From Mumia sp. Pv4-285 (lineage in GTDB: Bacteria; Actinomycetota; Actinomycetes; Propionibacteriales; Nocardioidaceae): a stretch of 64,000 nt of DNA. Below the pieces are notes generated by a model, which saw nothing but the letters and a program-made list of their open reading frames with translations, did no database searches and had not been told where the DNA came from. Each line of letters opens with the position of its first letter. The first letter of the stretch is position 1. The translations under genes and the position numbers were made by a program. The stretch is taken from the NCBI RefSeq assembly GCF_041320275.1, contig NZ_CP162023.1:3720001-3784000 (forward strand), in the 5' to 3' direction. Below, piece by piece: positions 1 through 64,000 of this stretch.

Positions 1-1024
1 GGTACTGGCGCTCGAGGTAGTAGTCGCGCTCGTCCTCGGGGATCTGCGAGGCGGGACGGTCGTCGCCGGCCTTCTTGGGGACCCAGATGCGGCCGTCGTT
101 GCGCAGTGACTCGCTCATCAGCGTCAGCTTCGACTGGTAGTCGCCGGAGACCGGGATGCAGGTCGGGTGGATCTGCGTGTAGCAGGGGTTGCCGAAGTAG
201 GCCCCCTTGCGGTGCGCGCGCCAGTTGGCGGTGACGTTGCAGCCCATCGCGTTGGTCGACAGGAAGAAGACGTTGCCGTAGCCGCCGGTCGCCAGCACGA
301 CCGCGTCGGCGAAGTGGGACTCGATCTCGCCGGTCACCATGTCGCGGACGATCACGCCACGGGCGCGCCCGTCGGCGACGATCACCTCGAGCATCTCGTG
401 GCGCGTGTGGTTGATGACGGTGCCGGCGGCGACCTGACGCTCGAGCGCCTGGTAGGCACCGATCAGCAGCTGCTGGCCCGTCTGGCCGCGGGCGTAGAAC
501 GTGCGGGAGACCTGCACGCCGCCGAACGAGCGGTTGTCGAGCAGGCCGCCGTACTCACGGGCGAACGGGACGCCCTGCGCGACGCACTGGTCGATGATCT
601 CCACCGACACCTGCGCGAGACGGTAGACGTTGGACTCGCGGCTGCGGAAGTCGCCGCCTTTCACCGTGTCGTAGAACAGGCGGTAGATCGAGTCGCCGTC
701 GTTGCGGTAGTTCTTGGCGGCGTTGATGCCACCCTGGGCCGCGATCGAGTGCGCACGGCGCGGGCTGTCCTGGTAGCAGAAGCTCGTGACGTGGTAGCCC
801 GCCTCGCCGAGGGTCGCGGCGGCGGAAGCGCCTGCGAGGCCGGTGCCGACGATGATGACCTTGAGCTTGCGGCGGTTGGCCGGGTTGACGAGCTTGGCCT
901 CGAAGCGGCGGGTGTCCCAGCGCTTCGTGACGTCGACGTCCGGTGCGCGGGTGTCCGCGACCGGGGCGCCGAGCTCGTAGATGTCGGTGAACTCGTCGGT
1001 GCGTGCTTGCGTGTTCACGGTCAT
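1..1024 (-). CDS. sdhA: Succinate dehydrogenase flavoprotein subunit SdhA (3' end outside window)
   Basis: Flavoprotein of succinate dehydrogenase (complex II), which oxidises succinate to fumarate at the cytoplasmic face of the membrane. About 341 N-terminal residues are visible from an ATG at 1024. They contain an FAD dinucleotide fold ([17 protein letters not shown], about residue 59), the AHSIAAQGG segment that normally carries the covalent flavin His, and later the conserved ATGGYGNVF segment. The C-terminal part with the catalytic Arg lies beyond position 1. It follows sdhC on the same strand by 4 bases, the usual actinobacterial sdhCAB order; sdhB would lie to the left of the window. 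Confidence 0.95.
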
Positions 1025-1028
1025 GGGG

Positions 1029-1739
1029 TCAGCCCACCCATCCGAAGAGAATGGCGAACGGCGGGATCAGGAAGCCGATGGTGATGATTCCCGAGAGCGC
1101 GTACGCGAGGACGTTGAGGTTGCGGCGAGCCTTCTCGCTCGTGTTGGCGCCGAGGGTCATGCCCGCGGCCCAGACGCCGTGGCGGAGGTGGAAGCCCACC
1201 GCGAGCAGCGCGATCGTGTAGACGAGCACCATGTACCACTCGCCGAACGTGTTCATCACACGCTCGTACGGGCTCGCCGACGCACCGCCGGGGGCGATGT
1301 CGTTCGTCGTGAGGTTCAGCAGGTGGAAGATGACGAACAGGAAGATGATCACGCCGCCCCACCGCAGGGTGAACGACGCGTAGCTGCGCTGGAAGCCGCG
1401 CTTGTTCTGCTTCGTCTGGTAGCGCGAGCCGCGCCCGACGGCCTTGTGGTCGCGCATCGTCAGCACCACCGCGGCGTACACGTGGGCGATGATCGCCGCG
1501 AGCAGCACCACGCGGATGATCCACAGCAGGCCCTCCTCCGGGAGCAGCGGCTCGCCGATGGTCCGGAGGTGGTGCGAGTACTCGTCGAAGGCACGCTGGC
1601 CGCTGAAGACCTTGAGGTTGCCGTACATGTGAAGCAGGAGGTAGCCGACCATGATCAGGCCGCTGACCGCCATGAGCGCCTTGAGCGCAACGGTGGAACG
1701 ACGTGCGCCCACCCGCTTGGTCATCTGAGTTGTCGCCAC
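1029..1739 (-). CDS. sdhC: Succinate dehydrogenase cytochrome b subunit SdhC
   Basis: Membrane anchor and haem b subunit (236 residues) of succinate dehydrogenase, which passes electrons from SdhAB to the quinone pool. There are five hydrophobic segments. Histidines sit in membrane segments in the spots expected for haem ligands (LLLHMYGNL near residue 42, IIAHVYAAV near 86, FVIFHLLNL and FHLRHGVW further on). The length fits the single-anchor actinobacterial/Bacillus type, so no separate sdhD is expected. First gene of sdhCA(B), 4 bases before sdhA and divergent from a LysR regulator. Start ATG at 1739. Confidence 0.93.
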
Positions 1740-1827
1740 TCCGCCACGATAGGACGCGATGGCGGGACTGCGCTAAGTCATACTGAGGCTTACTTTCATA
1801 GCCAAATGGCATGACACACTGGAGAAC
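1740..1827. promoter_or_regulatory. Divergent sdhC / LysR-regulator intergenic region
   Basis: These 88 bases must hold both divergent promoters. The part around 1776-1801 is AT-richer than its surroundings and has CATACT and TTTCATAG half-like segments, a plausible place for a LysR-type regulator to bind. I could not find a clean T-N11-A dyad, so the exact operator is not assigned. Control of sdhCAB by the adjacent regulator is inferred from the layout only. Confidence 0.25.
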
Positions 1828-2754
1828 GTGCAGATCCAGCAGCTCACCTACTTCGTCGCCGTCGCCCGCACGCGGCACTTCACGCAGGCCGCCGAGGACT
1901 GCGGAGTCTCGCAGCCGAGCCTGTCCAAGCAGATCCGCGTCCTCGAGAACTCGCTCGGCACGGCGCTGTTCGAACGCGAGCGTGGAGACGTACGCCTGAC
2001 CCCTGCCGGTGAGGCGCTCCTCCCCCACGCGCAAGAGATCCTCATCGAGGTCGACGAGGGACTGCGGGCCGTCCGTGAGGTGGCGGGGCTCCAGCGCGGA
2101 CGGGTCCGCGTCGGCGCGACACCGTCGATGTGGGACGGGCTCATGGCCGATGCGCTCATCGCGTTCCGTGCGGCGTACCCCGGGATCGAGCTGGAGGTCA
2201 CCGAGGGCGGGTCGCGCACGCTCACCCGTTCGCTCGGCCGCGGCGACCTCGACCTCGCGCTCGTGATCGTGCCGCTGCGCACCGACGACCCCGACCTCGT
2301 CGCGACGCCGCTGCTGCGGGAGCGCCTGGTGGTCGCCAGTCCGGGAAACGGTCCCGGCCTCGGTGACCAGCCGCTCGCCGTCCGCGACCTCGAGAACGTC
2401 CCGCTCGTGATGTTCCGGGAGGGCTACGACCTGCGCGACACGACGATGAACGCCTGCCTCGACGCCGGCTTCGAGCCCACCGTGGCGATCGAGGGCGGCG
2501 AGATGAACGCCGTGCTGCGGTTCGTCGAGGCGGGCCTCGGTCACGCCGTGGTCCCGAGCATGGTGCTCACGTCGCGGCCCTCGCTGCGCGCCACCCCGAT
2601 CGGAGAGCCGGCGCTGACGCGGACGATCGCGCTCGCTCACCGCCGTACGCAGGCGCTGCCGCTGGCGTCGCGCACGTTCCGCGACGTGCTCGTGGACCAC
2701 CTGCGCGGACTTGCCGCGGACGAGCTCGGCGTCGACGTCGATCTCGTCGAGTGA
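1828..2754 (+). CDS. LysR-family transcriptional regulator, divergent from sdhCAB
   Basis: LysR-type regulator of 308 residues. The N-terminal winged helix-turn-helix is textbook (residues 1-60: QQLTYFVAVARTRHFTQAAE, then QPSLSKQIRVLEN, LGTALFER and LTPAGEALL). A periplasmic-binding-protein-like effector domain follows from about residue 88 (GRVRVGATPSMWDGLM, LDLALVIVPL, LVMFREGYDLR). Start is a GTG at 1828; the upstream ATG at 1811 is in another frame. It is transcribed away from sdhCA, so succinate dehydrogenase is a likely target along with its own promoter. The effector is unknown. Confidence 0.9.
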   Translation: MQIQQLTYFVAVARTRHFTQAAEDCGVSQPSLSKQIRVLENSLGTALFERERGDVRLTPAGEALLPHAQEILIEVDEGLRAVREVAGLQRGRVRVGATPSMWDGLMADALIAFRAAYPGIELEVTEGGSRTLTRSLGRGDLDLALVIVPLRTDDPDLVATPLLRERLVVASPGNGPGLGDQPLAVRDLENVPLVMFREGYDLRDTTMNACLDAGFEPTVAIEGGEMNAVLRFVEAGLGHAVVPSMVLTSRPSLRATPIGEPALTRTIALAHRRTQALPLASRTFRDVLVDHLRGLAADELGVDVDLVE

Positions 2755-2762
2755 CCCCGGCG

Positions 2763-2842
2763 TTCGGGGTGTTCCCACCCCGAAGCCCGCGATCCCACCC
2801 TCCAGCTGAGGTGGGATCCCCGTGTACCGGGTGCGAGCACCC
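2763..2842. terminator. Cluster of three hairpins between convergent genes
   Basis: Three inverted repeats in a row fill the gap between the LysR gene and the convergent dehydratase. They are TTCGGGGTG/CACCCCGAA (2763-2771 with 2776-2784, loop TTCC), GATCCCACC/GGTGGGATC (2791-2799 with 2810-2818) and GGGTG/CACCC (2829-2833 with 2838-2842). There is no T-tract. A bidirectional terminator region is the likely role. Confidence 0.55.
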
Positions 2843-2855
2843 CAAACGCGGTGCG

Positions 2856-3815
2856 TCAGCTCGAGACCGGACGCACCACGTCGTCGGGGATCGTCGGGTG
2901 GTTCGCGCCGGAGACCACCACGACCACCGTCTCGCCGTCGCGCACGTCCACCAGCCCCGCGAGAACCGCGGCGAGCGCGGTGACGCCGCCAGGCTCGGCG
3001 AGCAGACGGCACTGCTCCCAGAGCACGCGCCGGGCGGCGAGGATCTGGTCGTCGCTGACCAGCAGCGGCGCAGCACCGAGCTCCCGCGCGACGGCGTACG
3101 CGTGGTCGCCGACCCGTGCCGCACCGAGCGAGTCGGCCGCGGCACCCGACACCTCGATGTCGACGGGGCCGCCCGCGTCCAGGGCCGACGCCAGCGACGG
3201 GCACCGCTGCGGCTCCACCGGGATCACGGGGACGCGGTCGCGCAGCGCGAGGGCCGTTCCGCTGTAGAGCCCGCCGCCACCGCACGGGACCAGCACCCGG
3301 CGGGCGTACGGCGCCTGGTCGCCGATCTCGATGCCCACCCCGGCCGCGCCGGCGACGATCGTGGCGGCGTCGTAGGCGTGGATCGCGACGACCTCGCGCC
3401 CCTCCGCCCACCGGCGGGAGGCGTCGTACGCCGCGGCGTAGTATCCGTCGACCACGTGCGCCGTCGCGCCGTACGCCTCGATCCGCCGCACCTTCTCCGG
3501 CGGGGACGTCGCCGGGACGAAGACGTCCGCCTCGATCCCGGAGATCCCGCACGCCCAGGCGACGGCGGCACCGTGGTTGCCGCCCGACGCGGCGACCGCG
3601 CCCGTCGTCCCCTCGGGCATCCTCAGCACCGTGTTGAGTGCGCCGCGCGCCTTGAACGAGCCGGTGTGCTGAAGCATCTCCAGCTTCAGCAGGATGCGTC
3701 CGGCGACACCGAGGTCGCCGCCGGCGACCTCCACGACGGGCGTCCGTCGCACCATCGGCCGCAGCAGCGTGTACGCGGCCTCCAGGTCGTCGTACGCCGG
3801 GAGCGCAGTGGTCAC
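2856..3815 (-). CDS. PLP-dependent threonine/serine dehydratase-like enzyme
   Basis: Fold-type II pyridoxal-phosphate enzyme of the threonine/serine dehydratase family (deamination of a hydroxy-amino acid). The PLP lysine lies in TGSFKARGALN (about residue 51), followed by the Asn-loop ASGGNHG and the phosphate-binding glycine loop PCGGGGLYSG. There is no C-terminal ACT regulatory domain, so it resembles catabolic or serine/threo-hydroxyaspartate-type enzymes more than biosynthetic IlvA. The substrate cannot be set from sequence. I chose the GTG at 3815, which follows AAGGAGG and overlaps the stop of the upstream yihY-like gene (GTGA); in-frame codons up to 3854 also exist. Last gene of a minus-strand run. 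Confidence 0.85.
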   Translation of the reverse strand: MTTALPAYDDLEAAYTLLRPMVRRTPVVEVAGGDLGVAGRILLKLEMLQHTGSFKARGALNTVLRMPEGTTGAVAASGGNHGAAVAWACGISGIEADVFVPATSPPEKVRRIEAYGATAHVVDGYYAAAYDASRRWAEGREVVAIHAYDAATIVAGAAGVGIEIGDQAPYARRVLVPCGGGGLYSGTALALRDRVPVIPVEPQRCPSLASALDAGGPVDIEVSGAAADSLGAARVGDHAYAVARELGAAPLLVSDDQILAARRVLWEQCRLLAEPGGVTALAAVLAGLVDVRDGETVVVVVSGANHPTIPDDVVRPVSS

Positions 3816-4903
3816 GTCTCCTCCTTGTGCTTCTCGTACCGGCCCCAAACCCACGCGCCGAGCGCCGCCCCGGCGAGCACCAGCATCGCCCGCGACGTCG
3901 TCACCGCGTCGTCACGCTGGGCCTGCAGCGCCGGCAGCGCGGGCAGTCCGGGTGGCGAGGCCGAGCTCGCGCCGACGACCGGGACGACGTGGGGTACGAC
4001 GACGGTCGCCCGCCGCCGCGAGGCCGCCGTCGTCACGGCCCAGGACGCGCCGTAGATCGTCAGCTGCGCGAAGTAGTAGATCCAGACCAGCAGCGTCACC
4101 GACAACGCAAGGGACGCGAGGGCCCCTCCGGCCGCGATGCCGAGGAGGAACGACGCGAGCTGCTTCACGATCTCGAACCCGATCGCCGCCAGCAGTGCGC
4201 CCGACCAGCGCGCCCGCGACGGCACGTCGGTGTGCGGCAGGAAGGTGTAGAGCACCCAGAACAGCAACGTGCCGGTGGCGACACCGACCACCACGCTGAG
4301 GACGCCGACCGCCACGGCCGCCGTACCGCTCTGGATCCCGATCGAGTCCAGGACCGCGCTCGCGTTCTGCGTCAGCGCGCTCGAGACCCCGACGGAGAGC
4401 ATGATCATCAGGCCCACCCCCACCAGCGTCCCCAGGTCGCGCAGCTTGCCGGGGACGAATCCGTACGACCGTGTCTTCGGCACCCCGAAGGCCACCTCGA
4501 GCGACGACCGCAGGTTGGAGACGAACCCGAGACCGGTGTAGAGCACACCGAGCGCACCGATCACTCCGGCGATGTTGCGGCTGGCGGCGATCTGGTCGAA
4601 CGAGATCTGGCCGGCGGGCGGCGGGTCCTCCGACGTGACGATGCCCGGCAGGACCTGGCTGATCGCGGCCTCGAGGGCGTCGTCGGCGCCGGGGAAGTAC
4701 TCCGCGATGTAGCCGACGACGAAGAAGGCCAGCGCGAGGATCGGGAAGACCGACAGGAAGCCGAAGTAGGTGATCCCGCCGGACAGGATGCCGCCGCGCA
4801 CCGAACCGAAGTGCTGGATCGTACGGACGACGTGATCGACGAACGGCCGACGGCGGCGCAGCGCGGCGAACCCGTCCTTCGCGCGCCTGAGCAACGATCC
4901 CAA
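3812..4903 (-). CDS. YihY/BrkB-family inner membrane protein
   Basis: Polytopic membrane protein of 363 residues from the YihY/virulence factor BrkB family (once mislabelled ribonuclease BN). It has the family's characteristic GGITYFGFLSVFPILALAFF near residue 42, followed by about five more membrane spans, and a basic C-terminal tail (KHKEET). The biochemical role of the family is not established. The start is a TTG at 4903 preceded by GGGGAG at suitable spacing. Its stop overlaps the GTG of the dehydratase, which suggests translational coupling. Confidence 0.85.
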   Translation of the reverse strand: MGSLLRRAKDGFAALRRRRPFVDHVVRTIQHFGSVRGGILSGGITYFGFLSVFPILALAFFVVGYIAEYFPGADDALEAAISQVLPGIVTSEDPPPAGQISFDQIAASRNIAGVIGALGVLYTGLGFVSNLRSSLEVAFGVPKTRSYGFVPGKLRDLGTLVGVGLMIMLSVGVSSALTQNASAVLDSIGIQSGTAAVAVGVLSVVVGVATGTLLFWVLYTFLPHTDVPSRARWSGALLAAIGFEIVKQLASFLLGIAAGGALASLALSVTLLVWIYYFAQLTIYGASWAVTTAASRRRATVVVPHVVPVVGASSASPPGLPALPALQAQRDDAVTTSRAMLVLAGAALGAWVWGRYEKHKEET

Positions 4904-4932
4904 TGCCCGCTCCCCGTCTGCGCTCGACGCGC

Positions 4933-5445
4933 TCAGCCCAGCTGGAACTCCATGTACGGGACCCAGCCCGCCTCGTCATCGTGCAGGTAGACCGCGAACG
5001 CTCGCACCTCGAACTCGCACGCGAAGTCGGCCAGCGACGCGTACGCGAGGTCGAGCGCGGCGTCGTCGAGGTGGTGCGCGACCGTGACGTGCGGGTGGAA
5101 GGGGAAGGCGAGGTCGCGCTCGTCGATCAGCCCGGCCCGGATGTGCTTGGCGAGCAGCTCGGTGCTCGAGATGCCCTCGCTCACCGCGACGAACACCACC
5201 GGCGAGACGGGACGGAAAGTGCCCGTGCCGCGAAGGCGCATCATGAACGGGTCCGCAGCCGTCGCGTCGACGGCGAGCTTGGCGTGGAGCGCCTCCAGAT
5301 CAGCCTCGTCGACGGCCGTCGGCGGCAGGAGCGTCACGTGCGTCGGGATGAGTGCCGCCTGCGGATCACCGAAGTCGGCACGGCGCTCACGAAGCTCGCT
5401 CCCCCAGGGTTCGGGGACGGGGATGGCGACGCCGATCGTGGGCAT
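4933..5445 (-). CDS. 2'-5' RNA ligase / cyclic phosphodiesterase-like (2H) protein
   Basis: Small soluble protein of 170 residues from the 2H phosphoesterase superfamily. The two signature HxTx motifs are present: HVTL about residue 37 and HVTV about residue 120. Members hydrolyse 2',3'-cyclic phosphates or act as LigT/ThpR-like RNA phosphodiesterases; the true substrate is unknown here. I chose ATG 5445; an in-frame GTG lies three codons upstream. It sits between trpS and the yihY-like gene on the same strand. Confidence 0.82.
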   Translation of the reverse strand: MPTIGVAIPVPEPWGSELRERRADFGDPQAALIPTHVTLLPPTAVDEADLEALHAKLAVDATAADPFMMRLRGTGTFRPVSPVVFVAVSEGISSTELLAKHIRAGLIDERDLAFPFHPHVTVAHHLDDAALDLAYASLADFACEFEVRAFAVYLHDDEAGWVPYMEFQLG

Positions 5446-5485
5446 GGCGCCCACCCTAGCGCCAGCCAGCCGCGCGGTGGAGCCC

Positions 5486-7817
<2,332 letters not shown>

Positions 7818-7858
7818 CCTGCCAGCGTAGCGAGACGGCATGAGCAAGGATGTCGGCC

Positions 7859-8977
7859 ATGAGTGCAGCGGACCAACTCGCCGAGGGTGAGATCGGCGTC
7901 TGGGCAGCTCCCGGACGCGTGAACCTGATCGGAGAGCACCTCGACTACGTCGGGGGGCCCGCGATGCCGATCGCGATCGACCTCGCGACGACGGTCAAGG
8001 CGCGCCGGCGCAGCGACGGACGCGTGCGCGTGTGGTCGGCGATCAGCGAGGGGTCGGTCGAGTTCGGAGCGGACACCGCCCCGGGCGACGTCAAGGGCTG
8101 GGGCCGTTACGTCGCTGGAGCCGTCTGGTCGCTGGCCGAGTCCGGCCGTACGACCGGCGGGGCCGATCTCGTGATCTCCTCGGACGTGCCGCTCGGTGCC
8201 GGGCTGTCGAGCTCGGCCGCTCTCGAGTGCGGTGTCGGCGTCGCGCTCGCCGGGATCGAGGGCTGGGAGGTCGACCCGATCGAGATGGCGCTGCTGTGCC
8301 AGCGCGCCGAGAACGCGTACGCCGGAGCGCCGACCGGGTCGATGGACCAGCTCGCGTCGATGTGCGGCTCGGAGGGCCACGCCCTGCTGATCGAGACCGC
8401 GTCCACTCCGCCCGAGGTGAAGCCCGTGCCCGCGCACTGGGTCGAGGACGGCTTCGCCCTGCTCGTGGTCGACACCCGCGCCAAGCACAGCCACGCGGGC
8501 GGCGAGTACGGCAAGCGTCGCGCGCAGACCGAGGAGCTCGCGACGCTCCTCGGGCTCGAGTCGCTGGCCGCCGCGCCACCCGACGCGGTGCTCAAGGTCG
8601 AGGACCCGGAGCTCAAGGCACGGCTGCGGCACGTGATCACGGAGACCCAACGCGTACGCTCCGCCACCCGCGCGCTCGCCGCTCGGGACTGGGCGCAGCT
8701 CGGGCAGCTGATGACCGCGTCCCACGTGTCGTTGCGCGACGACTACGCGGTGAGCGCGCCCGAGCTCGACCTCACCGTGGAGGCAGCGCTGGAGCACGGC
8801 GCGCTCGGCGCCCGGATGACCGGAGGCGGGTTCGGCGGCAGCGCGATCGCCCTCGTCGAGGCCGCCCGCGTCGACGCGGTGAGCACGGCGGTGACCGAGG
8901 CGTTCACGCGCATCGACTTCACACCGCCCAGAACGTTCGTGGTCGCTCCGTCCCAGGGTGCCCACCGCATCTCCTGA
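7859..8977 (+). CDS. galK: Galactokinase
   Basis: GHMP-family galactokinase of about 372 residues, which phosphorylates galactose to galactose 1-phosphate in the Leloir pathway. The galactokinase signature GRVNLIGEHLDYVGG is near the N terminus (about residue 18). The GHMP ATP loop PLGAGLSSSAALE follows at about residue 116, and the C-terminal ARMTGGGFGGSAIAL motif at about 325. I prefer ATG 7859, which has AAGGA 8 bases upstream, over ATG 7850. No galE or galT is adjacent. pheA follows after 16 bases on the same strand. Confidence 0.94.
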   Translation: MSAADQLAEGEIGVWAAPGRVNLIGEHLDYVGGPAMPIAIDLATTVKARRRSDGRVRVWSAISEGSVEFGADTAPGDVKGWGRYVAGAVWSLAESGRTTGGADLVISSDVPLGAGLSSSAALECGVGVALAGIEGWEVDPIEMALLCQRAENAYAGAPTGSMDQLASMCGSEGHALLIETASTPPEVKPVPAHWVEDGFALLVVDTRAKHSHAGGEYGKRRAQTEELATLLGLESLAAAPPDAVLKVEDPELKARLRHVITETQRVRSATRALAARDWAQLGQLMTASHVSLRDDYAVSAPELDLTVEAALEHGALGARMTGGGFGGSAIALVEAARVDAVSTAVTEAFTRIDFTPPRTFVVAPSQGAHRIS

Positions 8978-8993
8978 CTGGGCAGGCGGTGCG

Positions 8994-9866
8994 ATGATGG
9001 GCGCCGTGAGCCTGGACCTCGACCTGCCCCGCCGCATCGCCTACCAGGGCGAGCCCGGTGCGAACTCGCACATCGCGTGCGCCGACGCGTACCCCGACTG
9101 GGAGCCGATGGCGTGCGCGTCGTTCGAGGACGCCTTCGCCGCGGTGACCGACGGACGCGCGGGCCTGGCGATGATCCCGATCGACAACACCCTCGCGGGA
9201 CGCGTCGCGGACATCCACCACTTCCTCCCCCACTCCGGGCTGCACATCGTCGGCGAGTACTTCCTCCCGATCCACTTCGACCTCCTCGCGGTCCCCGGCG
9301 CCACGCTGGAGACGATCACCGAGGTCCACAGCCACGTCCACGCCCTCGGCCAGTGCCGGCGGATCATCCGCGACCTCAAGCTCTCGCAGGTGATCGCCGG
9401 CGACACCGCCGGGGCCGCACGCGAGGTCGCGGAGTGGGGCGACCCGACCAAGGCCGCGCTCGCTCCCCCGCTGGCCGCGCAGACCTACGGCCTCGACACG
9501 CTCGCGACCACCGTCGAGGACGAGGACCACAACACCACCCGTTTCGTGGTGCTGTCCCGTCACCCGGAGGTCCCGGAGCAGGGCGACTGGCCGACGGTGA
9601 CGACGTTCGTCTTCAACGTGCGCAACATCCCTGCCGCGCTCTACAAGGCGCTCGGAGGCTTCGCGACGAACGGGATCAACATGACGAAGCTCGAGAGCTA
9701 CATGGTCGGCGGGACCTTTACGGCGACGATGTTCCTCGCCGAGGTCGACGGCCACCCCGAGGACCCACCGCTCGCGCGTGCGCTGGAGGAGCTGGCGTTC
9801 TTCTCGACCGAGGTCCAGGTCATGGGTGTGTATCCGGCGCACCCGCACCGGTTCGCTGAGGCGTGA
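8994..9866 (+). CDS. pheA: Prephenate dehydratase with ACT domain
   Basis: Converts prephenate to phenylpyruvate in phenylalanine synthesis. The dehydratase domain starts with RIAYQGEPGANSHIA and contains IDNTLAGRVADIHH, AGDTAGAA and the catalytic-site TTRF motif (NTTRFVVLS, about residue 183). An ACT domain follows from about residue 203 (NIPAALYKALGGF). In the ACT domain the Phe-binding ESRP is ESYM. The wording of most motifs matches the alphaproteobacterial PheA type better than the canonical actinobacterial type that opens with LGPxGTF. Start is ATG 8994 or 8997, after GGCAGG. Its end overlaps a convergent membrane protein gene by 47 bases. Confidence 0.9.
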   Translation: MMGAVSLDLDLPRRIAYQGEPGANSHIACADAYPDWEPMACASFEDAFAAVTDGRAGLAMIPIDNTLAGRVADIHHFLPHSGLHIVGEYFLPIHFDLLAVPGATLETITEVHSHVHALGQCRRIIRDLKLSQVIAGDTAGAAREVAEWGDPTKAALAPPLAAQTYGLDTLATTVEDEDHNTTRFVVLSRHPEVPEQGDWPTVTTFVFNVRNIPAALYKALGGFATNGINMTKLESYMVGGTFTATMFLAEVDGHPEDPPLARALEELAFFSTEVQVMGVYPAHPHRFAEA

Positions 9867-10455
9867 GCTCGGCCCGCCGGGCCGCCTCGCGGGCCCGGTG
9901 CTCGTACGCGGCGATCCGGGCGACATCCGCCCGGGACGTCGCGGCCGCCTGAGCCGTGGCGGCCCGGGCGGCCTCCCGGCGCCGGTGCTCGTACTCCCAG
10001 TGCTCCCGGTCACGCTCACGCTGCTCCGCGCGTTCGTCTCGCGTCACGAACAGATCGAGCAGGTGACCGGCCATGTAGACGACACCGCCGCCGATGAAGA
10101 GCGCCCACCACCCGCGCCCGTTGTAGGCGGTCTGGAACAGGGCGACGAACTTGAGGACGAGCCCGCTCCCGATCAGCACGGTCGCGACACGCCCTAGCCA
10201 GAGCTCCCACCTCGGCCTGCCAGGACGGGACCGCACCGACGCGGTCATGGCGATCGTCCATCCGCCCAGCAGCGCCAGTCCAGCCAGCAGGAGCGCGCCG
10301 TCGTATTCCCGCAGCGAGGCAATCGGCAGCACCACGGCGACGAGCACCGCCACCCCGGCCAGCAGAAGTGCGGTGGTGGCGATCTCTGCCCGCGTGCGCT
10401 TCGGCCGCAGGGCGCGGGGCAGCACGTCGTCCCGATGAGCGCCTCCACGAGTCAT
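9820..10455 (-). CDS. Hypothetical membrane protein with charged C-terminal tail
   Basis: Not recognised. The 211-residue product has four likely membrane spans between about residues 25 and 135 (TALLLAGVAVLVAVVLPIA, LLLAGLALLGGWTIAM, VATVLIGSGLVLKFVALF, WALFIGGGVVYMAGHLLDLF). A highly charged Arg/Glu/Ala-rich tail follows (about 137-200) with helical or coiled-coil character and repeated EHRxRExARxA pattern. Start ATG 10455. The 3' end overlaps the end of pheA on the other strand. Confidence 0.7.
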   Translation of the reverse strand: MTRGGAHRDDVLPRALRPKRTRAEIATTALLLAGVAVLVAVVLPIASLREYDGALLLAGLALLGGWTIAMTASVRSRPGRPRWELWLGRVATVLIGSGLVLKFVALFQTAYNGRGWWALFIGGGVVYMAGHLLDLFVTRDERAEQRERDREHWEYEHRRREAARAATAQAAATSRADVARIAAYEHRAREAARRAELTPQRTGAGAPDTHP

Positions 10456-10845
10456 GGCCGGACACTATCGTCGCGACGGGCCAAAGGAACACCGTTCCAG
10501 CGGTCCCGGCCTTCGCCACACTCGGGTACCGCACCGGAGCCGCACGCACCCGAGCAGGCACGGTCGGGTCAGTGCGCGTCCGCTCGGGTACCCCAGCGAA
10601 TGCGTAGCGGCGAGGGCTGCCGCCGACGACGCCAGCCGACGACGTACGGGGCTCCACTTCTTCGCATCGAGCGCCGCGTCCTTCCGTCGCCATGTGCGAA
10701 CATCCGGCGCCGCGTGCGAATGCGCGGCGGGCCGGGTCTGACACCGGCGCGTGCCTAGGCTGGTCCGGGACGCCGGGGAATCTCCAGCCCCCGAAGGGCG
10801 TTGACCCCGTAGACGCACGAAATACCCGACCGAAATGGACGTGAC
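10456..10845. other. Gene-poor 390-base gap upstream of the thioredoxin gene
   Basis: No convincing gene was seen in either strand; the open frames here lack start signals and family features. It contains a CTCGGGT...ACCCGAG inverted repeat near 10522-10555 and another CTCGGGTACC word near 10582. A TAGGCT (about 10756) could be a -10 element for the thioredoxin gene, but no good -35 accompanies it. Confidence 0.4.
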
Positions 10846-11229
10846 ATGGCAACCACTGCCCTGACCGCCGACACCTTCATGGACACCATCTCCGGCGACG
10901 GCATCGTGCTGGTGGACTTCTGGGCCTCCTGGTGCGGCCCGTGCCGCCAGTTCGCGCCGGTCTTCGAGGCCGCTGCCGAGAAGCACGAGGACATCAGCTT
11001 CACCAAGGTGGACACCGAGGCCGAGCAGGACCTCGCCGGAGCGCTGCAGATCACCTCGATCCCCACGCTACTGGCGTTCCGCGACGGCATCCTCCTCTTC
11101 AACCAGCCCGGTGCGCTGCCGGCGCAGGCGCTCGACCAGGTGATCGACGCCGTACGCGAGGTCGACATGGACGAGGTTCGTTCCGAGGTCTCGAAGCAGC
11201 AGGCCGAGGAGGGCGCTTCCCCGGCCTGA
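10846..11229 (+). CDS. Thioredoxin-fold protein with WCGPC active site
   Basis: Thioredoxin of 127 residues, slightly longer than the usual 105-110. The redox motif is WASWCGPCRQF (about residues 26-36) and the cis-Pro loop is TSIPTLLAF (about 71-79). The C-terminal 20 residues (EVDMDEVRSEVSKQQAEE) extend beyond the fold and are charged. It is a cytoplasmic disulfide reductase, probably a second thioredoxin since no thioredoxin reductase gene is adjacent. The ribosome site before ATG 10846 is weak (GGACG). Confidence 0.9.
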   Translation: MATTALTADTFMDTISGDGIVLVDFWASWCGPCRQFAPVFEAAAEKHEDISFTKVDTEAEQDLAGALQITSIPTLLAFRDGILLFNQPGALPAQALDQVIDAVREVDMDEVRSEVSKQQAEEGASPA

Positions 11230-11246
11230 CCCGCGCCTCAACCCGC

Positions 11247-11276
11247 AGCCCCTCGACCTCCTGGGTCGGGGGGCTT
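11247..11276 (+). terminator. Hairpin terminator after the thioredoxin gene
   Basis: AGCCCCTCGACC (11247-11258) pairs with GGTCGGGGGGCT (11264-11275), a 12-bp stem with one T-G pair and a 5-base loop. It is followed by TTGCTTGT, a poor T-run. It separates the thioredoxin gene from the PadR-MFS operon. Confidence 0.6.
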
Positions 11277-11304
11277 GCTTGTCGTTGAGCGGACGCCGAC
11301 GTAA

Positions 11305-11320
11305 TATTCCAGGCGGAATA
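11305..11320. promoter_or_regulatory. Dyad operator upstream of the PadR gene
   Basis: Perfect inverted repeat TATTCC-AGGC-GGAATA, 24 bases before the PadR start codon and markedly AT-richer than the surroundings. PadR repressors commonly bind such dyads at their own promoter, so autoregulation of the PadR-MFS operon is inferred. Confidence 0.55.
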
Positions 11321-11343
11321 ATCCGTACGGGTCAGGAGGTCAC

Positions 11344-11913
11344 ATGGCGTCAGCGCTGTCGCCCCTCGCGCTCGCCGCGATCGGGCTGCTCGTGGAGCGC
11401 CCGATGCACCCGTACGAGATGTTCCAGCTGCTCCTCGAGCGTCGCGACGGTCACCTGATGAAGGTTCGCGCCGGCTCCCTCTACCACGCCGTCGAGCGCC
11501 TCCACCGCGACGGACTCGTCGACGTCGTCGGCACCGACCGTGCCGGCAACCGCCCCGAGCGCACGACGTACGCCCTCACCGACGACGGGCGTGCAGCGCT
11601 CCACGCGTCGGTCACCGAGATGCTGCGGACACCGGTCAACGAGTTCCCCCGGTTCCCGATCGCACTCAGCGAGGCGCACAACCTCCCGCTCGACGAGGCC
11701 CTCGACCTGTTCGAACATCGACGTACGGCGCTCGACGCCGAGATCGCCGACCTCCGCACGATCATCGACGCGGCCCGCGGAAGCGCCGTCGACGAGGCCT
11801 ACTGGTTCGTCGCCGACTACCGCCGTGCCGTGCTCGCCGCCGAGCGCGACTGGCTCGACCGGCTGATCGACCGTCTCCGAACGAAGGACCTGACATGGCC
11901 GCACCTGACGTGA
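11344..11913 (+). CDS. PadR-family transcriptional regulator
   Basis: Repressor of 189 residues. The N-terminal winged helix has the PadR signature (LAAIGLLVERPMHPYEMFQL, then VRAGSLYHAVERLHRDGLV and RTTYALTDDGRAAL). A C-terminal helical Vir_C-like domain makes the dimer (DEALDLFEHRRTALDAEIAD). Strong AGGAGGT precedes ATG 11344. The gene overlaps the MFS transporter start by 19 bases, so the two are co-translated. A PadR-efflux pair suggests drug-inducible expression of the pump. Confidence 0.92.
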   Translation: MASALSPLALAAIGLLVERPMHPYEMFQLLLERRDGHLMKVRAGSLYHAVERLHRDGLVDVVGTDRAGNRPERTTYALTDDGRAALHASVTEMLRTPVNEFPRFPIALSEAHNLPLDEALDLFEHRRTALDAEIADLRTIIDAARGSAVDEAYWFVADYRRAVLAAERDWLDRLIDRLRTKDLTWPHLT

Positions 11914-13403
11914 CCACCTCGACGGCACGCAGCCCGTGGCCCGCGCTCTGGGCGCTGGTCATCGGATTCTTCATGATCCTGGTCGACACGACGATCGTCT
12001 CCGTCGCGATGCCCTCGATCATGGAGACCTTCGACGCCGGCGTCTCGGCCGTCGTCTGGGTCACCTCCGCCTACCTCCTGGCGTACGCCGTGCCGCTGCT
12101 GATCACGGGGCGCCTCGGCGACCGGATCGGGCCGAAGCGCGTGTACGTCGCGGGGCTGGTCCTCTTCACGACCGCTTCGCTGTGGTGCGGCCTCACCGGC
12201 ACGATCGAGCAGCTGATCGTGGCCCGTGTCTTCCAGGGCTTCGGCGCCTCACTCATGACGCCGCAGACGATGGCCGTCATCACCCGCACGTTCCCCGCGG
12301 ACAAGCGCGGGCGCGCGATGAGCCTGTGGGGCGCCACCGCCGGGGTCGCCATGATGGTCGGCCCGATCCTCGGCGGCGTGCTGGTCGACTCGCTCGGATG
12401 GGAGTGGATCTTCTTCATCAACATCCCGGTCGGCATCGTCGGCCTGGTGATGGCGATCCGCCTCGTCCCGAACCTCCCCACGCTCTCGCACCGCTTCGAC
12501 CTCGTCGGCGTCGCACTGAGCGCGATCGGGCTCTTCCTGCTCGTCTTCGGCATCCAGGAGGGCGAGACGTACGACTGGGGGACGATCACGGGCTTCGTCA
12601 CCGTGTGGGGCATCATCATCGCCGGCCTGCTCGTCCTCGCGGCCTTCGTCGTCTGGCAGGCCGTCAACCGTGCGGAGCCGCTGGTGCCGTTGAGCCTGTT
12701 CAAGGACCGCAACTTCTCGCTGTCGAGCGTGGCCATCAGCACCATCGGGTTCGCCGTCACGGCGATGTCGCTGCCGCTCATGCTGTGGGCACAGGCCGTA
12801 CGCGACTGGTCGCCGACCCAGTCCGGCATGCTCCTCCTGCCGATGGCGGTCATCGCCGCAGGTCTGTCTCCCTGGGTCGGCGGGCTCACCGACCGGATCC
12901 ACCCGCGGATCATCGCCGGGGCGGGGATCTTGTCGTTCGTGGTGGCTCTGATCTGGCTGTCCTTCGCGCTCACCCCTGACGCGCCGGTGTGGACCGTGCT
13001 GCTCCCGATCGCCCTGCTCGGCGTCGCGAACGGCTCGATGTGGTCACCCGTGGCGTCCACGGCGACCCGAAACCTGCCGATGAGCAGTGCCGGCGCCGGT
13101 GCGGGCGTCTACAACACGATGCGCCAGGTCGGCGGTGTTCTCGGGAGCGCGGCGATCGCGGCGCTGATGCAGGCACGGATCCTCGCGGAGCTGCCGACGG
13201 GATCGGCAGGCGTGTCCGCCGGGGCGATCGGCGCCCTTCCCGAGGCCGCGCGGGACGGATTCAGCACGGCGATGGCGCAGTCGCTGCTGCTGCCGGCTGC
13301 GGTCCTGGTCGTCGGGCTGGTCGCGGTGCTCCTCTACCAGCGCCCGTCGCACATCGCCGCCCCGCGGAGCGCCGAGCGGTCGGCGTCGACGACCGCCGCC
13401 TGA
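11895..13403 (+). CDS. MFS drug:H+ antiporter, DHA2 (EmrB/QacA) family
   Basis: Efflux transporter of 502 residues with about 14 membrane segments. DHA2 marks are visible: LVDTTIVSVAMPSIM in the first span, the motif-A loop ITGRLGDRIGPKR after span 2, and motif C in span 5 (TAGVAMMVGPILGGVLVDS). The start ATG 11895 lies inside the padR 3' end. The substrate is unknown; the pairing with PadR points to a toxic aromatic or drug-like compound. Confidence 0.9.
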   Translation: MAAPDVTTSTARSPWPALWALVIGFFMILVDTTIVSVAMPSIMETFDAGVSAVVWVTSAYLLAYAVPLLITGRLGDRIGPKRVYVAGLVLFTTASLWCGLTGTIEQLIVARVFQGFGASLMTPQTMAVITRTFPADKRGRAMSLWGATAGVAMMVGPILGGVLVDSLGWEWIFFINIPVGIVGLVMAIRLVPNLPTLSHRFDLVGVALSAIGLFLLVFGIQEGETYDWGTITGFVTVWGIIIAGLLVLAAFVVWQAVNRAEPLVPLSLFKDRNFSLSSVAISTIGFAVTAMSLPLMLWAQAVRDWSPTQSGMLLLPMAVIAAGLSPWVGGLTDRIHPRIIAGAGILSFVVALIWLSFALTPDAPVWTVLLPIALLGVANGSMWSPVASTATRNLPMSSAGAGAGVYNTMRQVGGVLGSAAIAALMQARILAELPTGSAGVSAGAIGALPEAARDGFSTAMAQSLLLPAAVLVVGLVAVLLYQRPSHIAAPRSAERSASTTAA

Positions 13404-13424
13404 CCTCGCCGTACGCTTTCTCCC

Positions 13425-14285
13425 ATGCCTGCCGCCTCGACGTACGTCCTGACCCTCACGTGCCCGGACCGCCCCGGCCTGGTGCACGCGATCTCGTCCT
13501 GGATCGTCGACCGCGGCGGCAACATCCTCGACGCGCAGCAGTTCACGGACGCGGTCGTCGGCCAGTTCTTCCTGCGTGTGCACTTCGAGAGCGTCGGAGA
13601 CGCGTACGAGGTGGAGAGTCTGCGCACAGGGTTCACGGGCGTCGCCGAGCGCTTCGTGATGGCGTGGAACCTCGCGGTCGCCGAGGCGCCGTGCCGCACG
13701 CTGGTGATGGTGTCGAAGGAAGGCCACTGCCTCAACGACCTGCTGTTCCGGCAGAGCATCGGTGCGCTCAACATCGAGATCGGCGCCGTGGTCTCGAACC
13801 ACACCGCGCTCGAGCGCCTGGCGCGGTCGTACGACGTGCCGTTCCACCACGTGCCGGTCACCGCCGACACGAAGGCCGAGGCCGAGGGACGCATGTTCGA
13901 GCTCGTCGACGAGCTCGAGATCGATCTGGTCGTGCTGGCGCGCTACATGCAGATCCTGTCCGACGACGCGTGCCGTCGGCTCGAGGGGCGTGCGATCAAC
14001 ATCCACCACAGCTTCCTGCCGAGCTTCAAGGGCGCCAGGCCGTACCACCAGGCGTACGCCCGCGGCGTGAAGCTGATCGGCGCGACGGCCCACTACGTGA
14101 CGGCCGATCTCGACGAAGGGCCCATCGTGGACCAGGATGTCACCCGCGTCGGCCACCACCAGGACCCCACCGCACTCGTCCAGGCGGGTCGCGACGTCGA
14201 GACGCGAGTGCTCTCCCGGGCGGTCGGTCTTCACGCCGAGCAGCGCGTCCTCCTCAACGGCACTCGGACGGTCGTCTTCGCCTAA
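13425..14285 (+). CDS. purU: Formyltetrahydrofolate deformylase
   Basis: Hydrolyses 10-formyl-THF to formate and THF, balancing one-carbon units. An N-terminal ACT domain (TLTCPDRPGLVHAISSWIV, residues about 8-26) precedes the formyltransferase-fold hydrolase domain. The conserved segments RYMQILSDDACR, NIHHSFLPSFKGARPYHQAY and TAHYVTADLDEGPIVDQD carry the catalytic Asn-His-Asp set. The length (286) is typical. It starts 21 bases after the MFS gene and shares its direction, though a functional link is not obvious. folD lies about 9 kb away. Confidence 0.95.
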   Translation: MPAASTYVLTLTCPDRPGLVHAISSWIVDRGGNILDAQQFTDAVVGQFFLRVHFESVGDAYEVESLRTGFTGVAERFVMAWNLAVAEAPCRTLVMVSKEGHCLNDLLFRQSIGALNIEIGAVVSNHTALERLARSYDVPFHHVPVTADTKAEAEGRMFELVDELEIDLVVLARYMQILSDDACRRLEGRAINIHHSFLPSFKGARPYHQAYARGVKLIGATAHYVTADLDEGPIVDQDVTRVGHHQDPTALVQAGRDVETRVLSRAVGLHAEQRVLLNGTRTVVFA

Positions 14286-14334
14286 CTCGTACCCTGGTGT
14301 ACAAAATCCGTAGCGCACGGCACCCCAGCGTGCC

Positions 14335-14340
14335 TACATT
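14335..14340 (+). promoter_or_regulatory. Possible leaderless -10 element (TACATT)
   Basis: TACATT ends 6 bases before the ATG of the secreted protein, and no ribosome-binding site is visible in between. This spacing would put transcription start at or near the A of the ATG, giving a leaderless mRNA, which is common in Actinobacteria. No clear -35 is seen. Confidence 0.3.
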
Positions 14341-14346
14341 GCCACG

Positions 14347-15201
14347 ATGAGCTTCCGTCGACTTGCCTCCATCCTGACGTCGGCGCTGCTGACCGTTGCC
14401 ACCTTCGGCACCGTCACCGCTCCGACGGCGTCCGCCGCTCCCACCGCCGTAGCACCGGCCATCACACGACCCGCCGCTGCCGAGAAGACCGAGCGCGTAC
14501 GGCCGAGGCTCCGTGTCACGGTCCGGGACCGTGAGCGCCACCTCGCACCCGGCCACTGGGCGAGGATCAAGGTGAGGGTCCGCAACGTGAGCCGTACGAA
14601 GGCCCGCGTGGTCCGCGTAAGGGTCGCCAAGCACTCCGGACTCACCCTCCGAAAGCGCGTGCTGCGACTGGGCGGTCTGGCGCCCGGCGCTCGGCTCACG
14701 GCCGTCGTGCGGGTGCGCCTCGATGTGACCCGCGCACGGAACCTCAAGGTCAGCGCCACGGCGAGAGGAGCTCGCACGCGCACCACGACGGTGCGGCTCG
14801 TGCCGCGCGCCACCACATGGAGGGGTGCACTTCAGCCGGGCGGCGAGCCCGTGCGCTTCACGATGAGCGCCGACGGGCGCAGCCTTCGCAACGTCACGGT
14901 GCCCCGCGCCCCTGGCACGTGCGCGGACCACTGGGACGGCGGCGAGCCCCGCCACGCAACACTCCGCGACATCGTGATTCCGGTCCTCGCGGTCCGCTCG
15001 GACGGCACTGTGGATGCCGACATCGACCTGGCGGACGAGCGGCTGGACTGGGACCGCAGGGCGACCCTGCGCGTGACGCTCCGCGGGGGCGCCGCCACCG
15101 GTGGATCCTTCTCGTACAGCGAGGTGTACGCCGACCCCATCCACTGGGGAGAGTGCAAGACGTCGCCGTACAGAATCCCCTGGACCGCCACTCGCCAGTA
15201 G
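14347..15201 (+). CDS. Secreted, Arg-rich hypothetical protein with CARDB/DUF11-like repeat
   Basis: Not assigned to a specific function. There is a Sec signal peptide (about residues 1-36, cleavage after TASA). An extremely basic region follows (about 55-155, rich in RVR/VRV alternation) that looks like a small beta-sandwich of the CARDB/DUF11 sort (RIKVRVRNVSRTKARVVRVRVA). A C-terminal domain has two Cys (APGTCADHW and WGECKTSP, about 195 and 272). Extracellular. The high positive charge could favour binding to wall polymers, which is inference. Confidence 0.7.
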   Translation: MSFRRLASILTSALLTVATFGTVTAPTASAAPTAVAPAITRPAAAEKTERVRPRLRVTVRDRERHLAPGHWARIKVRVRNVSRTKARVVRVRVAKHSGLTLRKRVLRLGGLAPGARLTAVVRVRLDVTRARNLKVSATARGARTRTTTVRLVPRATTWRGALQPGGEPVRFTMSADGRSLRNVTVPRAPGTCADHWDGGEPRHATLRDIVIPVLAVRSDGTVDADIDLADERLDWDRRATLRVTLRGGAATGGSFSYSEVYADPIHWGECKTSPYRIPWTATRQ

Positions 15202-15280
15202 CGCGCCCCCGCGGACGCGCTGACACGACGCGGCGCGACGCCCACATCGTGAGAATTCCGAAAACGGCGTTCCCATGTCG

Positions 15281-15302
15281 CTATAGTCGAGTAATCTACT
15301 CG
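15281..15302 (+). promoter_or_regulatory. Sulfate operon promoter with dyad operator
   Basis: TATAGT (15282-15287) looks like a -10 element and is followed at once by the perfect inverted repeat CGAGTA-ATC-TACTCG (15288-15302). A regulator bound there would sit on the transcription start. The region 15250-15330 is unusually AT-rich for this genome. It lies 70 bases before the sulfate-binding protein gene, so sulfur-responsive repression (for example by an Rrf2/CymR- or TetR-type protein) is plausible; the regulator itself is not in the window. Confidence 0.5.
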
Positions 15303-15330
15303 GGATTAGTAACTCACTAGTTTCAGCGCA

Positions 15331-15349
15331 CTAGCTGCAAGGCAGCTAG
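15331..15349 (+). other. Hairpin in the 5' leader of the sulfate operon
   Basis: CTAGCTGC-AAG-GCAGCTAG, a perfect 8-bp stem with a 3-base loop, lies in the presumed untranslated leader 22 bases before the ATG. It could stabilise the mRNA, act as an operator in DNA form, or be part of a small leader structure. It does not resemble a riboswitch I know. Confidence 0.45.
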
Positions 15350-15371
15350 GTCGCACAGCGAAAGGGAAGAC

Positions 15372-16397
15372 ATGTCCACTCGAACGAAGGCCACCCGCCT
15401 CACGGCTGCAACCGTCGCGCTCGCCGCCGCGCTGGGGCTGTCGGCGTGCGGCGGGGCCGACGCCGACAGCTCGAGCACGACGCTGTCGCTGGTGGGCTTC
15501 GCGGTCCCGAAGGCCGGCAACAACGCCGCCCAGAAGGAGTTCGCGAAGACCGACGACGGCAAGGGCGTCGTCTGGAAGGAGTCGTACGGCGCGTCCGGCG
15601 ACCAGAGCCGCGCCGTCGCCGGCGGGCTGAAGGCCGACTACGTCCACTTCTCGCTCACCCCCGACGTGACGCGCCTCGTCGAGGCGAAGCTGGTCGACGA
15701 CACCTGGGACGACGGCGAGCACAAGGGCATCGTCACCGACTCGGTCGTCGTTCTCGTGGTCCGCGAGGGCAACCCGAAGAACATCCAGACCTGGGACGAC
15801 CTCGTGAAGCCCGGCGTCTCGATCGTCACGCCCAACCCGGGCTCGTCGGGCTCGGCGCGCTGGAACATCCTCGCCGGATGGCAGCAGGCCGCCGACGAGG
15901 GTGGCGACGCCGCCGGAACGGACTACCTGACGAAGTTCTTCAAGAACGTCGCCGCGCTCCCGGGGTCGGGACGTGACGCCACCGCCGCCTTCCAGGCCGG
16001 CACCGGAGACGTCCTCATCTCGTACGAGAACGAGGCGATCCTGGCTCGCCAGCAGGGCGAGAAGTTCGACTACGTCGTCCCCGACGAGACGCTGCTGATC
16101 GAGAACCCGGCCGCCGTCCTCAAGGACGCCGACCCCAAGGCCGAGGCCTTCCTCGAGTACGTCGTGAGCGACGAGGGCCAGGAGCAGTACGTCTCCAAGG
16201 GCTTCCGCCCGATCAGCGACTCCGTCGAGGTCGGCGAGGTCGAGGGTGCGAACGACCCGTCCGACCCGTTCCCGACCCCGACCAAGCTCTTCACCATCGA
16301 CGGCGACCTCGGCGGGTGGGACGCGATCAACACGAAGTTCTTCGACGAGAACAACGGCATCATCACGAAGATCCAGCAGGAGACGGGCAAGTCGTGA
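15372..16397 (+). CDS. sbp: Sulfate/thiosulfate-binding lipoprotein of ABC importer
   Basis: Substrate-binding component that delivers sulfate or thiosulfate to CysTWA. The lipoprotein signal peptide ends in the lipobox LSACGG (about residue 26), so it is anchored outside the membrane. The mature part has the Sbp/CysP family segments VPKAGNNAAQKEF, YGASGDQSRAVAGGLKADYVHF, PNPGSSGSARWNILA and LISYENEAI. The length of 341 is typical. First gene of a tightly coupled four-gene operon; its stop overlaps the GTG of cysT. Confidence 0.94.
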   Translation: MSTRTKATRLTAATVALAAALGLSACGGADADSSSTTLSLVGFAVPKAGNNAAQKEFAKTDDGKGVVWKESYGASGDQSRAVAGGLKADYVHFSLTPDVTRLVEAKLVDDTWDDGEHKGIVTDSVVVLVVREGNPKNIQTWDDLVKPGVSIVTPNPGSSGSARWNILAGWQQAADEGGDAAGTDYLTKFFKNVAALPGSGRDATAAFQAGTGDVLISYENEAILARQQGEKFDYVVPDETLLIENPAAVLKDADPKAEAFLEYVVSDEGQEQYVSKGFRPISDSVEVGEVEGANDPSDPFPTPTKLFTIDGDLGGWDAINTKFFDENNGIITKIQQETGKS

Positions 16398-17239
16398 CGT
16401 CTCCGACCATCTCGCAGGTGCGGCGCCGGGGACCCCGGCGCCGCGCCCGCGCGGCAACCGCCCTCACCCCCGCCGCCGGGGTGGGGTTGGGCATCGCGCT
16501 GATCTGGTTCAGCATCCTCGTGCTGCTGCCCCTGTCTGCGGTGGTCCTCACGACGACCGAGGGTGGCTGGGCGACGTTCTGGGAGACGATCCGCCAGCCT
16601 CAGACCTGGGCCGCGATCAAGCTCACGGTCGGCGAGGCCTTCCTCGTCACCCTCACCAACGTCGTCTTCGGCACCCTGATCGCCTGGGTCCTGGTCCGTG
16701 ACAGCTTCTGGGGCAAGCGTGCCCTCGAGGTGATCATCGACATCCCGTTCGCGCTGCCGACGATCGTCGCCGGCCTGGTGCTGCTCAGCCTCTACGGCCC
16801 GAACAGCCCGATCGGCGTCGACGTCGCCAACACCCGCACCGCGGTCTACCTCGCCCTGCTGTTCGTGACGACACCGTTCGTGGTCCGGACGGTGCAGCCC
16901 GTCCTCCTCGAGCTCGACCCCGAGACGGAGCAGGCCGCGCAGTCGCTCGGAGCGACCCGGTTCACGACCTTCCGCCGCGTCCTGATCCCGGCGCTCGCGC
17001 CGGCGATCACCGCCGGGGCGGCGCTCTCGTTCGCACGGGCGATCAGCGAGTACGGCTCCCTGGTGCTGCTGTCGGGCAACCTGCCGATGCGCACCGAGGT
17101 CACGTCGGTCCGGATCCTGACCTACATCGAGAACGGCAACATGGCGGCCGCCGCCTCCGTCGCGTCGCTGCTTCTCCTCGTGGCTCTGTTCGCGATCGTC
17201 GTGCTCGACCTCATCGCGAGAAGGGTGGCCCGCCGATGA
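16394..17239 (+). CDS. cysT: Sulfate ABC transporter permease CysT
   Basis: One of two permeases of the sulfate importer, about 281 residues with six membrane spans. The cytoplasmic EAA loop that docks to CysA is clear ([20 protein letters not shown], about residue 177). I place the start at GTG 16394, which overlaps the sbp stop (GTGA); frames farther upstream lie inside sbp. A short basic N terminus ([11 protein letters not shown]) precedes the first span. Its stop overlaps the ATG of cysW. Confidence 0.93.
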
Positions 17240-18120
17240 ACAACAACAGCAGCCGCCTGACCCGCTACACGCTCCGCGCCATCGTGCTAGTCTACCTCGG
17301 GCTCCTGATCGTGTGGCCGGTCTCGCTCGTCGCCAAGAACGCGTTCGCCGACGGCTTCGGGGCCTTCGTCGACGCCCTGACCGAGCCGACGACGGTCGAC
17401 GCCTTCAAGCTCACCCTCGTCGTGGCGGTCTGGGCCGTGGTCATCAACACGCTCTTCGGCATCCTCATCTCGGTGCTGCTGGTGCGCTACACGTTCCCGG
17501 GGCGCCGACTCCTCTCGGCGTTCATCGACCTCCCGTTGTCGGTGTCGCCGGTGGTGGTCGGCCTCGCGCTGCTCCTCGCGTACGGCGGCACGAACGGCTG
17601 GTTCGGTCCCGCGCTCGAGGACTCGGGCATCCAGGTGATCTACGCGACCCCGGGCATCATCATGGCGACGGCGTTCGTGTCGCTGCCGCTCGTGATCCGC
17701 GAGATCGTGCCGGTCCTCACCGAGATCGGGACGGACCAGGAGCAGGCCGCGCGCAGCCTCGGTGCCGACGCGTGGCAGACCTTCCGACGCATCACGATCC
17801 CCGCCATCCGCTGGGCGCTCGTCTACGGCGTCGTCCTGAGCCTCGCCCGCTCGCTCGGCGAGTTCGGCGCGGTCAAGATCGTGTCCGGCAACGTCGTCGG
17901 GCAGACACAGACGGCCACGCTCGTCGTCGAGGAGAAGTACCAGAACTTCGACCAGACCGCCGCGTACGCCTCGTCGTTCGTCCTCGCGGCAGCGGCCGTG
18001 CTCGCGCTGATCGTCGTGACGCTCCTGCGTCCCGGCCACGGCGAGTCGGCAAGAACCCCGGGAGCCACCACCGCGCCCGTACCCACCGTTCCCGCACCCA
18101 CCCAGAAGGACCCAGCATGA
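17236..18120 (+). CDS. cysW: Sulfate ABC transporter permease CysW
   Basis: Second permease, 294 residues and six spans, with an EAA loop ([20 protein letters not shown], about residue 171) and the CysW-typical [22 protein letters not shown] 17236 overlaps the cysT stop (ATGA) and its own stop overlaps the cysA ATG. The C-terminal 30 residues are a Pro/Thr/Ala-rich, probably disordered tail ([11 protein letters not shown]), longer than usual for the family. Confidence 0.93.
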
Positions 18121-19091
18121 GCATCGAGATCGCAGGGGTCGGCCGTCGCTTCGGCGACTTCGTGGCCCTCGAGGACATCAACCTGTCGGTCCCCACGGGC
18201 CAGCTCACCGCCCTGCTCGGACCCAGCGGCGGCGGCAAGTCCACGCTGCTGCGCATCATCGCCGGACTCGAGAACGCCGACTCCGGCACCGTGCAGATCG
18301 GGGGCACCGACGCCACCCGCCTCCCCGCGCGCAAGCGCAACGTGGGCTTCGTGTTCCAGCACTACGCCGCGTTCAAGCACATGACCGTCGCCCGCAACGT
18401 GGCGTTCGGTCTGGAGATCCGCAAGCTCCCCAAGAAGCAGGTCGCCGACCGCGTCCGGGAGATGCTGAGCCTGGTCCACCTCGAGCAGTTCGCCGACCGC
18501 TACCCCGCGCAGCTGTCGGGTGGTCAGCGGCAGCGCATGGCCCTGGCACGCGCGCTCGCGATCGAGCCCAGCGTGCTGCTGCTCGACGAGCCGTTCGGAG
18601 CCCTCGACGCGAAGGTCCGCAAGGAGCTGCGCGACTGGCTGCGACGTCTGCACGACGAGGTGCACGTCACCACCGTGTTCGTGACCCACGACCAGGAGGA
18701 GGCCCTGGAGGTCGCCGACCAGATCGTCGTGATCAACCAGGGGCGCATCGAGCAGATCGGCACGCCCGACGAGCTGTACGACCAGCCGGCCTCGGACTTT
18801 GTGCTGTCGTTCCTCGGTCCGGTCACCACCCTCGGTGGGCGACTGGTGCGGCCGCACGACATCGAGGTCACCGCCGCCCCCGTCCCGGACGCCGTACCGG
18901 GCACGGTCTCGCGGTGGACCCGGATCGGGTACGAGGTGCGCCTCGAGGTGACGCCGACCGAGGGCGGGGAGCCGATCCTCGTCCAGCTCACGCGGACGGA
19001 GGCTCTCCAGCGCGGGCTTGCCACGGGCTCGGCCGTGTGGCTGCGCGAGACTGCGCCGGTCAACGGAGCACACGCACCCGTCCTGGCCTGA
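18117..19091 (+). CDS. cysA: Sulfate ABC transporter ATPase CysA
   Basis: ATPase that energises CysTW, 324 residues. All nucleotide-binding motifs are intact: Walker [10 protein letters not shown] (about residue 35), Q-loop FVFQHYAAF, signature LSGGQRQR, Walker [12 protein letters not shown] and H-loop VTHDQ. A C-terminal TOBE-like regulatory segment follows from about residue 240 ([10 protein letters not shown]). It closes the operon sbp-cysT-cysW-cysA and is followed by a strong hairpin. Confidence 0.95.
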
Positions 19092-19098
19092 CCCTCTC

Positions 19099-19157
19099 CG
19101 TGGGGCCCCACGAAGAGTCGAGGCCCCACCGCAACTGTGCGGTGGGGCCTCGACTCT
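19099..19157. terminator. Large bidirectional hairpin after cysA with adjoining palindrome
   Basis: A perfect 20-bp stem runs from 19114-19133 (AGAGTCGAGGCCCCACCGCA) to 19138-19157 with loop ACTG. Just upstream is the perfect 14-base palindrome CGTGGGGCCCCACG (19099-19112), and the word GTGGGGCC recurs in both. There is no T-tract. It separates cysA from the convergent MFS gene and probably terminates from both sides. Confidence 0.7.
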
Positions 19158-19227
19158 GCAGTGGGCCCAACGGAGAAGCGCAGAGAGGCGAACCGGCAGC
19201 GTGCGGCGCGGACGGCGTGCCCGGCGC

Positions 19228-20475
19228 TCAGTGCGCGAGCGACAGTGCCAGTCGTTCCCCGCGGTAGAGCCACGCCGACGCGACGAGGATCCCGAGCCCG
19301 GCGAACGACAGGCCCACGCCGACCCACGCCGTCGCGATGTAGCCGAGCCCGGCGGCGATCACCAGGCCGCCCAGCCACGCCCCGAGCGCGTTGGCAGCGT
19401 TGAGCGCCGAGTGGTTGAGGGCAGCACCGAGCATCTTGGCGCTGCCCGCCACGTGCATCAGGCGCATCTGCAGCAGCAGTCCGAGCGCGGACGCCGCCGT
19501 CGACAGCAGAAGCACGCCGATCAGGAGCAGAGCACCGTGCTGCGCCGTGACCGCGAACAGCGCGAGCAGCGCCGCCATCGCGACCAGCACGGTGCAGAGC
19601 CACGCGAAGAGAGCGTGGTCGGCGAGCCGTCCGCCGAGCCCGGTCCCGAGGATGGACCCGATCCCGTAGACCAGTAGCACCCACGGGACGAACGAGGCAC
19701 TGAGGTGGCTCACGTCGGTCGTGATGGGTGCGATGTAGCTGTAGACGGCGAACAGACCGCCGAACCCGATCGCCCCGACGCCCGCGGTGAGGAGGACCTG
19801 CGGCTGACGCAGCGCGCGCAGCTCGCGTCGTACGGTCGCCGACGTGTCGCGCTGCTGCTGCGGGACGAACGCCCCGATGAACCCCATGGTGACGACCGCG
19901 AGGCCGACGACGACCCAGTACGCCGAGCGCCAGCCGAGCTGCTGACCGAGGAACGTGCTGACGGGCACGCCGATCAGGTTCGCGGCTGCGAGCCCGAGCA
20001 TGACGGCCGCGACCGCTCGACCACGTCGCTGCGGGGAGACCATCGAGGCGGCGATCAGTGACGCGACGCCGAAGTACGCCCCGTGCGGCAGGCCGGCGAG
20101 GAATCGGGCTCCGAGCAGCGTCTCGTACGTCGGGGCGATGGCGGTCAGCATGTTCCCGAGGGCGAGTGCGGCCACCAGGGCGATGGCGAGCGCATGCTTC
20201 GGAAGCCTGGCGGTCATCGAGACGATGAGCGGTGCACCGACGACGACGCCGACCGCGTACGCGGAGATGACGTGACCGGCGCTCGGGATCGACACACCGA
20301 TCCCGGAGGCGATCTCGGGCAGGAGCCCCATCGTCACGTACTCGGTGGTCCCGATGGCGAATCCGCCAAGAGCCAGCGCGATCAGCGCCAGGGTCAGGTT
20401 GTGCGGACGGCCGTCAGCCCGCTCGCGCAGGATGCGCGGCGGTCGTGGACGGCGAGGCGAGAGCGTGGTGGTCAT
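19228..20475 (-). CDS. MFS transporter, DHA1 (AraJ-like) family
   Basis: Major facilitator of 415 residues with 12 spans. The N-terminal [20 protein letters not shown] is the mark of the AraJ/Bcr-type sugar- or drug-efflux group, followed by the loop [10 protein letters not shown] and motif C-like [20 protein letters not shown]. The exported compound is unknown. Start ATG 20475. A dyad at 20491-20506 lies just upstream and may be an operator for a regulator encoded elsewhere. Convergent with cysA, divergent from the aquaporin gene. Confidence 0.88.
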
Positions 20476-20490
20476 CCCGTCAAGGATATG

Positions 20491-20506
20491 TTGTTGGAAA
20501 CGACAA
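20491..20506. promoter_or_regulatory. Putative dyad operator before the MFS gene
   Basis: TTGTTG-GAAA-CGACAA is an inverted repeat with one mismatch, 15 bases upstream of the MFS start codon in an AT-rich island. Its form suits a MarR- or TetR-type repressor. No such regulator gene is adjacent. Confidence 0.35.
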
Positions 20507-20627
20507 TTCCCGCTCCCTACTCGTGAACTCGCTCACCCCAGCACGGCGTGTCGCTCGCGCACCTATGACAAGTCGCGCACAATGCGAGACGAAGGCTGTC
20601 AGGGGGACGGCCGTCAAAGGGGGAACG

Positions 20628-22485
<1,858 letters not shown>

Positions 22486-22492
22486 CCCCCTC

Positions 22493-22537
22493 ACGACGAC
22501 GCCCTGCCCCGGGAGCACCGGGGCAGGGCGTCGTCGT
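22493..22537. terminator. Bidirectional terminator after mdh
   Basis: A 20-bp perfect stem, 22493-22512 with 22518-22537, closes a 5-base loop (GAGCA); the core is CGCCCTGCCCCGG/CCGGGGCAGGGCG. It lies between mdh and the convergent holin-like gene. Confidence 0.75.
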
Positions 22538-22572
22538 CTGTCAGCGGGTCGCGTCGACCGGACGGGCCAAGA

Positions 22573-22965
22573 TCACTTGTTGTCGGCGAGCGCGCGCACA
22601 CCCATCTTGATGAGGATGAAGGGCACGAGCAGCGTCGCGACCGCGGTGACGAGCCAGACGATCAGCGCGGCAAGGATCCACGTCGAGACTCCGTCGATCG
22701 AGATGCCGTCTCCGACGAGCGTGGCGATGAACAGCGCCACCAGGGTCGAGACGATGCCGATCCCGCCGACAAAGGCCTGTGCGTTGGTCGCTGCGACCTT
22801 CAGGATGAACGGCGAGAGGATCATCTGTGCCACCGCGAAGACGACGACCGCGGTGACGAAGCCCCCGGCGGACACCGTCATGTCGTCGAGCAGCGAGCCG
22901 GCGACGAGGATGCCGATCGCACATGCGAGCAGGTTGATCAAGAGGTTGAGGATCAGCCGAATCAT
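22573..22965 (-). CDS. Phage-holin-4-like four-helix membrane protein
   Basis: Small membrane protein of 130 residues with four hydrophobic helices, similar to the Mycobacterium-type phage_holin_4 superfamily common on actinobacterial chromosomes (LILNLLINLLACAIGILVAG at the start, ILAALIVWLVTAVATLLVPF near the end). No lysis genes are near, so a prophage role is unlikely; the function is unknown. Start ATG 22965. Confidence 0.75.
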   Translation of the reverse strand: MIRLILNLLINLLACAIGILVAGSLLDDMTVSAGGFVTAVVVFAVAQMILSPFILKVAATNAQAFVGGIGIVSTLVALFIATLVGDGISIDGVSTWILAALIVWLVTAVATLLVPFILIKMGVRALADNK

Positions 22966-23027
22966 GGTCGGAGCGTAGCGCTGCGCGACCGCGGGTGCCG
23001 TGCGGCGCGCAGGGTGCCGCTCGCGGA

Positions 23028-23300
23028 CTAACCCTGCGGGACGGCGAAGGCGAGGGTGACCAGACCGGAGCCGAGGACCAGCATCCACAGGACGTCGAAG
23101 GTACGGCCTCGCACCCGCAGGAGCCCGGCGCGCGGCTCGGGGAGGGCGGCGCGAATCAGGGCGCCACCGACGAGCGAGCTGCCGACCACGATGATCCCTT
23201 GGCGCCAGGCGCCGAACGCCACGAGAACGAGCCCGATGCACATCGCCACGATCAGCGCGGCGTACGCCTGCGTCCCCGAGACGCCGTCGGGTCGGGTCAT
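23028..23300 (-). CDS. DUF3017-type small membrane protein
   Basis: Protein of 90 residues with three membrane segments ([56 protein letters not shown]) and the [14 protein letters not shown] loop typical of the actinobacterial DUF3017 family. Function unknown. Its ATG overlaps the folD stop (ATGA), so it is translated with folD, the usual arrangement for this family. Confidence 0.8.
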
Positions 23301-24157
23301 GCCGGCCCGGCTGTGCGCTCGGCGGCCTCGACGACGTTCTGGAGGAGCATCGCGCGCGTCATCGGCCCCACGCCTCCCGGGTTCGGGGAGACCCACCCGG
23401 CGACCTCGGCCACGCCGGCGTCGACGTCCCCCGCGATCTTGCCCTCGACGTCGCGGCTGACACCGACGTCGAGGACTGCAGCCCCCGGCTTGACCATGTC
23501 GGCGGTGATGATCGACGGCACGCCGGCGGCTGCGACGACGATGTCGGCCCGCCGCACCTCGGCCGCGAGGTCACGGGTGCCGGTGTGGCAGAGGGTGACG
23601 GTCGCGTTCTCGGTACGCCGGGTGAGGAGGAGCCCGAGCGGCCGTCCGACCGTGACACCGCGTCCGACCACGACGACGTGGGCCCCGGCGATCTCGACGC
23701 CGCCCCAGCGCAGCAGCTCGACGATGCCGCGCGGCGTGCACGGCAGCGGAGCAGGCTCGTTGAGGACCAGCCAGCCGAGGTTGGTCGGCTGGAGTCCGTC
23801 GGCGTCCTTGTCGGGGTCGATACGGCCGATGACGGCGTTCTCGTCGATGCCCTTCGGCAGCGGCAGCTGCACGATGTAGCCGGTGCAGGCGGGGTCGGCG
23901 TTGAGCGTGTCGACCGCCTCGAGGATCTCGTCCTGGCCGGCCGTGGCGGGCAGGTCGACCCGGATCGACTCGATGCCGACCTGCGCGCAGTCCCGGTGCT
24001 TGCCGGCGACGTAGATCTGGCTGCCGGGGTCGTCGCCGACGAGCAGCGTCCCCAGCCCCGGTCGTACCCCGCGCTCCGCGAGAGTCGCGACCCGTGCGGT
24101 GAGGTCGGTCTTGATCGCAGCGGAAGCGGCCTTGCCGTCGAGAATCTGAGCGCTCAC
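23297..24157 (-). CDS. folD: Methylene-THF dehydrogenase / methenyl-THF cyclohydrolase
   Basis: Bifunctional folate enzyme (286 residues) that makes 10-formyl-THF from methylene-THF with NADP+. The catalytic Lys motif is [16 protein letters not shown] (about residue 53), with [29 protein letters not shown] and the cofactor site [16 protein letters not shown] following. Start is GTG 24157 ([13 protein letters not shown]). It feeds the formyl-THF users PurN and PurH encoded about 1.7 kb away and is opposed by PurU in this window. Confidence 0.96.
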
Positions 24158-24187
24158 CCGAGAAGTCTCCCATGCAAGACTTCCTCG

Positions 24188-24730
24188 GTGACCCCTCGCC
24201 TCGGAACCCTCGACCTCGTGCCCGCGCTGGACCGCCTCGACCTCCTCGCCGACCCTGTGGCCGCAGCCCTGTCCGCGCCGGGCATCGACGCGAGCGACGC
24301 CTGGGTGTGCGAGATCGACCCCGGTCTGGCGGACACGGCGGCGTTCTCGGAGGCGTACGCGGTGCCGCTCGAGGCGTCGGCCAACTGCGTCGTCGTGCTC
24401 GGCAGGCGCGCCGGTGAGGAGCGGGCGGCCGCGTGCGTGGTCCGGGCCGACACGCGCGCCGACGTGAACGGCGCCGTACGCCGTCGGCTCGACGTCCGCA
24501 AGCTGTCGTTCGCGCCGACGGACTGGGCGACGGAGACCACCGACATGGCGTACGGCGGCATCACGCCGGTCGGCACCCCGGCGGCGTGGCCGGTCCTCGT
24601 CGACGAGCGGGCTGCCGCGATCGAGTGGGCGCTGATCGGCTCCGGCGTCCGGCACTCGAAGCTCGTGGTCCCCGGGGCGCTGCTCGCCGCACTCCCCGGA
24701 GCGGAGGTCGGCGCGTTCGCCCTCGACTGA
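24188..24730 (+). CDS. YbaK/EbsC-type aminoacyl-tRNA deacylase-like protein
   Basis: Single-domain YbaK/ProX-like protein (180 residues), a family that hydrolyses mischarged tRNAs in trans. Seen motifs are [42 protein letters not shown] and the [13 protein letters not shown] end. The conserved Lys of the family appears within VRKLSFA. Start GTG 24188, only 31 bases from the divergent folD start, so both promoters share a very short spacer or the mRNAs are leaderless. Confidence 0.82.
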
Positions 24731-24746
24731 CGACAAGCCCGCCAAG

Positions 24747-24802
24747 ACGACCCGGCGTTTGACCCCTGATTCGGGGGTCGAACGTCGGGTCGTTGCGTCG
24801 GG
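24747..24802. repeat. Imperfect palindrome, copy 1 (flanks the AbiEi/DUF559-like gene)
   Basis: ACGACCCGGCGTTTGACCCC (24747-24766) pairs with 24774-24793 in a 20-bp stem containing two G-T pairs, and is followed by TGCGTCGGG. It lies downstream of the AbiEi-like gene, convergent with the YbaK-like gene. A second copy in the same orientation occurs 1,034 bases away. It can act as a bidirectional terminator. Confidence 0.65.
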
Positions 24803-24809
24803 TTTCCGT

Positions 24810-25712
24810 TCAGCCCCGCCAGCCGGCGTTCACGAAGAGCCGGACGAGCTGATCCGCGACGGCCGCACGCTCTCGACGGATCGCGTACGAGCTGAAGATC
24901 AGGAGTTTTGGCCCACCGATCACGATCTCGTTCGCCCGCATCAGGTCGGCATCCCACTGCGCCACCCGCATGTGCGGGATCCCGTGGATCTCGATGGCGA
25001 GGCCGTACTCGTCCCAGGCGACGTCGAGGTAGTAGCGGCCGTCCTTGCGTCGTACCGGCCGCTGCCGCGTCGGCTCAGGTAGCCCGCTCCACCGGCGGAT
25101 CGAGTCGAAGTCGCGTTCGGGAAGGGACTGGATCCCGCCGGCCGCGTCGAGGTAGGACTCGACGATCAGCGCCCGGTGTCGACAGGTGCCGCGACGCGAC
25201 AGCGCATCGCGAAGGTCCCTCGTACGGACGAGCCCTTGCTGCGCACCCGCGAGGATGATCGCGCGTGCACGCCTCGGCGGCTCGGACCAGCTCGCGCCGT
25301 CGACGAGGCTTCGCGCACGGCGAGTACGCGGCGGCACGCGGAGGGGGTGCACGTCGCGTTCGTCGAGGTAGACGCTGGAGTGGACGATCAGTCCTTCGAT
25401 CTCCGGGCGTCGCGCTTTGTCGTGGACCACGACGTACGTGCCACTCGGAGGAAACCCGGTCATCCCCTCCTGATCCAGCGCGCTCAGCCCGCCGAGCACC
25501 GAGCCCGGCGGGCAGGCGAGCAGATGCGCCCACGTCGTCTGGTCCGGCGAGAGCGGGCCGTTGTGCGTGACGACGACACCGCGGTACGGCTGCTGCCACC
25601 GTCCGCGGTGGACCAGGGCACGGAACCGCTTCTCGCCCACCAGTCGCGACGCCTGTGCGCTTGTGAGGACGCCGCACTGCATCGCAAGGATCTCGTCGAG
25701 CTCGTTCGGCAT
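24810..25712 (-). CDS. AbiEi-type N-terminal domain plus DUF559/Vsr-like endonuclease-fold protein
   Basis: Protein of 300 residues of a class common in Actinobacteria. The N-terminal winged helix resembles the AbiEi antitoxin domain ([20 protein letters not shown], then [14 protein letters not shown]). The middle shows [11 protein letters not shown]-like and [14 protein letters not shown] segments. The C-terminal part (about 205-295) looks like a DUF559/Vsr-type PD-(D/E)XK fold, with [31 protein letters not shown] and late hydrophobic strands. Whether the nuclease is active is unclear, since the usual EIDG-H triad reads EIHG. No AbiEii toxin is adjacent. It sits between two copies of the same palindrome. 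Confidence 0.72.
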
Positions 25713-25780
25713 CCGCCGATCCTGACGCGGATTCCCGTCGGAGTGCAGGACCGCCTGTGGACGACCGCAGACCAGACGGA

Positions 25781-25835
25781 ACGACCCGACGTTTCACCCC
25801 CGTTTCAGGGGTGGATTGTCGGGTCGTTTCGTCGG
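25781..25835. repeat. Imperfect palindrome, copy 2
   Basis: ACGACCCGACGTTTCACCCC (25781-25800) pairs with 25808-25827 in an imperfect stem and is followed by TCGTCGGG. It matches copy 1 at 18 of 20 left-arm bases, in the same orientation, and lies just downstream of purH, where it can serve as the purH terminator. Confidence 0.65.
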
Positions 25836-25843
25836 GCACCGCG

Positions 25844-27418
25844 TCAGTGGAAGAAGTGGCGCGACCCGGTGACGTACATCGTGACGCCGGCGGCGTTCGC
25901 AGCCGCGATCACCTCGTCGTCGCGCACGGAGCCGCCCGGCTGGACGACGGCGCGCACACCGCCGTCGATCAGCACCTGCAGCCCGTCGGCGAACGGGAAG
26001 AACGCGTCGGACGCGGCGACGGCGCCCGCCGCCCGCTCCTCGCCCGCGCGCTCGACCGCGAGCCTGCAGGAGTCGACCCGGTTCACCTGGCCCATGCCGA
26101 CGCCGACGGCAGCGCGGTCCTTCGCGACGAGGATCGCGTTGGACTTCACCGTGCGGCACGCCGTCCACGCGAACGCGAGGTCGGCCATGGTCGCCTCGTC
26201 GGCAGGCTCCCCCGCGACCAGCGTCCATGTCGCCGGATCGTCGCCGGGCGCGTCGACGTGGTCGCGCGACTGCATCAGCGCACCGCCCGAGATCAGCCGC
26301 AGCTCGATGCCCTGCGGGTGCTCGTCGAGCGGCGCGACCAGGATCCGGATGTTCTTCTTGCGCGTCAGCACCTCGACCGCGCGCGGCTCGAACTCCGGCG
26401 CCACGATCACCTCGGTGAAGACGTCCGCCACCTTCTCCGCCATCGCGACGGTGACGGTGCGGTTCGCCGCGATCACGCCGCCGTACGCCGACAACGGGTC
26501 GGTCGCGTGCGCCTTCGCGTAGGCGTCGAGGATGTCGTCACCGACCGCGATCCCGCACGGGTTGGCGTGCTTGATGATCGCCACGGCGGGCTCGTCGAAG
26601 TCGTTGGCGGCACGTCGCGCGGCGTCGGCGTCGACGTAGTTGTTGTACGACATCTCCTTGCCGTGCAGCTGGGTCGCGTTGGCGATGCCAACACGGTCGC
26701 CGTGGTAGAGCGCCGCCGCCTGGTGCGGGTTCTCGCCGTAGCGCAGCACCGTGGACAGGCCCCAGTCGCCGCCGATCCACGCCGGAAACTGCTGCTGCGA
26801 CTGCGGTGCGTAGATGCTCTGGAACCACGAGGCGACCGCGATGTCGTACGAGGCGGTGTGCGTGAACGCCTCCGCGGCGAGGCGCTTGCGCTCCTCGAGG
26901 GTGAAGCCTCCGGCGCGTACGGCCGTGAGCAGCGTGTCGTACCGGCGGGGGTCGACGACGACCGCGACCGACGGGTGGTTCTTGGCTGCTGCGCGCACCA
27001 TGGACGGCCCGCCGATGTCGATCTGCTCGACGACCTCGTCCGGCGACGCACCGGAGGCCACCGTCTGCCGGAACGGGTAGAGGTTGACGACGACGAGGTC
27101 GAACGGCTCGATCTCGAGCTCGGTGAGCTGCTCGACGTGACTGTCGAGCCTCATGTCCGCGAGGATCCCGGCGTGCACCCGCGGGTGCAGCGTCTTGACC
27201 CGGCCGTCGAGGGCTTCGGGGAAGCCGGTCAGCTCCTCGACCTTCGTCACCGGGACGCCGGCGTCCGCGATCCGGTCTGCGGTGGACCCGGTGGAGACGA
27301 GCGCCACGCCCTCGGCGTGCAGAGCGTTCGCCAGCGCCTCCAGCCCGGTCTTGTCGTACACCGAGATCAGGGCGCGCTTGATGGGGCGGCGGTCGTCGCC
27401 CGCGATGGCCTCGCTCAT
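25844..27418 (-). CDS. purH: Bifunctional AICAR formyltransferase / IMP cyclohydrolase
   Basis: Last two steps of de novo IMP synthesis. The N-terminal cyclohydrolase domain has [27 protein letters not shown] and the [15 protein letters not shown] loop. The formyltransferase domain starts near residue 200 with [14 protein letters not shown], then [31 protein letters not shown] and the C-terminal [10 protein letters not shown] and [10 protein letters not shown]. Normal length (524). ATG 27418 overlaps the purN stop (ATGA), with AAAGGTCACC upstream. Confidence 0.97.
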
Positions 27419-28086
27419 CCGATGGTGACCTTTCTTCCGTCGATGGTCCAACCGCGGCGGACCATGGATCCGACAGCGTCGACCAGCTGGCGACGCTCTG
27501 CTTCCTTGATGCGTTCGAGGAGGGTCTCCTCGGTGTCGTCGTCGAGGACGGGGACGGCGACCTGGGCGATGATCGGCCCGGTGTCGACGCCGTCGTCGAC
27601 GAAGAAGAGGGTGGCGCCGGCGAGCTTGACGCCGTACGCGAGGGCGTCGCGCGGCCCGTGGATCCCGACGAAGCTGGGCAGCAGCGAGTTGTGGGTGTTG
27701 ACGTAGCGGTCGGCGAACGCCGCGAGGAACTCCGCCCCGACGAGCTTGAGGAAGCCGGCGGAGACCACCAGGTCGGGCTCGTACGCCGCCACGCTCGCCG
27801 TCAGCGCAGCGTCCCAGTCCGCCCGCTGGTCGTAGTCGCGGACGCGGTGCACGAACGTCGCGGCACCGGCGCGCTCGCCGCGCGCGAGGCCTTCGATGCC
27901 GTCGCGGTCCGCGCCGACGGCTACCACCTCGGCCCCGTACGCCGGATCGGCGCAGGCGTCGACGAGGGCCTGCAGGTTGCTGCCGGACCCGGAGACGAGG
28001 ACGACGAGCCGTGCCGGGCGGTCAGTCGTCGGGGGTGGAGTCCGGCGGGTCAGCGGCCGCTGCGGTTGCGTCGTCGTCTGCTCCAC
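27415..28086 (-). CDS. purN: Phosphoribosylglycinamide formyltransferase
   Basis: Transfers a formyl group from 10-formyl-THF to GAR in purine synthesis. Motifs seen: [31 protein letters not shown], the catalytic [14 protein letters not shown] (the usual NIHPSLLPxFxGxH changed to THNSLLPSF) and [20 protein letters not shown]. The start is uncertain. GTG 28086 (or 28095) gives about 30 residues before the Rossmann strand and overlaps the DUF6350 gene by 60 bases, and there is no clear ribosome site. The stop overlaps the purH start. Confidence 0.92.
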
Positions 28087-29281
28087 GACGACCACGATAG
28101 TGCGCTGCCGCTCCCCCGACCGCCCCGCCCACGGCGAGGACGACGATCGCGAGCGGTGCGGCGAGGGCGAGGTCGGGGCCGGAGTGGCCGAGCCTTCCCG
28201 GCCCGACGGAGCCGCCGGAGAGCAGCAGACCCACGGCGAGCACCGATCCCGCGAGCGCGCCTGCCCCTCCACCAGCGGTGAGCGCCGTCCGCAGGTCGCC
28301 CGCGAGGACGGTCGCCGAGCGCCAGGGCGAGACCGCGAGGTAGCCCGCCAGCGCACCCGCCACCAGCGGGAGCGCCGACAGCGCCACCAGCGACGCCGGG
28401 CGCGGTCCGGTCGGCGGCAGCGCAGCGAGCACCGGGAGCGCTGGGACGGCGCCGAGGCTGCTCGCGGTCAGGGTGACCGAGGTTCCGGCACCCAGGGCGT
28501 ACCCCGGTCCGAGCAGTGCGGCGACGTTCCAGAGGACGAGGTTGGGCAGGACCACGAGGCACACGACGAGAAGGCCGAGCCCACCGAGGGCGTCCGGCCG
28601 CAGCGCGTCCCACATCGCGCCCGCCGCGTCGAGCCGCACGACGATCCCGCCGAGGACCAGCAGCGCAGCCGTCCCGAGCAGGGTGACCGCTCCGACGCGC
28701 GCGCCCCGGAGCGCCGAGCGCCCCAGCGGCGGGAGGGCGTCGTACTGGCGGCGCGCGAGCCCCGACCCGCGAGCACCGCCGGTGAACCCGAAGATCCCGC
28801 CGACGACGAGACCGGCTGCGGCCGCGCGCCAGATCTCCACGTGGACCGGGCCGAGCGCGGACCACCAGGCGACGACCGCGAGGACGGCGGCGGACACGAG
28901 ACCGGACGCAGCGCCCGCCGAGACCGCCTGGCGCGTCGTGGGTGCGACGCCGAACCCCGAGGCGACCCGTGCCACCGACCCGTGCAGGAGCGCGGCGACC
29001 AGCGCGAGGAGACCGAGCGGGATCGCGTTGAGGACGGCGCCCGACGCCACGACACCGCTCCCATGGGCTGCGAGCCAGCCGATCGCGCCGGCACGCAGCG
29101 CACCTGCGGCCGTGCCGCTGTCGGCCGACATCCAGGCCACGACAGCCAGTCCGCCGCACACCAGGAGGCCGACGGCCGCGGCCAGGACGGCGCCGGCCGC
29201 ACCGGCGTACCATCCGGGCCTGGCGCCGTTGCCGCGGGCGTCGCGGGGGCCTGTCGACGTTGGGGCGAGAGTCTCGGTCAT
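28022..29281 (-). CDS. DUF6350-family polytopic membrane protein
   Basis: Membrane protein of 419 residues with about ten hydrophobic segments, Ala/Gly/Leu-rich, ending in an acidic tail ([18 protein letters not shown]). It matches my recollection of DUF6350 proteins, which in Actinobacteria usually sit just upstream of purN as here; the function is unknown. The start is ATG 29281; GTG 29287 and ATG 29290 are in-frame alternatives nearer to an AGGGA. Confidence 0.78.
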   Translation of the reverse strand: MTETLAPTSTGPRDARGNGARPGWYAGAAGAVLAAAVGLLVCGGLAVVAWMSADSGTAAGALRAGAIGWLAAHGSGVVASGAVLNAIPLGLLALVAALLHGSVARVASGFGVAPTTRQAVSAGAASGLVSAAVLAVVAWWSALGPVHVEIWRAAAAGLVVGGIFGFTGGARGSGLARRQYDALPPLGRSALRGARVGAVTLLGTAALLVLGGIVVRLDAAGAMWDALRPDALGGLGLLVVCLVVLPNLVLWNVAALLGPGYALGAGTSVTLTASSLGAVPALPVLAALPPTGPRPASLVALSALPLVAGALAGYLAVSPWRSATVLAGDLRTALTAGGGAGALAGSVLAVGLLLSGGSVGPGRLGHSGPDLALAAPLAIVVLAVGGAVGGAAAHYRGRRGADDDATAAAADPPDSTPDD

Positions 29282-29398
29282 CGTCACCATCGTCCCTGTA
29301 GCCTGGGTTCCCTGGACGGAGGCACGCCGCAGTGCCCGACCGGGGGGTCGTCCGAGTTTCAGCCAGTCACGCACCCCGGACGTAGGGAGAACCGAGTC

Positions 29399-31264
29399 AT
29401 GCCGAAGGTGGAAGAGTTCGACACCTTCTACGACTCCACCAGCAGGTACGTGACCCACCTCACGTACGCCGAGAGCGGCGACCGCACCGTCACCGAGGAA
29501 GCCGTCGCCGAGGCGTACGAGAAGGCCTGGCAGAGCTGGGCCAAGCAGCGTTCCCGCGACCCGCTGGGATTCGTCCGAGGCGAGGCGTTCCGCCACGCCC
29601 GGCTCTCCCGCGGCACGCGCCCGTGGCGCCGCCGGCACGAGGACGACAGCGACCTCGACCTGATCGAGGCACTCCAGGGCCTCAACAACCGCACCCGTCG
29701 CCTGATCATCCTCCAGACGCTCGGCGAGCTCGACATCTCCGCCGCCGCGCGCGACCTGGCCATGACCGACGCCGAGGCCGTCGCTGAGACGCAGCAGGCC
29801 GTGACCGAGCTGGAGCAAGCCCTCGGTCAGAGCATCGGCCAGGTCGAGAGCCGGCTCCTCGGCCTCTCCGAGATCTCTGAGCGCATCCCGCTCCCGACCC
29901 CGGCACGGATCCGCGGCAAGGCGCGCAGGCGCCGCCGCAGGCACACCGTCGTCGCTGTCGCTGCGGCCACTGCCGCCGTCGTCGGAGCAGGCCTCGCCGT
30001 CGCACCGACCGCCCCGATGAGCCCCGCGCAGGCCCAGGAGCGCAACCGCGTGGGCGAGACCCCGGTCGAGGCGGCGCGCCCCGGCGACGCCGTCACGACG
30101 CGCTCGCTGCTCAATGCGACCGAGATCAGCCGCGTCAGCCCGAACCGCGACTGGACGACGCTCACGACCACTGCGGACGAAGCCGCCCCTGACGAGGACG
30201 AGCTCGCGGCCGCCGCATCGGCCGACGCGGATGCTGCCGCCGGCGAACCCCTGACGGTGTGCGCGGCGCGACGGTTCGCGACCAACAACCCCCGCAAGAC
30301 GTATGTGCGCGACTTCGAGGTGTACGGCCGGCCGGAGCAGGCCGTCCACGTCCTCGAGGTCGCCCGCGACGCCGACGGCGCGAAGGCCGCCTACAAGCGT
30401 CGTCTCCAGTGGTACGCCGACTGCGCCGTCCCCGGCGTACAGATGAGCTCCGAGACGGCGACCATCGCGGGTGCAGCCTCCCCGGTCACCATCCTGCGCC
30501 TGCGCGACCTCTCGTCGCCGGTCCGCACGATCACCATCGGCATGATGCAGACCGGTGTCGTCAACACCATGCTCGTGCACGAGACCGACGGTGCCGCCGG
30601 CCCGTCGACCGCGGCCCTCGGGTCGACCATGGTCGACGGCATGCGGCTCGCGTGCGCATCGTCCGGCGGACCGTGCACGACGACGGCCAAGGTGGTCGCC
30701 GCACCGCTCCCGCGAACCTCGACCGACCCGGGGTTCCTGGCGGCCGTCGACCTTCCTCCGGTCGGCTCGCAGACGTCGCCGTGGGCGGGCACGAAGCCGA
30801 AGGCGCCGAACGACAACCCTGCGGCGACGATGTGCGACCAGGCCAACTTCCTCGCACCGGGCGTGACCAAGGCCCGCGGCCGCATCTACGTGGTGCCCAA
30901 CGACAAGGCGATCCCGAAGCAGTTCGGCATCGGCCAGTCGATCGCGACCTTCCGCAGTCCGCAGCAGGCGCAGGCGTTCGTGCAGCGCCTTCAGAAGCGC
31001 ATCCGCAAGTGCGAGGACCGCAACCAGGCCGCGAACGTCGTCGACGGCAAGCCGGTGCGCGGGTCCGGCTACGCCGGCAGGAGCTGGCGCATGACGTTCG
31101 AGACCGGCCCGAAGTCCACCGTGAGCTACCGGCTCGCGCTCGTATGCCGCGGCGCCACCGTCACCGAGGTGCGGCAGTCGGGCAACAAGCGTGCCGACCT
31201 CACCGCGACCGAGTTCCTGCGCGTCGCCGACCGTTCCGGCCAGCGCCTCGCCTACTGGCGCTGA
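29399..31264 (+). CDS. Membrane-anchored sigma-70-like protein with two extracytoplasmic sensor-like domains
   Basis: Unusual 621-residue protein. Residues 1-75 resemble sigma region 2 of ECF/SigE-type factors (FDTFYDSTSRYVTHL, then EEAVAEAYEKAWQSWAKQ). Residues 86-142 resemble region 4 (ALQGLNNRTRRLIILQ, then DISAAARDLAMTDAEAVAET). A basic stretch (GKARRRRRRH, about 173-182) precedes one membrane span (about 183-205), so the rest faces outside. Two similar domains of about 140 residues follow (from about 285 and 475), each with paired Cys as in PknH-type sensor domains (WYADC...CASSGGPC; IRKC...LVCRGA). The ATG at 29399 follows AGGGAGA. Divergent from DUF6350. It may be a tethered regulator rather than a free sigma factor. 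Confidence 0.72.
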   Translation: MPKVEEFDTFYDSTSRYVTHLTYAESGDRTVTEEAVAEAYEKAWQSWAKQRSRDPLGFVRGEAFRHARLSRGTRPWRRRHEDDSDLDLIEALQGLNNRTRRLIILQTLGELDISAAARDLAMTDAEAVAETQQAVTELEQALGQSIGQVESRLLGLSEISERIPLPTPARIRGKARRRRRRHTVVAVAAATAAVVGAGLAVAPTAPMSPAQAQERNRVGETPVEAARPGDAVTTRSLLNATEISRVSPNRDWTTLTTTADEAAPDEDELAAAASADADAAAGEPLTVCAARRFATNNPRKTYVRDFEVYGRPEQAVHVLEVARDADGAKAAYKRRLQWYADCAVPGVQMSSETATIAGAASPVTILRLRDLSSPVRTITIGMMQTGVVNTMLVHETDGAAGPSTAALGSTMVDGMRLACASSGGPCTTTAKVVAAPLPRTSTDPGFLAAVDLPPVGSQTSPWAGTKPKAPNDNPAATMCDQANFLAPGVTKARGRIYVVPNDKAIPKQFGIGQSIATFRSPQQAQAFVQRLQKRIRKCEDRNQAANVVDGKPVRGSGYAGRSWRMTFETGPKSTVSYRLALVCRGATVTEVRQSGNKRADLTATEFLRVADRSGQRLAYWR

Positions 31265-31280
31265 CCTCCTGGTACGACGA

Positions 31281-31314
31281 GAGGCGCCCCGACCGCGAAC
31301 GGTCGGGGCGCCTC
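31281..31314. terminator. Bidirectional hairpin terminator
   Basis: GAGGCGCCCCGACCG (31281-31295) pairs perfectly with 31300-31314 around loop CGAA, followed by TTCGTA. It ends the sigma-like gene and faces the convergent sucCD operon. Confidence 0.75.
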
Positions 31315-31340
31315 TTCGTACTCAGCCGATCAGGCGAGCG

Positions 31341-31369
31341 CGCTGGCGCTCGCTCCTCAGGACAGCGCC
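31341..31369. repeat. 29-bp direct repeat, distal copy of the sucD 3' end
   Basis: This 29-base stretch is an exact copy of 31382-31410, 41 bases away. It belongs to the palindrome-like GACGCTCGCTGGCGCTCGC class of GC-rich intergenic words often seen in Actinobacteria. Confidence 0.75.
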
Positions 31370-31381
31370 CTTCGAGACGCT

Positions 31382-31410
31382 CGCTGGCGCTCGCTCCTCA
31401 GGACAGCGCC
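31382..31410. repeat. 29-bp direct repeat, proximal copy spanning the sucD stop codon
   Basis: Identical to 31341-31369. Its right part encodes the last four residues and stop of SucD; its left part holds the CGCTGGCGCTCGC core preceded by TTCGAGACG. Confidence 0.75.
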
Positions 31411-32294
31411 TTCAGGATCTCGCGCATGAGCTCGGCGGTCTCGGACGGCGTCTTGCCGACCTTGACCCCGGCGGCCTCGAGGGCCGCCTTCTTCGCCTCG
31501 GCCGTGCCGGACGAGCCGGACACGATCGCGCCGGCGTGGCCCATCGTCTTGCCCTCGGGCGCGGTGAAGCCCGCCACGTAGCCGACGACCGGCTTGGTGA
31601 CGTTCGCCTTGATGTAGGCCGCGGCCCGCTCCTCGGCGTCGCCACCGATCTCGCCGATCATCACGATCGCCTTGGTCTCGGGGTCGTTCTCGAACGCCTC
31701 GAGCGCGTCGATGTGGGTCGTGCCGACGATGGGGTCGCCGCCGATGCCGATGGCGGTCGAGAAGCCGTAGTCCGACAGCTCGTACATCATCTGGTAGGTC
31801 AGCGTGCCGGACTTCGACACGAGACCGATCGGACCCTTGCCCGCGATGGTGTGCGGCGTGATGCCGGCCAGCGACTCCTCCGGCGTGATGATGCCGGGGC
31901 AGTTCGGGCCGATCATCCGGGTCTGCTTGCCCTGCAGGTACGCCCACACCTCGGCGGTGTCCTGGACGGGCACGCCCTCGGTGATGACCACGAGCAGCCC
32001 GATGCCGGCATCGATGGCCTCGACGCAGGCGTCCTTGGTGAAGGCCGGCGGCACGAACACGACCGACACGTCGGCGCCGGTCTCGGCGATCGCCTGCTCG
32101 ACCGTGCCGAAGACGGGCAGCTCGACCTCAGCGCCGTCCTTCGTGTGCGTGACGGTGGTGCCGGCCTTGCGGGCGTTGACACCACCGACGATGTTGGATC
32201 CCGCGTCGAGCATCAGGGCGGTGTGCTTGGCACCCATCCCGCCGGTGATGCCCTGGACGATGATCTTGGAGTCCTTGTTCAGGTAGATCGACAT
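31398..32294 (-). CDS. sucD: Succinyl-CoA synthetase alpha subunit
   Basis: Alpha subunit (298 residues) that binds CoA and carries the phosphohistidine in substrate-level phosphorylation of the TCA cycle. Visible are [20 protein letters not shown] at the N terminus, [14 protein letters not shown], the CoA/phosphate-loop [20 protein letters not shown] and the active-site His loop [18 protein letters not shown] (about residue 246). Starts 14 bases after sucC. The last codons lie inside a 29-bp repeat. Confidence 0.97.
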
Positions 32295-32308
32295 GTCCTC
32301 GTCCCCTC

Positions 32309-33472
32309 TCAGGCGTTCGCCAGCTCGGCGGCCTTGTCGGCCGCGCCGTCCATGGTGCCGACCAACGTGACCAGCGGGTGGTTGCGCTGCTCGAGGATCT
32401 GCCGGCCGAGCTCGACGTTGTTGCCGTCGAGGCGGACCACGAGCGGCTTGGTCGCCGTGTCACCGAGCAGGTCGAGCGCGCCGACGATGCCGTTGGCGAC
32501 CTCGTCGCAGGCGGTGATTCCACCGAAGACGTTCACGAACACGGACTTCACGTCGGGATCTCCGAGGATCACGTCGAGGCCGTTCGCCATCACCTGGGCG
32601 TTGGCGCCGCCGCCGATGTCGAGGAAGTTCGCCGGCTTGACGCCGCCGTGGGCCTCTCCGGCGTACGCGACGACGTCGAGGGTCGACATGACCAGACCCG
32701 CGCCGTTGCCGATGATGCCGACCTGGCCCTCGAGCTTGACGTAGTTGAGGTTGAGCTCCTTGGCCTTCGCCTCGAGCGGGTCCTCGGCGCTCTTGTCGAC
32801 GAACTCCTCGTGCTCGGCGTGACGGAACTCGGCGTTCTCGTCGAGCGAGACCTTGCCGTCGAGCGCCTCGAGCGTGTCGCCGGCGAGGCGTGCGAGCGGG
32901 TTGACCTCGACGAGGGTCGCGTCCTCCTCGACGAAGACCTTCCACAGCGCCTGGATCATCGTGACGGCCTGCTCGAAGACCGGCTCCGGGAAGGCGGCCT
33001 CGGTCGCGATCGCACGCGCCTTGTCCGCGTCGACTCCCGTGCCCGGGTCGATCGGGATCTGCTTGACGGCATCGGGGTTGGTCTTGGCGACCTCCTCGAT
33101 CTCGACGCCGCCCTCGACCGATGCGATGCACAGGTACTGGCGGTTCGCGCGGTCGAGCAGGAAGGAGAAGTAGTACTCGTCCTCGATGCTGGCTGCCGGA
33201 GCGATCAGGACACGGTTGACCGTGAGCCCCTTGATCTCCATCCCGAGGATGTCCGCAGCGCGGTCACGTGCCTCGTCCGGGGTAGGGGCGAACTTGACGC
33301 CGCCCGCCTTGCCACGGCCACCGGCCTTGACCTGGGCCTTGACGACGACTGCGCCACCCAGGTCCTGGGCGCCCTGCTGCGCCTCTTCGGGGGTGTTCGC
33401 CACGACGCCGAGCGTCACGGGAACCCCGTGCTTGGCGAAGAGCTGCTTCGCTTGGTACTCCATCAGATCCAC
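32309..33472 (-). CDS. sucC: Succinyl-CoA synthetase beta subunit
   Basis: Beta subunit (387 residues) with an N-terminal ATP-grasp domain ([33 protein letters not shown]) and a C-terminal CoA-ligase domain ([56 protein letters not shown]). The start is GTG 33472, which gives the family N terminus DLMEYQ; ATG 33463 is the alternative. First gene of sucCD, divergent from an alpha/beta hydrolase. Confidence 0.97.
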
Positions 33473-33530
33473 GGTGATGCCGTCCTTTTGGTACAGGTAC
33501 GCTGCCGTACAACCTTTTGGACTGTAGTCC

Positions 33531-33546
33531 CGTGATCCTGGTCACA
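33531..33546. promoter_or_regulatory. Crp/GlxR-like site upstream of sucCD
   Basis: CGTGA-TCCTGG-TCACA fits the Crp-family dyad TGTGA-N6-TCACA at 9 of 10 half-site bases. It is 58 bases upstream of the sucC start, in the divergent spacer with the hydrolase gene. Crp/GlxR-type control of TCA-cycle genes is known in Actinobacteria; binding here is inferred. A GTACG-CTGC-CGTAC dyad lies at 33497-33510. Confidence 0.4.
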
Positions 33547-33578
33547 GGGCGACGGGGTGCGCGGGCTACCATCCGCGC

Positions 33579-34487
33579 ATGTCCGACGACAGCACGTCCA
33601 TGAGTGTGTCCGCCCTCAGTGTGCCTGCCCGTGGCGCGACCCTCTCGGTGAACCGTTCCGGGACCCGGTCCGGTCCGACCGTGGTGCTCGTCCACGGGTT
33701 CCCGGACGACCACCACGTGTGGGACCGCGTGGTCCCGCTGCTGGACGACCTGGACGTCGTCACGTACGACGTCCGCGGCGCGGGCCGGTCGACGGCTCCG
33801 AGCGGACGCTCCGCCTACCAGGTCGAGCGTCTCGTCGACGACCTCGTCGCTGTGCTCGACGCCGTACGGCCAGACGGTGGTCCCGTCCATCTCGTCGGGC
33901 ACGACTGGGGCTCGGTCCAGCTGTGGGCTGCGGTCTTCGCGTCGTCCGACGACCCTCGCCTTCGGGGGCGCATCGCGTCGTTCGTGTCGATCAGCGGTCC
34001 TGACCTGCGGCTGTACGGCGCCTACCTCCGGCGCAACCTGCGCGACCGGAGGTGGAGCCGCCTCGGCGACCAGCTGCGGAGGTCCTGGTACATCCTCGCC
34101 TTCCAGGTCCCGCTGCTGCCCGAGGTCGTGGTGCGGCGCGGCACCCACGTCGTACGCCGGGTGCTGACGCGGTCACAAGGGCTGGAGGCCGGCCACTGGT
34201 CGGGCTCCCTCGCCCGGGATGCGGCGAACGGCATCAACCTCTACCGCGCGAACGCCTTCCGGTCGGCGTCCGCTCCCCTGCCGACGGCGACGGACGTCCC
34301 GGTGACGCTCGTCGTCGCGCTGAAGGACGACTTCCTCTCTCCCTCTCTCTACGACGGCCTCGAGAAGCACGTCCCGCACCTCGTACGCCGCGAGGTCGAC
34401 ACCGGCCACTGGCTTCCGTGGCTGCGTCCGGAGGAGGTCGCCGGGGCAGTCCGCGCGGCCATCGAGGCGGGGTCGGAGGGATCCTGA
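33579..34487 (+). CDS. Alpha/beta-fold hydrolase (epoxide hydrolase/haloalkane-type)
   Basis: Hydrolase of 302 residues. HGFPDDHHVW gives the oxyanion-hole HGxP motif (about residue 38), VGHDWGSVQLW is the nucleophile elbow with Asp as nucleophile (G-H-D-W-G, typical for epoxide hydrolases), and TGHWLPWLRPEEV near the C terminus carries the catalytic His. Asp rather than Ser at the elbow points to epoxide- or haloalkane-type chemistry. Start ATG 33579; ATG 33600 is an alternative. Substrate unknown. Confidence 0.85.
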   Translation: MSDDSTSMSVSALSVPARGATLSVNRSGTRSGPTVVLVHGFPDDHHVWDRVVPLLDDLDVVTYDVRGAGRSTAPSGRSAYQVERLVDDLVAVLDAVRPDGGPVHLVGHDWGSVQLWAAVFASSDDPRLRGRIASFVSISGPDLRLYGAYLRRNLRDRRWSRLGDQLRRSWYILAFQVPLLPEVVVRRGTHVVRRVLTRSQGLEAGHWSGSLARDAANGINLYRANAFRSASAPLPTATDVPVTLVVALKDDFLSPSLYDGLEKHVPHLVRREVDTGHWLPWLRPEEVAGAVRAAIEAGSEGS

Positions 34488-34596
34488 GTGTGACGCGACT
34501 CATACAGACCGGCCGACACGCCTGCAACCACGGCGACCTCGTCGCCGGACCTTGACCAACCGTCCAACATGCTGGACCCTGGACCAGTTGTCTCCC

Positions 34597-34625
34597 TTCG
34601 GTAACGGGGGCGCGTCCGCTAGGGT
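34597..34625 (+). promoter_or_regulatory. Putative promoter of the M23 peptidase gene
   Basis: TTCGGT (34597-34602) and TAGGGT (34620-34625) are separated by 17 bases and lie 35 bases before ATG 34660, which has GGAGGT in front. Upstream, GTCCA-ACATGC-TGGAC (34562-34577) is a short dyad of unknown meaning. Confidence 0.35.
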
Positions 34626-34659
34626 CGACAACCGCTAGTCCACTACTGGAGGTCACTGA

Positions 34660-35910
34660 ATGACGTCGCGCCCTGCGCCCAAGCGCCGCGCTGAGAAGCC
34701 CAAGAAGGGCGCCTCGCGGGTGACGGAAGCCGGCGACGCCACCAGCACGACGAGCACCACCGGCCGCAGGGTCGCAGGCCGAGCGGCCTCCTCCGCGGAC
34801 GAGTCGGCAGCGGCCCGGTCGCATACGGAGGTCAGCAAACCGCTGGCCGCCACCCCGCAGTCGGACAAGGAAGCCCGCTCCGCCACGCAGCACGATCCCC
34901 GCCCCGAGCACCCCGGACGCACGGCGTCCCCCTCAGGCAGTCGCAGGGCCCGCACCGCGGAGCCCGCCGCCGAGAAGCCCACCACCCGCGAGAGCGCCAA
35001 GGCAGCCCGCGAGAGCACCCCCCACGAGCCCTACCGCGGGCGCCGCGCCGCCGAGCTTCCTCCGATCCCCGCCGACGCCACGGCCACGATCGACGCGGTC
35101 TCCGACCACACCACGGTCACCGAGCGCCGCTCGGGCGAGCTCCGGGCCGTCCGCCGGGCAACCCCTCCCGGCTCTCGCGCCTCGCGCACGAAGACCCGCA
35201 GGTTCCGCGGACTCCCGACCCCCGCCGTCATCGGCGCAGCGGCACTCGTCCTAGCCGGAGTCGGCGCCGTGGCGATGTCGTCGGCGAAGCCGCCGGTGAT
35301 GGAGACGGCCGACTTCGTGCCGGTCGCCGCCGACGCCGCTGGTGCAGCGGGCGCGGCCGAGTCGCGCTACGACCCGAGCAACGTCGACGTCACCCGCGAC
35401 TTCGACCGCGCACTCCTCGACAAGCAGGCCGAGCAGCAGGCGGCACAGATGTCGTCGTCGCTCGCCGAGCTCGCCAACAAGACCGAGGCCCGCTCCCAGG
35501 AGATCAAGAAGCGGCAGTGGGTCATCCCGCTCACCGGCTACCGCCTGACGGCACGCTTCGGCCAGTCGAGCTCCCTGTGGTCCACGGTCCACACCGGTCT
35601 CGACTTCGCTGCCCCGTCGGGCACGCGCCTGGTCGCGATCGCTCGGGGCACGATCACCAGCACCGGCTACGACGGCGCGTACGGCAACAAGACCGTGCTC
35701 ACCCTCGAGGACGGCACGGAGCTGTGGTACTGCCACCAGTCGTCGATCGCCGTCAGCGTCGGCGACACCGTGCAGCCCGGTGACCTGGTCGGCTACGTCG
35801 GCTCGACCGGCAACGTCACCGGCCCGCACCTGCACCTCGAGGTCCGGCCCACGCCCGACACCCCGATCGATCCGCTCGTCGCTCTCCGCGAGCACTTCGT
35901 CAACGCCTGA
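34660..35910 (+). CDS. Membrane-anchored M23-family peptidoglycan endopeptidase
   Basis: Protein of 416 residues. Residues 1-185 are a long, polar, Ser/Thr/Arg/Glu-rich, probably disordered cytoplasmic region. One span (about 188-208: PTPAVIGAAALVLAGVGAVA) leads to an outside part. A coiled segment (about 245-285: DKQAEQQAAQMSSSLAELAN) follows, then a C-terminal LytM/M23 domain with TVHTGLDFAAPSG (zinc His and Asp), YCHQSS and TGPHLHLEVRP (HxH). All metal ligands are present, so it should be an active cell-wall cleaving enzyme. It ends convergent with pcrA; a weak CGCCGG/CCGGCG hairpin (35929-35950) lies between them. Confidence 0.88.
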   Translation: MTSRPAPKRRAEKPKKGASRVTEAGDATSTTSTTGRRVAGRAASSADESAAARSHTEVSKPLAATPQSDKEARSATQHDPRPEHPGRTASPSGSRRARTAEPAAEKPTTRESAKAARESTPHEPYRGRRAAELPPIPADATATIDAVSDHTTVTERRSGELRAVRRATPPGSRASRTKTRRFRGLPTPAVIGAAALVLAGVGAVAMSSAKPPVMETADFVPVAADAAGAAGAAESRYDPSNVDVTRDFDRALLDKQAEQQAAQMSSSLAELANKTEARSQEIKKRQWVIPLTGYRLTARFGQSSSLWSTVHTGLDFAAPSGTRLVAIARGTITSTGYDGAYGNKTVLTLEDGTELWYCHQSSIAVSVGDTVQPGDLVGYVGSTGNVTGPHLHLEVRPTPDTPIDPLVALREHFVNA

Positions 35911-35961
35911 CGCTCACCGGGCCGCCATCGCCGGGATCGGTCGTCCGGCGAGGGGTGACCG

Positions 35962-38379
35962 TCAGATCTTCTCGACGGGCGCGTAGCGGAGCAGCAGGCG
36001 CTTGACGCCTTCGGAGCCGAAGTCGACCGACGCCACCGCACGGTCACCGACACCCTCGAGCGCCACCACCGTGCCCAGCCCGAACGCGTCGTGCGTGACC
36101 CGGTCGCCCGGCGACAGGCTCGGCACGTCGCGCTTCGTCTTGCTCGCGCGGTCGGCAGCCGACGCGCGCATCGGCGCGGCGGACGTCCGGCGCGGCAGGT
36201 ATCCGCCGGACCAGGTGGCCGTGTCGGCCTGGGTGCGCTTCCAGTCGACGAGCTCCTCCGGGATCTCGTCCAGGAAGCGCGACGCCGGATTGTGGGACGG
36301 CGCGCCCCACGCGGAGCGTACGAGCGCGCGCGTGACGTAGAGACGCTGCTCGGCGCGAGTCAGGCCCACGTAGGCGATGCGGCGCTCCTCCTCGAGCTCC
36401 TTCGGGTCGCCGAGCGAGCGCATGTGCGGGAACACCGACTCCTCGAGACCGGTGAGGAACACCACCGGGAACTCGAGTCCCTTGGCGGTGTGCAGAGTCA
36501 TCAGGGTGACCATGCCGTCACCGGAGTCGGGGATCGAGTCGGCGTCGGCGACGAGCGAGACGCGTTCGAGGAACGCCGCGACGGACCCCGGCTCGAGCAC
36601 CTCGTCGTCCTCGATGCCGGCGTCGCCCACATCGGTGGGCTCGGCGAGCGTCGCGGCATCGGAGACGAACTCGCGGGCGACGGCGACGAGCTCGGAGAGG
36701 TTCTCGACGCGAGCCTCGTCCTGCGGGTCGGTGCTGTTCTCGAGCTCGTCGAGATAACCGGACCGCGCGAGCGTGGCCTCGAGAACGACGTCGACCGGCT
36801 CGCCGGCGGCGGCCAGCTCCTGGAGCCCGGTGATGGTCTCGACGAAGCCGCTGATCTGCTTGAGGGACCGGGTCGCGATGCCCGGGGCCTCCTCGGCACG
36901 CTGCAACGCCTCCCAGAAGGTGATGCGGAGCCGGTCGGCGTACGCACCGACCACGGCCTCGGCCCGATCGCCGATGCCGCGCTTGGGCGTGTTGAGGATC
37001 CGGCGCAGCGACACGGAGTCGGCGGGATTGACCAGGACGCGCAGGTAGGCGATGGCGTCCTTGATCTCCTTGCGCTCGTAGAACCGCACCCCGCCGACGA
37101 CCCTGTAGGGGAGGCCGACCCGGATGAAGACCTCCTCGAACACACGGGACTGCGCGTTGGTCCGGTAGAAGACGGCGACGTCGGACGGCTTGGCGATGCC
37201 CTCGTCGGCGAGCCGGTCGACCTCGTCGGCGACGTACTGGGCCTCGGAGTGCTCGTCGTCGGCGACGTAGCCGACGATCTGCTCCCCCGTGCCCTGCGCC
37301 GACCAGAGGTTCTTCTTCTTGCGGCCCTCGTTGCGTGAGATCACGGCATTCGCGGCATCGAGGATCGACTGGGTCGAGCGGTAGTTCTGCTCGAGGAGGA
37401 TCGTCGTCGCCGTCGGGAAGTCGGCCTCGAACTCGAGGATGTTGCGGATGTTGGCGCCCCGGAACGCATAGATCGACTGGTCGGAGTCGCCGACGACGAG
37501 CAGGTCGGAGTCAGGCTCGGTGCAGAGCTCGCGGATCAGGACGTACTGGGCGTGGTTGGTGTCTTGGTACTCGTCGACCAGCACGTGGCGAAACCGCCGC
37601 CGATAGGAGTCGGCGACGTCGGGGAACGCCTGGAACAGGTGGACGGTGCCCATGATCAGGTCGTCGAAGTCCATCGCGTTGGACGACCGCAACCGCTCCT
37701 GGTAGGTCGAGTACGCGGAGGCGTAGGCGCGCTCGGTGTCGTTGTGTGCCCTGGTCGCCGCGGCCTCGTGGTCGACGAGCTCGTTCTTCTGGTTGGACAC
37801 CCAGTTGAGGACCCCACGGGGCGGGAACCGCTTGGGGTCGAGCTCGAGGTCGCGACACACCTGGGTCATCAGGCGCTTGGAGTCGGCGGCGTCGTAGATC
37901 GTGAACGTCGAGGTGTAGCCGAAGCGCTGCGCCTCCTTGCGGAGGATGCGGACGCACGCCGAGTGGAACGTGGAGACCCACATCAGGCGGGCGCGCGGAC
38001 CCACCAGGTCGGCGACCCGGTCCCTCATCTCGGCCGCGGCCTTGTTGGTGAAGGTGATCGCCAGGATCGAACCGGGGTGGACCCGGTGCTGGGAGATCAT
38101 CCACGCGATGCGGCGGGTGAGCACACGCGTCTTGCCGGACCCGGCGCCCGCGACCACCAGGAGCGGGCCACCGGTGTGCGTGACGGCTGCGCGCTGGGGG
38201 TCGTTGAGCCCCTCCAGCAGCCGCTCCGCCTGGGCTTCGCGGCGTGCCTGGATCTCCTCGTCGCTCGGGCGGTCGTGGCCGCCGCCACCGCCGGCGGGGA
38301 AGGCCGGCGACGTCCTGGCATCGGCAGGGCGCAGACCACCGGGCATCCGGTCTGAGGGCACGGGAAACGGGAGACTCAT
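35962..38379 (-). CDS. pcrA: ATP-dependent DNA helicase PcrA/UvrD
   Basis: Superfamily 1A 3'-5' helicase for repair and replication fork maintenance, 805 residues. All helicase motifs are present: LNDPQRAAV (Q motif), VAGAGSGKTRVLT (I), AITFTNKAAAEMRDR (Ia), VDEYQDTN (II), VGDSDQSIYAFRGA (III), LLEQNYRST (IV), MTLHTAKGLEFPVVF (V) and YVGLTRAEQRL (VI). A C-terminal Tudor-like domain that contacts RNA polymerase in related proteins is present (about 745-805: LSPGDRVTHDAFGLGTVVAL). The first 45 residues are a Gly/Pro-rich extension. Confidence 0.96.
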   Translation of the reverse strand: MSLPFPVPSDRMPGGLRPADARTSPAFPAGGGGGHDRPSDEEIQARREAQAERLLEGLNDPQRAAVTHTGGPLLVVAGAGSGKTRVLTRRIAWMISQHRVHPGSILAITFTNKAAAEMRDRVADLVGPRARLMWVSTFHSACVRILRKEAQRFGYTSTFTIYDAADSKRLMTQVCRDLELDPKRFPPRGVLNWVSNQKNELVDHEAAATRAHNDTERAYASAYSTYQERLRSSNAMDFDDLIMGTVHLFQAFPDVADSYRRRFRHVLVDEYQDTNHAQYVLIRELCTEPDSDLLVVGDSDQSIYAFRGANIRNILEFEADFPTATTILLEQNYRSTQSILDAANAVISRNEGRKKKNLWSAQGTGEQIVGYVADDEHSEAQYVADEVDRLADEGIAKPSDVAVFYRTNAQSRVFEEVFIRVGLPYRVVGGVRFYERKEIKDAIAYLRVLVNPADSVSLRRILNTPKRGIGDRAEAVVGAYADRLRITFWEALQRAEEAPGIATRSLKQISGFVETITGLQELAAAGEPVDVVLEATLARSGYLDELENSTDPQDEARVENLSELVAVAREFVSDAATLAEPTDVGDAGIEDDEVLEPGSVAAFLERVSLVADADSIPDSGDGMVTLMTLHTAKGLEFPVVFLTGLEESVFPHMRSLGDPKELEEERRIAYVGLTRAEQRLYVTRALVRSAWGAPSHNPASRFLDEIPEELVDWKRTQADTATWSGGYLPRRTSAAPMRASAADRASKTKRDVPSLSPGDRVTHDAFGLGTVVALEGVGDRAVASVDFGSEGVKRLLLRYAPVEKI

Positions 38380-38513
38380 CGTGGGTCCAGCCTACGGGTG
38401 CGCGCGGACATCCCCGCCCACGACGTACCGATGCAATGCGGCCCACCGTCACCAGCGACGACCTACCCTGACAGAGGGGGAACGAACTCCCTCGAACCAA
38501 GGAGGCGCCGACG

Positions 38514-38873
38514 TTGCGCATCGTCATCGACCACGACGCGAGCGAGCCCCCGTACGAGCAGCTGAGGCGGCAGATCGCGGCCCAGGCGGCCGACGGCACG
38601 CTCGGTCCGGGCTCCCGCATCCCGACGGTGCGGGCACTGGCGGAGGAGCTCAACATCGCCGTCAACACGGTCGCCAAGGCGTACCGCGCCCTGGAGTCGG
38701 AGGGTGTCCTCGAGGCCCTCGGCCGCCGTGGCACGTTCATCCGATCGCGCGCCCTCCCCGACGACATCGCGGCAGCGGCCGCGAGCGCCGCCGACACCTA
38801 CGTCGCGGAGCAGCGACGACTCGGCATCGCACGCACGGAGGCGATCCGCATGGTCGAGGACCGCTGGCCGTGA
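38514..38873 (+). CDS. GntR-family regulator, YtrA type
   Basis: Short GntR protein (119 residues) of the YtrA subfamily. It is a winged helix (PPYEQLRRQIAAQAADG, GSRIPTVRALAEELNIAVNT, YRALESEGVLEALGRRGTFI) plus a brief C-terminal helix and no effector domain. The start is a TTG at 38514, fixed by AAGGAGG at 38499-38505. It heads an operon with an ABC exporter, the classic YtrA layout, so it probably represses that operon. Confidence 0.9.
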   Translation: MRIVIDHDASEPPYEQLRRQIAAQAADGTLGPGSRIPTVRALAEELNIAVNTVAKAYRALESEGVLEALGRRGTFIRSRALPDDIAAAAASAADTYVAEQRRLGIARTEAIRMVEDRWP

Positions 38874-38953
38874 CCTGACCCGCTGTCAGGCCGACGGCGC
38901 CGTGGTGCGCGGGCTGCCAGCGGCCCGACAGCGCGCCTCTGCACCGTAGAGGC

Positions 38954-39934
38954 ATGAACAACGTGATCTTCGCCGAAGGGCTCACCAAGCGCTTCGGAGA
39001 CACTCAGGCCCTCGCCGGCGTCGACCTCGCCGTGCCCGAGGGATCCGTGCTCGGGGTCCTCGGCCCCAACGGCGCCGGCAAGACGACCGCCGTCCGCATC
39101 CTCGCCACCCTGCTCCAAGCCGACGGTGGTCACGCCACCGTCGCCGGGTACGACGTGGCCCGCAACCCCGACGAGGTCCGACGCGCGATCGGTCTCACCG
39201 GCCAGTACGCCGCCGTCGACGAGCAGCTGACCGGCCGGGAGAACCTCGTGCTGGTCGCGCGTCTCCTCGACCTCCCCCGCCGCGACGCCGTGCGCCGCGC
39301 CGACGAGCTCCTCGAGCAGTTCGGCCTCACCGATGCGGGTGACCGTCGCGCCCGCACCTACTCGGGCGGCATGCGCCGACGCCTCGACCTCGCCGCCAGC
39401 CTCGTCGGGCGTCCCGAGGTGATCTTCCTGGACGAGCCCACCACCGGCCTCGACCCGAGCAAGCGCGACGACATGTGGAACGTCGTCCGCGAGCTCACCG
39501 ACGCTGGTACGACGGTGCTGCTGACCACGCAGTACCTCGAGGAGGCGGACGCCCTCGCCGACCGCATCAGCGTGATCGACCAGGGACGTGTCATCGCCGA
39601 GGGGACGCCGCACGAGCTCAAGGCGCTGGTCGGCGGCCGTACCCTCCAGGTCCGCCCCGTCGATCCCCGCGACATCGGAGACGTGGCCGCGCTGCTCAGC
39701 GGCATCGCCGGCCGCCCCACGGACGAGCCGGCCAAGGGCACGGTCGCCGTGCCCGTGGAGGACGACCGCGTCCTCACCACGGTCGTACGCGACCTGGACA
39801 CCCGCGGCATCGCCGTCGCCGAGCTCGCCCTCTCGCTCCCCGACCTCGACGAGGTGTTCTTCGCCCTGACCGGCAAGCCCGCCTCCGACACCCCCGCATC
39901 CGACGCCGACCACGAGAAGGAGCTCGTCCGATGA
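38954..39934 (+). CDS. ABC exporter ATPase, DrrA-like
   Basis: ATP-binding subunit of the daunorubicin-resistance (DrrA) class, 326 residues. Walker A GPNGAGKTTAV (about residue 39), YSGGMRRRLDLA signature, LDEPTTGLDPSKR Walker B and TTQYLEEADALAD H-loop region are intact. A C-terminal DrrA-type domain (about 225-326) follows, with DLDEVFFALTG near the end. It lies 80 bases after the GntR gene and overlaps the permease (ATGA). Confidence 0.92.
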   Translation: MNNVIFAEGLTKRFGDTQALAGVDLAVPEGSVLGVLGPNGAGKTTAVRILATLLQADGGHATVAGYDVARNPDEVRRAIGLTGQYAAVDEQLTGRENLVLVARLLDLPRRDAVRRADELLEQFGLTDAGDRRARTYSGGMRRRLDLAASLVGRPEVIFLDEPTTGLDPSKRDDMWNVVRELTDAGTTVLLTTQYLEEADALADRISVIDQGRVIAEGTPHELKALVGGRTLQVRPVDPRDIGDVAALLSGIAGRPTDEPAKGTVAVPVEDDRVLTTVVRDLDTRGIAVAELALSLPDLDEVFFALTGKPASDTPASDADHEKELVR

Positions 39935-40737
39935 GCACCGCGACCGCGACCCTCGTCCCCACCCGGGCGGCCTCCGCGCCGTTCCCGCTCGTCCGCCACG
40001 CCGCCGTGCTGGCAGGCCGGTCGGTGAAGAAGATGATCCGTACGCCGGAGCAGTTCATCGACGTCACGCTTCAGCCGATCCTCTTCATCGTCACCTTCGT
40101 CTACCTGTTCGGTGGCGCGATCTCGGGGTCCACGCACGACTACCTCCAGTTCGTGCTGCCGGGCCTGATGGCCCAGACGGTGCTGTTCAGCACGATCTCG
40201 ATCGGCGTGAACCTCAACACCGACATCAAGGAAGGCGTCTTCGACCGGTTCCGGTCGTTGCCCATCCCCCGATCCGCGCCGCTCGTGGGCGCGGTCGCGG
40301 CCGAGGGCATTCGCTACACCACCTCGATCCTGGTGACGCTCGGCTTCGGCTACGTGATCGGGTATCGCGCGACCACCAGCTTCTGGTCGGTCCTCGCCGG
40401 CTGCGCGCTGGTGCTCCTCGTCGCCTGGGCGCTCTGCTGGATCTCGGTCTTCCTCGGGATGGTCCTCCGCGAGTCGGGCTCGGTGCAGGGCATCGGGTTC
40501 CTGGCGCTGTTCCCGCTGACCTTCGGGTCGAGCATGTTCGTCGACCCGGACACGATGCCGGGGTGGCTGCAGGCATGGGTGAACGTCAACCCGGTCACGC
40601 ACCTCACCGACGCCGTACGCGGTCTCTTCACCGGAGGCGCAGAGGCGTCCGACATCGTCGTCACGTTGGGCATGGCGGGGGCGATCATCGCGGTGTTCGC
40701 GCCGCTCGCGGTGCGCGCGTACCGACGCAAGGCCTGA
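39931..40737 (+). CDS. ABC-2 type permease, DrrB-like
   Basis: Permease of 268 residues with six spans. The N-terminal amphipathic stretch RSVKKMIRTPEQFIDVTLQP is typical of DrrB, as are FDRFRSLPIPRSAPLVG and the final NPVTHLTDAVRGL motif. It pairs with the preceding ATPase to form an exporter. The substrate is unknown; GntR(YtrA) control suggests induction by cell-wall-active or other antibiotics. Confidence 0.9.
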   Translation: MSTATATLVPTRAASAPFPLVRHAAVLAGRSVKKMIRTPEQFIDVTLQPILFIVTFVYLFGGAISGSTHDYLQFVLPGLMAQTVLFSTISIGVNLNTDIKEGVFDRFRSLPIPRSAPLVGAVAAEGIRYTTSILVTLGFGYVIGYRATTSFWSVLAGCALVLLVAWALCWISVFLGMVLRESGSVQGIGFLALFPLTFGSSMFVDPDTMPGWLQAWVNVNPVTHLTDAVRGLFTGGAEASDIVVTLGMAGAIIAVFAPLAVRAYRRKA

Positions 40738-40747
40738 CCCACCTGCC

Positions 40748-40812
40748 CTGAGGCGTTGCCTATCGACCTCGCGTCCACCCGGTCGCGTGAACGTCGATGC
40801 GCAACGCCTCAG
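40748..40812. terminator. Terminator between the ABC exporter and SARP genes
   Basis: CTGAGGCGTTGC (40748-40759) pairs with GCAACGCCTCAG (40801-40812), then, after a 2-base bulge, ATCGAC (40762-40767) pairs with GTCGAT (40793-40798), around a 25-base loop. The right arm includes the stop codon of the convergent SARP gene. Confidence 0.6.
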
Positions 40813-43800
40813 TGCTCGTCGGCCTCCGGGAGGGCGAGCGCCAGCGCGTCCTCGCGCGACAGCGCTGCGCCTGCGGCGAACAGGGTGTCGAACCGCTCCT
40901 GCCCGAGCGACTCGACCAGCGCACCGGTGAGCGTGACAGCATCGCGGTTGCCGAGGTCGTCGGTCCCTCGGATCTGCCGAGCGGCTCCGAGGCGCTGCGC
41001 GGCGAGCTCGGGGTCGCCCTCCTGCGCGGTGACCGAGGCGAGCGCCGTCGCGACCATCGCCGCGATGGGCATGTCCCGCGAGCGCCGGGCGTCGGCGGCG
41101 CCGCGCTGGAGGTACGCGCGAGCAGCCGGAGCGTCGTACGGGAGGGTCGCCAGCGCCGAAGCGCTCAGCGCGATCGCCCGGAACTGCGGTGCTCGGAAGG
41201 CTGATCCGCCGCGGTCGATCTCCGCGACCAGCTCGGTCGCCAGACGCCGGGCGGTCTCGCCGTCTTCCAGCCAACGCTCGAGCTCGATCGCGGTGACGCG
41301 AGCGTACGCGTCGTTCTCGCGGTGCCCCGACGCCCGTGCCTCCTCGACGACGTCAGTGAGATCGCGCCGCAGAGTCGCGACGTCGGCGCCGGTGTGCTCG
41401 AGGTCGACGACGGCGAGCCAGACGAGCCGGGTCCGGAGCTGGACGGCGTCGCGGTCGGCGCCGAGCTCGGTCAGGAGGCTGATCGCGGAGCGCAGGTGGC
41501 TGCGGGCGTCGTCGAACTCGCCCGCGCGTTCGTACGCCGCGGCGAGGGTCGACTCCCCCATCGCCAGTCCCCACCGGTCCCCGACCTCGCGGAACCCCTC
41601 AAGAGCGTCAGCGAGGTCGTCGTACGACCCGCGCGTCGCGGCACCGGCGTTGTCCTGCCACGCGAGCCGAACGAAGCGGACGGCCGACCGCACCCACGGA
41701 TCGGGGTGCTCCAGCCCTGCCGACAGGTCGATCACGCTCACGTCGGCGCGACCCACGTCGTCACCGAAGGTCGAGAAGAGGTCGGCCGCCACCAGGATCA
41801 CCGTGACGGTCGGAGCCTCGCGGTCGAGCCCGGGATCCGCTCGGAGCATCGTGATGCGTTCCACCAGGGCGTCTCGGCCGGCCTGGCTGTCGGAGTCGTC
41901 GATCTGGGCGATGAACCGCATCGCCACGCAGACCAGCTCGGGGGTCGGCGGGAGCTGGACGTCCATCGCGAGGACACGGGTCGAGAGATCGGCGATCTCG
42001 TCGTGCTGGCCGCGGAGCGAGAAGTACCAGGCGAGGTCGGCGGTGATCCAGGCGGCCGAGGCTCCGTCGCCGACGTCGATCGCGTACGACATCGCCGCGA
42101 GGAGGTTGCCGCGCTCGTCGTCGAGAACGGCGAGTGCCTCGAGCTGCTCCCGGCGCCGCAGCCGAGGCTCGAGCTCGTGGGCGAGGCTGCGGAAGTAGGC
42201 AAGGTGGGCGCGGCGTACGGCGTCGGCCTCGCCCCGCTCCACGAGCCGGTCGGCGCCGTACTCGCGCAGCGTCTCCAGCATCCGGAACCGCGGCTCACCC
42301 AGGTTGTCGGCAGCGGGGGCGAGCAGCGACTTGTCCGCCAGCGCCGTGAGGAGGTCGAGCGCACCGGGCTCGTCGATCCCGGCGATGGCCGCCGCCGCCG
42401 GGACGGAGATGCCTGCCGGGAACACGGCGATCCGCTCGGCGAGCTCCCGCTCGTCGTCGGCGAGGAGGTCCCAGCTCCACTCGACGACGGCGCGCAGGGT
42501 GCGATGACGCGGCAACGCCGTACGGCTGCCGCCGGTGAGGAGCCGGAACCGGTCGCCGAGGCGGGCTGCGACCTGGGCCGCGGTCAGCGTGCGGAGCCGG
42601 GCAGCGGCCAGCTCGAGCGCGAGCGGCTGACCGTCGAGGCGACGACAGATCTCCAGGACCGCCGGCAGGGACGCGTCGTCGAGGACGAACGACGGCGCTG
42701 CAGCCCGCGCGCGCTGCACGAAGAGGTCGACCGCGCTGTGCTCGAGCGCCTCCAGCGGCTTCGTCCCGTCCGCGGGCACGTCGAGCGGGGCGACCGGCAG
42801 CACCACCTCGCCGACGAGATCGAGCGGCTCGCGGCTCGTCGCGACGACCCGGAGGTCCGGCAGCGCGTGCAGCAGGTCCTCCGTGACTGCGGCGACGTCG
42901 GCGACGACGTGCTCGCAGTTGTCGGCCACCAGCAGCACGCTGCGGCCGGCCAGTGCCTCGACCACGCGCGTCCGGTCGTCCACCCTCCGCTCGGCCGACC
43001 GGTCGAGGACCACGACCTCGCGGAGGTCGAGCGCACCGACGACCGCGTCGAGGATGTCGGCCGGATCGGTGACGGCGGCGAGCTCGATCATCCACACGCC
43101 GTCGGGGTACGAGGCGGCGACCCGCGACGCCGTCTCGACCGCGAGCCGGGTCTTCCCCGCACCCCCTGGTCCGACGAGGGTGACGAGCCGGTTCGAGGTC
43201 ACGAGCGCACTCAGCTCCGCGACGGCCCTGTCCCGCCCGACGAAGCTGGTGAGCGCCGTCCGGAGGTTGCTGCGTGAACGCGCGGCCTGCTTCACCGCGG
43301 GCGTCCGGGCTGGGACCTCGCCGACCAGGATGGCCTGCTGCAGCTGCTGTGCAGCGGGAGACGGGTCGAGACCGAGGTCGTCGGCGAGCCGGACGCGCAT
43401 CCGCTCGTAAGCCGCCAGCGCGTCAGGGGTCCGACCGGTCACCGCGAGCGCACGGATGAGCGCGGTCCACAGCCGTTCGCGGTACGGGTGCGCGTCGACG
43501 AGGCCGCTCAGCTCCGCGACGACGGTCGCGGGGTCGTACGTGCCGGACTCCAGCTCACCGGCGTACGTCTCCTCGAGCGTCGCCAGACGGCGCTCCTCGA
43601 GGGCGGTCGCGGCTGGACCCACGAACGGTGCGTCGTCGAGGCCCTCGAGCGCGTGCCCGCCCCACAGCGCCAGCGCGTCGGCGCTCCGCCCGTCGCGCAT
43701 CAGGGTGGTGAAGCGGTGGGCATCGACGTCGTCGGGATCCAGGGCGAGCCGGTAGCCGTTGGCGTGGGAGACGACGACGCCGTCGGGCAGCCGCGCTCGG

Positions 43801-44015
43801 GTCCTCGAGACGATCGACTGCAGCGCGTTGTGCGCGTTGCGGGGCGGATCGTCACCCCACAGGTCGTCGACGAGGGTGTCGGCGGCGACGGCGTGCGGGA
43901 CCGCGAGCGCGAGCCGGGCTACGAGCGCCCGGTTGCGAGGGCCGCCGAGATCGACCGGCTCCCCGCCGACGTACGCGGTGACCGGGCCGAGGAGGTGAAC
44001 CTGCACGCGTCCCAT
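40809..44015 (-). CDS. SARP-type regulator with BTAD, NB-ARC and TPR domains (AfsR-like)
   Basis: Large regulator of 1,068 residues. An OmpR-type winged helix is at the N terminus (HLLGPVTAYVGGEPVDLGG, GDDPPRNAHNALQSIVSRTR). A bacterial transcriptional activation domain follows (about 95-240, ending LDPSPAAQQLQQAIL). A STAND/NB-ARC ATPase comes next, with P-loop LVGPGGAGKTRLAVE (about 283), VLLVADNCEHV (Walker B) and GQPLALELAAARL. The remainder is TPR-like helices (from about 600). It resembles AfsR-class activators of secondary metabolism, but no biosynthetic cluster is visible. It follows zwf on the same strand by 27 bases. Confidence 0.9.
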   Translation of the reverse strand: MGRVQVHLLGPVTAYVGGEPVDLGGPRNRALVARLALAVPHAVAADTLVDDLWGDDPPRNAHNALQSIVSRTRARLPDGVVVSHANGYRLALDPDDVDAHRFTTLMRDGRSADALALWGGHALEGLDDAPFVGPAATALEERRLATLEETYAGELESGTYDPATVVAELSGLVDAHPYRERLWTALIRALAVTGRTPDALAAYERMRVRLADDLGLDPSPAAQQLQQAILVGEVPARTPAVKQAARSRSNLRTALTSFVGRDRAVAELSALVTSNRLVTLVGPGGAGKTRLAVETASRVAASYPDGVWMIELAAVTDPADILDAVVGALDLREVVVLDRSAERRVDDRTRVVEALAGRSVLLVADNCEHVVADVAAVTEDLLHALPDLRVVATSREPLDLVGEVVLPVAPLDVPADGTKPLEALEHSAVDLFVQRARAAAPSFVLDDASLPAVLEICRRLDGQPLALELAAARLRTLTAAQVAARLGDRFRLLTGGSRTALPRHRTLRAVVEWSWDLLADDERELAERIAVFPAGISVPAAAAIAGIDEPGALDLLTALADKSLLAPAADNLGEPRFRMLETLREYGADRLVERGEADAVRRAHLAYFRSLAHELEPRLRRREQLEALAVLDDERGNLLAAMSYAIDVGDGASAAWITADLAWYFSLRGQHDEIADLSTRVLAMDVQLPPTPELVCVAMRFIAQIDDSDSQAGRDALVERITMLRADPGLDREAPTVTVILVAADLFSTFGDDVGRADVSVIDLSAGLEHPDPWVRSAVRFVRLAWQDNAGAATRGSYDDLADALEGFREVGDRWGLAMGESTLAAAYERAGEFDDARSHLRSAISLLTELGADRDAVQLRTRLVWLAVVDLEHTGADVATLRRDLTDVVEEARASGHRENDAYARVTAIELERWLEDGETARRLATELVAEIDRGGSAFRAPQFRAIALSASALATLPYDAPAARAYLQRGAADARRSRDMPIAAMVATALASVTAQEGDPELAAQRLGAARQIRGTDDLGNRDAVTLTGALVESLGQERFDTLFAAGAALSREDALALALPEADEH

Positions 44016-44042
44016 CCTGGCATCCGCAGGATCAGGACCGGG

Positions 44043-45476
44043 CTACTCCTTCTTCTTCTCGCGCCAGGGACGCTCGAACGGCAGCCGCCACGCGTGCGGC
44101 GCGATCAGCTGGTGGATCGCGTTCGGGCCCCACGACCCCACCGGGTAGACCCGCACCGGCGGCGGGTGGTCGATCAACTGCTGCGAGATGCTCCACAGCT
44201 GCTCGATGCCCTCGGCCGTGGTGAAGAGGGTGTGGTCGCCGCGCATCGCGTCGTAGATCAGCCGCTCGTACGCCTCGAGAGCCGCGTAGCCGTTGGTCTC
44301 GTTGAACGCGAACTGCATCGACAGCTTGTCCATCCGCATCCCGTGCCCGGGGCGCTTGCCGTAGAACGACAGCGACAGCCGCGCATGGTCGGCGAGGTCG
44401 AAGGTCAGGTGGTCCGGTCCTTGCGCTCCGACACCGGAGCCCTCGGGGAACATGCTCTTCGGCGGCTCACGGAAGGCGATCGAGATGATCCGGGCGCCCT
44501 CGGCGAGCTGCTTGCCGGTCCGCAGGTAGAACGGGACGCCGGCCCACCGCCAGTTGTCGACGTAGCAGCGCAACGCCACGAAGGTCTCGGTGTCGGACTC
44601 GTCGGAGACGTCGGGCTCCTCGCGGTAGCCGGAGTACTGGCCGCGGACGACGTCGCTGGGCTCGATCGGCAGCATCGAGCGGAAGACCTTCGTCTTCTCC
44701 TCGGTGATCGCGTACGGCGCCAGCGCGGTCGGCGGCTCCATGGCGACGAAGCCGAGGACCTGGAACAGGTGGGTCACGACCATGTCGCGGTAGGCGCCGG
44801 TCTGCTCGTAGAACCCGATGCGTCCACCGAGGCCGAGCGTCTCGGGGACGTCGATCTGGACGTGGTCGATGTGGTTGCGGTTCCAGATCGGCTCGAAGAG
44901 TCCGTTGGCGAACCGGAACGCGAGGATGTTCTGCGCCGCCTCCTTGCCGAGGAAGTGGTCGATCCGGAAGATCTGCTCCTCGCGGAACACCTCGTGCAGC
45001 GCGGCGTTGAGCCGGCGGGCTGATGCGAGGTCGGTGCCGAACGGCTTTTCCATGATGATCCGCGAGCGCTCGGCGAGGCCCGCCTCGTCGATCTCGTGGA
45101 CGACCGCGAGCGCGGCGTTCGGCGGGACGCTGAGGTAGTGCAGGACCTGGGGCTCGCCACCGAGCTCGGACTCGGCACGGTGCACGACCGACGCGAGGCC
45201 CTCGGGGCCTGCCTCACCACCAGGCGCCCAGCGGAGCATCTCCGCGAAACCCGCCCACTCCTCGTCGGTGGGCGCCGGGGTGCTGAACTCCGCGATCGCG
45301 TCGCGGGCGAGCGTACGGAACTTGTCGAGGTCCATCTCGTCGAGCGACGTGCCGACGATGCGGGCGCTCGGAATCAATCCCGCCTGCCATAGGTGCAGGA
45401 GGCCGGGCAGGAGCTTGCGGCGAGCGAGGTCTCCGGTCGCACCGAAGAGCACGAACACGTACGGCTTCGACTCCAT
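44043..45476 (-). CDS. zwf: Glucose-6-phosphate 1-dehydrogenase
   Basis: Oxidises glucose 6-phosphate to 6-phosphogluconolactone with NAD(P)+, 477 residues. The cofactor loop FGATGDLARRKLLPGLLHL is at the N terminus, the substrate motif RIDHFLGKEAAQNILAFRFA at about residue 171, and EKPFGTDLASARRLN before it. No opcA, tal, tkt or pgl is adjacent, so this may be a second zwf outside the main pentose-phosphate operon. It lies between a GNAT gene (27 bases upstream) and the SARP gene (27 bases downstream). Confidence 0.95.
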   Translation of the reverse strand: MESKPYVFVLFGATGDLARRKLLPGLLHLWQAGLIPSARIVGTSLDEMDLDKFRTLARDAIAEFSTPAPTDEEWAGFAEMLRWAPGGEAGPEGLASVVHRAESELGGEPQVLHYLSVPPNAALAVVHEIDEAGLAERSRIIMEKPFGTDLASARRLNAALHEVFREEQIFRIDHFLGKEAAQNILAFRFANGLFEPIWNRNHIDHVQIDVPETLGLGGRIGFYEQTGAYRDMVVTHLFQVLGFVAMEPPTALAPYAITEEKTKVFRSMLPIEPSDVVRGQYSGYREEPDVSDESDTETFVALRCYVDNWRWAGVPFYLRTGKQLAEGARIISIAFREPPKSMFPEGSGVGAQGPDHLTFDLADHARLSLSFYGKRPGHGMRMDKLSMQFAFNETNGYAALEAYERLIYDAMRGDHTLFTTAEGIEQLWSISQQLIDHPPPVRVYPVGSWGPNAIHQLIAPHAWRLPFERPWREKKKE

Positions 45477-45503
45477 GCCCTCAGGGTAGTGCGGGAAAGG
45501 CGG

Positions 45504-46079
45504 TCACGGCTGACGGAGCGGCTGCCGCGCCTGCCACTCGGCCCGCGTGATCGCGTACTCCACGTCGCCGTGCTCGTCACCGTCGATCCGTACCGGCCAG
45601 TCGGCGTGGAAGGTCCGGACGAGCCGCATCCCGGCCTTCTCCATGACCCGGCGCGAGGCGACGTTGACGACCATCGTCTCCGCGTGGACGCGCTCGACGT
45701 CGTGGGCGCTGAAGCCGTTGTCGATCAGCGCGCGCGACACCTCGGTCGCGTACCCCTGGCCCCACGCCGCCTCGTGCAGGCGATAGCCGAGCTCCGGGTC
45801 CCGGGGGTCGCCGTCCTCGCCCGGCCGGTAGTGGAACCAGCCGAGGAACCGGCCGCCCTCGCGCTCCTCGGCCGCCCAGAACCCGTACGCCGGGTGGCGG
45901 GCGTACCAGCGCAGGAATGCGGGAATCACGTCGTCGACGATCTCCTCGCGCGCGACCGGCAGTCCTCCGTTGATGTAACGCATCACAGCGGGGTCGTTGT
46001 CGAGCGCGTGCAGCAGGTCGGCGTCGTCGGTGGTGAACCGGCGGAGCCGGACCCGTGGCGTGGTCAGGAACACGGTCAC
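45504..46079 (-). CDS. GNAT acetyltransferase, RimJ/RimL type
   Basis: N-acetyltransferase of 191 residues. RVRLRRFTTDDADLLHAL begins the fold; GYRLHEAAWGQGYATEVSRA is the acetyl-CoA-binding motif A and NVASRRVMEKAGM the motif-B helix. The acceptor is unknown; RimJ/L-type enzymes act on protein N termini or amines. Start GTG 46079 is preferred; GTG 46073 is also possible. Probably co-transcribed with zwf. Confidence 0.85.
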   Translation of the reverse strand: MTVFLTTPRVRLRRFTTDDADLLHALDNDPAVMRYINGGLPVAREEIVDDVIPAFLRWYARHPAYGFWAAEEREGGRFLGWFHYRPGEDGDPRDPELGYRLHEAAWGQGYATEVSRALIDNGFSAHDVERVHAETMVVNVASRRVMEKAGMRLVRTFHADWPVRIDGDEHGDVEYAITRAEWQARQPLRQP

Positions 46080-46158
46080 GGACCGAGTCTGGCAGGCCCT
46101 CGGCGTCACGTCCTCCGGGGCACGTGACCTGCCTCACAGCGGCCTCGGCTTGCGACTG

Positions 46159-46178
46159 AACCTACGGTTGCGTAGGTT
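46159..46178. promoter_or_regulatory. 8-4-8 dyad operator of the desaturase operon
   Basis: Perfect inverted repeat AACCTACG-GTTG-CGTAGGTT, 40 bases before the ferredoxin reductase start and overlapping a TAGGTT that could be the -10 element. The CCTACG/CGTAGG form is typical of TetR-family fatty-acid regulators, which would repress by blocking RNA polymerase. No TetR gene is in the vicinity. Confidence 0.65.
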
Positions 46179-46218
46179 AGGCGGTGCACGGACGTTCACT
46201 GAATCCCTCGGAGGCCCC

Positions 46219-47310
46219 ATGGGTATCGTCCGCAAGGCCCTCGCCTCGCGCCCGATCGCCGCACTGACCTCGCCGCACACCATCGACCACTACCTCGACC
46301 AGATCCACCCGATGCTCGCCGTGCAGCACGTACGCGCCCGGGTCGTCGACGTGGTCCACGAGACGGGTGTCGCGAGCACGGTCGTTCTCCGACCCAACGG
46401 CGCCTGGACCGGCTTCAAGCCCGGCCAGCACGTCGAGTTCGGCGTCGAGGTCGACGGCAAGCGTCGCGTCCGCGTCTTCTCGGTGTCGAGCTCGGCGCGC
46501 CGCAAGGACGGGCTCTTCAGCGTCTCGGTGAAGGCGCACCCCGACGGCTACGTCTCGCAGTACCTCCACAACGCGCTCGCCCCGCGCACCCTGATCCACC
46601 TCTCGCCGGCCGACGGCGACTTCGTCCTGCCGGACGTCATCCCGGACGACCTGCTCCTGCTCTCCGGCGGCAGCGGCATCACGCCGGTCATGTCGATGCT
46701 GCGCACCCTGCGCGACACCGGCCACAGCGGCCGCGTCACCTTCCTGCACTACGCCCGCAGCCGCGAGGACGAGATGTTCTCCGAGGAGCTCGACGAGCTG
46801 GCGGCGTCGCTCGACTTCGTCAGGCTGGTGCGGGTCTACACCCGCGAGCCCGAGGCCGGCGCCGAGCTGACCGGGCGGTTCGACCTCGTCCACCTGAAGC
46901 ACCTCGAGGTGGACCCCACCAGCACCCTCTCGTACGTCTGCGGACCCGCGGGCCTCATCGCCTCGGTGCGCGACACGTACGACGAGCTCGGCGCAGCAGA
47001 GCAGCTGCGCATGGAGTACTTCAAGGTTCCGACCGTCGACCTCGACGCCGAGGACGCGACCGGCACCCTGACCTTCGACGACAGCGGTATCGAGACCGAC
47101 AACTCGGGCAGCACGATCCTCGAGCAGGCCGAGGCCGCCGGCCTCACGCCGGAGTTCGGCTGCCGCATGGGCGTCTGCAACACCTGCGCCCTCAAGAAGA
47201 ACCACGGCGCCGTGCGCCACGTCATCACCGGCGAGGTCTCCGCCAGCACCGACGAGACCGTCAAGATCTGCGTCCATGTCCCCGTCGGCGACGTCAACGT
47301 CGCCCTCTGA
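46219..47310 (+). CDS. Ferredoxin reductase-like flavoprotein with C-terminal 2Fe-2S domain
   Basis: Electron donor for the adjacent desaturase, 363 residues. The FAD domain contains FKPGQHVEFGV and RRVRVFSVSSSAR (RxYS-type). The NAD(P)H domain has LLLLSGGSGITPVMSMLRTL and CGPAGLIASV. A plant-type ferredoxin domain at the C terminus has the cluster motif FGCRMGVCNTCALKK plus a later Cys (VKICVHVP). The order matches Rv3230c of Mycobacterium, the partner of DesA3. Start ATG 46219, with CGGAGG upstream. The desaturase starts 10 bases after the stop. Confidence 0.93.
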   Translation: MGIVRKALASRPIAALTSPHTIDHYLDQIHPMLAVQHVRARVVDVVHETGVASTVVLRPNGAWTGFKPGQHVEFGVEVDGKRRVRVFSVSSSARRKDGLFSVSVKAHPDGYVSQYLHNALAPRTLIHLSPADGDFVLPDVIPDDLLLLSGGSGITPVMSMLRTLRDTGHSGRVTFLHYARSREDEMFSEELDELAASLDFVRLVRVYTREPEAGAELTGRFDLVHLKHLEVDPTSTLSYVCGPAGLIASVRDTYDELGAAEQLRMEYFKVPTVDLDAEDATGTLTFDDSGIETDNSGSTILEQAEAAGLTPEFGCRMGVCNTCALKKNHGAVRHVITGEVSASTDETVKICVHVPVGDVNVAL

Positions 47311-47320
47311 GAGGAACGCC

Positions 47321-48604
47321 ATGTCCCACCTCCGCAAGCGGAACGCCCCGATCGAGCCGCTGAGCGCCAGCAACCACAACAAGGCGCCGGCTCCCCTGGT
47401 CGGCGAGGACACCACCAAGCGCGCGACCATCGGCCTCGACGTCATGACGTACGAGCAGCTCGAGGAGTTCGGCCACGAGCTCGACGCGGTGCGCCAGCGG
47501 GTCCTCGACGACCTCGGCCAGGCCGACGCCGACTACATCCGCCGCGTCATCAAGGTCCAGCGCGTCTTCGACGTGCTCGGCCGCGTCGGCATCTTCTTCC
47601 CGTTCTTCCTCCCGGTCTTCATCGCCGGCATCGTCTGCCTCGCGGTCGCCAAGATCCTCGAGAACATGGAGATCGGCCACAACGTGATGCACGGCCAGTA
47701 CGACTGGATGAACGACCCGGTCGTCGACGGCAAGAAGTACGAGTGGGACAACGTCGCGCCGGCGCAGGACTGGAAGCACGGCCACAACTACATCCACCAC
47801 ACGTACACGAACATCCACGGCATGGACCGCGACATCGGCTACAACATGTTCCGGATCGACGAGGCGCAGCCGTGGTACCCGAGCCACCGCGTCAACCTGC
47901 CGCTGGCGTTCCTGCTGATGCTGTTCTTCGAGTGGGGCGTGATGTACCACGGCATCGAGCTCGACGAGTACCTCGGCGGCCGGATGAGCAAGTCGGAGTT
48001 CCAGGCCCGCAAGAAGCGTGCCTGGCAGAAGGTCCGCCGCCAGGTCGTCAAGGACTACGTGGCGTTCCCGCTCCTCGCCGTCCCGCTGATCCCGTTCACG
48101 TCGTGGTGGGTGCCGCTCGCCGTCCTCGGCGCGAACTTCGTGGCCAACATCCTCCGCAACATCTGGACGTTCATCATCATCTTCTGCGGCCACTTCCCCG
48201 CCGAGGTCGAGACGTTCACCGAGGACGAGGCCCAGAACGAGACCCGCGGCCAGTGGTACCTCCGCCAGCTGCTCGGCTCCGCGAACATCAGCGGCTCGCG
48301 TCCCTTCCACGTGATGACCGGCAACCTGTCGTACCAGGTCGAGCACCACCTGTTCCCCGACATCCCGGCGCGCCGCTACCCCGAGGTCGCGAAGGACGTG
48401 CACCTGCTCGTCGAGAAGTACGGCCTGACGTACAACTCCGGGCGCCTGTCCAAGCAGATCGGCAGCGTGGTCCGTCAGCTCGCCGTGCTCGGCCGGAAGC
48501 CCTCCGACCCGTACAAGGTCGGCAACTCGCCCGAGTCGAAGGCGCTGCGCCGCGAGAAGCGCGAGGCCGAGAAGGCCGCACGCGAGGCGATGGCGAACGC
48601 CTGA
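47321..48604 (+). CDS. Acyl-CoA/fatty acid desaturase, DesA3-like
   Basis: Integral membrane di-iron desaturase (427 residues) that introduces a cis double bond in acyl chains, probably at delta-9. The three histidine boxes are present: GHNVMHG (HxxxH, about residue 123), HGHNYIHHTYT (HxxHH, about 153) and QVEHHLFP (about 340). Four hydrophobic spans lie between them. The basic tail (REKREAEKAAREAMANA) is helical. It shares an operon and the upstream dyad with the reductase. It probably adjusts membrane fluidity. Confidence 0.94.
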   Translation: MSHLRKRNAPIEPLSASNHNKAPAPLVGEDTTKRATIGLDVMTYEQLEEFGHELDAVRQRVLDDLGQADADYIRRVIKVQRVFDVLGRVGIFFPFFLPVFIAGIVCLAVAKILENMEIGHNVMHGQYDWMNDPVVDGKKYEWDNVAPAQDWKHGHNYIHHTYTNIHGMDRDIGYNMFRIDEAQPWYPSHRVNLPLAFLLMLFFEWGVMYHGIELDEYLGGRMSKSEFQARKKRAWQKVRRQVVKDYVAFPLLAVPLIPFTSWWVPLAVLGANFVANILRNIWTFIIIFCGHFPAEVETFTEDEAQNETRGQWYLRQLLGSANISGSRPFHVMTGNLSYQVEHHLFPDIPARRYPEVAKDVHLLVEKYGLTYNSGRLSKQIGSVVRQLAVLGRKPSDPYKVGNSPESKALRREKREAEKAAREAMANA

Positions 48605-48620
48605 CCGCTCCCCTGCACGC

Positions 48621-48668
48621 AAAGATGATGCGTTCCGACCACATGCTGGTCGGAACGCATCATCTTTT
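48621..48668. terminator. Bidirectional rho-independent terminator
   Basis: AAAGATGATGCGTTCCGACCA (48621-48641, first 20 quoted as AAAGATGATGCGTTCCGACC) pairs perfectly with 48647-48667 around loop CATGC, with TTTT on the right and AAA on the left. This is the best classical terminator in the window and serves both the desaturase and, from the other side, the copper ATPase whose stop codon lies in its right edge. Confidence 0.9.
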
Positions 48669-50750
48669 CGTAACGGCTCCGGCTCGGACGCTCGCCTCAG
48701 GGCGCAGGTCGAGGCGACGCAGCAGCTGGGCGTTGACTGCCACCACGACGGTCGACGCCGACATCAGGACCGCCCCCACCGACATCGGGAGCACGAACCC
48801 GATCGGCGCGAGCACGCCTGCCGCGAGCGGGACGGAGATCAGGTTGTAGCCGGCTGCCCACCACAGGTTCTGCTTCATCTTCCGGTACGTCGCGCGCGAC
48901 AGCTCGATCACCGACAGGACCGACCGCGGGTCCGAGCTGGCGAGGATCACGCCGGCCGACGCGATGGCGACGTCGGTGCCGGCTCCGATCGCGATGCCGA
49001 CGTCGGCCTGGGCCAGCGCGGGGGCGTCGTTGACACCGTCGCCGACCATCGCAACCTTGCGTCCCTCGTGCTGCAGCTCGGCGACCTTCGCAGCCTTGTC
49101 CTCCGGACGGACCCCGGCGAAGACCCGGTCGATGCCGAGCTCGTCGGCGACCGAGCGGGCGACCGCCTCGGCGTCACCGGTGATCATCACGACCTGGACG
49201 CCGCTGCGGTGCAGGGCGTCGACCGCCTGCCGCGACTCCTCACGCACCTCGTCGGCGAGCTCGAGGGCTCCGGCGACCTCACCGTCGGCGAGGACGTGGA
49301 GAATGATGGCGCCCTTCTGCCGCCAGGACCCGGCCACCTCGAGCTCGACCGCGTGCTCCTGCTCGAGCAGCGCCGGGCCGCCCACCTGGACGCGCATGCC
49401 TTCCACCCGCGCGGTGACGCCGACGGCCGGTGACGACGAGAAGTCGCTCGCCGGCGCGACTGTCAGCCCTCGACGTTGCGCCGCCTCGACGATCGCCTTC
49501 GCGAGCGGGTGCTCACTGTCGGTCTCGGCCGCCGCCGCCAGCGCCAGGACCTCGTCGCTGGTACGGCCACCGACCGTCTCGACGGACACGACCGTGGGCT
49601 CGCCCTTGGTGAGGGTGCCGGTCTTGTCGAACAGCACGGCGTCGACGGTGCGCATGCTCTCGAGCGCGAGGCGGTCCTTGACCAGCACTCCCCCGCGCGC
49701 CGCTCGCTCGGTCGCGATCGACACGACCAGCGGGATGGCGAGTCCGAGCGCGTGCGGGCAGGCGATCACCAGGACGGTGATCGTGCGCACGACGGCCTCG
49801 TCGGGCAGACCGATCGACGACCAGACCACCGCAGTGATCGCAGCGGCGCCGAGCGCGAACCAGAACAGCCAGCCTGCGGCCGTGTCGGCGAGACGCTGCG
49901 CACGCGAGGTCGAGCCCTGCGCCTCGGCGACGAGCCGCTGGATGCCGGCGAGGGCGGTGTCGTCACCCACGGCGGTGATCTCGACCCGGACCCCGGAGTC
50001 GGTGGCCACGGTCCCGGCGACGACCGCGTCACCGGCGGCACGGCGTACGGTCCGCGACTCACCGGTGACCATCGACTCGTCCATGTCGGCGGCACCGTCG
50101 ACGACGTCGCCGTCCGCGGGGATGCTGCCACCGGGGCGTACGACGACGACGTCGCCCACGCGCAGGTCTGCCGGCGAGACCGTCACGATCTGGTCGCCCT
50201 CGACGCGCTCCGCCTGGTCCGGGAGAAGGGCGGCGAGCGAGTCCAGCGCGGAGGTCGTCTGTGCGAGCGAGCGCATCTCGATCCAGTGGCCGAGCAGCAT
50301 GATCACGATCAGCAGCGCGAGTTCCCACCAGAAGTCGAGCTGGTGGTGGAGGACGCCGAGGCTCGCACCCCACGACGACACGAACGCGACCGTGATCGCG
50401 AGCGCGATGAGGAGCATCATCCCGGGTCGGCGGGCGCGGACCTCGCTGACGGCACCGGTCAGGAACGGTCGACCACCCCACGCGTACATGACGGTGCCGA
50501 GGACCGGCGACACCCACTCGACCCACCCGGCGTCGGGGAGGTCGTAGCCGAGGATCGCCGCGAACATGCCGGAGAGGCCGACCACCGGGACGGCAAGCAC
50601 CAGCATGACCCAGAAAAGCCTGCGGAACTGGCCGACGTGGTCGCCGTGCCCGCCGTGGCCGGCGTGATCGTGGCCCGCCGTCTCGCGACCGCCGTGCTCA
50701 TGAGCGACGTGCTCCTCGTGGTCGGCGTGAGTGTGCTCGTGCGTGCTCAT
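48660..50750 (-). CDS. CopB-type heavy-metal P1B-ATPase
   Basis: Metal-exporting ATPase of 696 residues. A His-rich N terminus (about residues 1-40, with HDHAGHGGHGDH) replaces the usual CxxC metal domains. The membrane metal site is ACPHALGL (CPH rather than CPC), the mark of the CopB/P1B-3 group handling Cu(I)/Cu(II) or Ag. The catalytic motifs TGES, FDKTGTLTKGEP, the SEHPLAKAI His-Pro loop and MVGDGVNDAPAL are intact. Start ATG 50750; a -10-like TATATG ends 8 bases upstream, so the mRNA may be nearly leaderless. A CsoR-like operator lies at 50762-50778. Confidence 0.93.
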   Translation of the reverse strand: MSTHEHTHADHEEHVAHEHGGRETAGHDHAGHGGHGDHVGQFRRLFWVMLVLAVPVVGLSGMFAAILGYDLPDAGWVEWVSPVLGTVMYAWGGRPFLTGAVSEVRARRPGMMLLIALAITVAFVSSWGASLGVLHHQLDFWWELALLIVIMLLGHWIEMRSLAQTTSALDSLAALLPDQAERVEGDQIVTVSPADLRVGDVVVVRPGGSIPADGDVVDGAADMDESMVTGESRTVRRAAGDAVVAGTVATDSGVRVEITAVGDDTALAGIQRLVAEAQGSTSRAQRLADTAAGWLFWFALGAAAITAVVWSSIGLPDEAVVRTITVLVIACPHALGLAIPLVVSIATERAARGGVLVKDRLALESMRTVDAVLFDKTGTLTKGEPTVVSVETVGGRTSDEVLALAAAAETDSEHPLAKAIVEAAQRRGLTVAPASDFSSSPAVGVTARVEGMRVQVGGPALLEQEHAVELEVAGSWRQKGAIILHVLADGEVAGALELADEVREESRQAVDALHRSGVQVVMITGDAEAVARSVADELGIDRVFAGVRPEDKAAKVAELQHEGRKVAMVGDGVNDAPALAQADVGIAIGAGTDVAIASAGVILASSDPRSVLSVIELSRATYRKMKQNLWWAAGYNLISVPLAAGVLAPIGFVLPMSVGAVLMSASTVVVAVNAQLLRRLDLRPEASVRAGAVTKR

Positions 50751-50761
50751 GCCTCGACCAT

Positions 50762-50778
50762 ATACCCCTAGGGGGTAT
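50762..50778 (-). promoter_or_regulatory. CsoR-like operator of the copper ATPase, inside the end of the M4 gene
   Basis: ATACCCC-TAG-GGGGTAT is a perfect 7-3-7 dyad of the CsoR operator kind (AT-rich ends around a C/G core). It overlaps the -10 region of the ATPase gene on the minus strand. It also encodes the last two codons and the TAG stop of the M4 peptidase. Copper-dependent derepression is inferred. Confidence 0.6.
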
Positions 50779-52105
50779 CCGACAAGCCGTCCGACGGGGA
50801 CCCCAGGACCAGCGAGGCGACCTGCTCCAGCTCGGGCGTCAGCGCACCCTCGGGGACGGTCACCTGCTCCCCCTCGAAGGAGAAGGTGTAGGTGAAGCGG
50901 TCACCGCCGGGGACCTCGTCGGGGGCCGGCAGACCGGCGAAGTCCGTGCGGGCGAGCAGGGACGCGACCTCCGCGCCGAGCGGTCCCTCGTCCAGGTCGA
51001 CGGTCGCCTCACGGCCGATGCCGGCGAAGCCGCCCGAACGCGACACCACGACCCGGCCGGACGTCGGACGACGCCCACCGCCGGCAGGAGAGCTCCCCTC
51101 CGCATCGACGCCCACCTCGGCCCAGGCGTCTCGGACTGCTCCGGCCTCCTCGGTGCCGTAGAGCGCGGTCGCGGCCGCCACGGTCGCGGCAGCGAAGCCC
51201 GTGAAGTCGGTGTCCTGGCCGACCGCGTCGCCCGTCAGCGCGGCGTACCAGATCTGGCCCGTACGCTCCCAGCTGTAACCGCCGAGCCGCAGCGCGGCGA
51301 GCACGAACGCCCGGTTGGGGATGCCGGAGTTGATGTGCACACCTCCGTTGTCCGCCGTGGTCACCACGAAGTCGGCCATCGACCCGACCTGGGGATCCTT
51401 GCCGAGCAGCGGGTCGTCGTACGCCGTGCCCGGCTCGCGCATGGAGCGCAGCGCGACGGCGTCGATCCCCGGCGCGAAGAGGCCCTCACCGATCAGCCAC
51501 TCGGCCTCCTCGGCGGTCTGGTCGAGCATCCGCTGCAGGGCCATCGCCGCGAAGCAGTCCGACATCGACTCGTTGAGCGCCCCGGACTGGCCCGCGTAGC
51601 GCAGGTTGGCGGTGAACTGCGTGACCCCGTGCGTGAACTCGTGGAAGTTCACGTCCGGCGGCTTGGTGAACCGCTCGAACACCTCGCCGTCGCCGTCGCC
51701 GAAGACAAGCTGCTCACCGTCCCAGAAGGCGTTGTCGTAGGACTGTCCGTAGTGCACCGTCACCGTGACGCCGCTGCCTGCTCCGTCGATGCCGCTGCGC
51801 CCGAACACGGTGTGGAACAGCTCGTGCACGACACCGGTGCTGTCGTACGCCTCGTCGACCGCGACGTCGCCCGTGGGCGGGTCGGTGTCGCCACGGGCCC
51901 TGTCACCGGGCAGACGCGTGCTGCCGGCCGCGGTGAAGATCGTCTTCGTGCCGTCGGCGTCGGTGGGCTGCGGCGCGGCCGAGGGCGCAGTGGCGCGGCG
52001 CTCGCGGAGCTGAGCGTCGAGGGACCGCGTGTCGGTGAGGTAGCGGTCGCCGCTGGAGTCGGCGACACGCTCGAGCAGGTACGGAGGGACGAACTGGCAG
52101 CTCAT
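50768..52105 (-). CDS. Protealysin-like M4 metallopeptidase fused to an emfourin-like inhibitor domain
   Basis: M4 (thermolysin) family peptidase of 445 residues. The short N-terminal propeptide with CQFVPPYLLERVA is of the protealysin (PlP) type, and there is no signal peptide. The zinc site is HEFTHGV (155-161) and GALNESMSD (about 175-183, Glu ligand), with the transition-state loop VHINSGIPNRAF later. From about residue 350 comes a segment starting GRVVVSRSGGFAGIG and continuing to RFTYTFSFEGEQVTV that strongly resembles emfourin, a protein inhibitor of protealysins normally made separately. The last codons form the CsoR-like operator of the next gene. Confidence 0.85.
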   Translation of the reverse strand: MSCQFVPPYLLERVADSSGDRYLTDTRSLDAQLRERRATAPSAAPQPTDADGTKTIFTAAGSTRLPGDRARGDTDPPTGDVAVDEAYDSTGVVHELFHTVFGRSGIDGAGSGVTVTVHYGQSYDNAFWDGEQLVFGDGDGEVFERFTKPPDVNFHEFTHGVTQFTANLRYAGQSGALNESMSDCFAAMALQRMLDQTAEEAEWLIGEGLFAPGIDAVALRSMREPGTAYDDPLLGKDPQVGSMADFVVTTADNGGVHINSGIPNRAFVLAALRLGGYSWERTGQIWYAALTGDAVGQDTDFTGFAAATVAAATALYGTEEAGAVRDAWAEVGVDAEGSSPAGGGRRPTSGRVVVSRSGGFAGIGREATVDLDEGPLGAEVASLLARTDFAGLPAPDEVPGGDRFTYTFSFEGEQVTVPEGALTPELEQVASLVLGSPSDGLSDTP

Positions 52106-52164
52106 CCGTCCTGTCTACCGCTCAGCACCGACACCGTCGACTCGTACGCGCGGCCGACGCGGGC

Positions 52165-52833
52165 TCAGATCAGGCGACGGTCGCTGGCCCAGCGGGTCAG
52201 CTCGTGGCGGCTCGACAGCTGGAGCTTGCGCAGCACCGACGACACGTGGGTCTCGACGGTCTTCACCGAGATGAAGAGCTCCTTCGCGACCTCCTTGTAG
52301 GCGTAGCCGCGCGCGATCAGCCGCATCACCTCGCGTTCGCGCTCGGTGAGCCGGTCGAGGTCGGAGTCGACCTGCGCGACCTCGATCGTCCCCGCGAACG
52401 CGTCGAGAACGAACCCGGCGAGCCGGGGCGAGAACACGGCGTCGCCCCCGGAGACCCGCCGGATCGCGTCGACCAGCTCGTCGCCGGTGATGTTCTTGGT
52501 GACGTAGCCACGGGCACCGGCGCGGATCACGCCGATGACGTCCTCGGCCGCGTCGCTGACCGACAGGGCGAGGAACTTGGTGTCGGGGTAGCGCGTCGCG
52601 ACCCGCCGCAGGACCTCGGCGCCACCGCCGCCCGGCAGGTGGACGTCGAGCAGCACGACGTCGGGGCGGTGCTCCTCCACCGCCCGGACCGCCTCGTCGA
52701 CGTCACCGGCCTCGGCGACGATCCGGACCGTGCTCCCCAGCTCGGCGCGCACGCCGGTCCGGAACATCGTGTGGTCGTCGACGAGGACGACCGCGAGGTC
52801 CCGTGGGCTGGCAGCGTTCGTCGTGCTGGTCAC
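52165..52833 (-). CDS. LuxR/NarL-family response regulator
   Basis: Response regulator of 222 residues. The receiver domain has acidic pair VLVDDH, phospho-Asp in VVLLDVHLPGGGG (about residue 65), LSVS and the switch Lys in YVTKN. The DNA-binding domain is LuxR type (LTEREREVMRLIARGYAYKE, then SVKTVETHVSSVLRKLQL). GTG 52833 overlaps the kinase stop (GTGA), so kinase and regulator are translated together. It belongs to the LiaR/VraR-like group, which respond to cell-envelope stress. Confidence 0.93.
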   Translation of the reverse strand: MTSTTNAASPRDLAVVLVDDHTMFRTGVRAELGSTVRIVAEAGDVDEAVRAVEEHRPDVVLLDVHLPGGGGAEVLRRVATRYPDTKFLALSVSDAAEDVIGVIRAGARGYVTKNITGDELVDAIRRVSGGDAVFSPRLAGFVLDAFAGTIEVAQVDSDLDRLTEREREVMRLIARGYAYKEVAKELFISVKTVETHVSSVLRKLQLSSRHELTRWASDRRLI

Positions 52834-54134
52834 GAGGCTCCTCCTTCGGCGCCGTCCGGCGCGGTGTCGCGTACGCCGTCGGGTGACGGCTCGCGGACGA
52901 GCGGGAGCGCGAGGCGGACCTCGGTGCCCTCCCCCGGTGCCGAGCGTACGTCGACCGTCCCCCGGTGGCGCTTCATCCGCTCCACGAGGGACCGCCGGAT
53001 GCCGAGACGGTCCTCGGGCACCTGCTCGGGGTCGAAGCCCACACCCCGGTCGCGGACGAACACCTCCGCAGCGGCGCCGGCGACCTCGACGTACACGTCG
53101 ATGCGGTCGGCCCCGGAGTGCTTCGCGGCATTCGTCATCGCCTCGCGGGCGGCCGCGCGGAGGGCGTCGACGTCGGGGTCCGGGTCGGTGTCGCCGACGC
53201 CGACGACCTCGATCGGGATCCGGTACGTCGTCTCGATCTCGGCCGCGTCGGCGACCAGGCCGGACCGCAGCGTCGCGTCGTCGGGCGTCCGGTCGCCGTA
53301 CAGCCAGTCGCGCAGCTCGCGTTCCTGACGCCGGGCCAGGGTCGCCACCTGGGCCGGGTCGCTCGCGTTCTTCTGCAGCAGCGCGAGGGTCTGGAGCACG
53401 GAGTCGTGCAGGTGGGCCGCCACGTCGGCGCGCTCCTGCGACCGCACCCGCTCGCGACGCTCCGTCGCGAGGTCGCTGAGCAGTCGTACGACCCACGGGC
53501 CGAGGAGGAGTCCGGCTCCGGCGACGGCGACGACGAGGGCCGCGAGCAGCTGCGCGGCCGACTGCAGGCCGCCCCCGAGCTGCGCGACGAAGACGCCGTA
53601 CGCGATCAGCACGAGCATCGTGCCGGCCGCCGTCCTGATGACGGCCTGCCACCCGGAGGTCACACGGACCCAACGCTCCAAGGACCGGTCGTCGGCCTGC
53701 CGCCAGATCAGGGCGAAGCCGGCGATCGCCAGGACGGCAGGGAAGACCAGGCTGGAGACCGTGTCGCTCCCGACGACGAACCAGACGATGCCGATCCCGA
53801 GCACGACGAGCGCGGCCGTCTGCAGGGTCGTACGGTTCGAGGCCGGCGACTCCTCCTCGACCGTGCCGTCGCGCAGACCACGACGCGTCGCGCTCGCGAG
53901 CCCCGGCGACTCCGCCGCGGTGCCCAACGGGACGAACACCCAGAACGCGACGTACGCCAGGACGCCGGCGAGCTGGAACACCGTGCTCACCACGAACACG
54001 AGGCGCACCCACAGGACCGGGACACCGAGGTGGTCGGCGAGTCCTTGAGCCACGCCGCCGAGCACCCGGGGGCTCGGCGAGCGGTAGAGGCGCCTCGGCG
54101 GCGTCGCAGTCATCGTCACGCTATCGATCGTCAC
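52830..54134 (-). CDS. LiaS-like histidine kinase with N-terminal PspC domain
   Basis: Sensor kinase of 434 residues. An N-terminal PspC domain (about residues 14-72: RRLYRSPSPRVLGGVAQGLA, VLAYVAFWVFVPLG) precedes several membrane spans (about 105-225), with no extracellular loop of note. The HisKA_3 phosphoacceptor is DVAAHLHDSVLQTLALLQ (about 241) and the ATPase lobe has AREAMTNAAKHS (N box) and VRDRGVGFDP (G1). This intramembrane-sensing design suits envelope stress. Start GTG 54134 after GGGGGA. Divergent from a PspC/LiaF-like gene. Confidence 0.92.
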   Translation of the reverse strand: MTIDSVTMTATPPRRLYRSPSPRVLGGVAQGLADHLGVPVLWVRLVFVVSTVFQLAGVLAYVAFWVFVPLGTAAESPGLASATRRGLRDGTVEEESPASNRTTLQTAALVVLGIGIVWFVVGSDTVSSLVFPAVLAIAGFALIWRQADDRSLERWVRVTSGWQAVIRTAAGTMLVLIAYGVFVAQLGGGLQSAAQLLAALVVAVAGAGLLLGPWVVRLLSDLATERRERVRSQERADVAAHLHDSVLQTLALLQKNASDPAQVATLARRQERELRDWLYGDRTPDDATLRSGLVADAAEIETTYRIPIEVVGVGDTDPDPDVDALRAAAREAMTNAAKHSGADRIDVYVEVAGAAAEVFVRDRGVGFDPEQVPEDRLGIRRSLVERMKRHRGTVDVRSAPGEGTEVRLALPLVREPSPDGVRDTAPDGAEGGAS

Positions 54135-54260
54135 ACGCTGGTCCCCCTACGGACCACCCGGATCGTCCCTGGCCGACCCCGGGATACCGGCCCGTCAGCC
54201 AGGCACGAATCAGGGGTCTCACCCATACTGCGGAGGACTGTCGCGCAGCAGGATGGATGC

Positions 54261-55595
54261 ATGGACGACTCGACCACACCTCTCGGCACGGACCCACCGG
54301 GTCCGGAGCCCGACGCCGGGACCGGCCGGCGGCCGCAGGACGAACGCCGTACCCCCGTGGGCACGGGCACGCTGACCGACATCCGACGGACCGAGGACGG
54401 ACGCATGGTCGCCGGCGTCTGCGCGGGCGTCGGACGCTACCTCGGCATCGACCCCGTCATCCCGCGCATCATCTTCGCCGTGCTGACGCTCGTCGGCTTC
54501 GGCGGCGTCCTCGCGTACGTCGCCGCCTGGATCCTGCTTCCCGACGAGGCGACCGGCGAGAGCTACCTGAAGCGTTGGCTCGGGCTCGGGGACAACGAAC
54601 CCCAGATCCGCCTCGTCGGGCTCGGCGCGGCTGCGCTGGTCGCGGTCACGTGGACCTGGGGCTGGGGCTGGGGCCTCGGACCGCTGTGGATCATCGCCGT
54701 CGCCGTCATCGCCTGGGTCGCCTACCGCGAGTACCAGGAGCGCCGCCGCACCCGTCCGGCCGGCGTCGTCGTCCCGCCGTACCCGCAGGGCTCGTACCCG
54801 CCGGCACCGGGCTCGTACCCGCCGCCGCCGTGGGCCCCCGGGCCGCCGAGCGCCGCTCCCCTGCCGCCGGCACCGCCTTCCGCCGCGTTCGCGCCGACCG
54901 CGCCGCGGTCGTACGGCCCGGGGTCGTACGCTCCCCTGCCACCGGTCCCGCCCGGTCCGCCCGTGCCTGCGCCGACCCCGCTGCCGCCCAGGCCCAAGCG
55001 ACCGAACCCGCGTCACGACCGTGGGGCGCTGACGATCATCACGCTGTCGCTCACCCTGATCGCCACCGGTATCGCGCTCGTCGCCGGCATCGGCGGGGAC
55101 GAGCCGTCGGTGTACGTCGCCGTGGCGACGGGGACGCTCGCGCTCGGCCTGCTGGTCGGGACCGTGTTCGGCAACGCCCGTCCGTTGATCCTCCCCGCGA
55201 TCCTCGCGGTCGCCGTGCTGGCCGTCACGACGGCCGTCCCGCATTGGGACGCCGGACGTATCGAGGTGACACCCAGCAGCGCGGCGGACCTGCGCGACGA
55301 CTACGAGGTCGGCTTCGGCGAGGTGGTCGTCGACCTGCGCGAGATCTCCGATCCGGCCGCGCTCGACGGACGGCGCCTCGATCTCGAGGCCGGGGTCGGC
55401 ACGGTGCGGGTGTACGTCCCCGACACCGTGGACATCGACCTCGACGCCTCCGTGGGCGCAGGCGGGATCTCCGCCCTCGGCTACGAGCGGGGCGGCTTCC
55501 AGACCTCGCTCGAGACGGGCGAGCACACCGACCGACCTGACCTGACACTCGACATCGACGTCACCATCGGTGCCGTGGAGGTGATCCGCTCATGA
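54261..55595 (+). CDS. PspC-domain protein with LiaF-like C terminus
   Basis: Membrane protein of 444 residues. A PspC domain is at about 38-95 (MVAGVCAGVGRYLGIDPVIP, VLAYVAAWILLPDE), two more spans follow, then a long Pro/Tyr/Ala-rich linker (about 170-245, PPYPQGSYPPAPGSYPPPPW). Two or three further spans lie at about 255-330. The C-terminal beta-rich part (about 335-444: GFGEVVVDLREI, DLEAGVGTVRVYVPD) matches LiaF/YvqF-type toast-rack domains. With the divergent LiaSR-like pair it forms a LiaFSR-like envelope stress system. Start ATG 54261. Confidence 0.85.
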   Translation: MDDSTTPLGTDPPGPEPDAGTGRRPQDERRTPVGTGTLTDIRRTEDGRMVAGVCAGVGRYLGIDPVIPRIIFAVLTLVGFGGVLAYVAAWILLPDEATGESYLKRWLGLGDNEPQIRLVGLGAAALVAVTWTWGWGWGLGPLWIIAVAVIAWVAYREYQERRRTRPAGVVVPPYPQGSYPPAPGSYPPPPWAPGPPSAAPLPPAPPSAAFAPTAPRSYGPGSYAPLPPVPPGPPVPAPTPLPPRPKRPNPRHDRGALTIITLSLTLIATGIALVAGIGGDEPSVYVAVATGTLALGLLVGTVFGNARPLILPAILAVAVLAVTTAVPHWDAGRIEVTPSSAADLRDDYEVGFGEVVVDLREISDPAALDGRRLDLEAGVGTVRVYVPDTVDIDLDASVGAGGISALGYERGGFQTSLETGEHTDRPDLTLDIDVTIGAVEVIRS

Positions 55596-56029
55596 AGCGC
55601 CATCCGCTCGACGCCCTCACCCTGGTCGCGCTGACCTTCGTGCTCGTCGCAGGAGTCCTGTGGGGCATGTGGTACGCCGGCTGGGAGCCCGTGTCCCTCG
55701 CGATCGCGGCCCCCCTCCTGCTCGTGCTCCTGGGCACCGTCGGACTCGTCGCGACGCTGATCGCAGCCCGGCAGGCGGGTCGCCGTCAGCAGGAGCGCCG
55801 TACGGCTGTCGCTCCGCCGGTCATCGCCCCGAACGAGGCCGACAACGAGGCCGACAACGAGGCCGACGCCGAGGCGGCCGCGGAGCCGACCGACTCCGAC
55901 GTCACGACGCAGACCGAACCGCGTACCGACACCGACACGACCCACCCCGAGCCCGTCGACACCCCGACGGACACGCTCACCCTGGAGGACCTCACCCGGC
56001 CCTCCGACGACCGAGAGGACCCGCGATGA
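55592..56029 (+). CDS. Small two-span membrane protein with acidic repeat tail
   Basis: Not recognised. The 145-residue product has two membrane helices (about 8-30 and 35-58), then a polar, acidic tail with the tandem repeat EADNEADNEADAE (about 82-94) and many Thr/Asp/Pro. It overlaps the preceding gene (ATGA) and the following PspC gene (ATGA), so all three are co-translated. Likely an accessory of the PspC/Lia locus. Confidence 0.75.
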   Translation: MKRHPLDALTLVALTFVLVAGVLWGMWYAGWEPVSLAIAAPLLLVLLGTVGLVATLIAARQAGRRQQERRTAVAPPVIAPNEADNEADNEADAEAAAEPTDSDVTTQTEPRTDTDTTHPEPVDTPTDTLTLEDLTRPSDDREDPR

Positions 56030-56220
56030 CCGGGACGAAGAAGCTCACCCGCACGACCGGCGACAAGTGGGTCGGTGGTGTCTGCGGCGGGATCGCCCGC
56101 TACTTCGGCATCGACCCCACGCTCGTACGACTGGCGTTCGTGGTGCTCACGGTGCTCGGGCTCGGCTCGATGATCCTGGTGTACCTGGTCGCCTGGGTCC
56201 TTATGCCCACCGATGTCTGA
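56026..56220 (+). CDS. Small PspC-domain protein
   Basis: Protein of 64 residues that is essentially one PspC domain (KWVGGVCGGIARYFGIDPTL, then VLGLGSMILVYLVAWVLMPTD). Third PspC domain of the locus. It probably binds the membrane or other PspC proteins in the stress response. Its stop is 4 bases from the stop of the convergent Lrp gene, so there is no room for a separate terminator. Confidence 0.88.
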   Translation: MTGTKKLTRTTGDKWVGGVCGGIARYFGIDPTLVRLAFVVLTVLGLGSMILVYLVAWVLMPTDV

Positions 56221-56224
56221 CCGA

Positions 56225-56665
56225 TCAGCGGGAGCGTGGCCGCTCGAAGAGTCGTGACATCACGATCGCGCTGATCGTGCGCTCGACCTTCGCGTGGCCC
56301 CGCATCCGTTCGACGACCTGCTCGACCTCCGTCATGCTCGTCGCCATCACGTGGACGATCGCGTCGGCGTTGCCGGCGACCGTCCAGGCGCCGACGATCT
56401 GCGGGATCGCCTCGAGGCTGCGCTTGAGCTCGGCGGCGGAGACGTTGCCGTTGTAGTAGATCTCGACGTACGCCTCGGTGCTCCACCCGAGCGCCGCCGG
56501 ATCGGTCAGCGCCGTGAAGCCCGTGATCTGGCCCCGGAGGCGCATCTGGTCGACACGGCGCTTGACCGCGGGCGCCGACAGGCCGACACCGGAGCCGATC
56601 TCGGCATAGGTCGCCCGCCCGTCGCGCATCAGGTGCCCGATGATCTCGCGGTCGACAGCATCCAT
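56225..56665 (-). CDS. Lrp/AsnC-family regulator
   Basis: Transcription factor of 146 residues. The helix-turn-helix is MDAVDREIIGHLMRDGRATY with IGSGVGLSAPAVKRRVDQM, and the C-terminal RAM (ligand) domain is AYVEIYYNGNVSAAEL to AIVHVMATS. Ligands of the family are usually amino acids. Start ATG 56665. The target is unknown; it may regulate itself or the SnoaL gene upstream, which ends 34 bases before its start. Confidence 0.9.
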   Translation of the reverse strand: MDAVDREIIGHLMRDGRATYAEIGSGVGLSAPAVKRRVDQMRLRGQITGFTALTDPAALGWSTEAYVEIYYNGNVSAAELKRSLEAIPQIVGAWTVAGNADAIVHVMATSMTEVEQVVERMRGHAKVERTISAIVMSRLFERPRSR

Positions 56666-56699
56666 CGCGGCACCCCTCCTCGGTCGTGGTCCCGTCAGC

Positions 56700-57086
56700 C
56701 TAGGGCCCGTCGTCGCCCAGCTGGTAGGGCGTGCGCCAGGCAGGTGCCTCGTCGAGCGTCGGGCCCGACCAGTACTCGCGGGCCGCGACGACCCGACCGT
56801 CGCGCACCGTCCAGAAGCCCGTCGCGACGAAGACGCCGTCGACGCCCTCCTGCGTGACCTCGAGGTCGGACGCGACACGGTCGTCGCCGCCGACGATCTC
56901 GCGGACCCGGATCGACCATCCGTCCGGGTAGCCGCGGTTCATCGCGACGTACGACGTGCCGCTGAAACGCTCGCCGGTGCGCGGCCACTCGATCACCGCG
57001 TCGGGCGAGACGAGCTCCGCGACGCCGTCCCAGTCACGCGCCTGCATGCGCGTCTCCAGCTGTCTGACGACCTCGATCGCATCCAT
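56700..57086 (-). CDS. SnoaL/NTF2-like protein
   Basis: Small protein of 128 residues with the cone-shaped NTF2 fold (EVVRQLETRMQARDWDGVAE, ELVSPDAVIEWPRTGERFSG, FVATGFWTVRDGRVVAAREYW). Such proteins serve as isomerases, hydrolases or binding domains; no catalytic set can be assigned. ATG 57086 is preferred; ATG 57095 is in frame. Confidence 0.8.
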   Translation of the reverse strand: MDAIEVVRQLETRMQARDWDGVAELVSPDAVIEWPRTGERFSGTSYVAMNRGYPDGWSIRVREIVGGDDRVASDLEVTQEGVDGVFVATGFWTVRDGRVVAAREYWSGPTLDEAPAWRTPYQLGDDGP

Positions 57087-57122
57087 GGCTGCCATCCTGC
57101 AGGGTGCCACCGACGATTCGGG

Positions 57123-58868
57123 TCAGCTCTGCCAGGACTTCCACAGGGCGGCGTACGAGCCCCCGCGCGCGACCAGCTCGTCGTGGCTGCCGAGCTCGCT
57201 GATCTCGCCGTCCTCGACCACGGCGACGCGGTCCGCGTCGTGCGCGGTGTACAGCCGGTGCGCGATCGCCACCACCGTCCTTCCCTCCAGCACCGCGCTG
57301 AGCGAACGCTCGAGCGCGCGCGCCGCCCGCGGGTCGATCAGGGAGGTCGCCTCGTCGAGCACCAGCGTGTGCGGGTCGGTCAGTACGACGCGCGCGAGCG
57401 CGAGGTGCTGTGCCTGGGCGTCGGTCAGCCGGTGTCCGCCGGACCCGACCACCGTGTCGAGGCCGTGCGGCAGGTGGTCGACCCACTCCCGCGCGTCGAC
57501 CGCGTCCAGCGCTGCCCACAGGCGGTCGTCGGCGGCGGTCCCGGGCGTCTCCAGCGCGAGCTGGAGGTTGTCGCGCACCGTCCCGACGAACACGTGGTGC
57601 TCCTGGGTGAGCAGGGCGACACGGCGGCGCAGGTCGTCGAGCTCCAGCTCGGTGACCCCGACACCGCCCAGCGTGACGGCACCACGCGTCGGGCCCTGGA
57701 TCCCCGCGATGAGGCGCCCGATCGTCGACTTGCCGGCCCCCGACGGTCCGACGACCGCGAGGCGCTCCCCCTCGGCCAGCTCCAGGTCGACGCCGTGCAG
57801 CACCTCGCGGCCCTCCACGTACGAGAACCGCACGCCGTCGAGCTCGATCTCCTCGCCCGCGGGCGTCCGTCCGCTCGCGACGCGGTCGTCAGGCACCTCG
57901 GCGACGCCCAGCAGCCGTGCGAGCGACGTGGCTCCGACCTGCAGGGTGTCCATCCAGTTGAGGAGTCGCTCGACCGGGTCGATGAGGAACCGTACGTACA
58001 GGATCGCCGCCGTCAGCTCTGCCAGCGAGATCGAGCCCTGTGCCATGAGCCAGCCGCCGAGCAACAGCGTGCCGGCGACGGGGATGAGGTAGCCGACCTC
58101 GATGGCGGGGAAGAACACGGTCCGCAGGTTTCGGGTGTACGACTCTGCCGCGTACGACTCCGCGATGTCGGCGTCGATGCGGTCACGGCGCTGCTCGCCG
58201 AGTCCGAGCGCCTCGACCGTGCGGGCGCCCTCGACGGTCTCGGCGAGCGTCGCGTTGATCTGCGAGTACGAGGCGTGCTCGCGGATGTAGCCGTCGCGGG
58301 CACGCTTGAGGTACCAGCGGGTGGACACCCACAGCACCGGGACTCCGAGCACCAGCGGCAGCGCGACCCAGCCACCGACGAGCAGCGCCGCGACGACGGT
58401 GCACACGGCGGTCACCAGCGCCACGACCGTCTCGGGGACGGCGAAGCGTACGGACCAGCCGAGCGTGTCGACGTCGCGGGACGTGCGCGTCAGGAGGTCG
58501 CCCGTCCCGGCGCTCTCCACCACGCCGATCGGCAGGGTCAGCGCCTCGTCGACGAAGTCCTCGCGCAGGCGCGCCAGCACGACCTCGCCGAAGACAGCGG
58601 AGCGCAGGCGGGCGTACCGGGTGAGGATCGTCTGCGCGATCAGGCAGGCCGCGACGACCGCGGCGAGGCGGTCGATCGTGCCGTAGTCGCCGGAGCCGGT
58701 CGCAGCCGCGACGAGGTCGCCGACGAGCCACGGGACGACGAGCCCCGCGGCCGCGGCCGCACCGTGCAGCACGACGATGACGGCCAGGGCGCGGCGATGG
58801 TCGCGCGCGACCTGGCGGAGGTACGACCGCAGCAGACCGGTGCCGGCGATGGGGAGTGCGTCACGCAA
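57123..58868 (-). CDS. ABC exporter half-transporter with degenerate signature motif (partner 2)
   Basis: Type IV ABC half-transporter (581 residues): six spans (about 20-310) and an ATPase domain. The ATPase keeps Walker A VVGPSGAGKST (about 373), the Q-loop Gln (LLTQEHHVF), Walker B LVLDEATSLID and the H-loop AIAHRL. Its signature is LTDAQAQHLAL instead of LSGGQ. It overlaps the upstream partner gene by 8 bases and must form a heterodimer with it. The only competent ATP site would combine this Walker A with the partner's LSGGQ. Substrate unknown. Confidence 0.9.
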   Translation of the reverse strand: MRDALPIAGTGLLRSYLRQVARDHRRALAVIVVLHGAAAAAGLVVPWLVGDLVAAATGSGDYGTIDRLAAVVAACLIAQTILTRYARLRSAVFGEVVLARLREDFVDEALTLPIGVVESAGTGDLLTRTSRDVDTLGWSVRFAVPETVVALVTAVCTVVAALLVGGWVALPLVLGVPVLWVSTRWYLKRARDGYIREHASYSQINATLAETVEGARTVEALGLGEQRRDRIDADIAESYAAESYTRNLRTVFFPAIEVGYLIPVAGTLLLGGWLMAQGSISLAELTAAILYVRFLIDPVERLLNWMDTLQVGATSLARLLGVAEVPDDRVASGRTPAGEEIELDGVRFSYVEGREVLHGVDLELAEGERLAVVGPSGAGKSTIGRLIAGIQGPTRGAVTLGGVGVTELELDDLRRRVALLTQEHHVFVGTVRDNLQLALETPGTAADDRLWAALDAVDAREWVDHLPHGLDTVVGSGGHRLTDAQAQHLALARVVLTDPHTLVLDEATSLIDPRAARALERSLSAVLEGRTVVAIAHRLYTAHDADRVAVVEDGEISELGSHDELVARGGSYAALWKSWQS

Positions 58869-60585
58869 CGTCCTCGGCCTCCTCTCGGGTCACGACCTGC
58901 CTGTAGCGGGGCTCGGTGGTCATCAGGTCGTGGTGCCTGCCGCGTGCGGCGACGCGTCCGCCCGACAGGAAGACCACCTCGTCGACGACGTCGAGCACCA
59001 GCGGGCTGCTCGACGCCACGACGGTCGTCCGACCGGCGCGGTGGTGGCGGAGGCGTCCGGCGATCCGCGCCTCGGTGTGCGAGTCGACGGCGGACGTGGG
59101 CTCGACGAGCACCAGCACGTCGGCCTCCGTCAGCAGTGCCCGTGCCAGCACGACGCGCTGCCGCTGCCCGCCGGACAGCGAGCGGCCCCGCTCGGCGAGC
59201 TCGGCGTCGAGGCCGTCAGCCAGCGTCTCGAGCACGTCACCCGCCGAGGCGCTGTCGATCGCGCGCCCGATCTCGGCGTCGGTCGTCGCGTGCCGGACGT
59301 CGAGCGCATCGCGCAGGCGTCCGCTGAACAACGCCGAGCCGGTGTCGTTGACGACGATGCGACGACGCAGCTCCTCGCGGGAGACGGCGCCGAGGGGCAC
59401 GCCGCCGTAGGTCACCGCGCCGACGTCGCCTCCGGCCTCCGGATAGCCGCCGAGGCGGTCGGCAAGGGTGACCACCTCGCGCGGGTCGTCGCTGACGAGC
59501 GCGGTCAGGAGTCCCTGGCGCACGACCGTGCCGGTCCGGGCGTCGACGAGGTCGCCGTCGGGCGGGCTCACCGGCTCGGCCGGGTCGGAGACGCTCGGGA
59601 CGACTCCGAGGATCCTGATCACGTGCCGCGCCGAGACGTGGCCGCGGATCAGCTTGTTGGCGGCCTCGGTGAACGTGCGCAGCGGCAGCATCAGGAAGGT
59701 CGCGTACCCGTAGAACGCGATCAGGTCGCCGGGAGTGATCTGCCCGGACGCCGCGAACCGCGCGCCGAGCCACACGACGAGGACCACGAAGGCGCCGGGC
59801 AGCAGCACCTGGAAGGCGTCGAGGTACGACTGGACCCGCGCGACCTGGACGCCGGCGCGCTTCACGTCCTGCGACGCAGCACGGTAGCGGCGGTCGAACA
59901 TCGCCTCCCCGCCGATCCCCCGCAGCACCCGGAGTCCGGCGACGATGTCGCTCGCCAGCGTGTTGAGCTCGCCCTGCAGGACACGGGCGTGCTGGTTGCG
60001 CCGGTTCAGGTGGCGCAGCAGCGGCCCGGTCGCGAGCATCAGCAGCGGCACGCCGATCAGCACGACCAGCCCGAGCGTCGGAGACGCCTCGAGCAGGATC
60101 GCGGCGACCACGAGGTAGGCGACCAACGACCCGACGAACCGCGCCATGACGTCGACGGCGTTGCCGAGGTTGGCGATGTCGGTCGCTCCGACCGAGACGA
60201 CCTCCCCGTGGGCGACGCGCCGGTTGAGCTCGGACCCGAGCCGCCCCGCGTGGGTGCTCACCAGCTGCACCGTCCGGTAGGCGGCGTCGAGCCAGGTCTG
60301 GACGGCCAGCCGGTGGCGTACGATCCCCGCGACCGCCTGGATCACACCCACGACGAGAAGAACGCCTGTCCACATGAGCAGGGCGGATCCGAAGCCGTCG
60401 TCGACGACCGCGTCGATCGCGGCACCGATGACGGCGGGGATCGTCGCCTGAGCGACCATCCACACGATCCCGAACGAGATCGCGCCGACCAGCGTCCACC
60501 CCTGCACGCGAAAGATCCAGGCCAGGTACCGCGTCGCCGAGCGAAGGTCTGGGGTGCCTGGATCGGCGAGCGGGAGGTTCTTCAC
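58861..60585 (-). CDS. ABC exporter half-transporter lacking Walker A (partner 1)
   Basis: Type IV half-transporter, about 574 residues, six spans (about 20-310). In its ATPase domain the segment that should be Walker A reads RQGLLTALVSDDPREVVTLA, with no GxxGxGKS/T. The Q-loop is altered (VVNDTGSALFSG), Walker B is LVLVEPTSAVD and the H-loop His is replaced (VASSSPLV). The signature [15 protein letters not shown] is intact. It can thus supply only the signature half of an ATP site to its partner. Start is uncertain: GTG 60585 after GGAGGGT, or ATG 60615 without a ribosome site. Confidence 0.88.
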   Translation of the reverse strand: MKNLPLADPGTPDLRSATRYLAWIFRVQGWTLVGAISFGIVWMVAQATIPAVIGAAIDAVVDDGFGSALLMWTGVLLVVGVIQAVAGIVRHRLAVQTWLDAAYRTVQLVSTHAGRLGSELNRRVAHGEVVSVGATDIANLGNAVDVMARFVGSLVAYLVVAAILLEASPTLGLVVLIGVPLLMLATGPLLRHLNRRNQHARVLQGELNTLASDIVAGLRVLRGIGGEAMFDRRYRAASQDVKRAGVQVARVQSYLDAFQVLLPGAFVVLVVWLGARFAASGQITPGDLIAFYGYATFLMLPLRTFTEAANKLIRGHVSARHVIRILGVVPSVSDPAEPVSPPDGDLVDARTGTVVRQGLLTALVSDDPREVVTLADRLGGYPEAGGDVGAVTYGGVPLGAVSREELRRRIVVNDTGSALFSGRLRDALDVRHATTDAEIGRAIDSASAGDVLETLADGLDAELAERGRSLSGGQRQRVVLARALLTEADVLVLVEPTSAVDSHTEARIAGRLRHHRAGRTTVVASSSPLVLDVVDEVVFLSGGRVAARGRHHDLMTTEPRYRQVVTREEAEDVA

Positions 60586-60756
60586 ACCCTCCAGCGTAAG
60601 GACGCGCCTCGGCATCGAGCGACCGAATATCCCCCGTCCGGACGGTTCTGTGACCCAGGTCTCGTCCCTCCCTCACCGGTCGCGATCGGTAGGATGTGAC
60701 GCGGTGTGCCGGGAAGTCTGGTCGGCGTCCTTCCGACGACCCTTCAGGAGCCGATC

Positions 60757-62061
60757 GTGCAGAACGACAACACCGTCCTCGGGCGAGGTTCGTGGGGCGA
60801 GACGTCCCGGATCGCAGCGCTGCTGCGCCAGGAGACCGTCGGCGGCTTCCTGCTGATCGGTGCCGCGGTCCTGGCGATGGTGCTCGCGAACTCGCCCGCC
60901 GGAGACGCGTACGTCGATCTCCGCGACTTCGAGATCGGGCCCGAGGCGCTCCATCTCCATCTCAGCCTCGGCACGTGGGCCGCCGACGGGCTGCTGGCCA
61001 TCTTCTTCTTCATCGCCGGTCTCGAGCTCAAGCGCGAGCTGGTCGCCGGCGACCTCCGCGACCCTCGCCGGGCCGCGATCCCGATGATCGCCGCCGTCGG
61101 CGGCATGGTGGTGCCCGCGCTCATCTTCGTGGCCGTGAACGCCCAGACGGGCGGCGACGCGCTCCGGGGCTGGGCGATCCCGACCGCGACCGACATCGCG
61201 TTCGCGCTGGCCGTCCTCGCCGTGCTCGGATCCTTCCTCCCGTCGGCCCTGCGGACGTTCCTCCTGACGCTGGCGATCGTGGACGACCTCCTCGCGATCG
61301 TCGTGATCGCCATCTTCTACACCGACGACCTCGACATCGTGTTCCTGGCAGCGGCTGCCGTCCCGATCGCGGTGTTCGCGGTGCTCGTCCAGCGGCGGGT
61401 GCGCGCACCGTGGCTGCTCCTCCCGCTCGCCGTCACGGCCTGGGCACTCGTGCACGCGTCGGGGGTCCACGCCACGGTCGCCGGCGTGGTGCTCGGCTTC
61501 ACCGTCCCGGTGCTGCGCAGCGAGGCCGCGGGGGGACCGGAGGCCGGACCCGGGCTCGCCGAGTACTTCGAGCACCGGTGGCGGCCCATCTCCGCCGGCA
61601 TCGCCGTCCCCGTCTTCGCGTTCTTCGCCGCCGGCGTCGACGTCGGCGGCATCAGCGGCCTCGTCGAGGCCAACCGGTCGACGATCACGTACGGCATCCT
61701 GCTGGGCCTGGTCGTCGGCAAGACGGTCGGCATCTTCGGCGCGACCTGGCTGACCGCGAGGTTCACCCACGCCCGTCTCGACCCCGACCTCGCCTGGGTC
61801 GACGTCGTGGGCGTCGGACTGCTCGGCGGCATCGGCTTCACGGTCTCGCTGCTCATCGGCGACCTCGCGTACGGCCTCGGGTCGGAGCGTGACGACTACG
61901 TCAAGATCGGTGTCCTCGAGGGCTCGCTCCTGTCAGCGCTCGTGGCAGCGGTCCTGCTCACCGCACGCAACCGGCACTACCGGAGGGTGGCCGAGAGCGA
62001 CGCGGTCGACGCGGACGACGACGGGATCCCGGACGTGTACCAGCGCCGGGACGACCAGTAG
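60757..62061 (+). CDS. nhaA: Na+/H+ antiporter NhaA
   Basis: Sodium-proton antiporter of 434 residues with about 12 spans. Diagnostic parts are [33 protein letters not shown] (Asp of span 4), [17 protein letters not shown] (the paired Asp of span 5), and the late [13 protein letters not shown] (Lys of span 10) and [13 protein letters not shown] 60757 follows CAGGAG; the longer in-frame ATG at 60706 has no ribosome site. The tail ends in [16 protein letters not shown], which resembles a calcium-binding thrombospondin type-3-like loop. Confidence 0.95.
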
Positions 62062-62111
62062 GCGTCCCGAACGCGTTTGACCGGCAGCGGCGCCACGACG
62101 ACACTCGGGCC

Positions 62112-63212
62112 ATGCCGCTGTCTCTCGTCCCGGTGCACCTCCCTGCCTCGCTCTCCTCCTCGGAGGCGTGGGCGCTTCGCGGTGTGGTCCGGGTGCGCGA
62201 GGCGATCGAGCGAGCGATCGTGGGACACGCGGACCTCGTTCCCGACCTTGCGCTCTCGGCCGAGATGATGGCGGACCGCGTCTACCGCCCCCTCGACCGC
62301 TGGGTCGCGGTGGCCGACGACGCGCGGACGCCCGAGTCGGTCGTCGGCCACGGCTCCCTCCGACTGCCGCAGGTCGGCGAGACCGACGTGGCGATCGTGG
62401 ATGTCGGCGTCGACCCCCGCTGGAGGGGCCGCGGTGTCGGGACGAGCCTCGCCGAGCTCGTCGCCGCCGAGGTCCGCGCCGCGGGGCGACGCGTCGTCCA
62501 GGCCGACACCACGCACCCACGCAGCGCGGACCCCGACCACGACGTCCTGCGTCCGACCACCGGGGCCGGCACCGTGGCCGTCGACGCGTCCACCCGCTTC
62601 GCCCGCGCGCACGGATTCGTGCTCGAGCAGGTCGAGCAGCAGTCCACGCTCGACCTCCCCGTCCCGGCCGGCCGCCTTGCGGGCCTCGCGCAGGAGGCCT
62701 CGCGCGTGGCGGGCGCGGCGTACCGGACGCACGTGTGGGTGGACGAGGTGCCCGAGGAGTGGGAGGAGCAGTACGCGCTCCTGATGACCCGGATGACGAC
62801 CGACGCCCCGGCCGGAGGAATGGACCACAGCGAGGATGCGTGGGACGTCGCGCGGCTGCGCGACGCGACGGCGCGGCGGCAGGCCAGCGGACGGGTCGCC
62901 GTCATCGGGGTCGCCGAGCACCGACCGTCGGGCACGCTCGCGGGCTACTCCGTCGCGGAGGTCATGGGCTCGCGTCCTGAGTCCGCCATCCAGGCCGACA
63001 CGCTGGTGCTCGGGGAGCACCGCGGCCACCGCCTGGGGATGCTCATCAAGACGTCCCTGATGGGGGCCTTGAGCTCGCTCCGCCCGCAAGCGCGCCGCAT
63101 CCACACCTGGAACGCGCACGAGAACGCGCCGATGATCGCGATCAACGTCGCGCTCGGCTACCGCCCGGCGAGCGTCGCGGCCCAGTGGCAGCTGCGCCTC
63201 GACCAGGCGTAG
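62112..63212 (+). CDS. Tandem GNAT acetyltransferase
   Basis: Protein of 366 residues with two GNAT folds in a row, as in mycothiol synthase-like proteins. The N-terminal one has the acetyl-CoA loop VDPRWRGRGVGTSLAELV (about 103-120), the C-terminal one LGEHRGHRLGMLIKTSL (about 300-316) followed by HTWNAHENAPMIAINVALG. The C-terminal copy has the NAxxNxxM pattern of the active domain. The acceptor is unknown; I would not name it MshD from sequence alone. Confidence 0.85.
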   Translation: MPLSLVPVHLPASLSSSEAWALRGVVRVREAIERAIVGHADLVPDLALSAEMMADRVYRPLDRWVAVADDARTPESVVGHGSLRLPQVGETDVAIVDVGVDPRWRGRGVGTSLAELVAAEVRAAGRRVVQADTTHPRSADPDHDVLRPTTGAGTVAVDASTRFARAHGFVLEQVEQQSTLDLPVPAGRLAGLAQEASRVAGAAYRTHVWVDEVPEEWEEQYALLMTRMTTDAPAGGMDHSEDAWDVARLRDATARRQASGRVAVIGVAEHRPSGTLAGYSVAEVMGSRPESAIQADTLVLGEHRGHRLGMLIKTSLMGALSSLRPQARRIHTWNAHENAPMIAINVALGYRPASVAAQWQLRLDQA

Positions 63213-63292
63213 CCTCGTTGTCGATCTCGGCGCATGCTGTTCGTTACCTGGGTGAAGGCCCCGAACGGCGGGACCCGACCGAAGGAGATCCG

Positions 63293-63637
63293 ATGTCCGA
63301 GCGCTACCTCTTCATCCTCTTCGACGACGAGTCCACGTGGGTCGACGCGACCCCGGCGGAGTGGGACGCGTTGATGGCCGCGCACGAGCGGTTCAGCAAG
63401 GCCGTCGAAGCCGCGGGGGCGATCGACCACGGTGGCGAGGCCCTCCAGCCGACGACCACCGCCACCACCGTGCGTACGGGCGCGGAGCCGGTGGTGACCG
63501 ACGGTCCGTTCGTCGAGTCGAAGGAGGCCTTCGGCGGCTACTACGTCATCGAGTGCGACGGCCTCGACACCGCGCTGGCGCTGGCCAAGCAGTGCCCGAG
63601 CGCGGTCGTCGAGGTGCGGCCCATCATGGCCGTGTGA
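63293..63637 (+). CDS. YCII/DGPF-family protein
   Basis: Protein of 114 residues from the YCII-related (DGPF) family. It has RYLFILFDDEST at the start and the diagnostic VVTDGPFVESKEAFGGYYVIE near residue 65 (first 19 residues quoted as VVTDGPFVESKEAFGGYYV). Function unknown; such genes are typically next to ECF sigma factors of the ECF42 type, as here (10 bases to the next gene). ATG 63293 is fixed by AAGGAG just upstream. Confidence 0.88.
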   Translation: MSERYLFILFDDESTWVDATPAEWDALMAAHERFSKAVEAAGAIDHGGEALQPTTTATTVRTGAEPVVTDGPFVESKEAFGGYYVIECDGLDTALALAKQCPSAVVEVRPIMAV

Positions 63638-63647
63638 TCGGCTGCCG

Positions 63648-64000
63648 ATGACGGACGTCGCGGACGTCGTCGCGACCCTCCACCGTGACCACTGGGGCCG
63701 TGTGGTCGCGGCGACCGTCCGCACCGCGGGCGACCTCGACACCGCTCAGGACTGCGCGCAGCACGCGTTCGAGCGCGCCCTCGCGGCCTGGGACCGTGAC
63801 GGCGTCCCGGCCAGCTCCGTCGGCTGGCTCGTCCGGACGGCCCGCAACCACGCCCTCGACCTGCACCGCCGGGCGGGCTCGTTGCGCGACCGGCTGCCCG
63901 ACCTCGCCCAGCGCGAGGAGACTCGGCACCTCGACGACCCAGCGGCCCGATGGAACGACGACCTGCTGCGGCTCGTCTTCACGTGCTGCCATCCTGCGCT
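63648..64000 (+). CDS. ECF sigma factor, ECF42/SigJ-like (3' end outside window)
   Basis: First 117 residues of an extracytoplasmic-function sigma factor. Region 2 is clear (LHRDHWGRVVAATVRTAGDL, AQDCAQHAFERALAAW, then VGWLVRTARNHALDLHRR). The conserved LLRLVFTCCHPA at the edge is the start of the ECF42-type region 4 segment. Region 4 and the expected C-terminal TPR-like extension lie beyond the window. The ATG at 63648 is 10 bases after the DGPF gene; the pair is a known conserved unit. Confidence 0.9.
   Translation, partial: MTDVADVVATLHRDHWGRVVAATVRTAGDLDTAQDCAQHAFERALAAWDRDGVPASSVGWLVRTARNHALDLHRRAGSLRDRLPDLAQREETRHLDDPAARWNDDLLRLVFTCCHPA

Follow-up and report, generated by a model that had tools for sequence, protein, structure and literature searches.

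A SigE-type sigma-like domain fused to a membrane-spanning sensor in Mumia sp. Pv4-285 and its family: a candidate membrane-bound pseudo-sigma

What role can a sigma-like domain play when it is part of one chain with a membrane span and extracellular domains? The question is raised by an open reading frame of the soil actinobacterium Mumia sp. Pv4-285, located on the forward strand at positions 29399–31264 of the window (the whole 64 000-nucleotide stretch of DNA that was analysed) and translated into 621 amino acids. According to the original prediction, the protein either joins promoter recognition and outside sensing or acts as a decoy or anti-sigma factor. The ATG start codon at 29399 is preceded by GGGAGAA, and the alignment of homologues is compatible with this start position in all six Mumia genomes, each of which, its own included, gave a single match; a genome search found one copy of the gene in its own genome. 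The 621-amino acid protein is real: the start, the span and the cysteine pattern recur among homologues, which rules out a chance or frame artefact. Two other readings of the region were rejected, namely a 1122-amino acid one in the same frame (27896–31264), which extends upstream beyond the true start, and an 852-amino acid frame on the opposite strand (28022–30580), the last part of which contains DUF6350.

The gene is transcribed divergently from DUF6350-purN-purH, as originally described: the neighbouring DUF6350 gene, coding for a multi-span membrane protein (Pfam PF19877, E = 1e-57), lies on the reverse strand at 28025–29281 (without its stop codon), with purN and purH beyond it. On the other side is sucD (31398–32294, reverse strand), and the second sigma gene found downstream in some relatives is absent here. 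Alignment of the six Mumia upstream regions revealed two conserved stretches in the divergent intergenic region (29297–29329), TGTAGCCT and ACGGAGGCACGCCG, of which the first (29297–29304, forward strand) resembles an extended -10 element. A consensus scan of 29200–31450 for promoters and terminators detected none, including no full promoter around TGTAGCCT. Similar stretches, TGTANNNT and GGCACGCCG, were seen 5' of the gene at loci L012, L017 and L023. At six Nocardioides-type loci (L049, L060, L064, L069, L071 and L073) TACCGT was found 9–10 bases 5' of the ATG; these six are without a clear ribosome site and resemble leaderless transcripts. The start of a further sigma-like gene (TIGR02983, E = 3.2e-8), cut by the window edge, was noticed at 63666–64000.

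The ancestry of the N-terminal part (residues 1–142, regions 2 and 4; 29399–29824, forward strand) was assessed on the Mumia protein and on members of its family: removal of seven duplicates and one fragment (L054) from 73 loci left 65 distinct sequences, 48 of which make up alignment A1 and 43 alignment A2. Pfam models Sigma70_r2 and Sigma70_r4_2, proposed originally as a check of the N-terminal residues, gave sub-threshold matches only, so that the support came from another model, TIGR02983 (SigE-fam_strep). It matched residues 4–144 with an E-value of 1.5e-8 for the whole protein and of 7.8e-10 for residues 1–183, i.e. with significant homology across regions 2 and 4, and at scores (34.7 and 38.9 bits, respectively) below the curated cut-off of 141.55 that defines SigE-type membership. 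The same model matched all 48 members scanned out of the 65 at E ≤0.01 (best 1.2e-19). The N-terminal domain aligned with nine further sigma factors encoded in that genome at an hhalign probability of 99.1%. Sigma factors ranked first when a profile of 43 N-terminal domains was searched against the PDB (SigK, E = 1.2e-4; SigD, 4.8e-4; SigL, 7.2e-4). Judged by these alignments, residues 1–142 derive from an ECF sigma factor of SigE type, in agreement with the segment resembling sigma regions 2 and 4 that had been noticed at the outset. Two other models gave weaker signals: NF006623 (PhyR) matched the Mumia protein at E = 1e-3 and 21 of the 48 members, and the NCBIfam 'anti-sigma factor' model NF052375 matched 3 of the 48 (best E = 9.2e-4). 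AlphaFold produced poor models for four Mumia sequences (mean pLDDT 35 and 55), with which a fold search placed SigW/RsiW first (E = 0.92) and PhyR second (E = 1.1), both non-significant.

The sigma-like domain is followed by a cytoplasmic juxtamembrane segment (residues 143–182; 29825–29944) with an arginine block at 172–181, and by a single transmembrane span, predicted at residues 184–202 (29948–30004) with the N-terminus inside by charge; one span at 183–205 had been foreseen. The best hydrophobic window of the Mumia protein starts at 184 and there is no second one. Among 64 homologues (the sequence L052, which contains an unknown residue, the fragment L054 and the seven duplicates being excluded) the best window starts between 180 and 199 with positive charge ahead of it, and a second window is found in one. 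Outside the membrane, a variable, gap-rich linker (residues 206–284; 30014–30250) leads to two domains (residues 285–440 and 441–621; 30251–30718 and 30719–31261, all on the forward strand). Cysteines 288, 342, 419 and 426 in the first domain and 479 and 538 in the second are invariant across 48 sequences; Cys583 is not. Two PknH-like domains had been predicted, and this is half confirmed. The whole protein gives one PknH_C match (PF14032, residues 481–605, E = 1e-7, 32.4 bits versus a gathering score of 27), which falls in the second domain, and PknH_C is found at E = 0.01 in 30 of 48 members; but neither domain has a Pfam match when submitted singly, the first has no family match, and it resembles the second only weakly (hhalign 41%, E = 2.8e-4). 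A PDB sequence search with the second domain gave no match.

The origin of this architecture was sought by comparing the same locus in other families. The usual order in the family is purH-purN-DUF6350, the gene, then sucD-sucC. In two sister families, f2 and f3 (probably Propionibacteriaceae and Kribbella), an orthologue occupies the corresponding position, flanked by purN as well as sucD at 18 of 20 loci, and all 20 fetched loci code for a span and a sensor without a sigma part: no ORF there matched the sigma profiles except for bits of 26–27 residues, parts of the full-length model, at L115 and L127. The cytoplasmic tail of these proteins is either short and basic or long and disordered-looking; at the f2 loci L116–L129 a long disordered-looking tail, with RPRRA-like motifs in several, stands in place of the sigma part. 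The f2/f3 sensors align with the Mumia sensor at 100% probability, and L110, the sole one submitted to Pfam, reaches 24.3 bits with PknH_C, slightly below the cut-off. In another family, f23 (probably Micromonosporaceae), a sigma gene, a sensor gene, a second sigma gene and a second membrane gene stand in a row at five fetched loci (L131–L135), at each of which purN, sucD or both were recognised; sigE1 of L131 and L132 and sigE2 of L135 were seen in the class-wide search only, without ORF picking. Elsewhere, in another order, a 161-amino acid SigE factor overlaps the gene of a 455-amino acid membrane sensor (L130, genome G474), on a 7.4 kb contig with none of the locus markers. The outside part of the Mumia protein aligns with these split sensors (hhalign 98.6%, E = 7e-16; versus sensor2, 35% for f23 and 91.5% for the Nocardioides type), and residues 143–205 align with their tail and span (95.3%, E = 2.3e-8), which makes segment 143–182 the apparent counterpart of the short cytoplasmic tail of a separate sensor gene. 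The PknH_C label is not shared by the split sensors: neither Pfam nor NCBIfam gives a match for sensor1 of L133 or for the sensor of L130.

The sigma parts give a consistent picture. Taken together as one set, sigE2 and further SigE genes align with the sigma half at 100% probability (hhalign), and TIGR02983 scores descend from 149 bits for L130 and 145 for sigE2 through 102 for the split sigE1 and 69 for the Streptomyces-like L143 to 35–39 for Mumia. A tree was built from 46 sigma domains picked by likeness to the profile; in it, the 19 fused domains form one group (support 96/90) with no branching preference for sigE1 or sigE2, inside a larger SigE-type group (100/99) that includes the split-locus sigma genes, excludes the nine other Mumia sigma factors and also takes in L136 and L137, at which none of the locus markers was recognised. 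Across 246 genomes sampled from the class, all 19 genomes of the family had a full-length match, and none outside it was found among the matches listed. Because sigma and sensor are separate neighbours in f23 and the sensor lacks a sigma part at 20 sister-family loci, fusion of a sigma gene with a sensor gene is the plainest reading of these comparisons. A further arrangement was observed at purN-sucD loci of family f22, which appears to be Streptomyces-like: a SigE-like domain with a hydrophobic stretch after it (L143, L146 and L147; L144 and L145 by class-wide search). The stretch passes the span threshold in one of three picked ORFs, a helix-turn-helix ahead of the SigE-like domain is confirmed by Pfam in L143 alone, and no PknH_C sensor was seen at the f22 loci.

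If the domain was once a sigma factor, is it still one? Residues of regions 2.2 and 4.2 of sigma factors contact core and the -35 element. They were counted in 64 fused sequences (L052 excluded) and compared with nine ordinary factors and eight sigE2. The region 2.2 glutamine Q37 is present in 3/64 fused domains, versus 9/9 and 8/8; T126 in 3/64, versus 8/9 and 8/8; the basic recognition-helix residue K/R128 in 1/64, versus 8/9 and 8/8; R130 in 1/64, versus 7/9 and 8/8; and R/K133 in 2/64, versus 6/9 and 8/8. Sigma membership, judged by these contact residues, is not borne out (Q37 and K/R128). The charge of the recognition helix is zero or negative in 58/64 fused domains and in 0/21 of the other sigma genes compared, with a mean of −2.4 (range −5 to +3) versus +4.2 for the ordinary factors, +3.75 for sigE2 and +3.25 for four further SigE genes; six of the 64 are positive, up to +3. 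In short, the fused sigma half is without the usual basic recognition helix and mostly without the region 2.2 glutamine. Loss of Q37 alone is no proof of lost function, since two of the four further SigE genes, L130's among them, also lack it (R130 is likewise kept in 2/4). Some of the loss may predate fusion, as E already stands in place of K128 and the helix charge is +2 in the split sigE1 of f23, known from three near-identical sequences. An acidic residue is still present at position 34 in 30/64 fused domains.

The degenerate domain is nevertheless not drifting freely. R100 (64/64), W47 (64/64) and W44 (60/64) are retained, and K49 (60/64) and R118 (56/64) are nearly fixed in the fused domains but unconserved in ordinary factors. 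For five Mumia pairs, dN/dS over residues 2–142 was 0.08, 0.12, 0.17, 0.23 and 0.49 (with dS probably at saturation for the more distant ones), lower than in both outside domains in all five; the span or the 143–182 segment fell below the sigma half in some single pairs. Mean conservation across the family is 0.60 for region 2, the best conserved segment, and 0.53 for region 4, which barely exceeds the 0.51 of the outside domains. On these substitution patterns, the sigma half is under selection and more constrained than the outside domains.

These observations led us to a reading to which we give a probability of roughly one half. As homology shows, a SigE-type sigma gene was fused with the adjoining membrane-sensor gene, and this took place in the ancestor of the family; the sensor gene's product would be the partner that usually holds the sigma factor in such pairs; the result would be a membrane-bound pseudo-sigma acting through protein contact. 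Sensing of the cell envelope would fall to its cysteine-bearing outside domains; in response, the tethered pseudo-sigma would hold or release a partner, the candidates being an anti-sigma-type tail, its own 143–182 segment and the polymerase. The fused sigma half itself would select no promoters. Signalling by such another route is probable because the sigma part has lost most of its DNA-gripping parts, and the claim that the protein joins promoter recognition to outside sensing does not agree with the Q37, residue 128 and helix charge counts. We infer a pseudo-sigma in preference to a released promoter-binding factor. The latter would be a true membrane-tethered sigma, an outside signal leading through regulated proteolysis to the freeing of residues 1–160, which would bind core and start a regulon. 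Its overall layout is shared with ECF52 and IutY (PMC8999054), and both the conservation of region 2 and the match of the SigE family to all 48 members scanned are in its favour; however, the basic recognition helix and most region 2.2 glutamines are lost and the zinc-finger segment is absent by Pfam, which makes this alternative unlikely.

The spread of the gene and its downstream neighbours bear on two further alternatives. A single-protein search found matches at E ≤1e-5 in 327 of 341 family genomes, not all of which need be orthologues, from 21 of 26 genera (278 of 285 when genomes of good quality are counted). Within genus g17 (G101–G105), three genomes gave E-values from 5.5e-8 to 4e-6 and two had no match; this genus may have lost the gene or altered it heavily. 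An order-wide profile search of 196 genomes matched all 76 of the family, with a full-length single open frame (from model position 1–6 to 602–605) in 74; the two broken cases are G308 (5–440) and G261 (two pieces). Of 28 family loci examined, 20 lie between purN and sucD; purN alone was seen at three, sucD alone at three and neither gene at two. Short pieces account for six of the latter eight, but at L044 and L045 sucD is absent within about 7 kb. With 350–2500 bases of downstream sequence covered, a same-strand sigma gene follows the fused gene in 16 of 65 loci. At five Nocardioides-type loci (L138–L142), chosen for the adjoining sigma gene (that of L139 seen in the class-wide search only), this gene is canonical, and a further membrane-protein gene comes after it.

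The decoy or anti-sigma part of the original prediction fits better than promoter recognition, and separate sigma and sensor genes at the same locus sharpen it. In its strict form, the pseudo-sigma would compete with the canonical SigE encoded downstream for the membrane partner of that factor or for the polymerase. The 16 loci, the membrane-protein gene in the five chosen ones and the NF052375 matches speak for such competition; but 37 of the 65 loci, including five of six in Mumia, have sucD without a sigma gene downstream, and 12 have neither, so that it could be a role common to all only if the partner were encoded elsewhere, and we hold it to be improbable. Least probable is an idle sigma half, left over from the fusion, with span and sensor as the working part in an envelope or division role, as the 20 sigma-less sister-family loci (the 26–27-residue bits apart) would allow, because the sigma half varies less than the two outside domains, has near-fixed residues peculiar to it and is whole in 74 of 76 family genomes.

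For the pseudo-sigma, the neighbourhood offers some hints of the signal. By gene order, the DUF6350 gene occupies the place of perM, a mycobacterial division gene, and from position we guess that PerM is the DUF6350 counterpart, the order in Mycobacterium tuberculosis being sucCD-Rv0953c-Rv0954-perM-purN-purH. Rv0954 is in an operon with perM and binds PknH, LamA and PbpA (PMC8093794); it is comparable by locus, with four predicted spans and a Pro/Gln-rich half, unlike the Mumia protein. By analogy, the DUF6350/perM position and the partners of Rv0954 hint at an envelope or division role and at nothing more specific. A wider version of our reading is tentative and somewhat doubtful: a sigma/sensor locus widely kept in actinobacteria beside a possibly division-linked membrane gene, in which the fused pseudo-sigma would relay an envelope or division signal by protein contact, and which would have been rebuilt along other lines in Streptomyces-like genomes, as a helix-turn-helix with a sigma-like domain and a hydrophobic stretch.

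Fusions of ECF factors to membrane parts have been described before (PMC8999054, PMC5826349, PMC8103513, PMC7406223 and PMC4255298). ECF52 (SCO4117), ECF53 and ECF48 are actinobacterial ECF factors with membrane anti-sigma-like extensions (PMC8999054 and PMC5826349), and the Mumia protein resembles them in being a sigma-span fusion, with a sigma-like domain, a span and a further part in one chain. They have a zinc-finger segment, and ECF52 also a carbohydrate-binding domain; in contrast, the Mumia protein is of SigE type, has a PknH_C-like outside part and has lost hallmark residues. It has no Pfam match to a zinc finger between sigma domain and span, its first cysteine being residue 288, and no such match is among the six Pfam families listed for 48 members. 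In IutY of Pseudomonas putida (ECF243), a sigma factor is fused to its membrane anti-sigma partner and works via proteolysis; release by proteolysis is proposed for ECF52 and shown for IutY (PMC8999054). Unlike the Mumia protein, IutY serves iron signalling, and truncated IutY is active, so its sigma domain works. PknH resembles the Mumia protein in the C-terminal part, which is above the Pfam cut-off (PF14032), but the Mumia protein has no kinase and its cytoplasmic part is sigma-derived. Among the papers listed by the literature searches, two of which were covered by their top 10 of 359 and 8 of 2,476 entries, none dealt with a SigE-type/PknH_C fusion or with this locus in Nocardioidaceae. 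What is new here, within the known kind of membrane-fused ECF proteins, is the lack of a zinc finger, the other sensor and the degenerate sigma half.

The sigma-like domain of PhyR is itself sigma-derived and serves protein binding. A partner switch of PhyR with NepR and EcfG is named in PMC8999054. PhyR is a response regulator, whereas no receiver domain was found in the Mumia protein by Pfam, and its score with the PhyR model (18.9 bits versus a cut-off of 240) places it outside that family. At the purN-sucD locus, a single conserved site, a natural series runs from sigma and sensor genes apart, through the fused protein, to a sensor with no sigma part. How a sigma factor gives up promoter recognition and turns into a signalling module can thus be tested directly, step by step. 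Should the pseudo-sigma indeed act by binding, it would be a membrane-bound case alongside PhyR.
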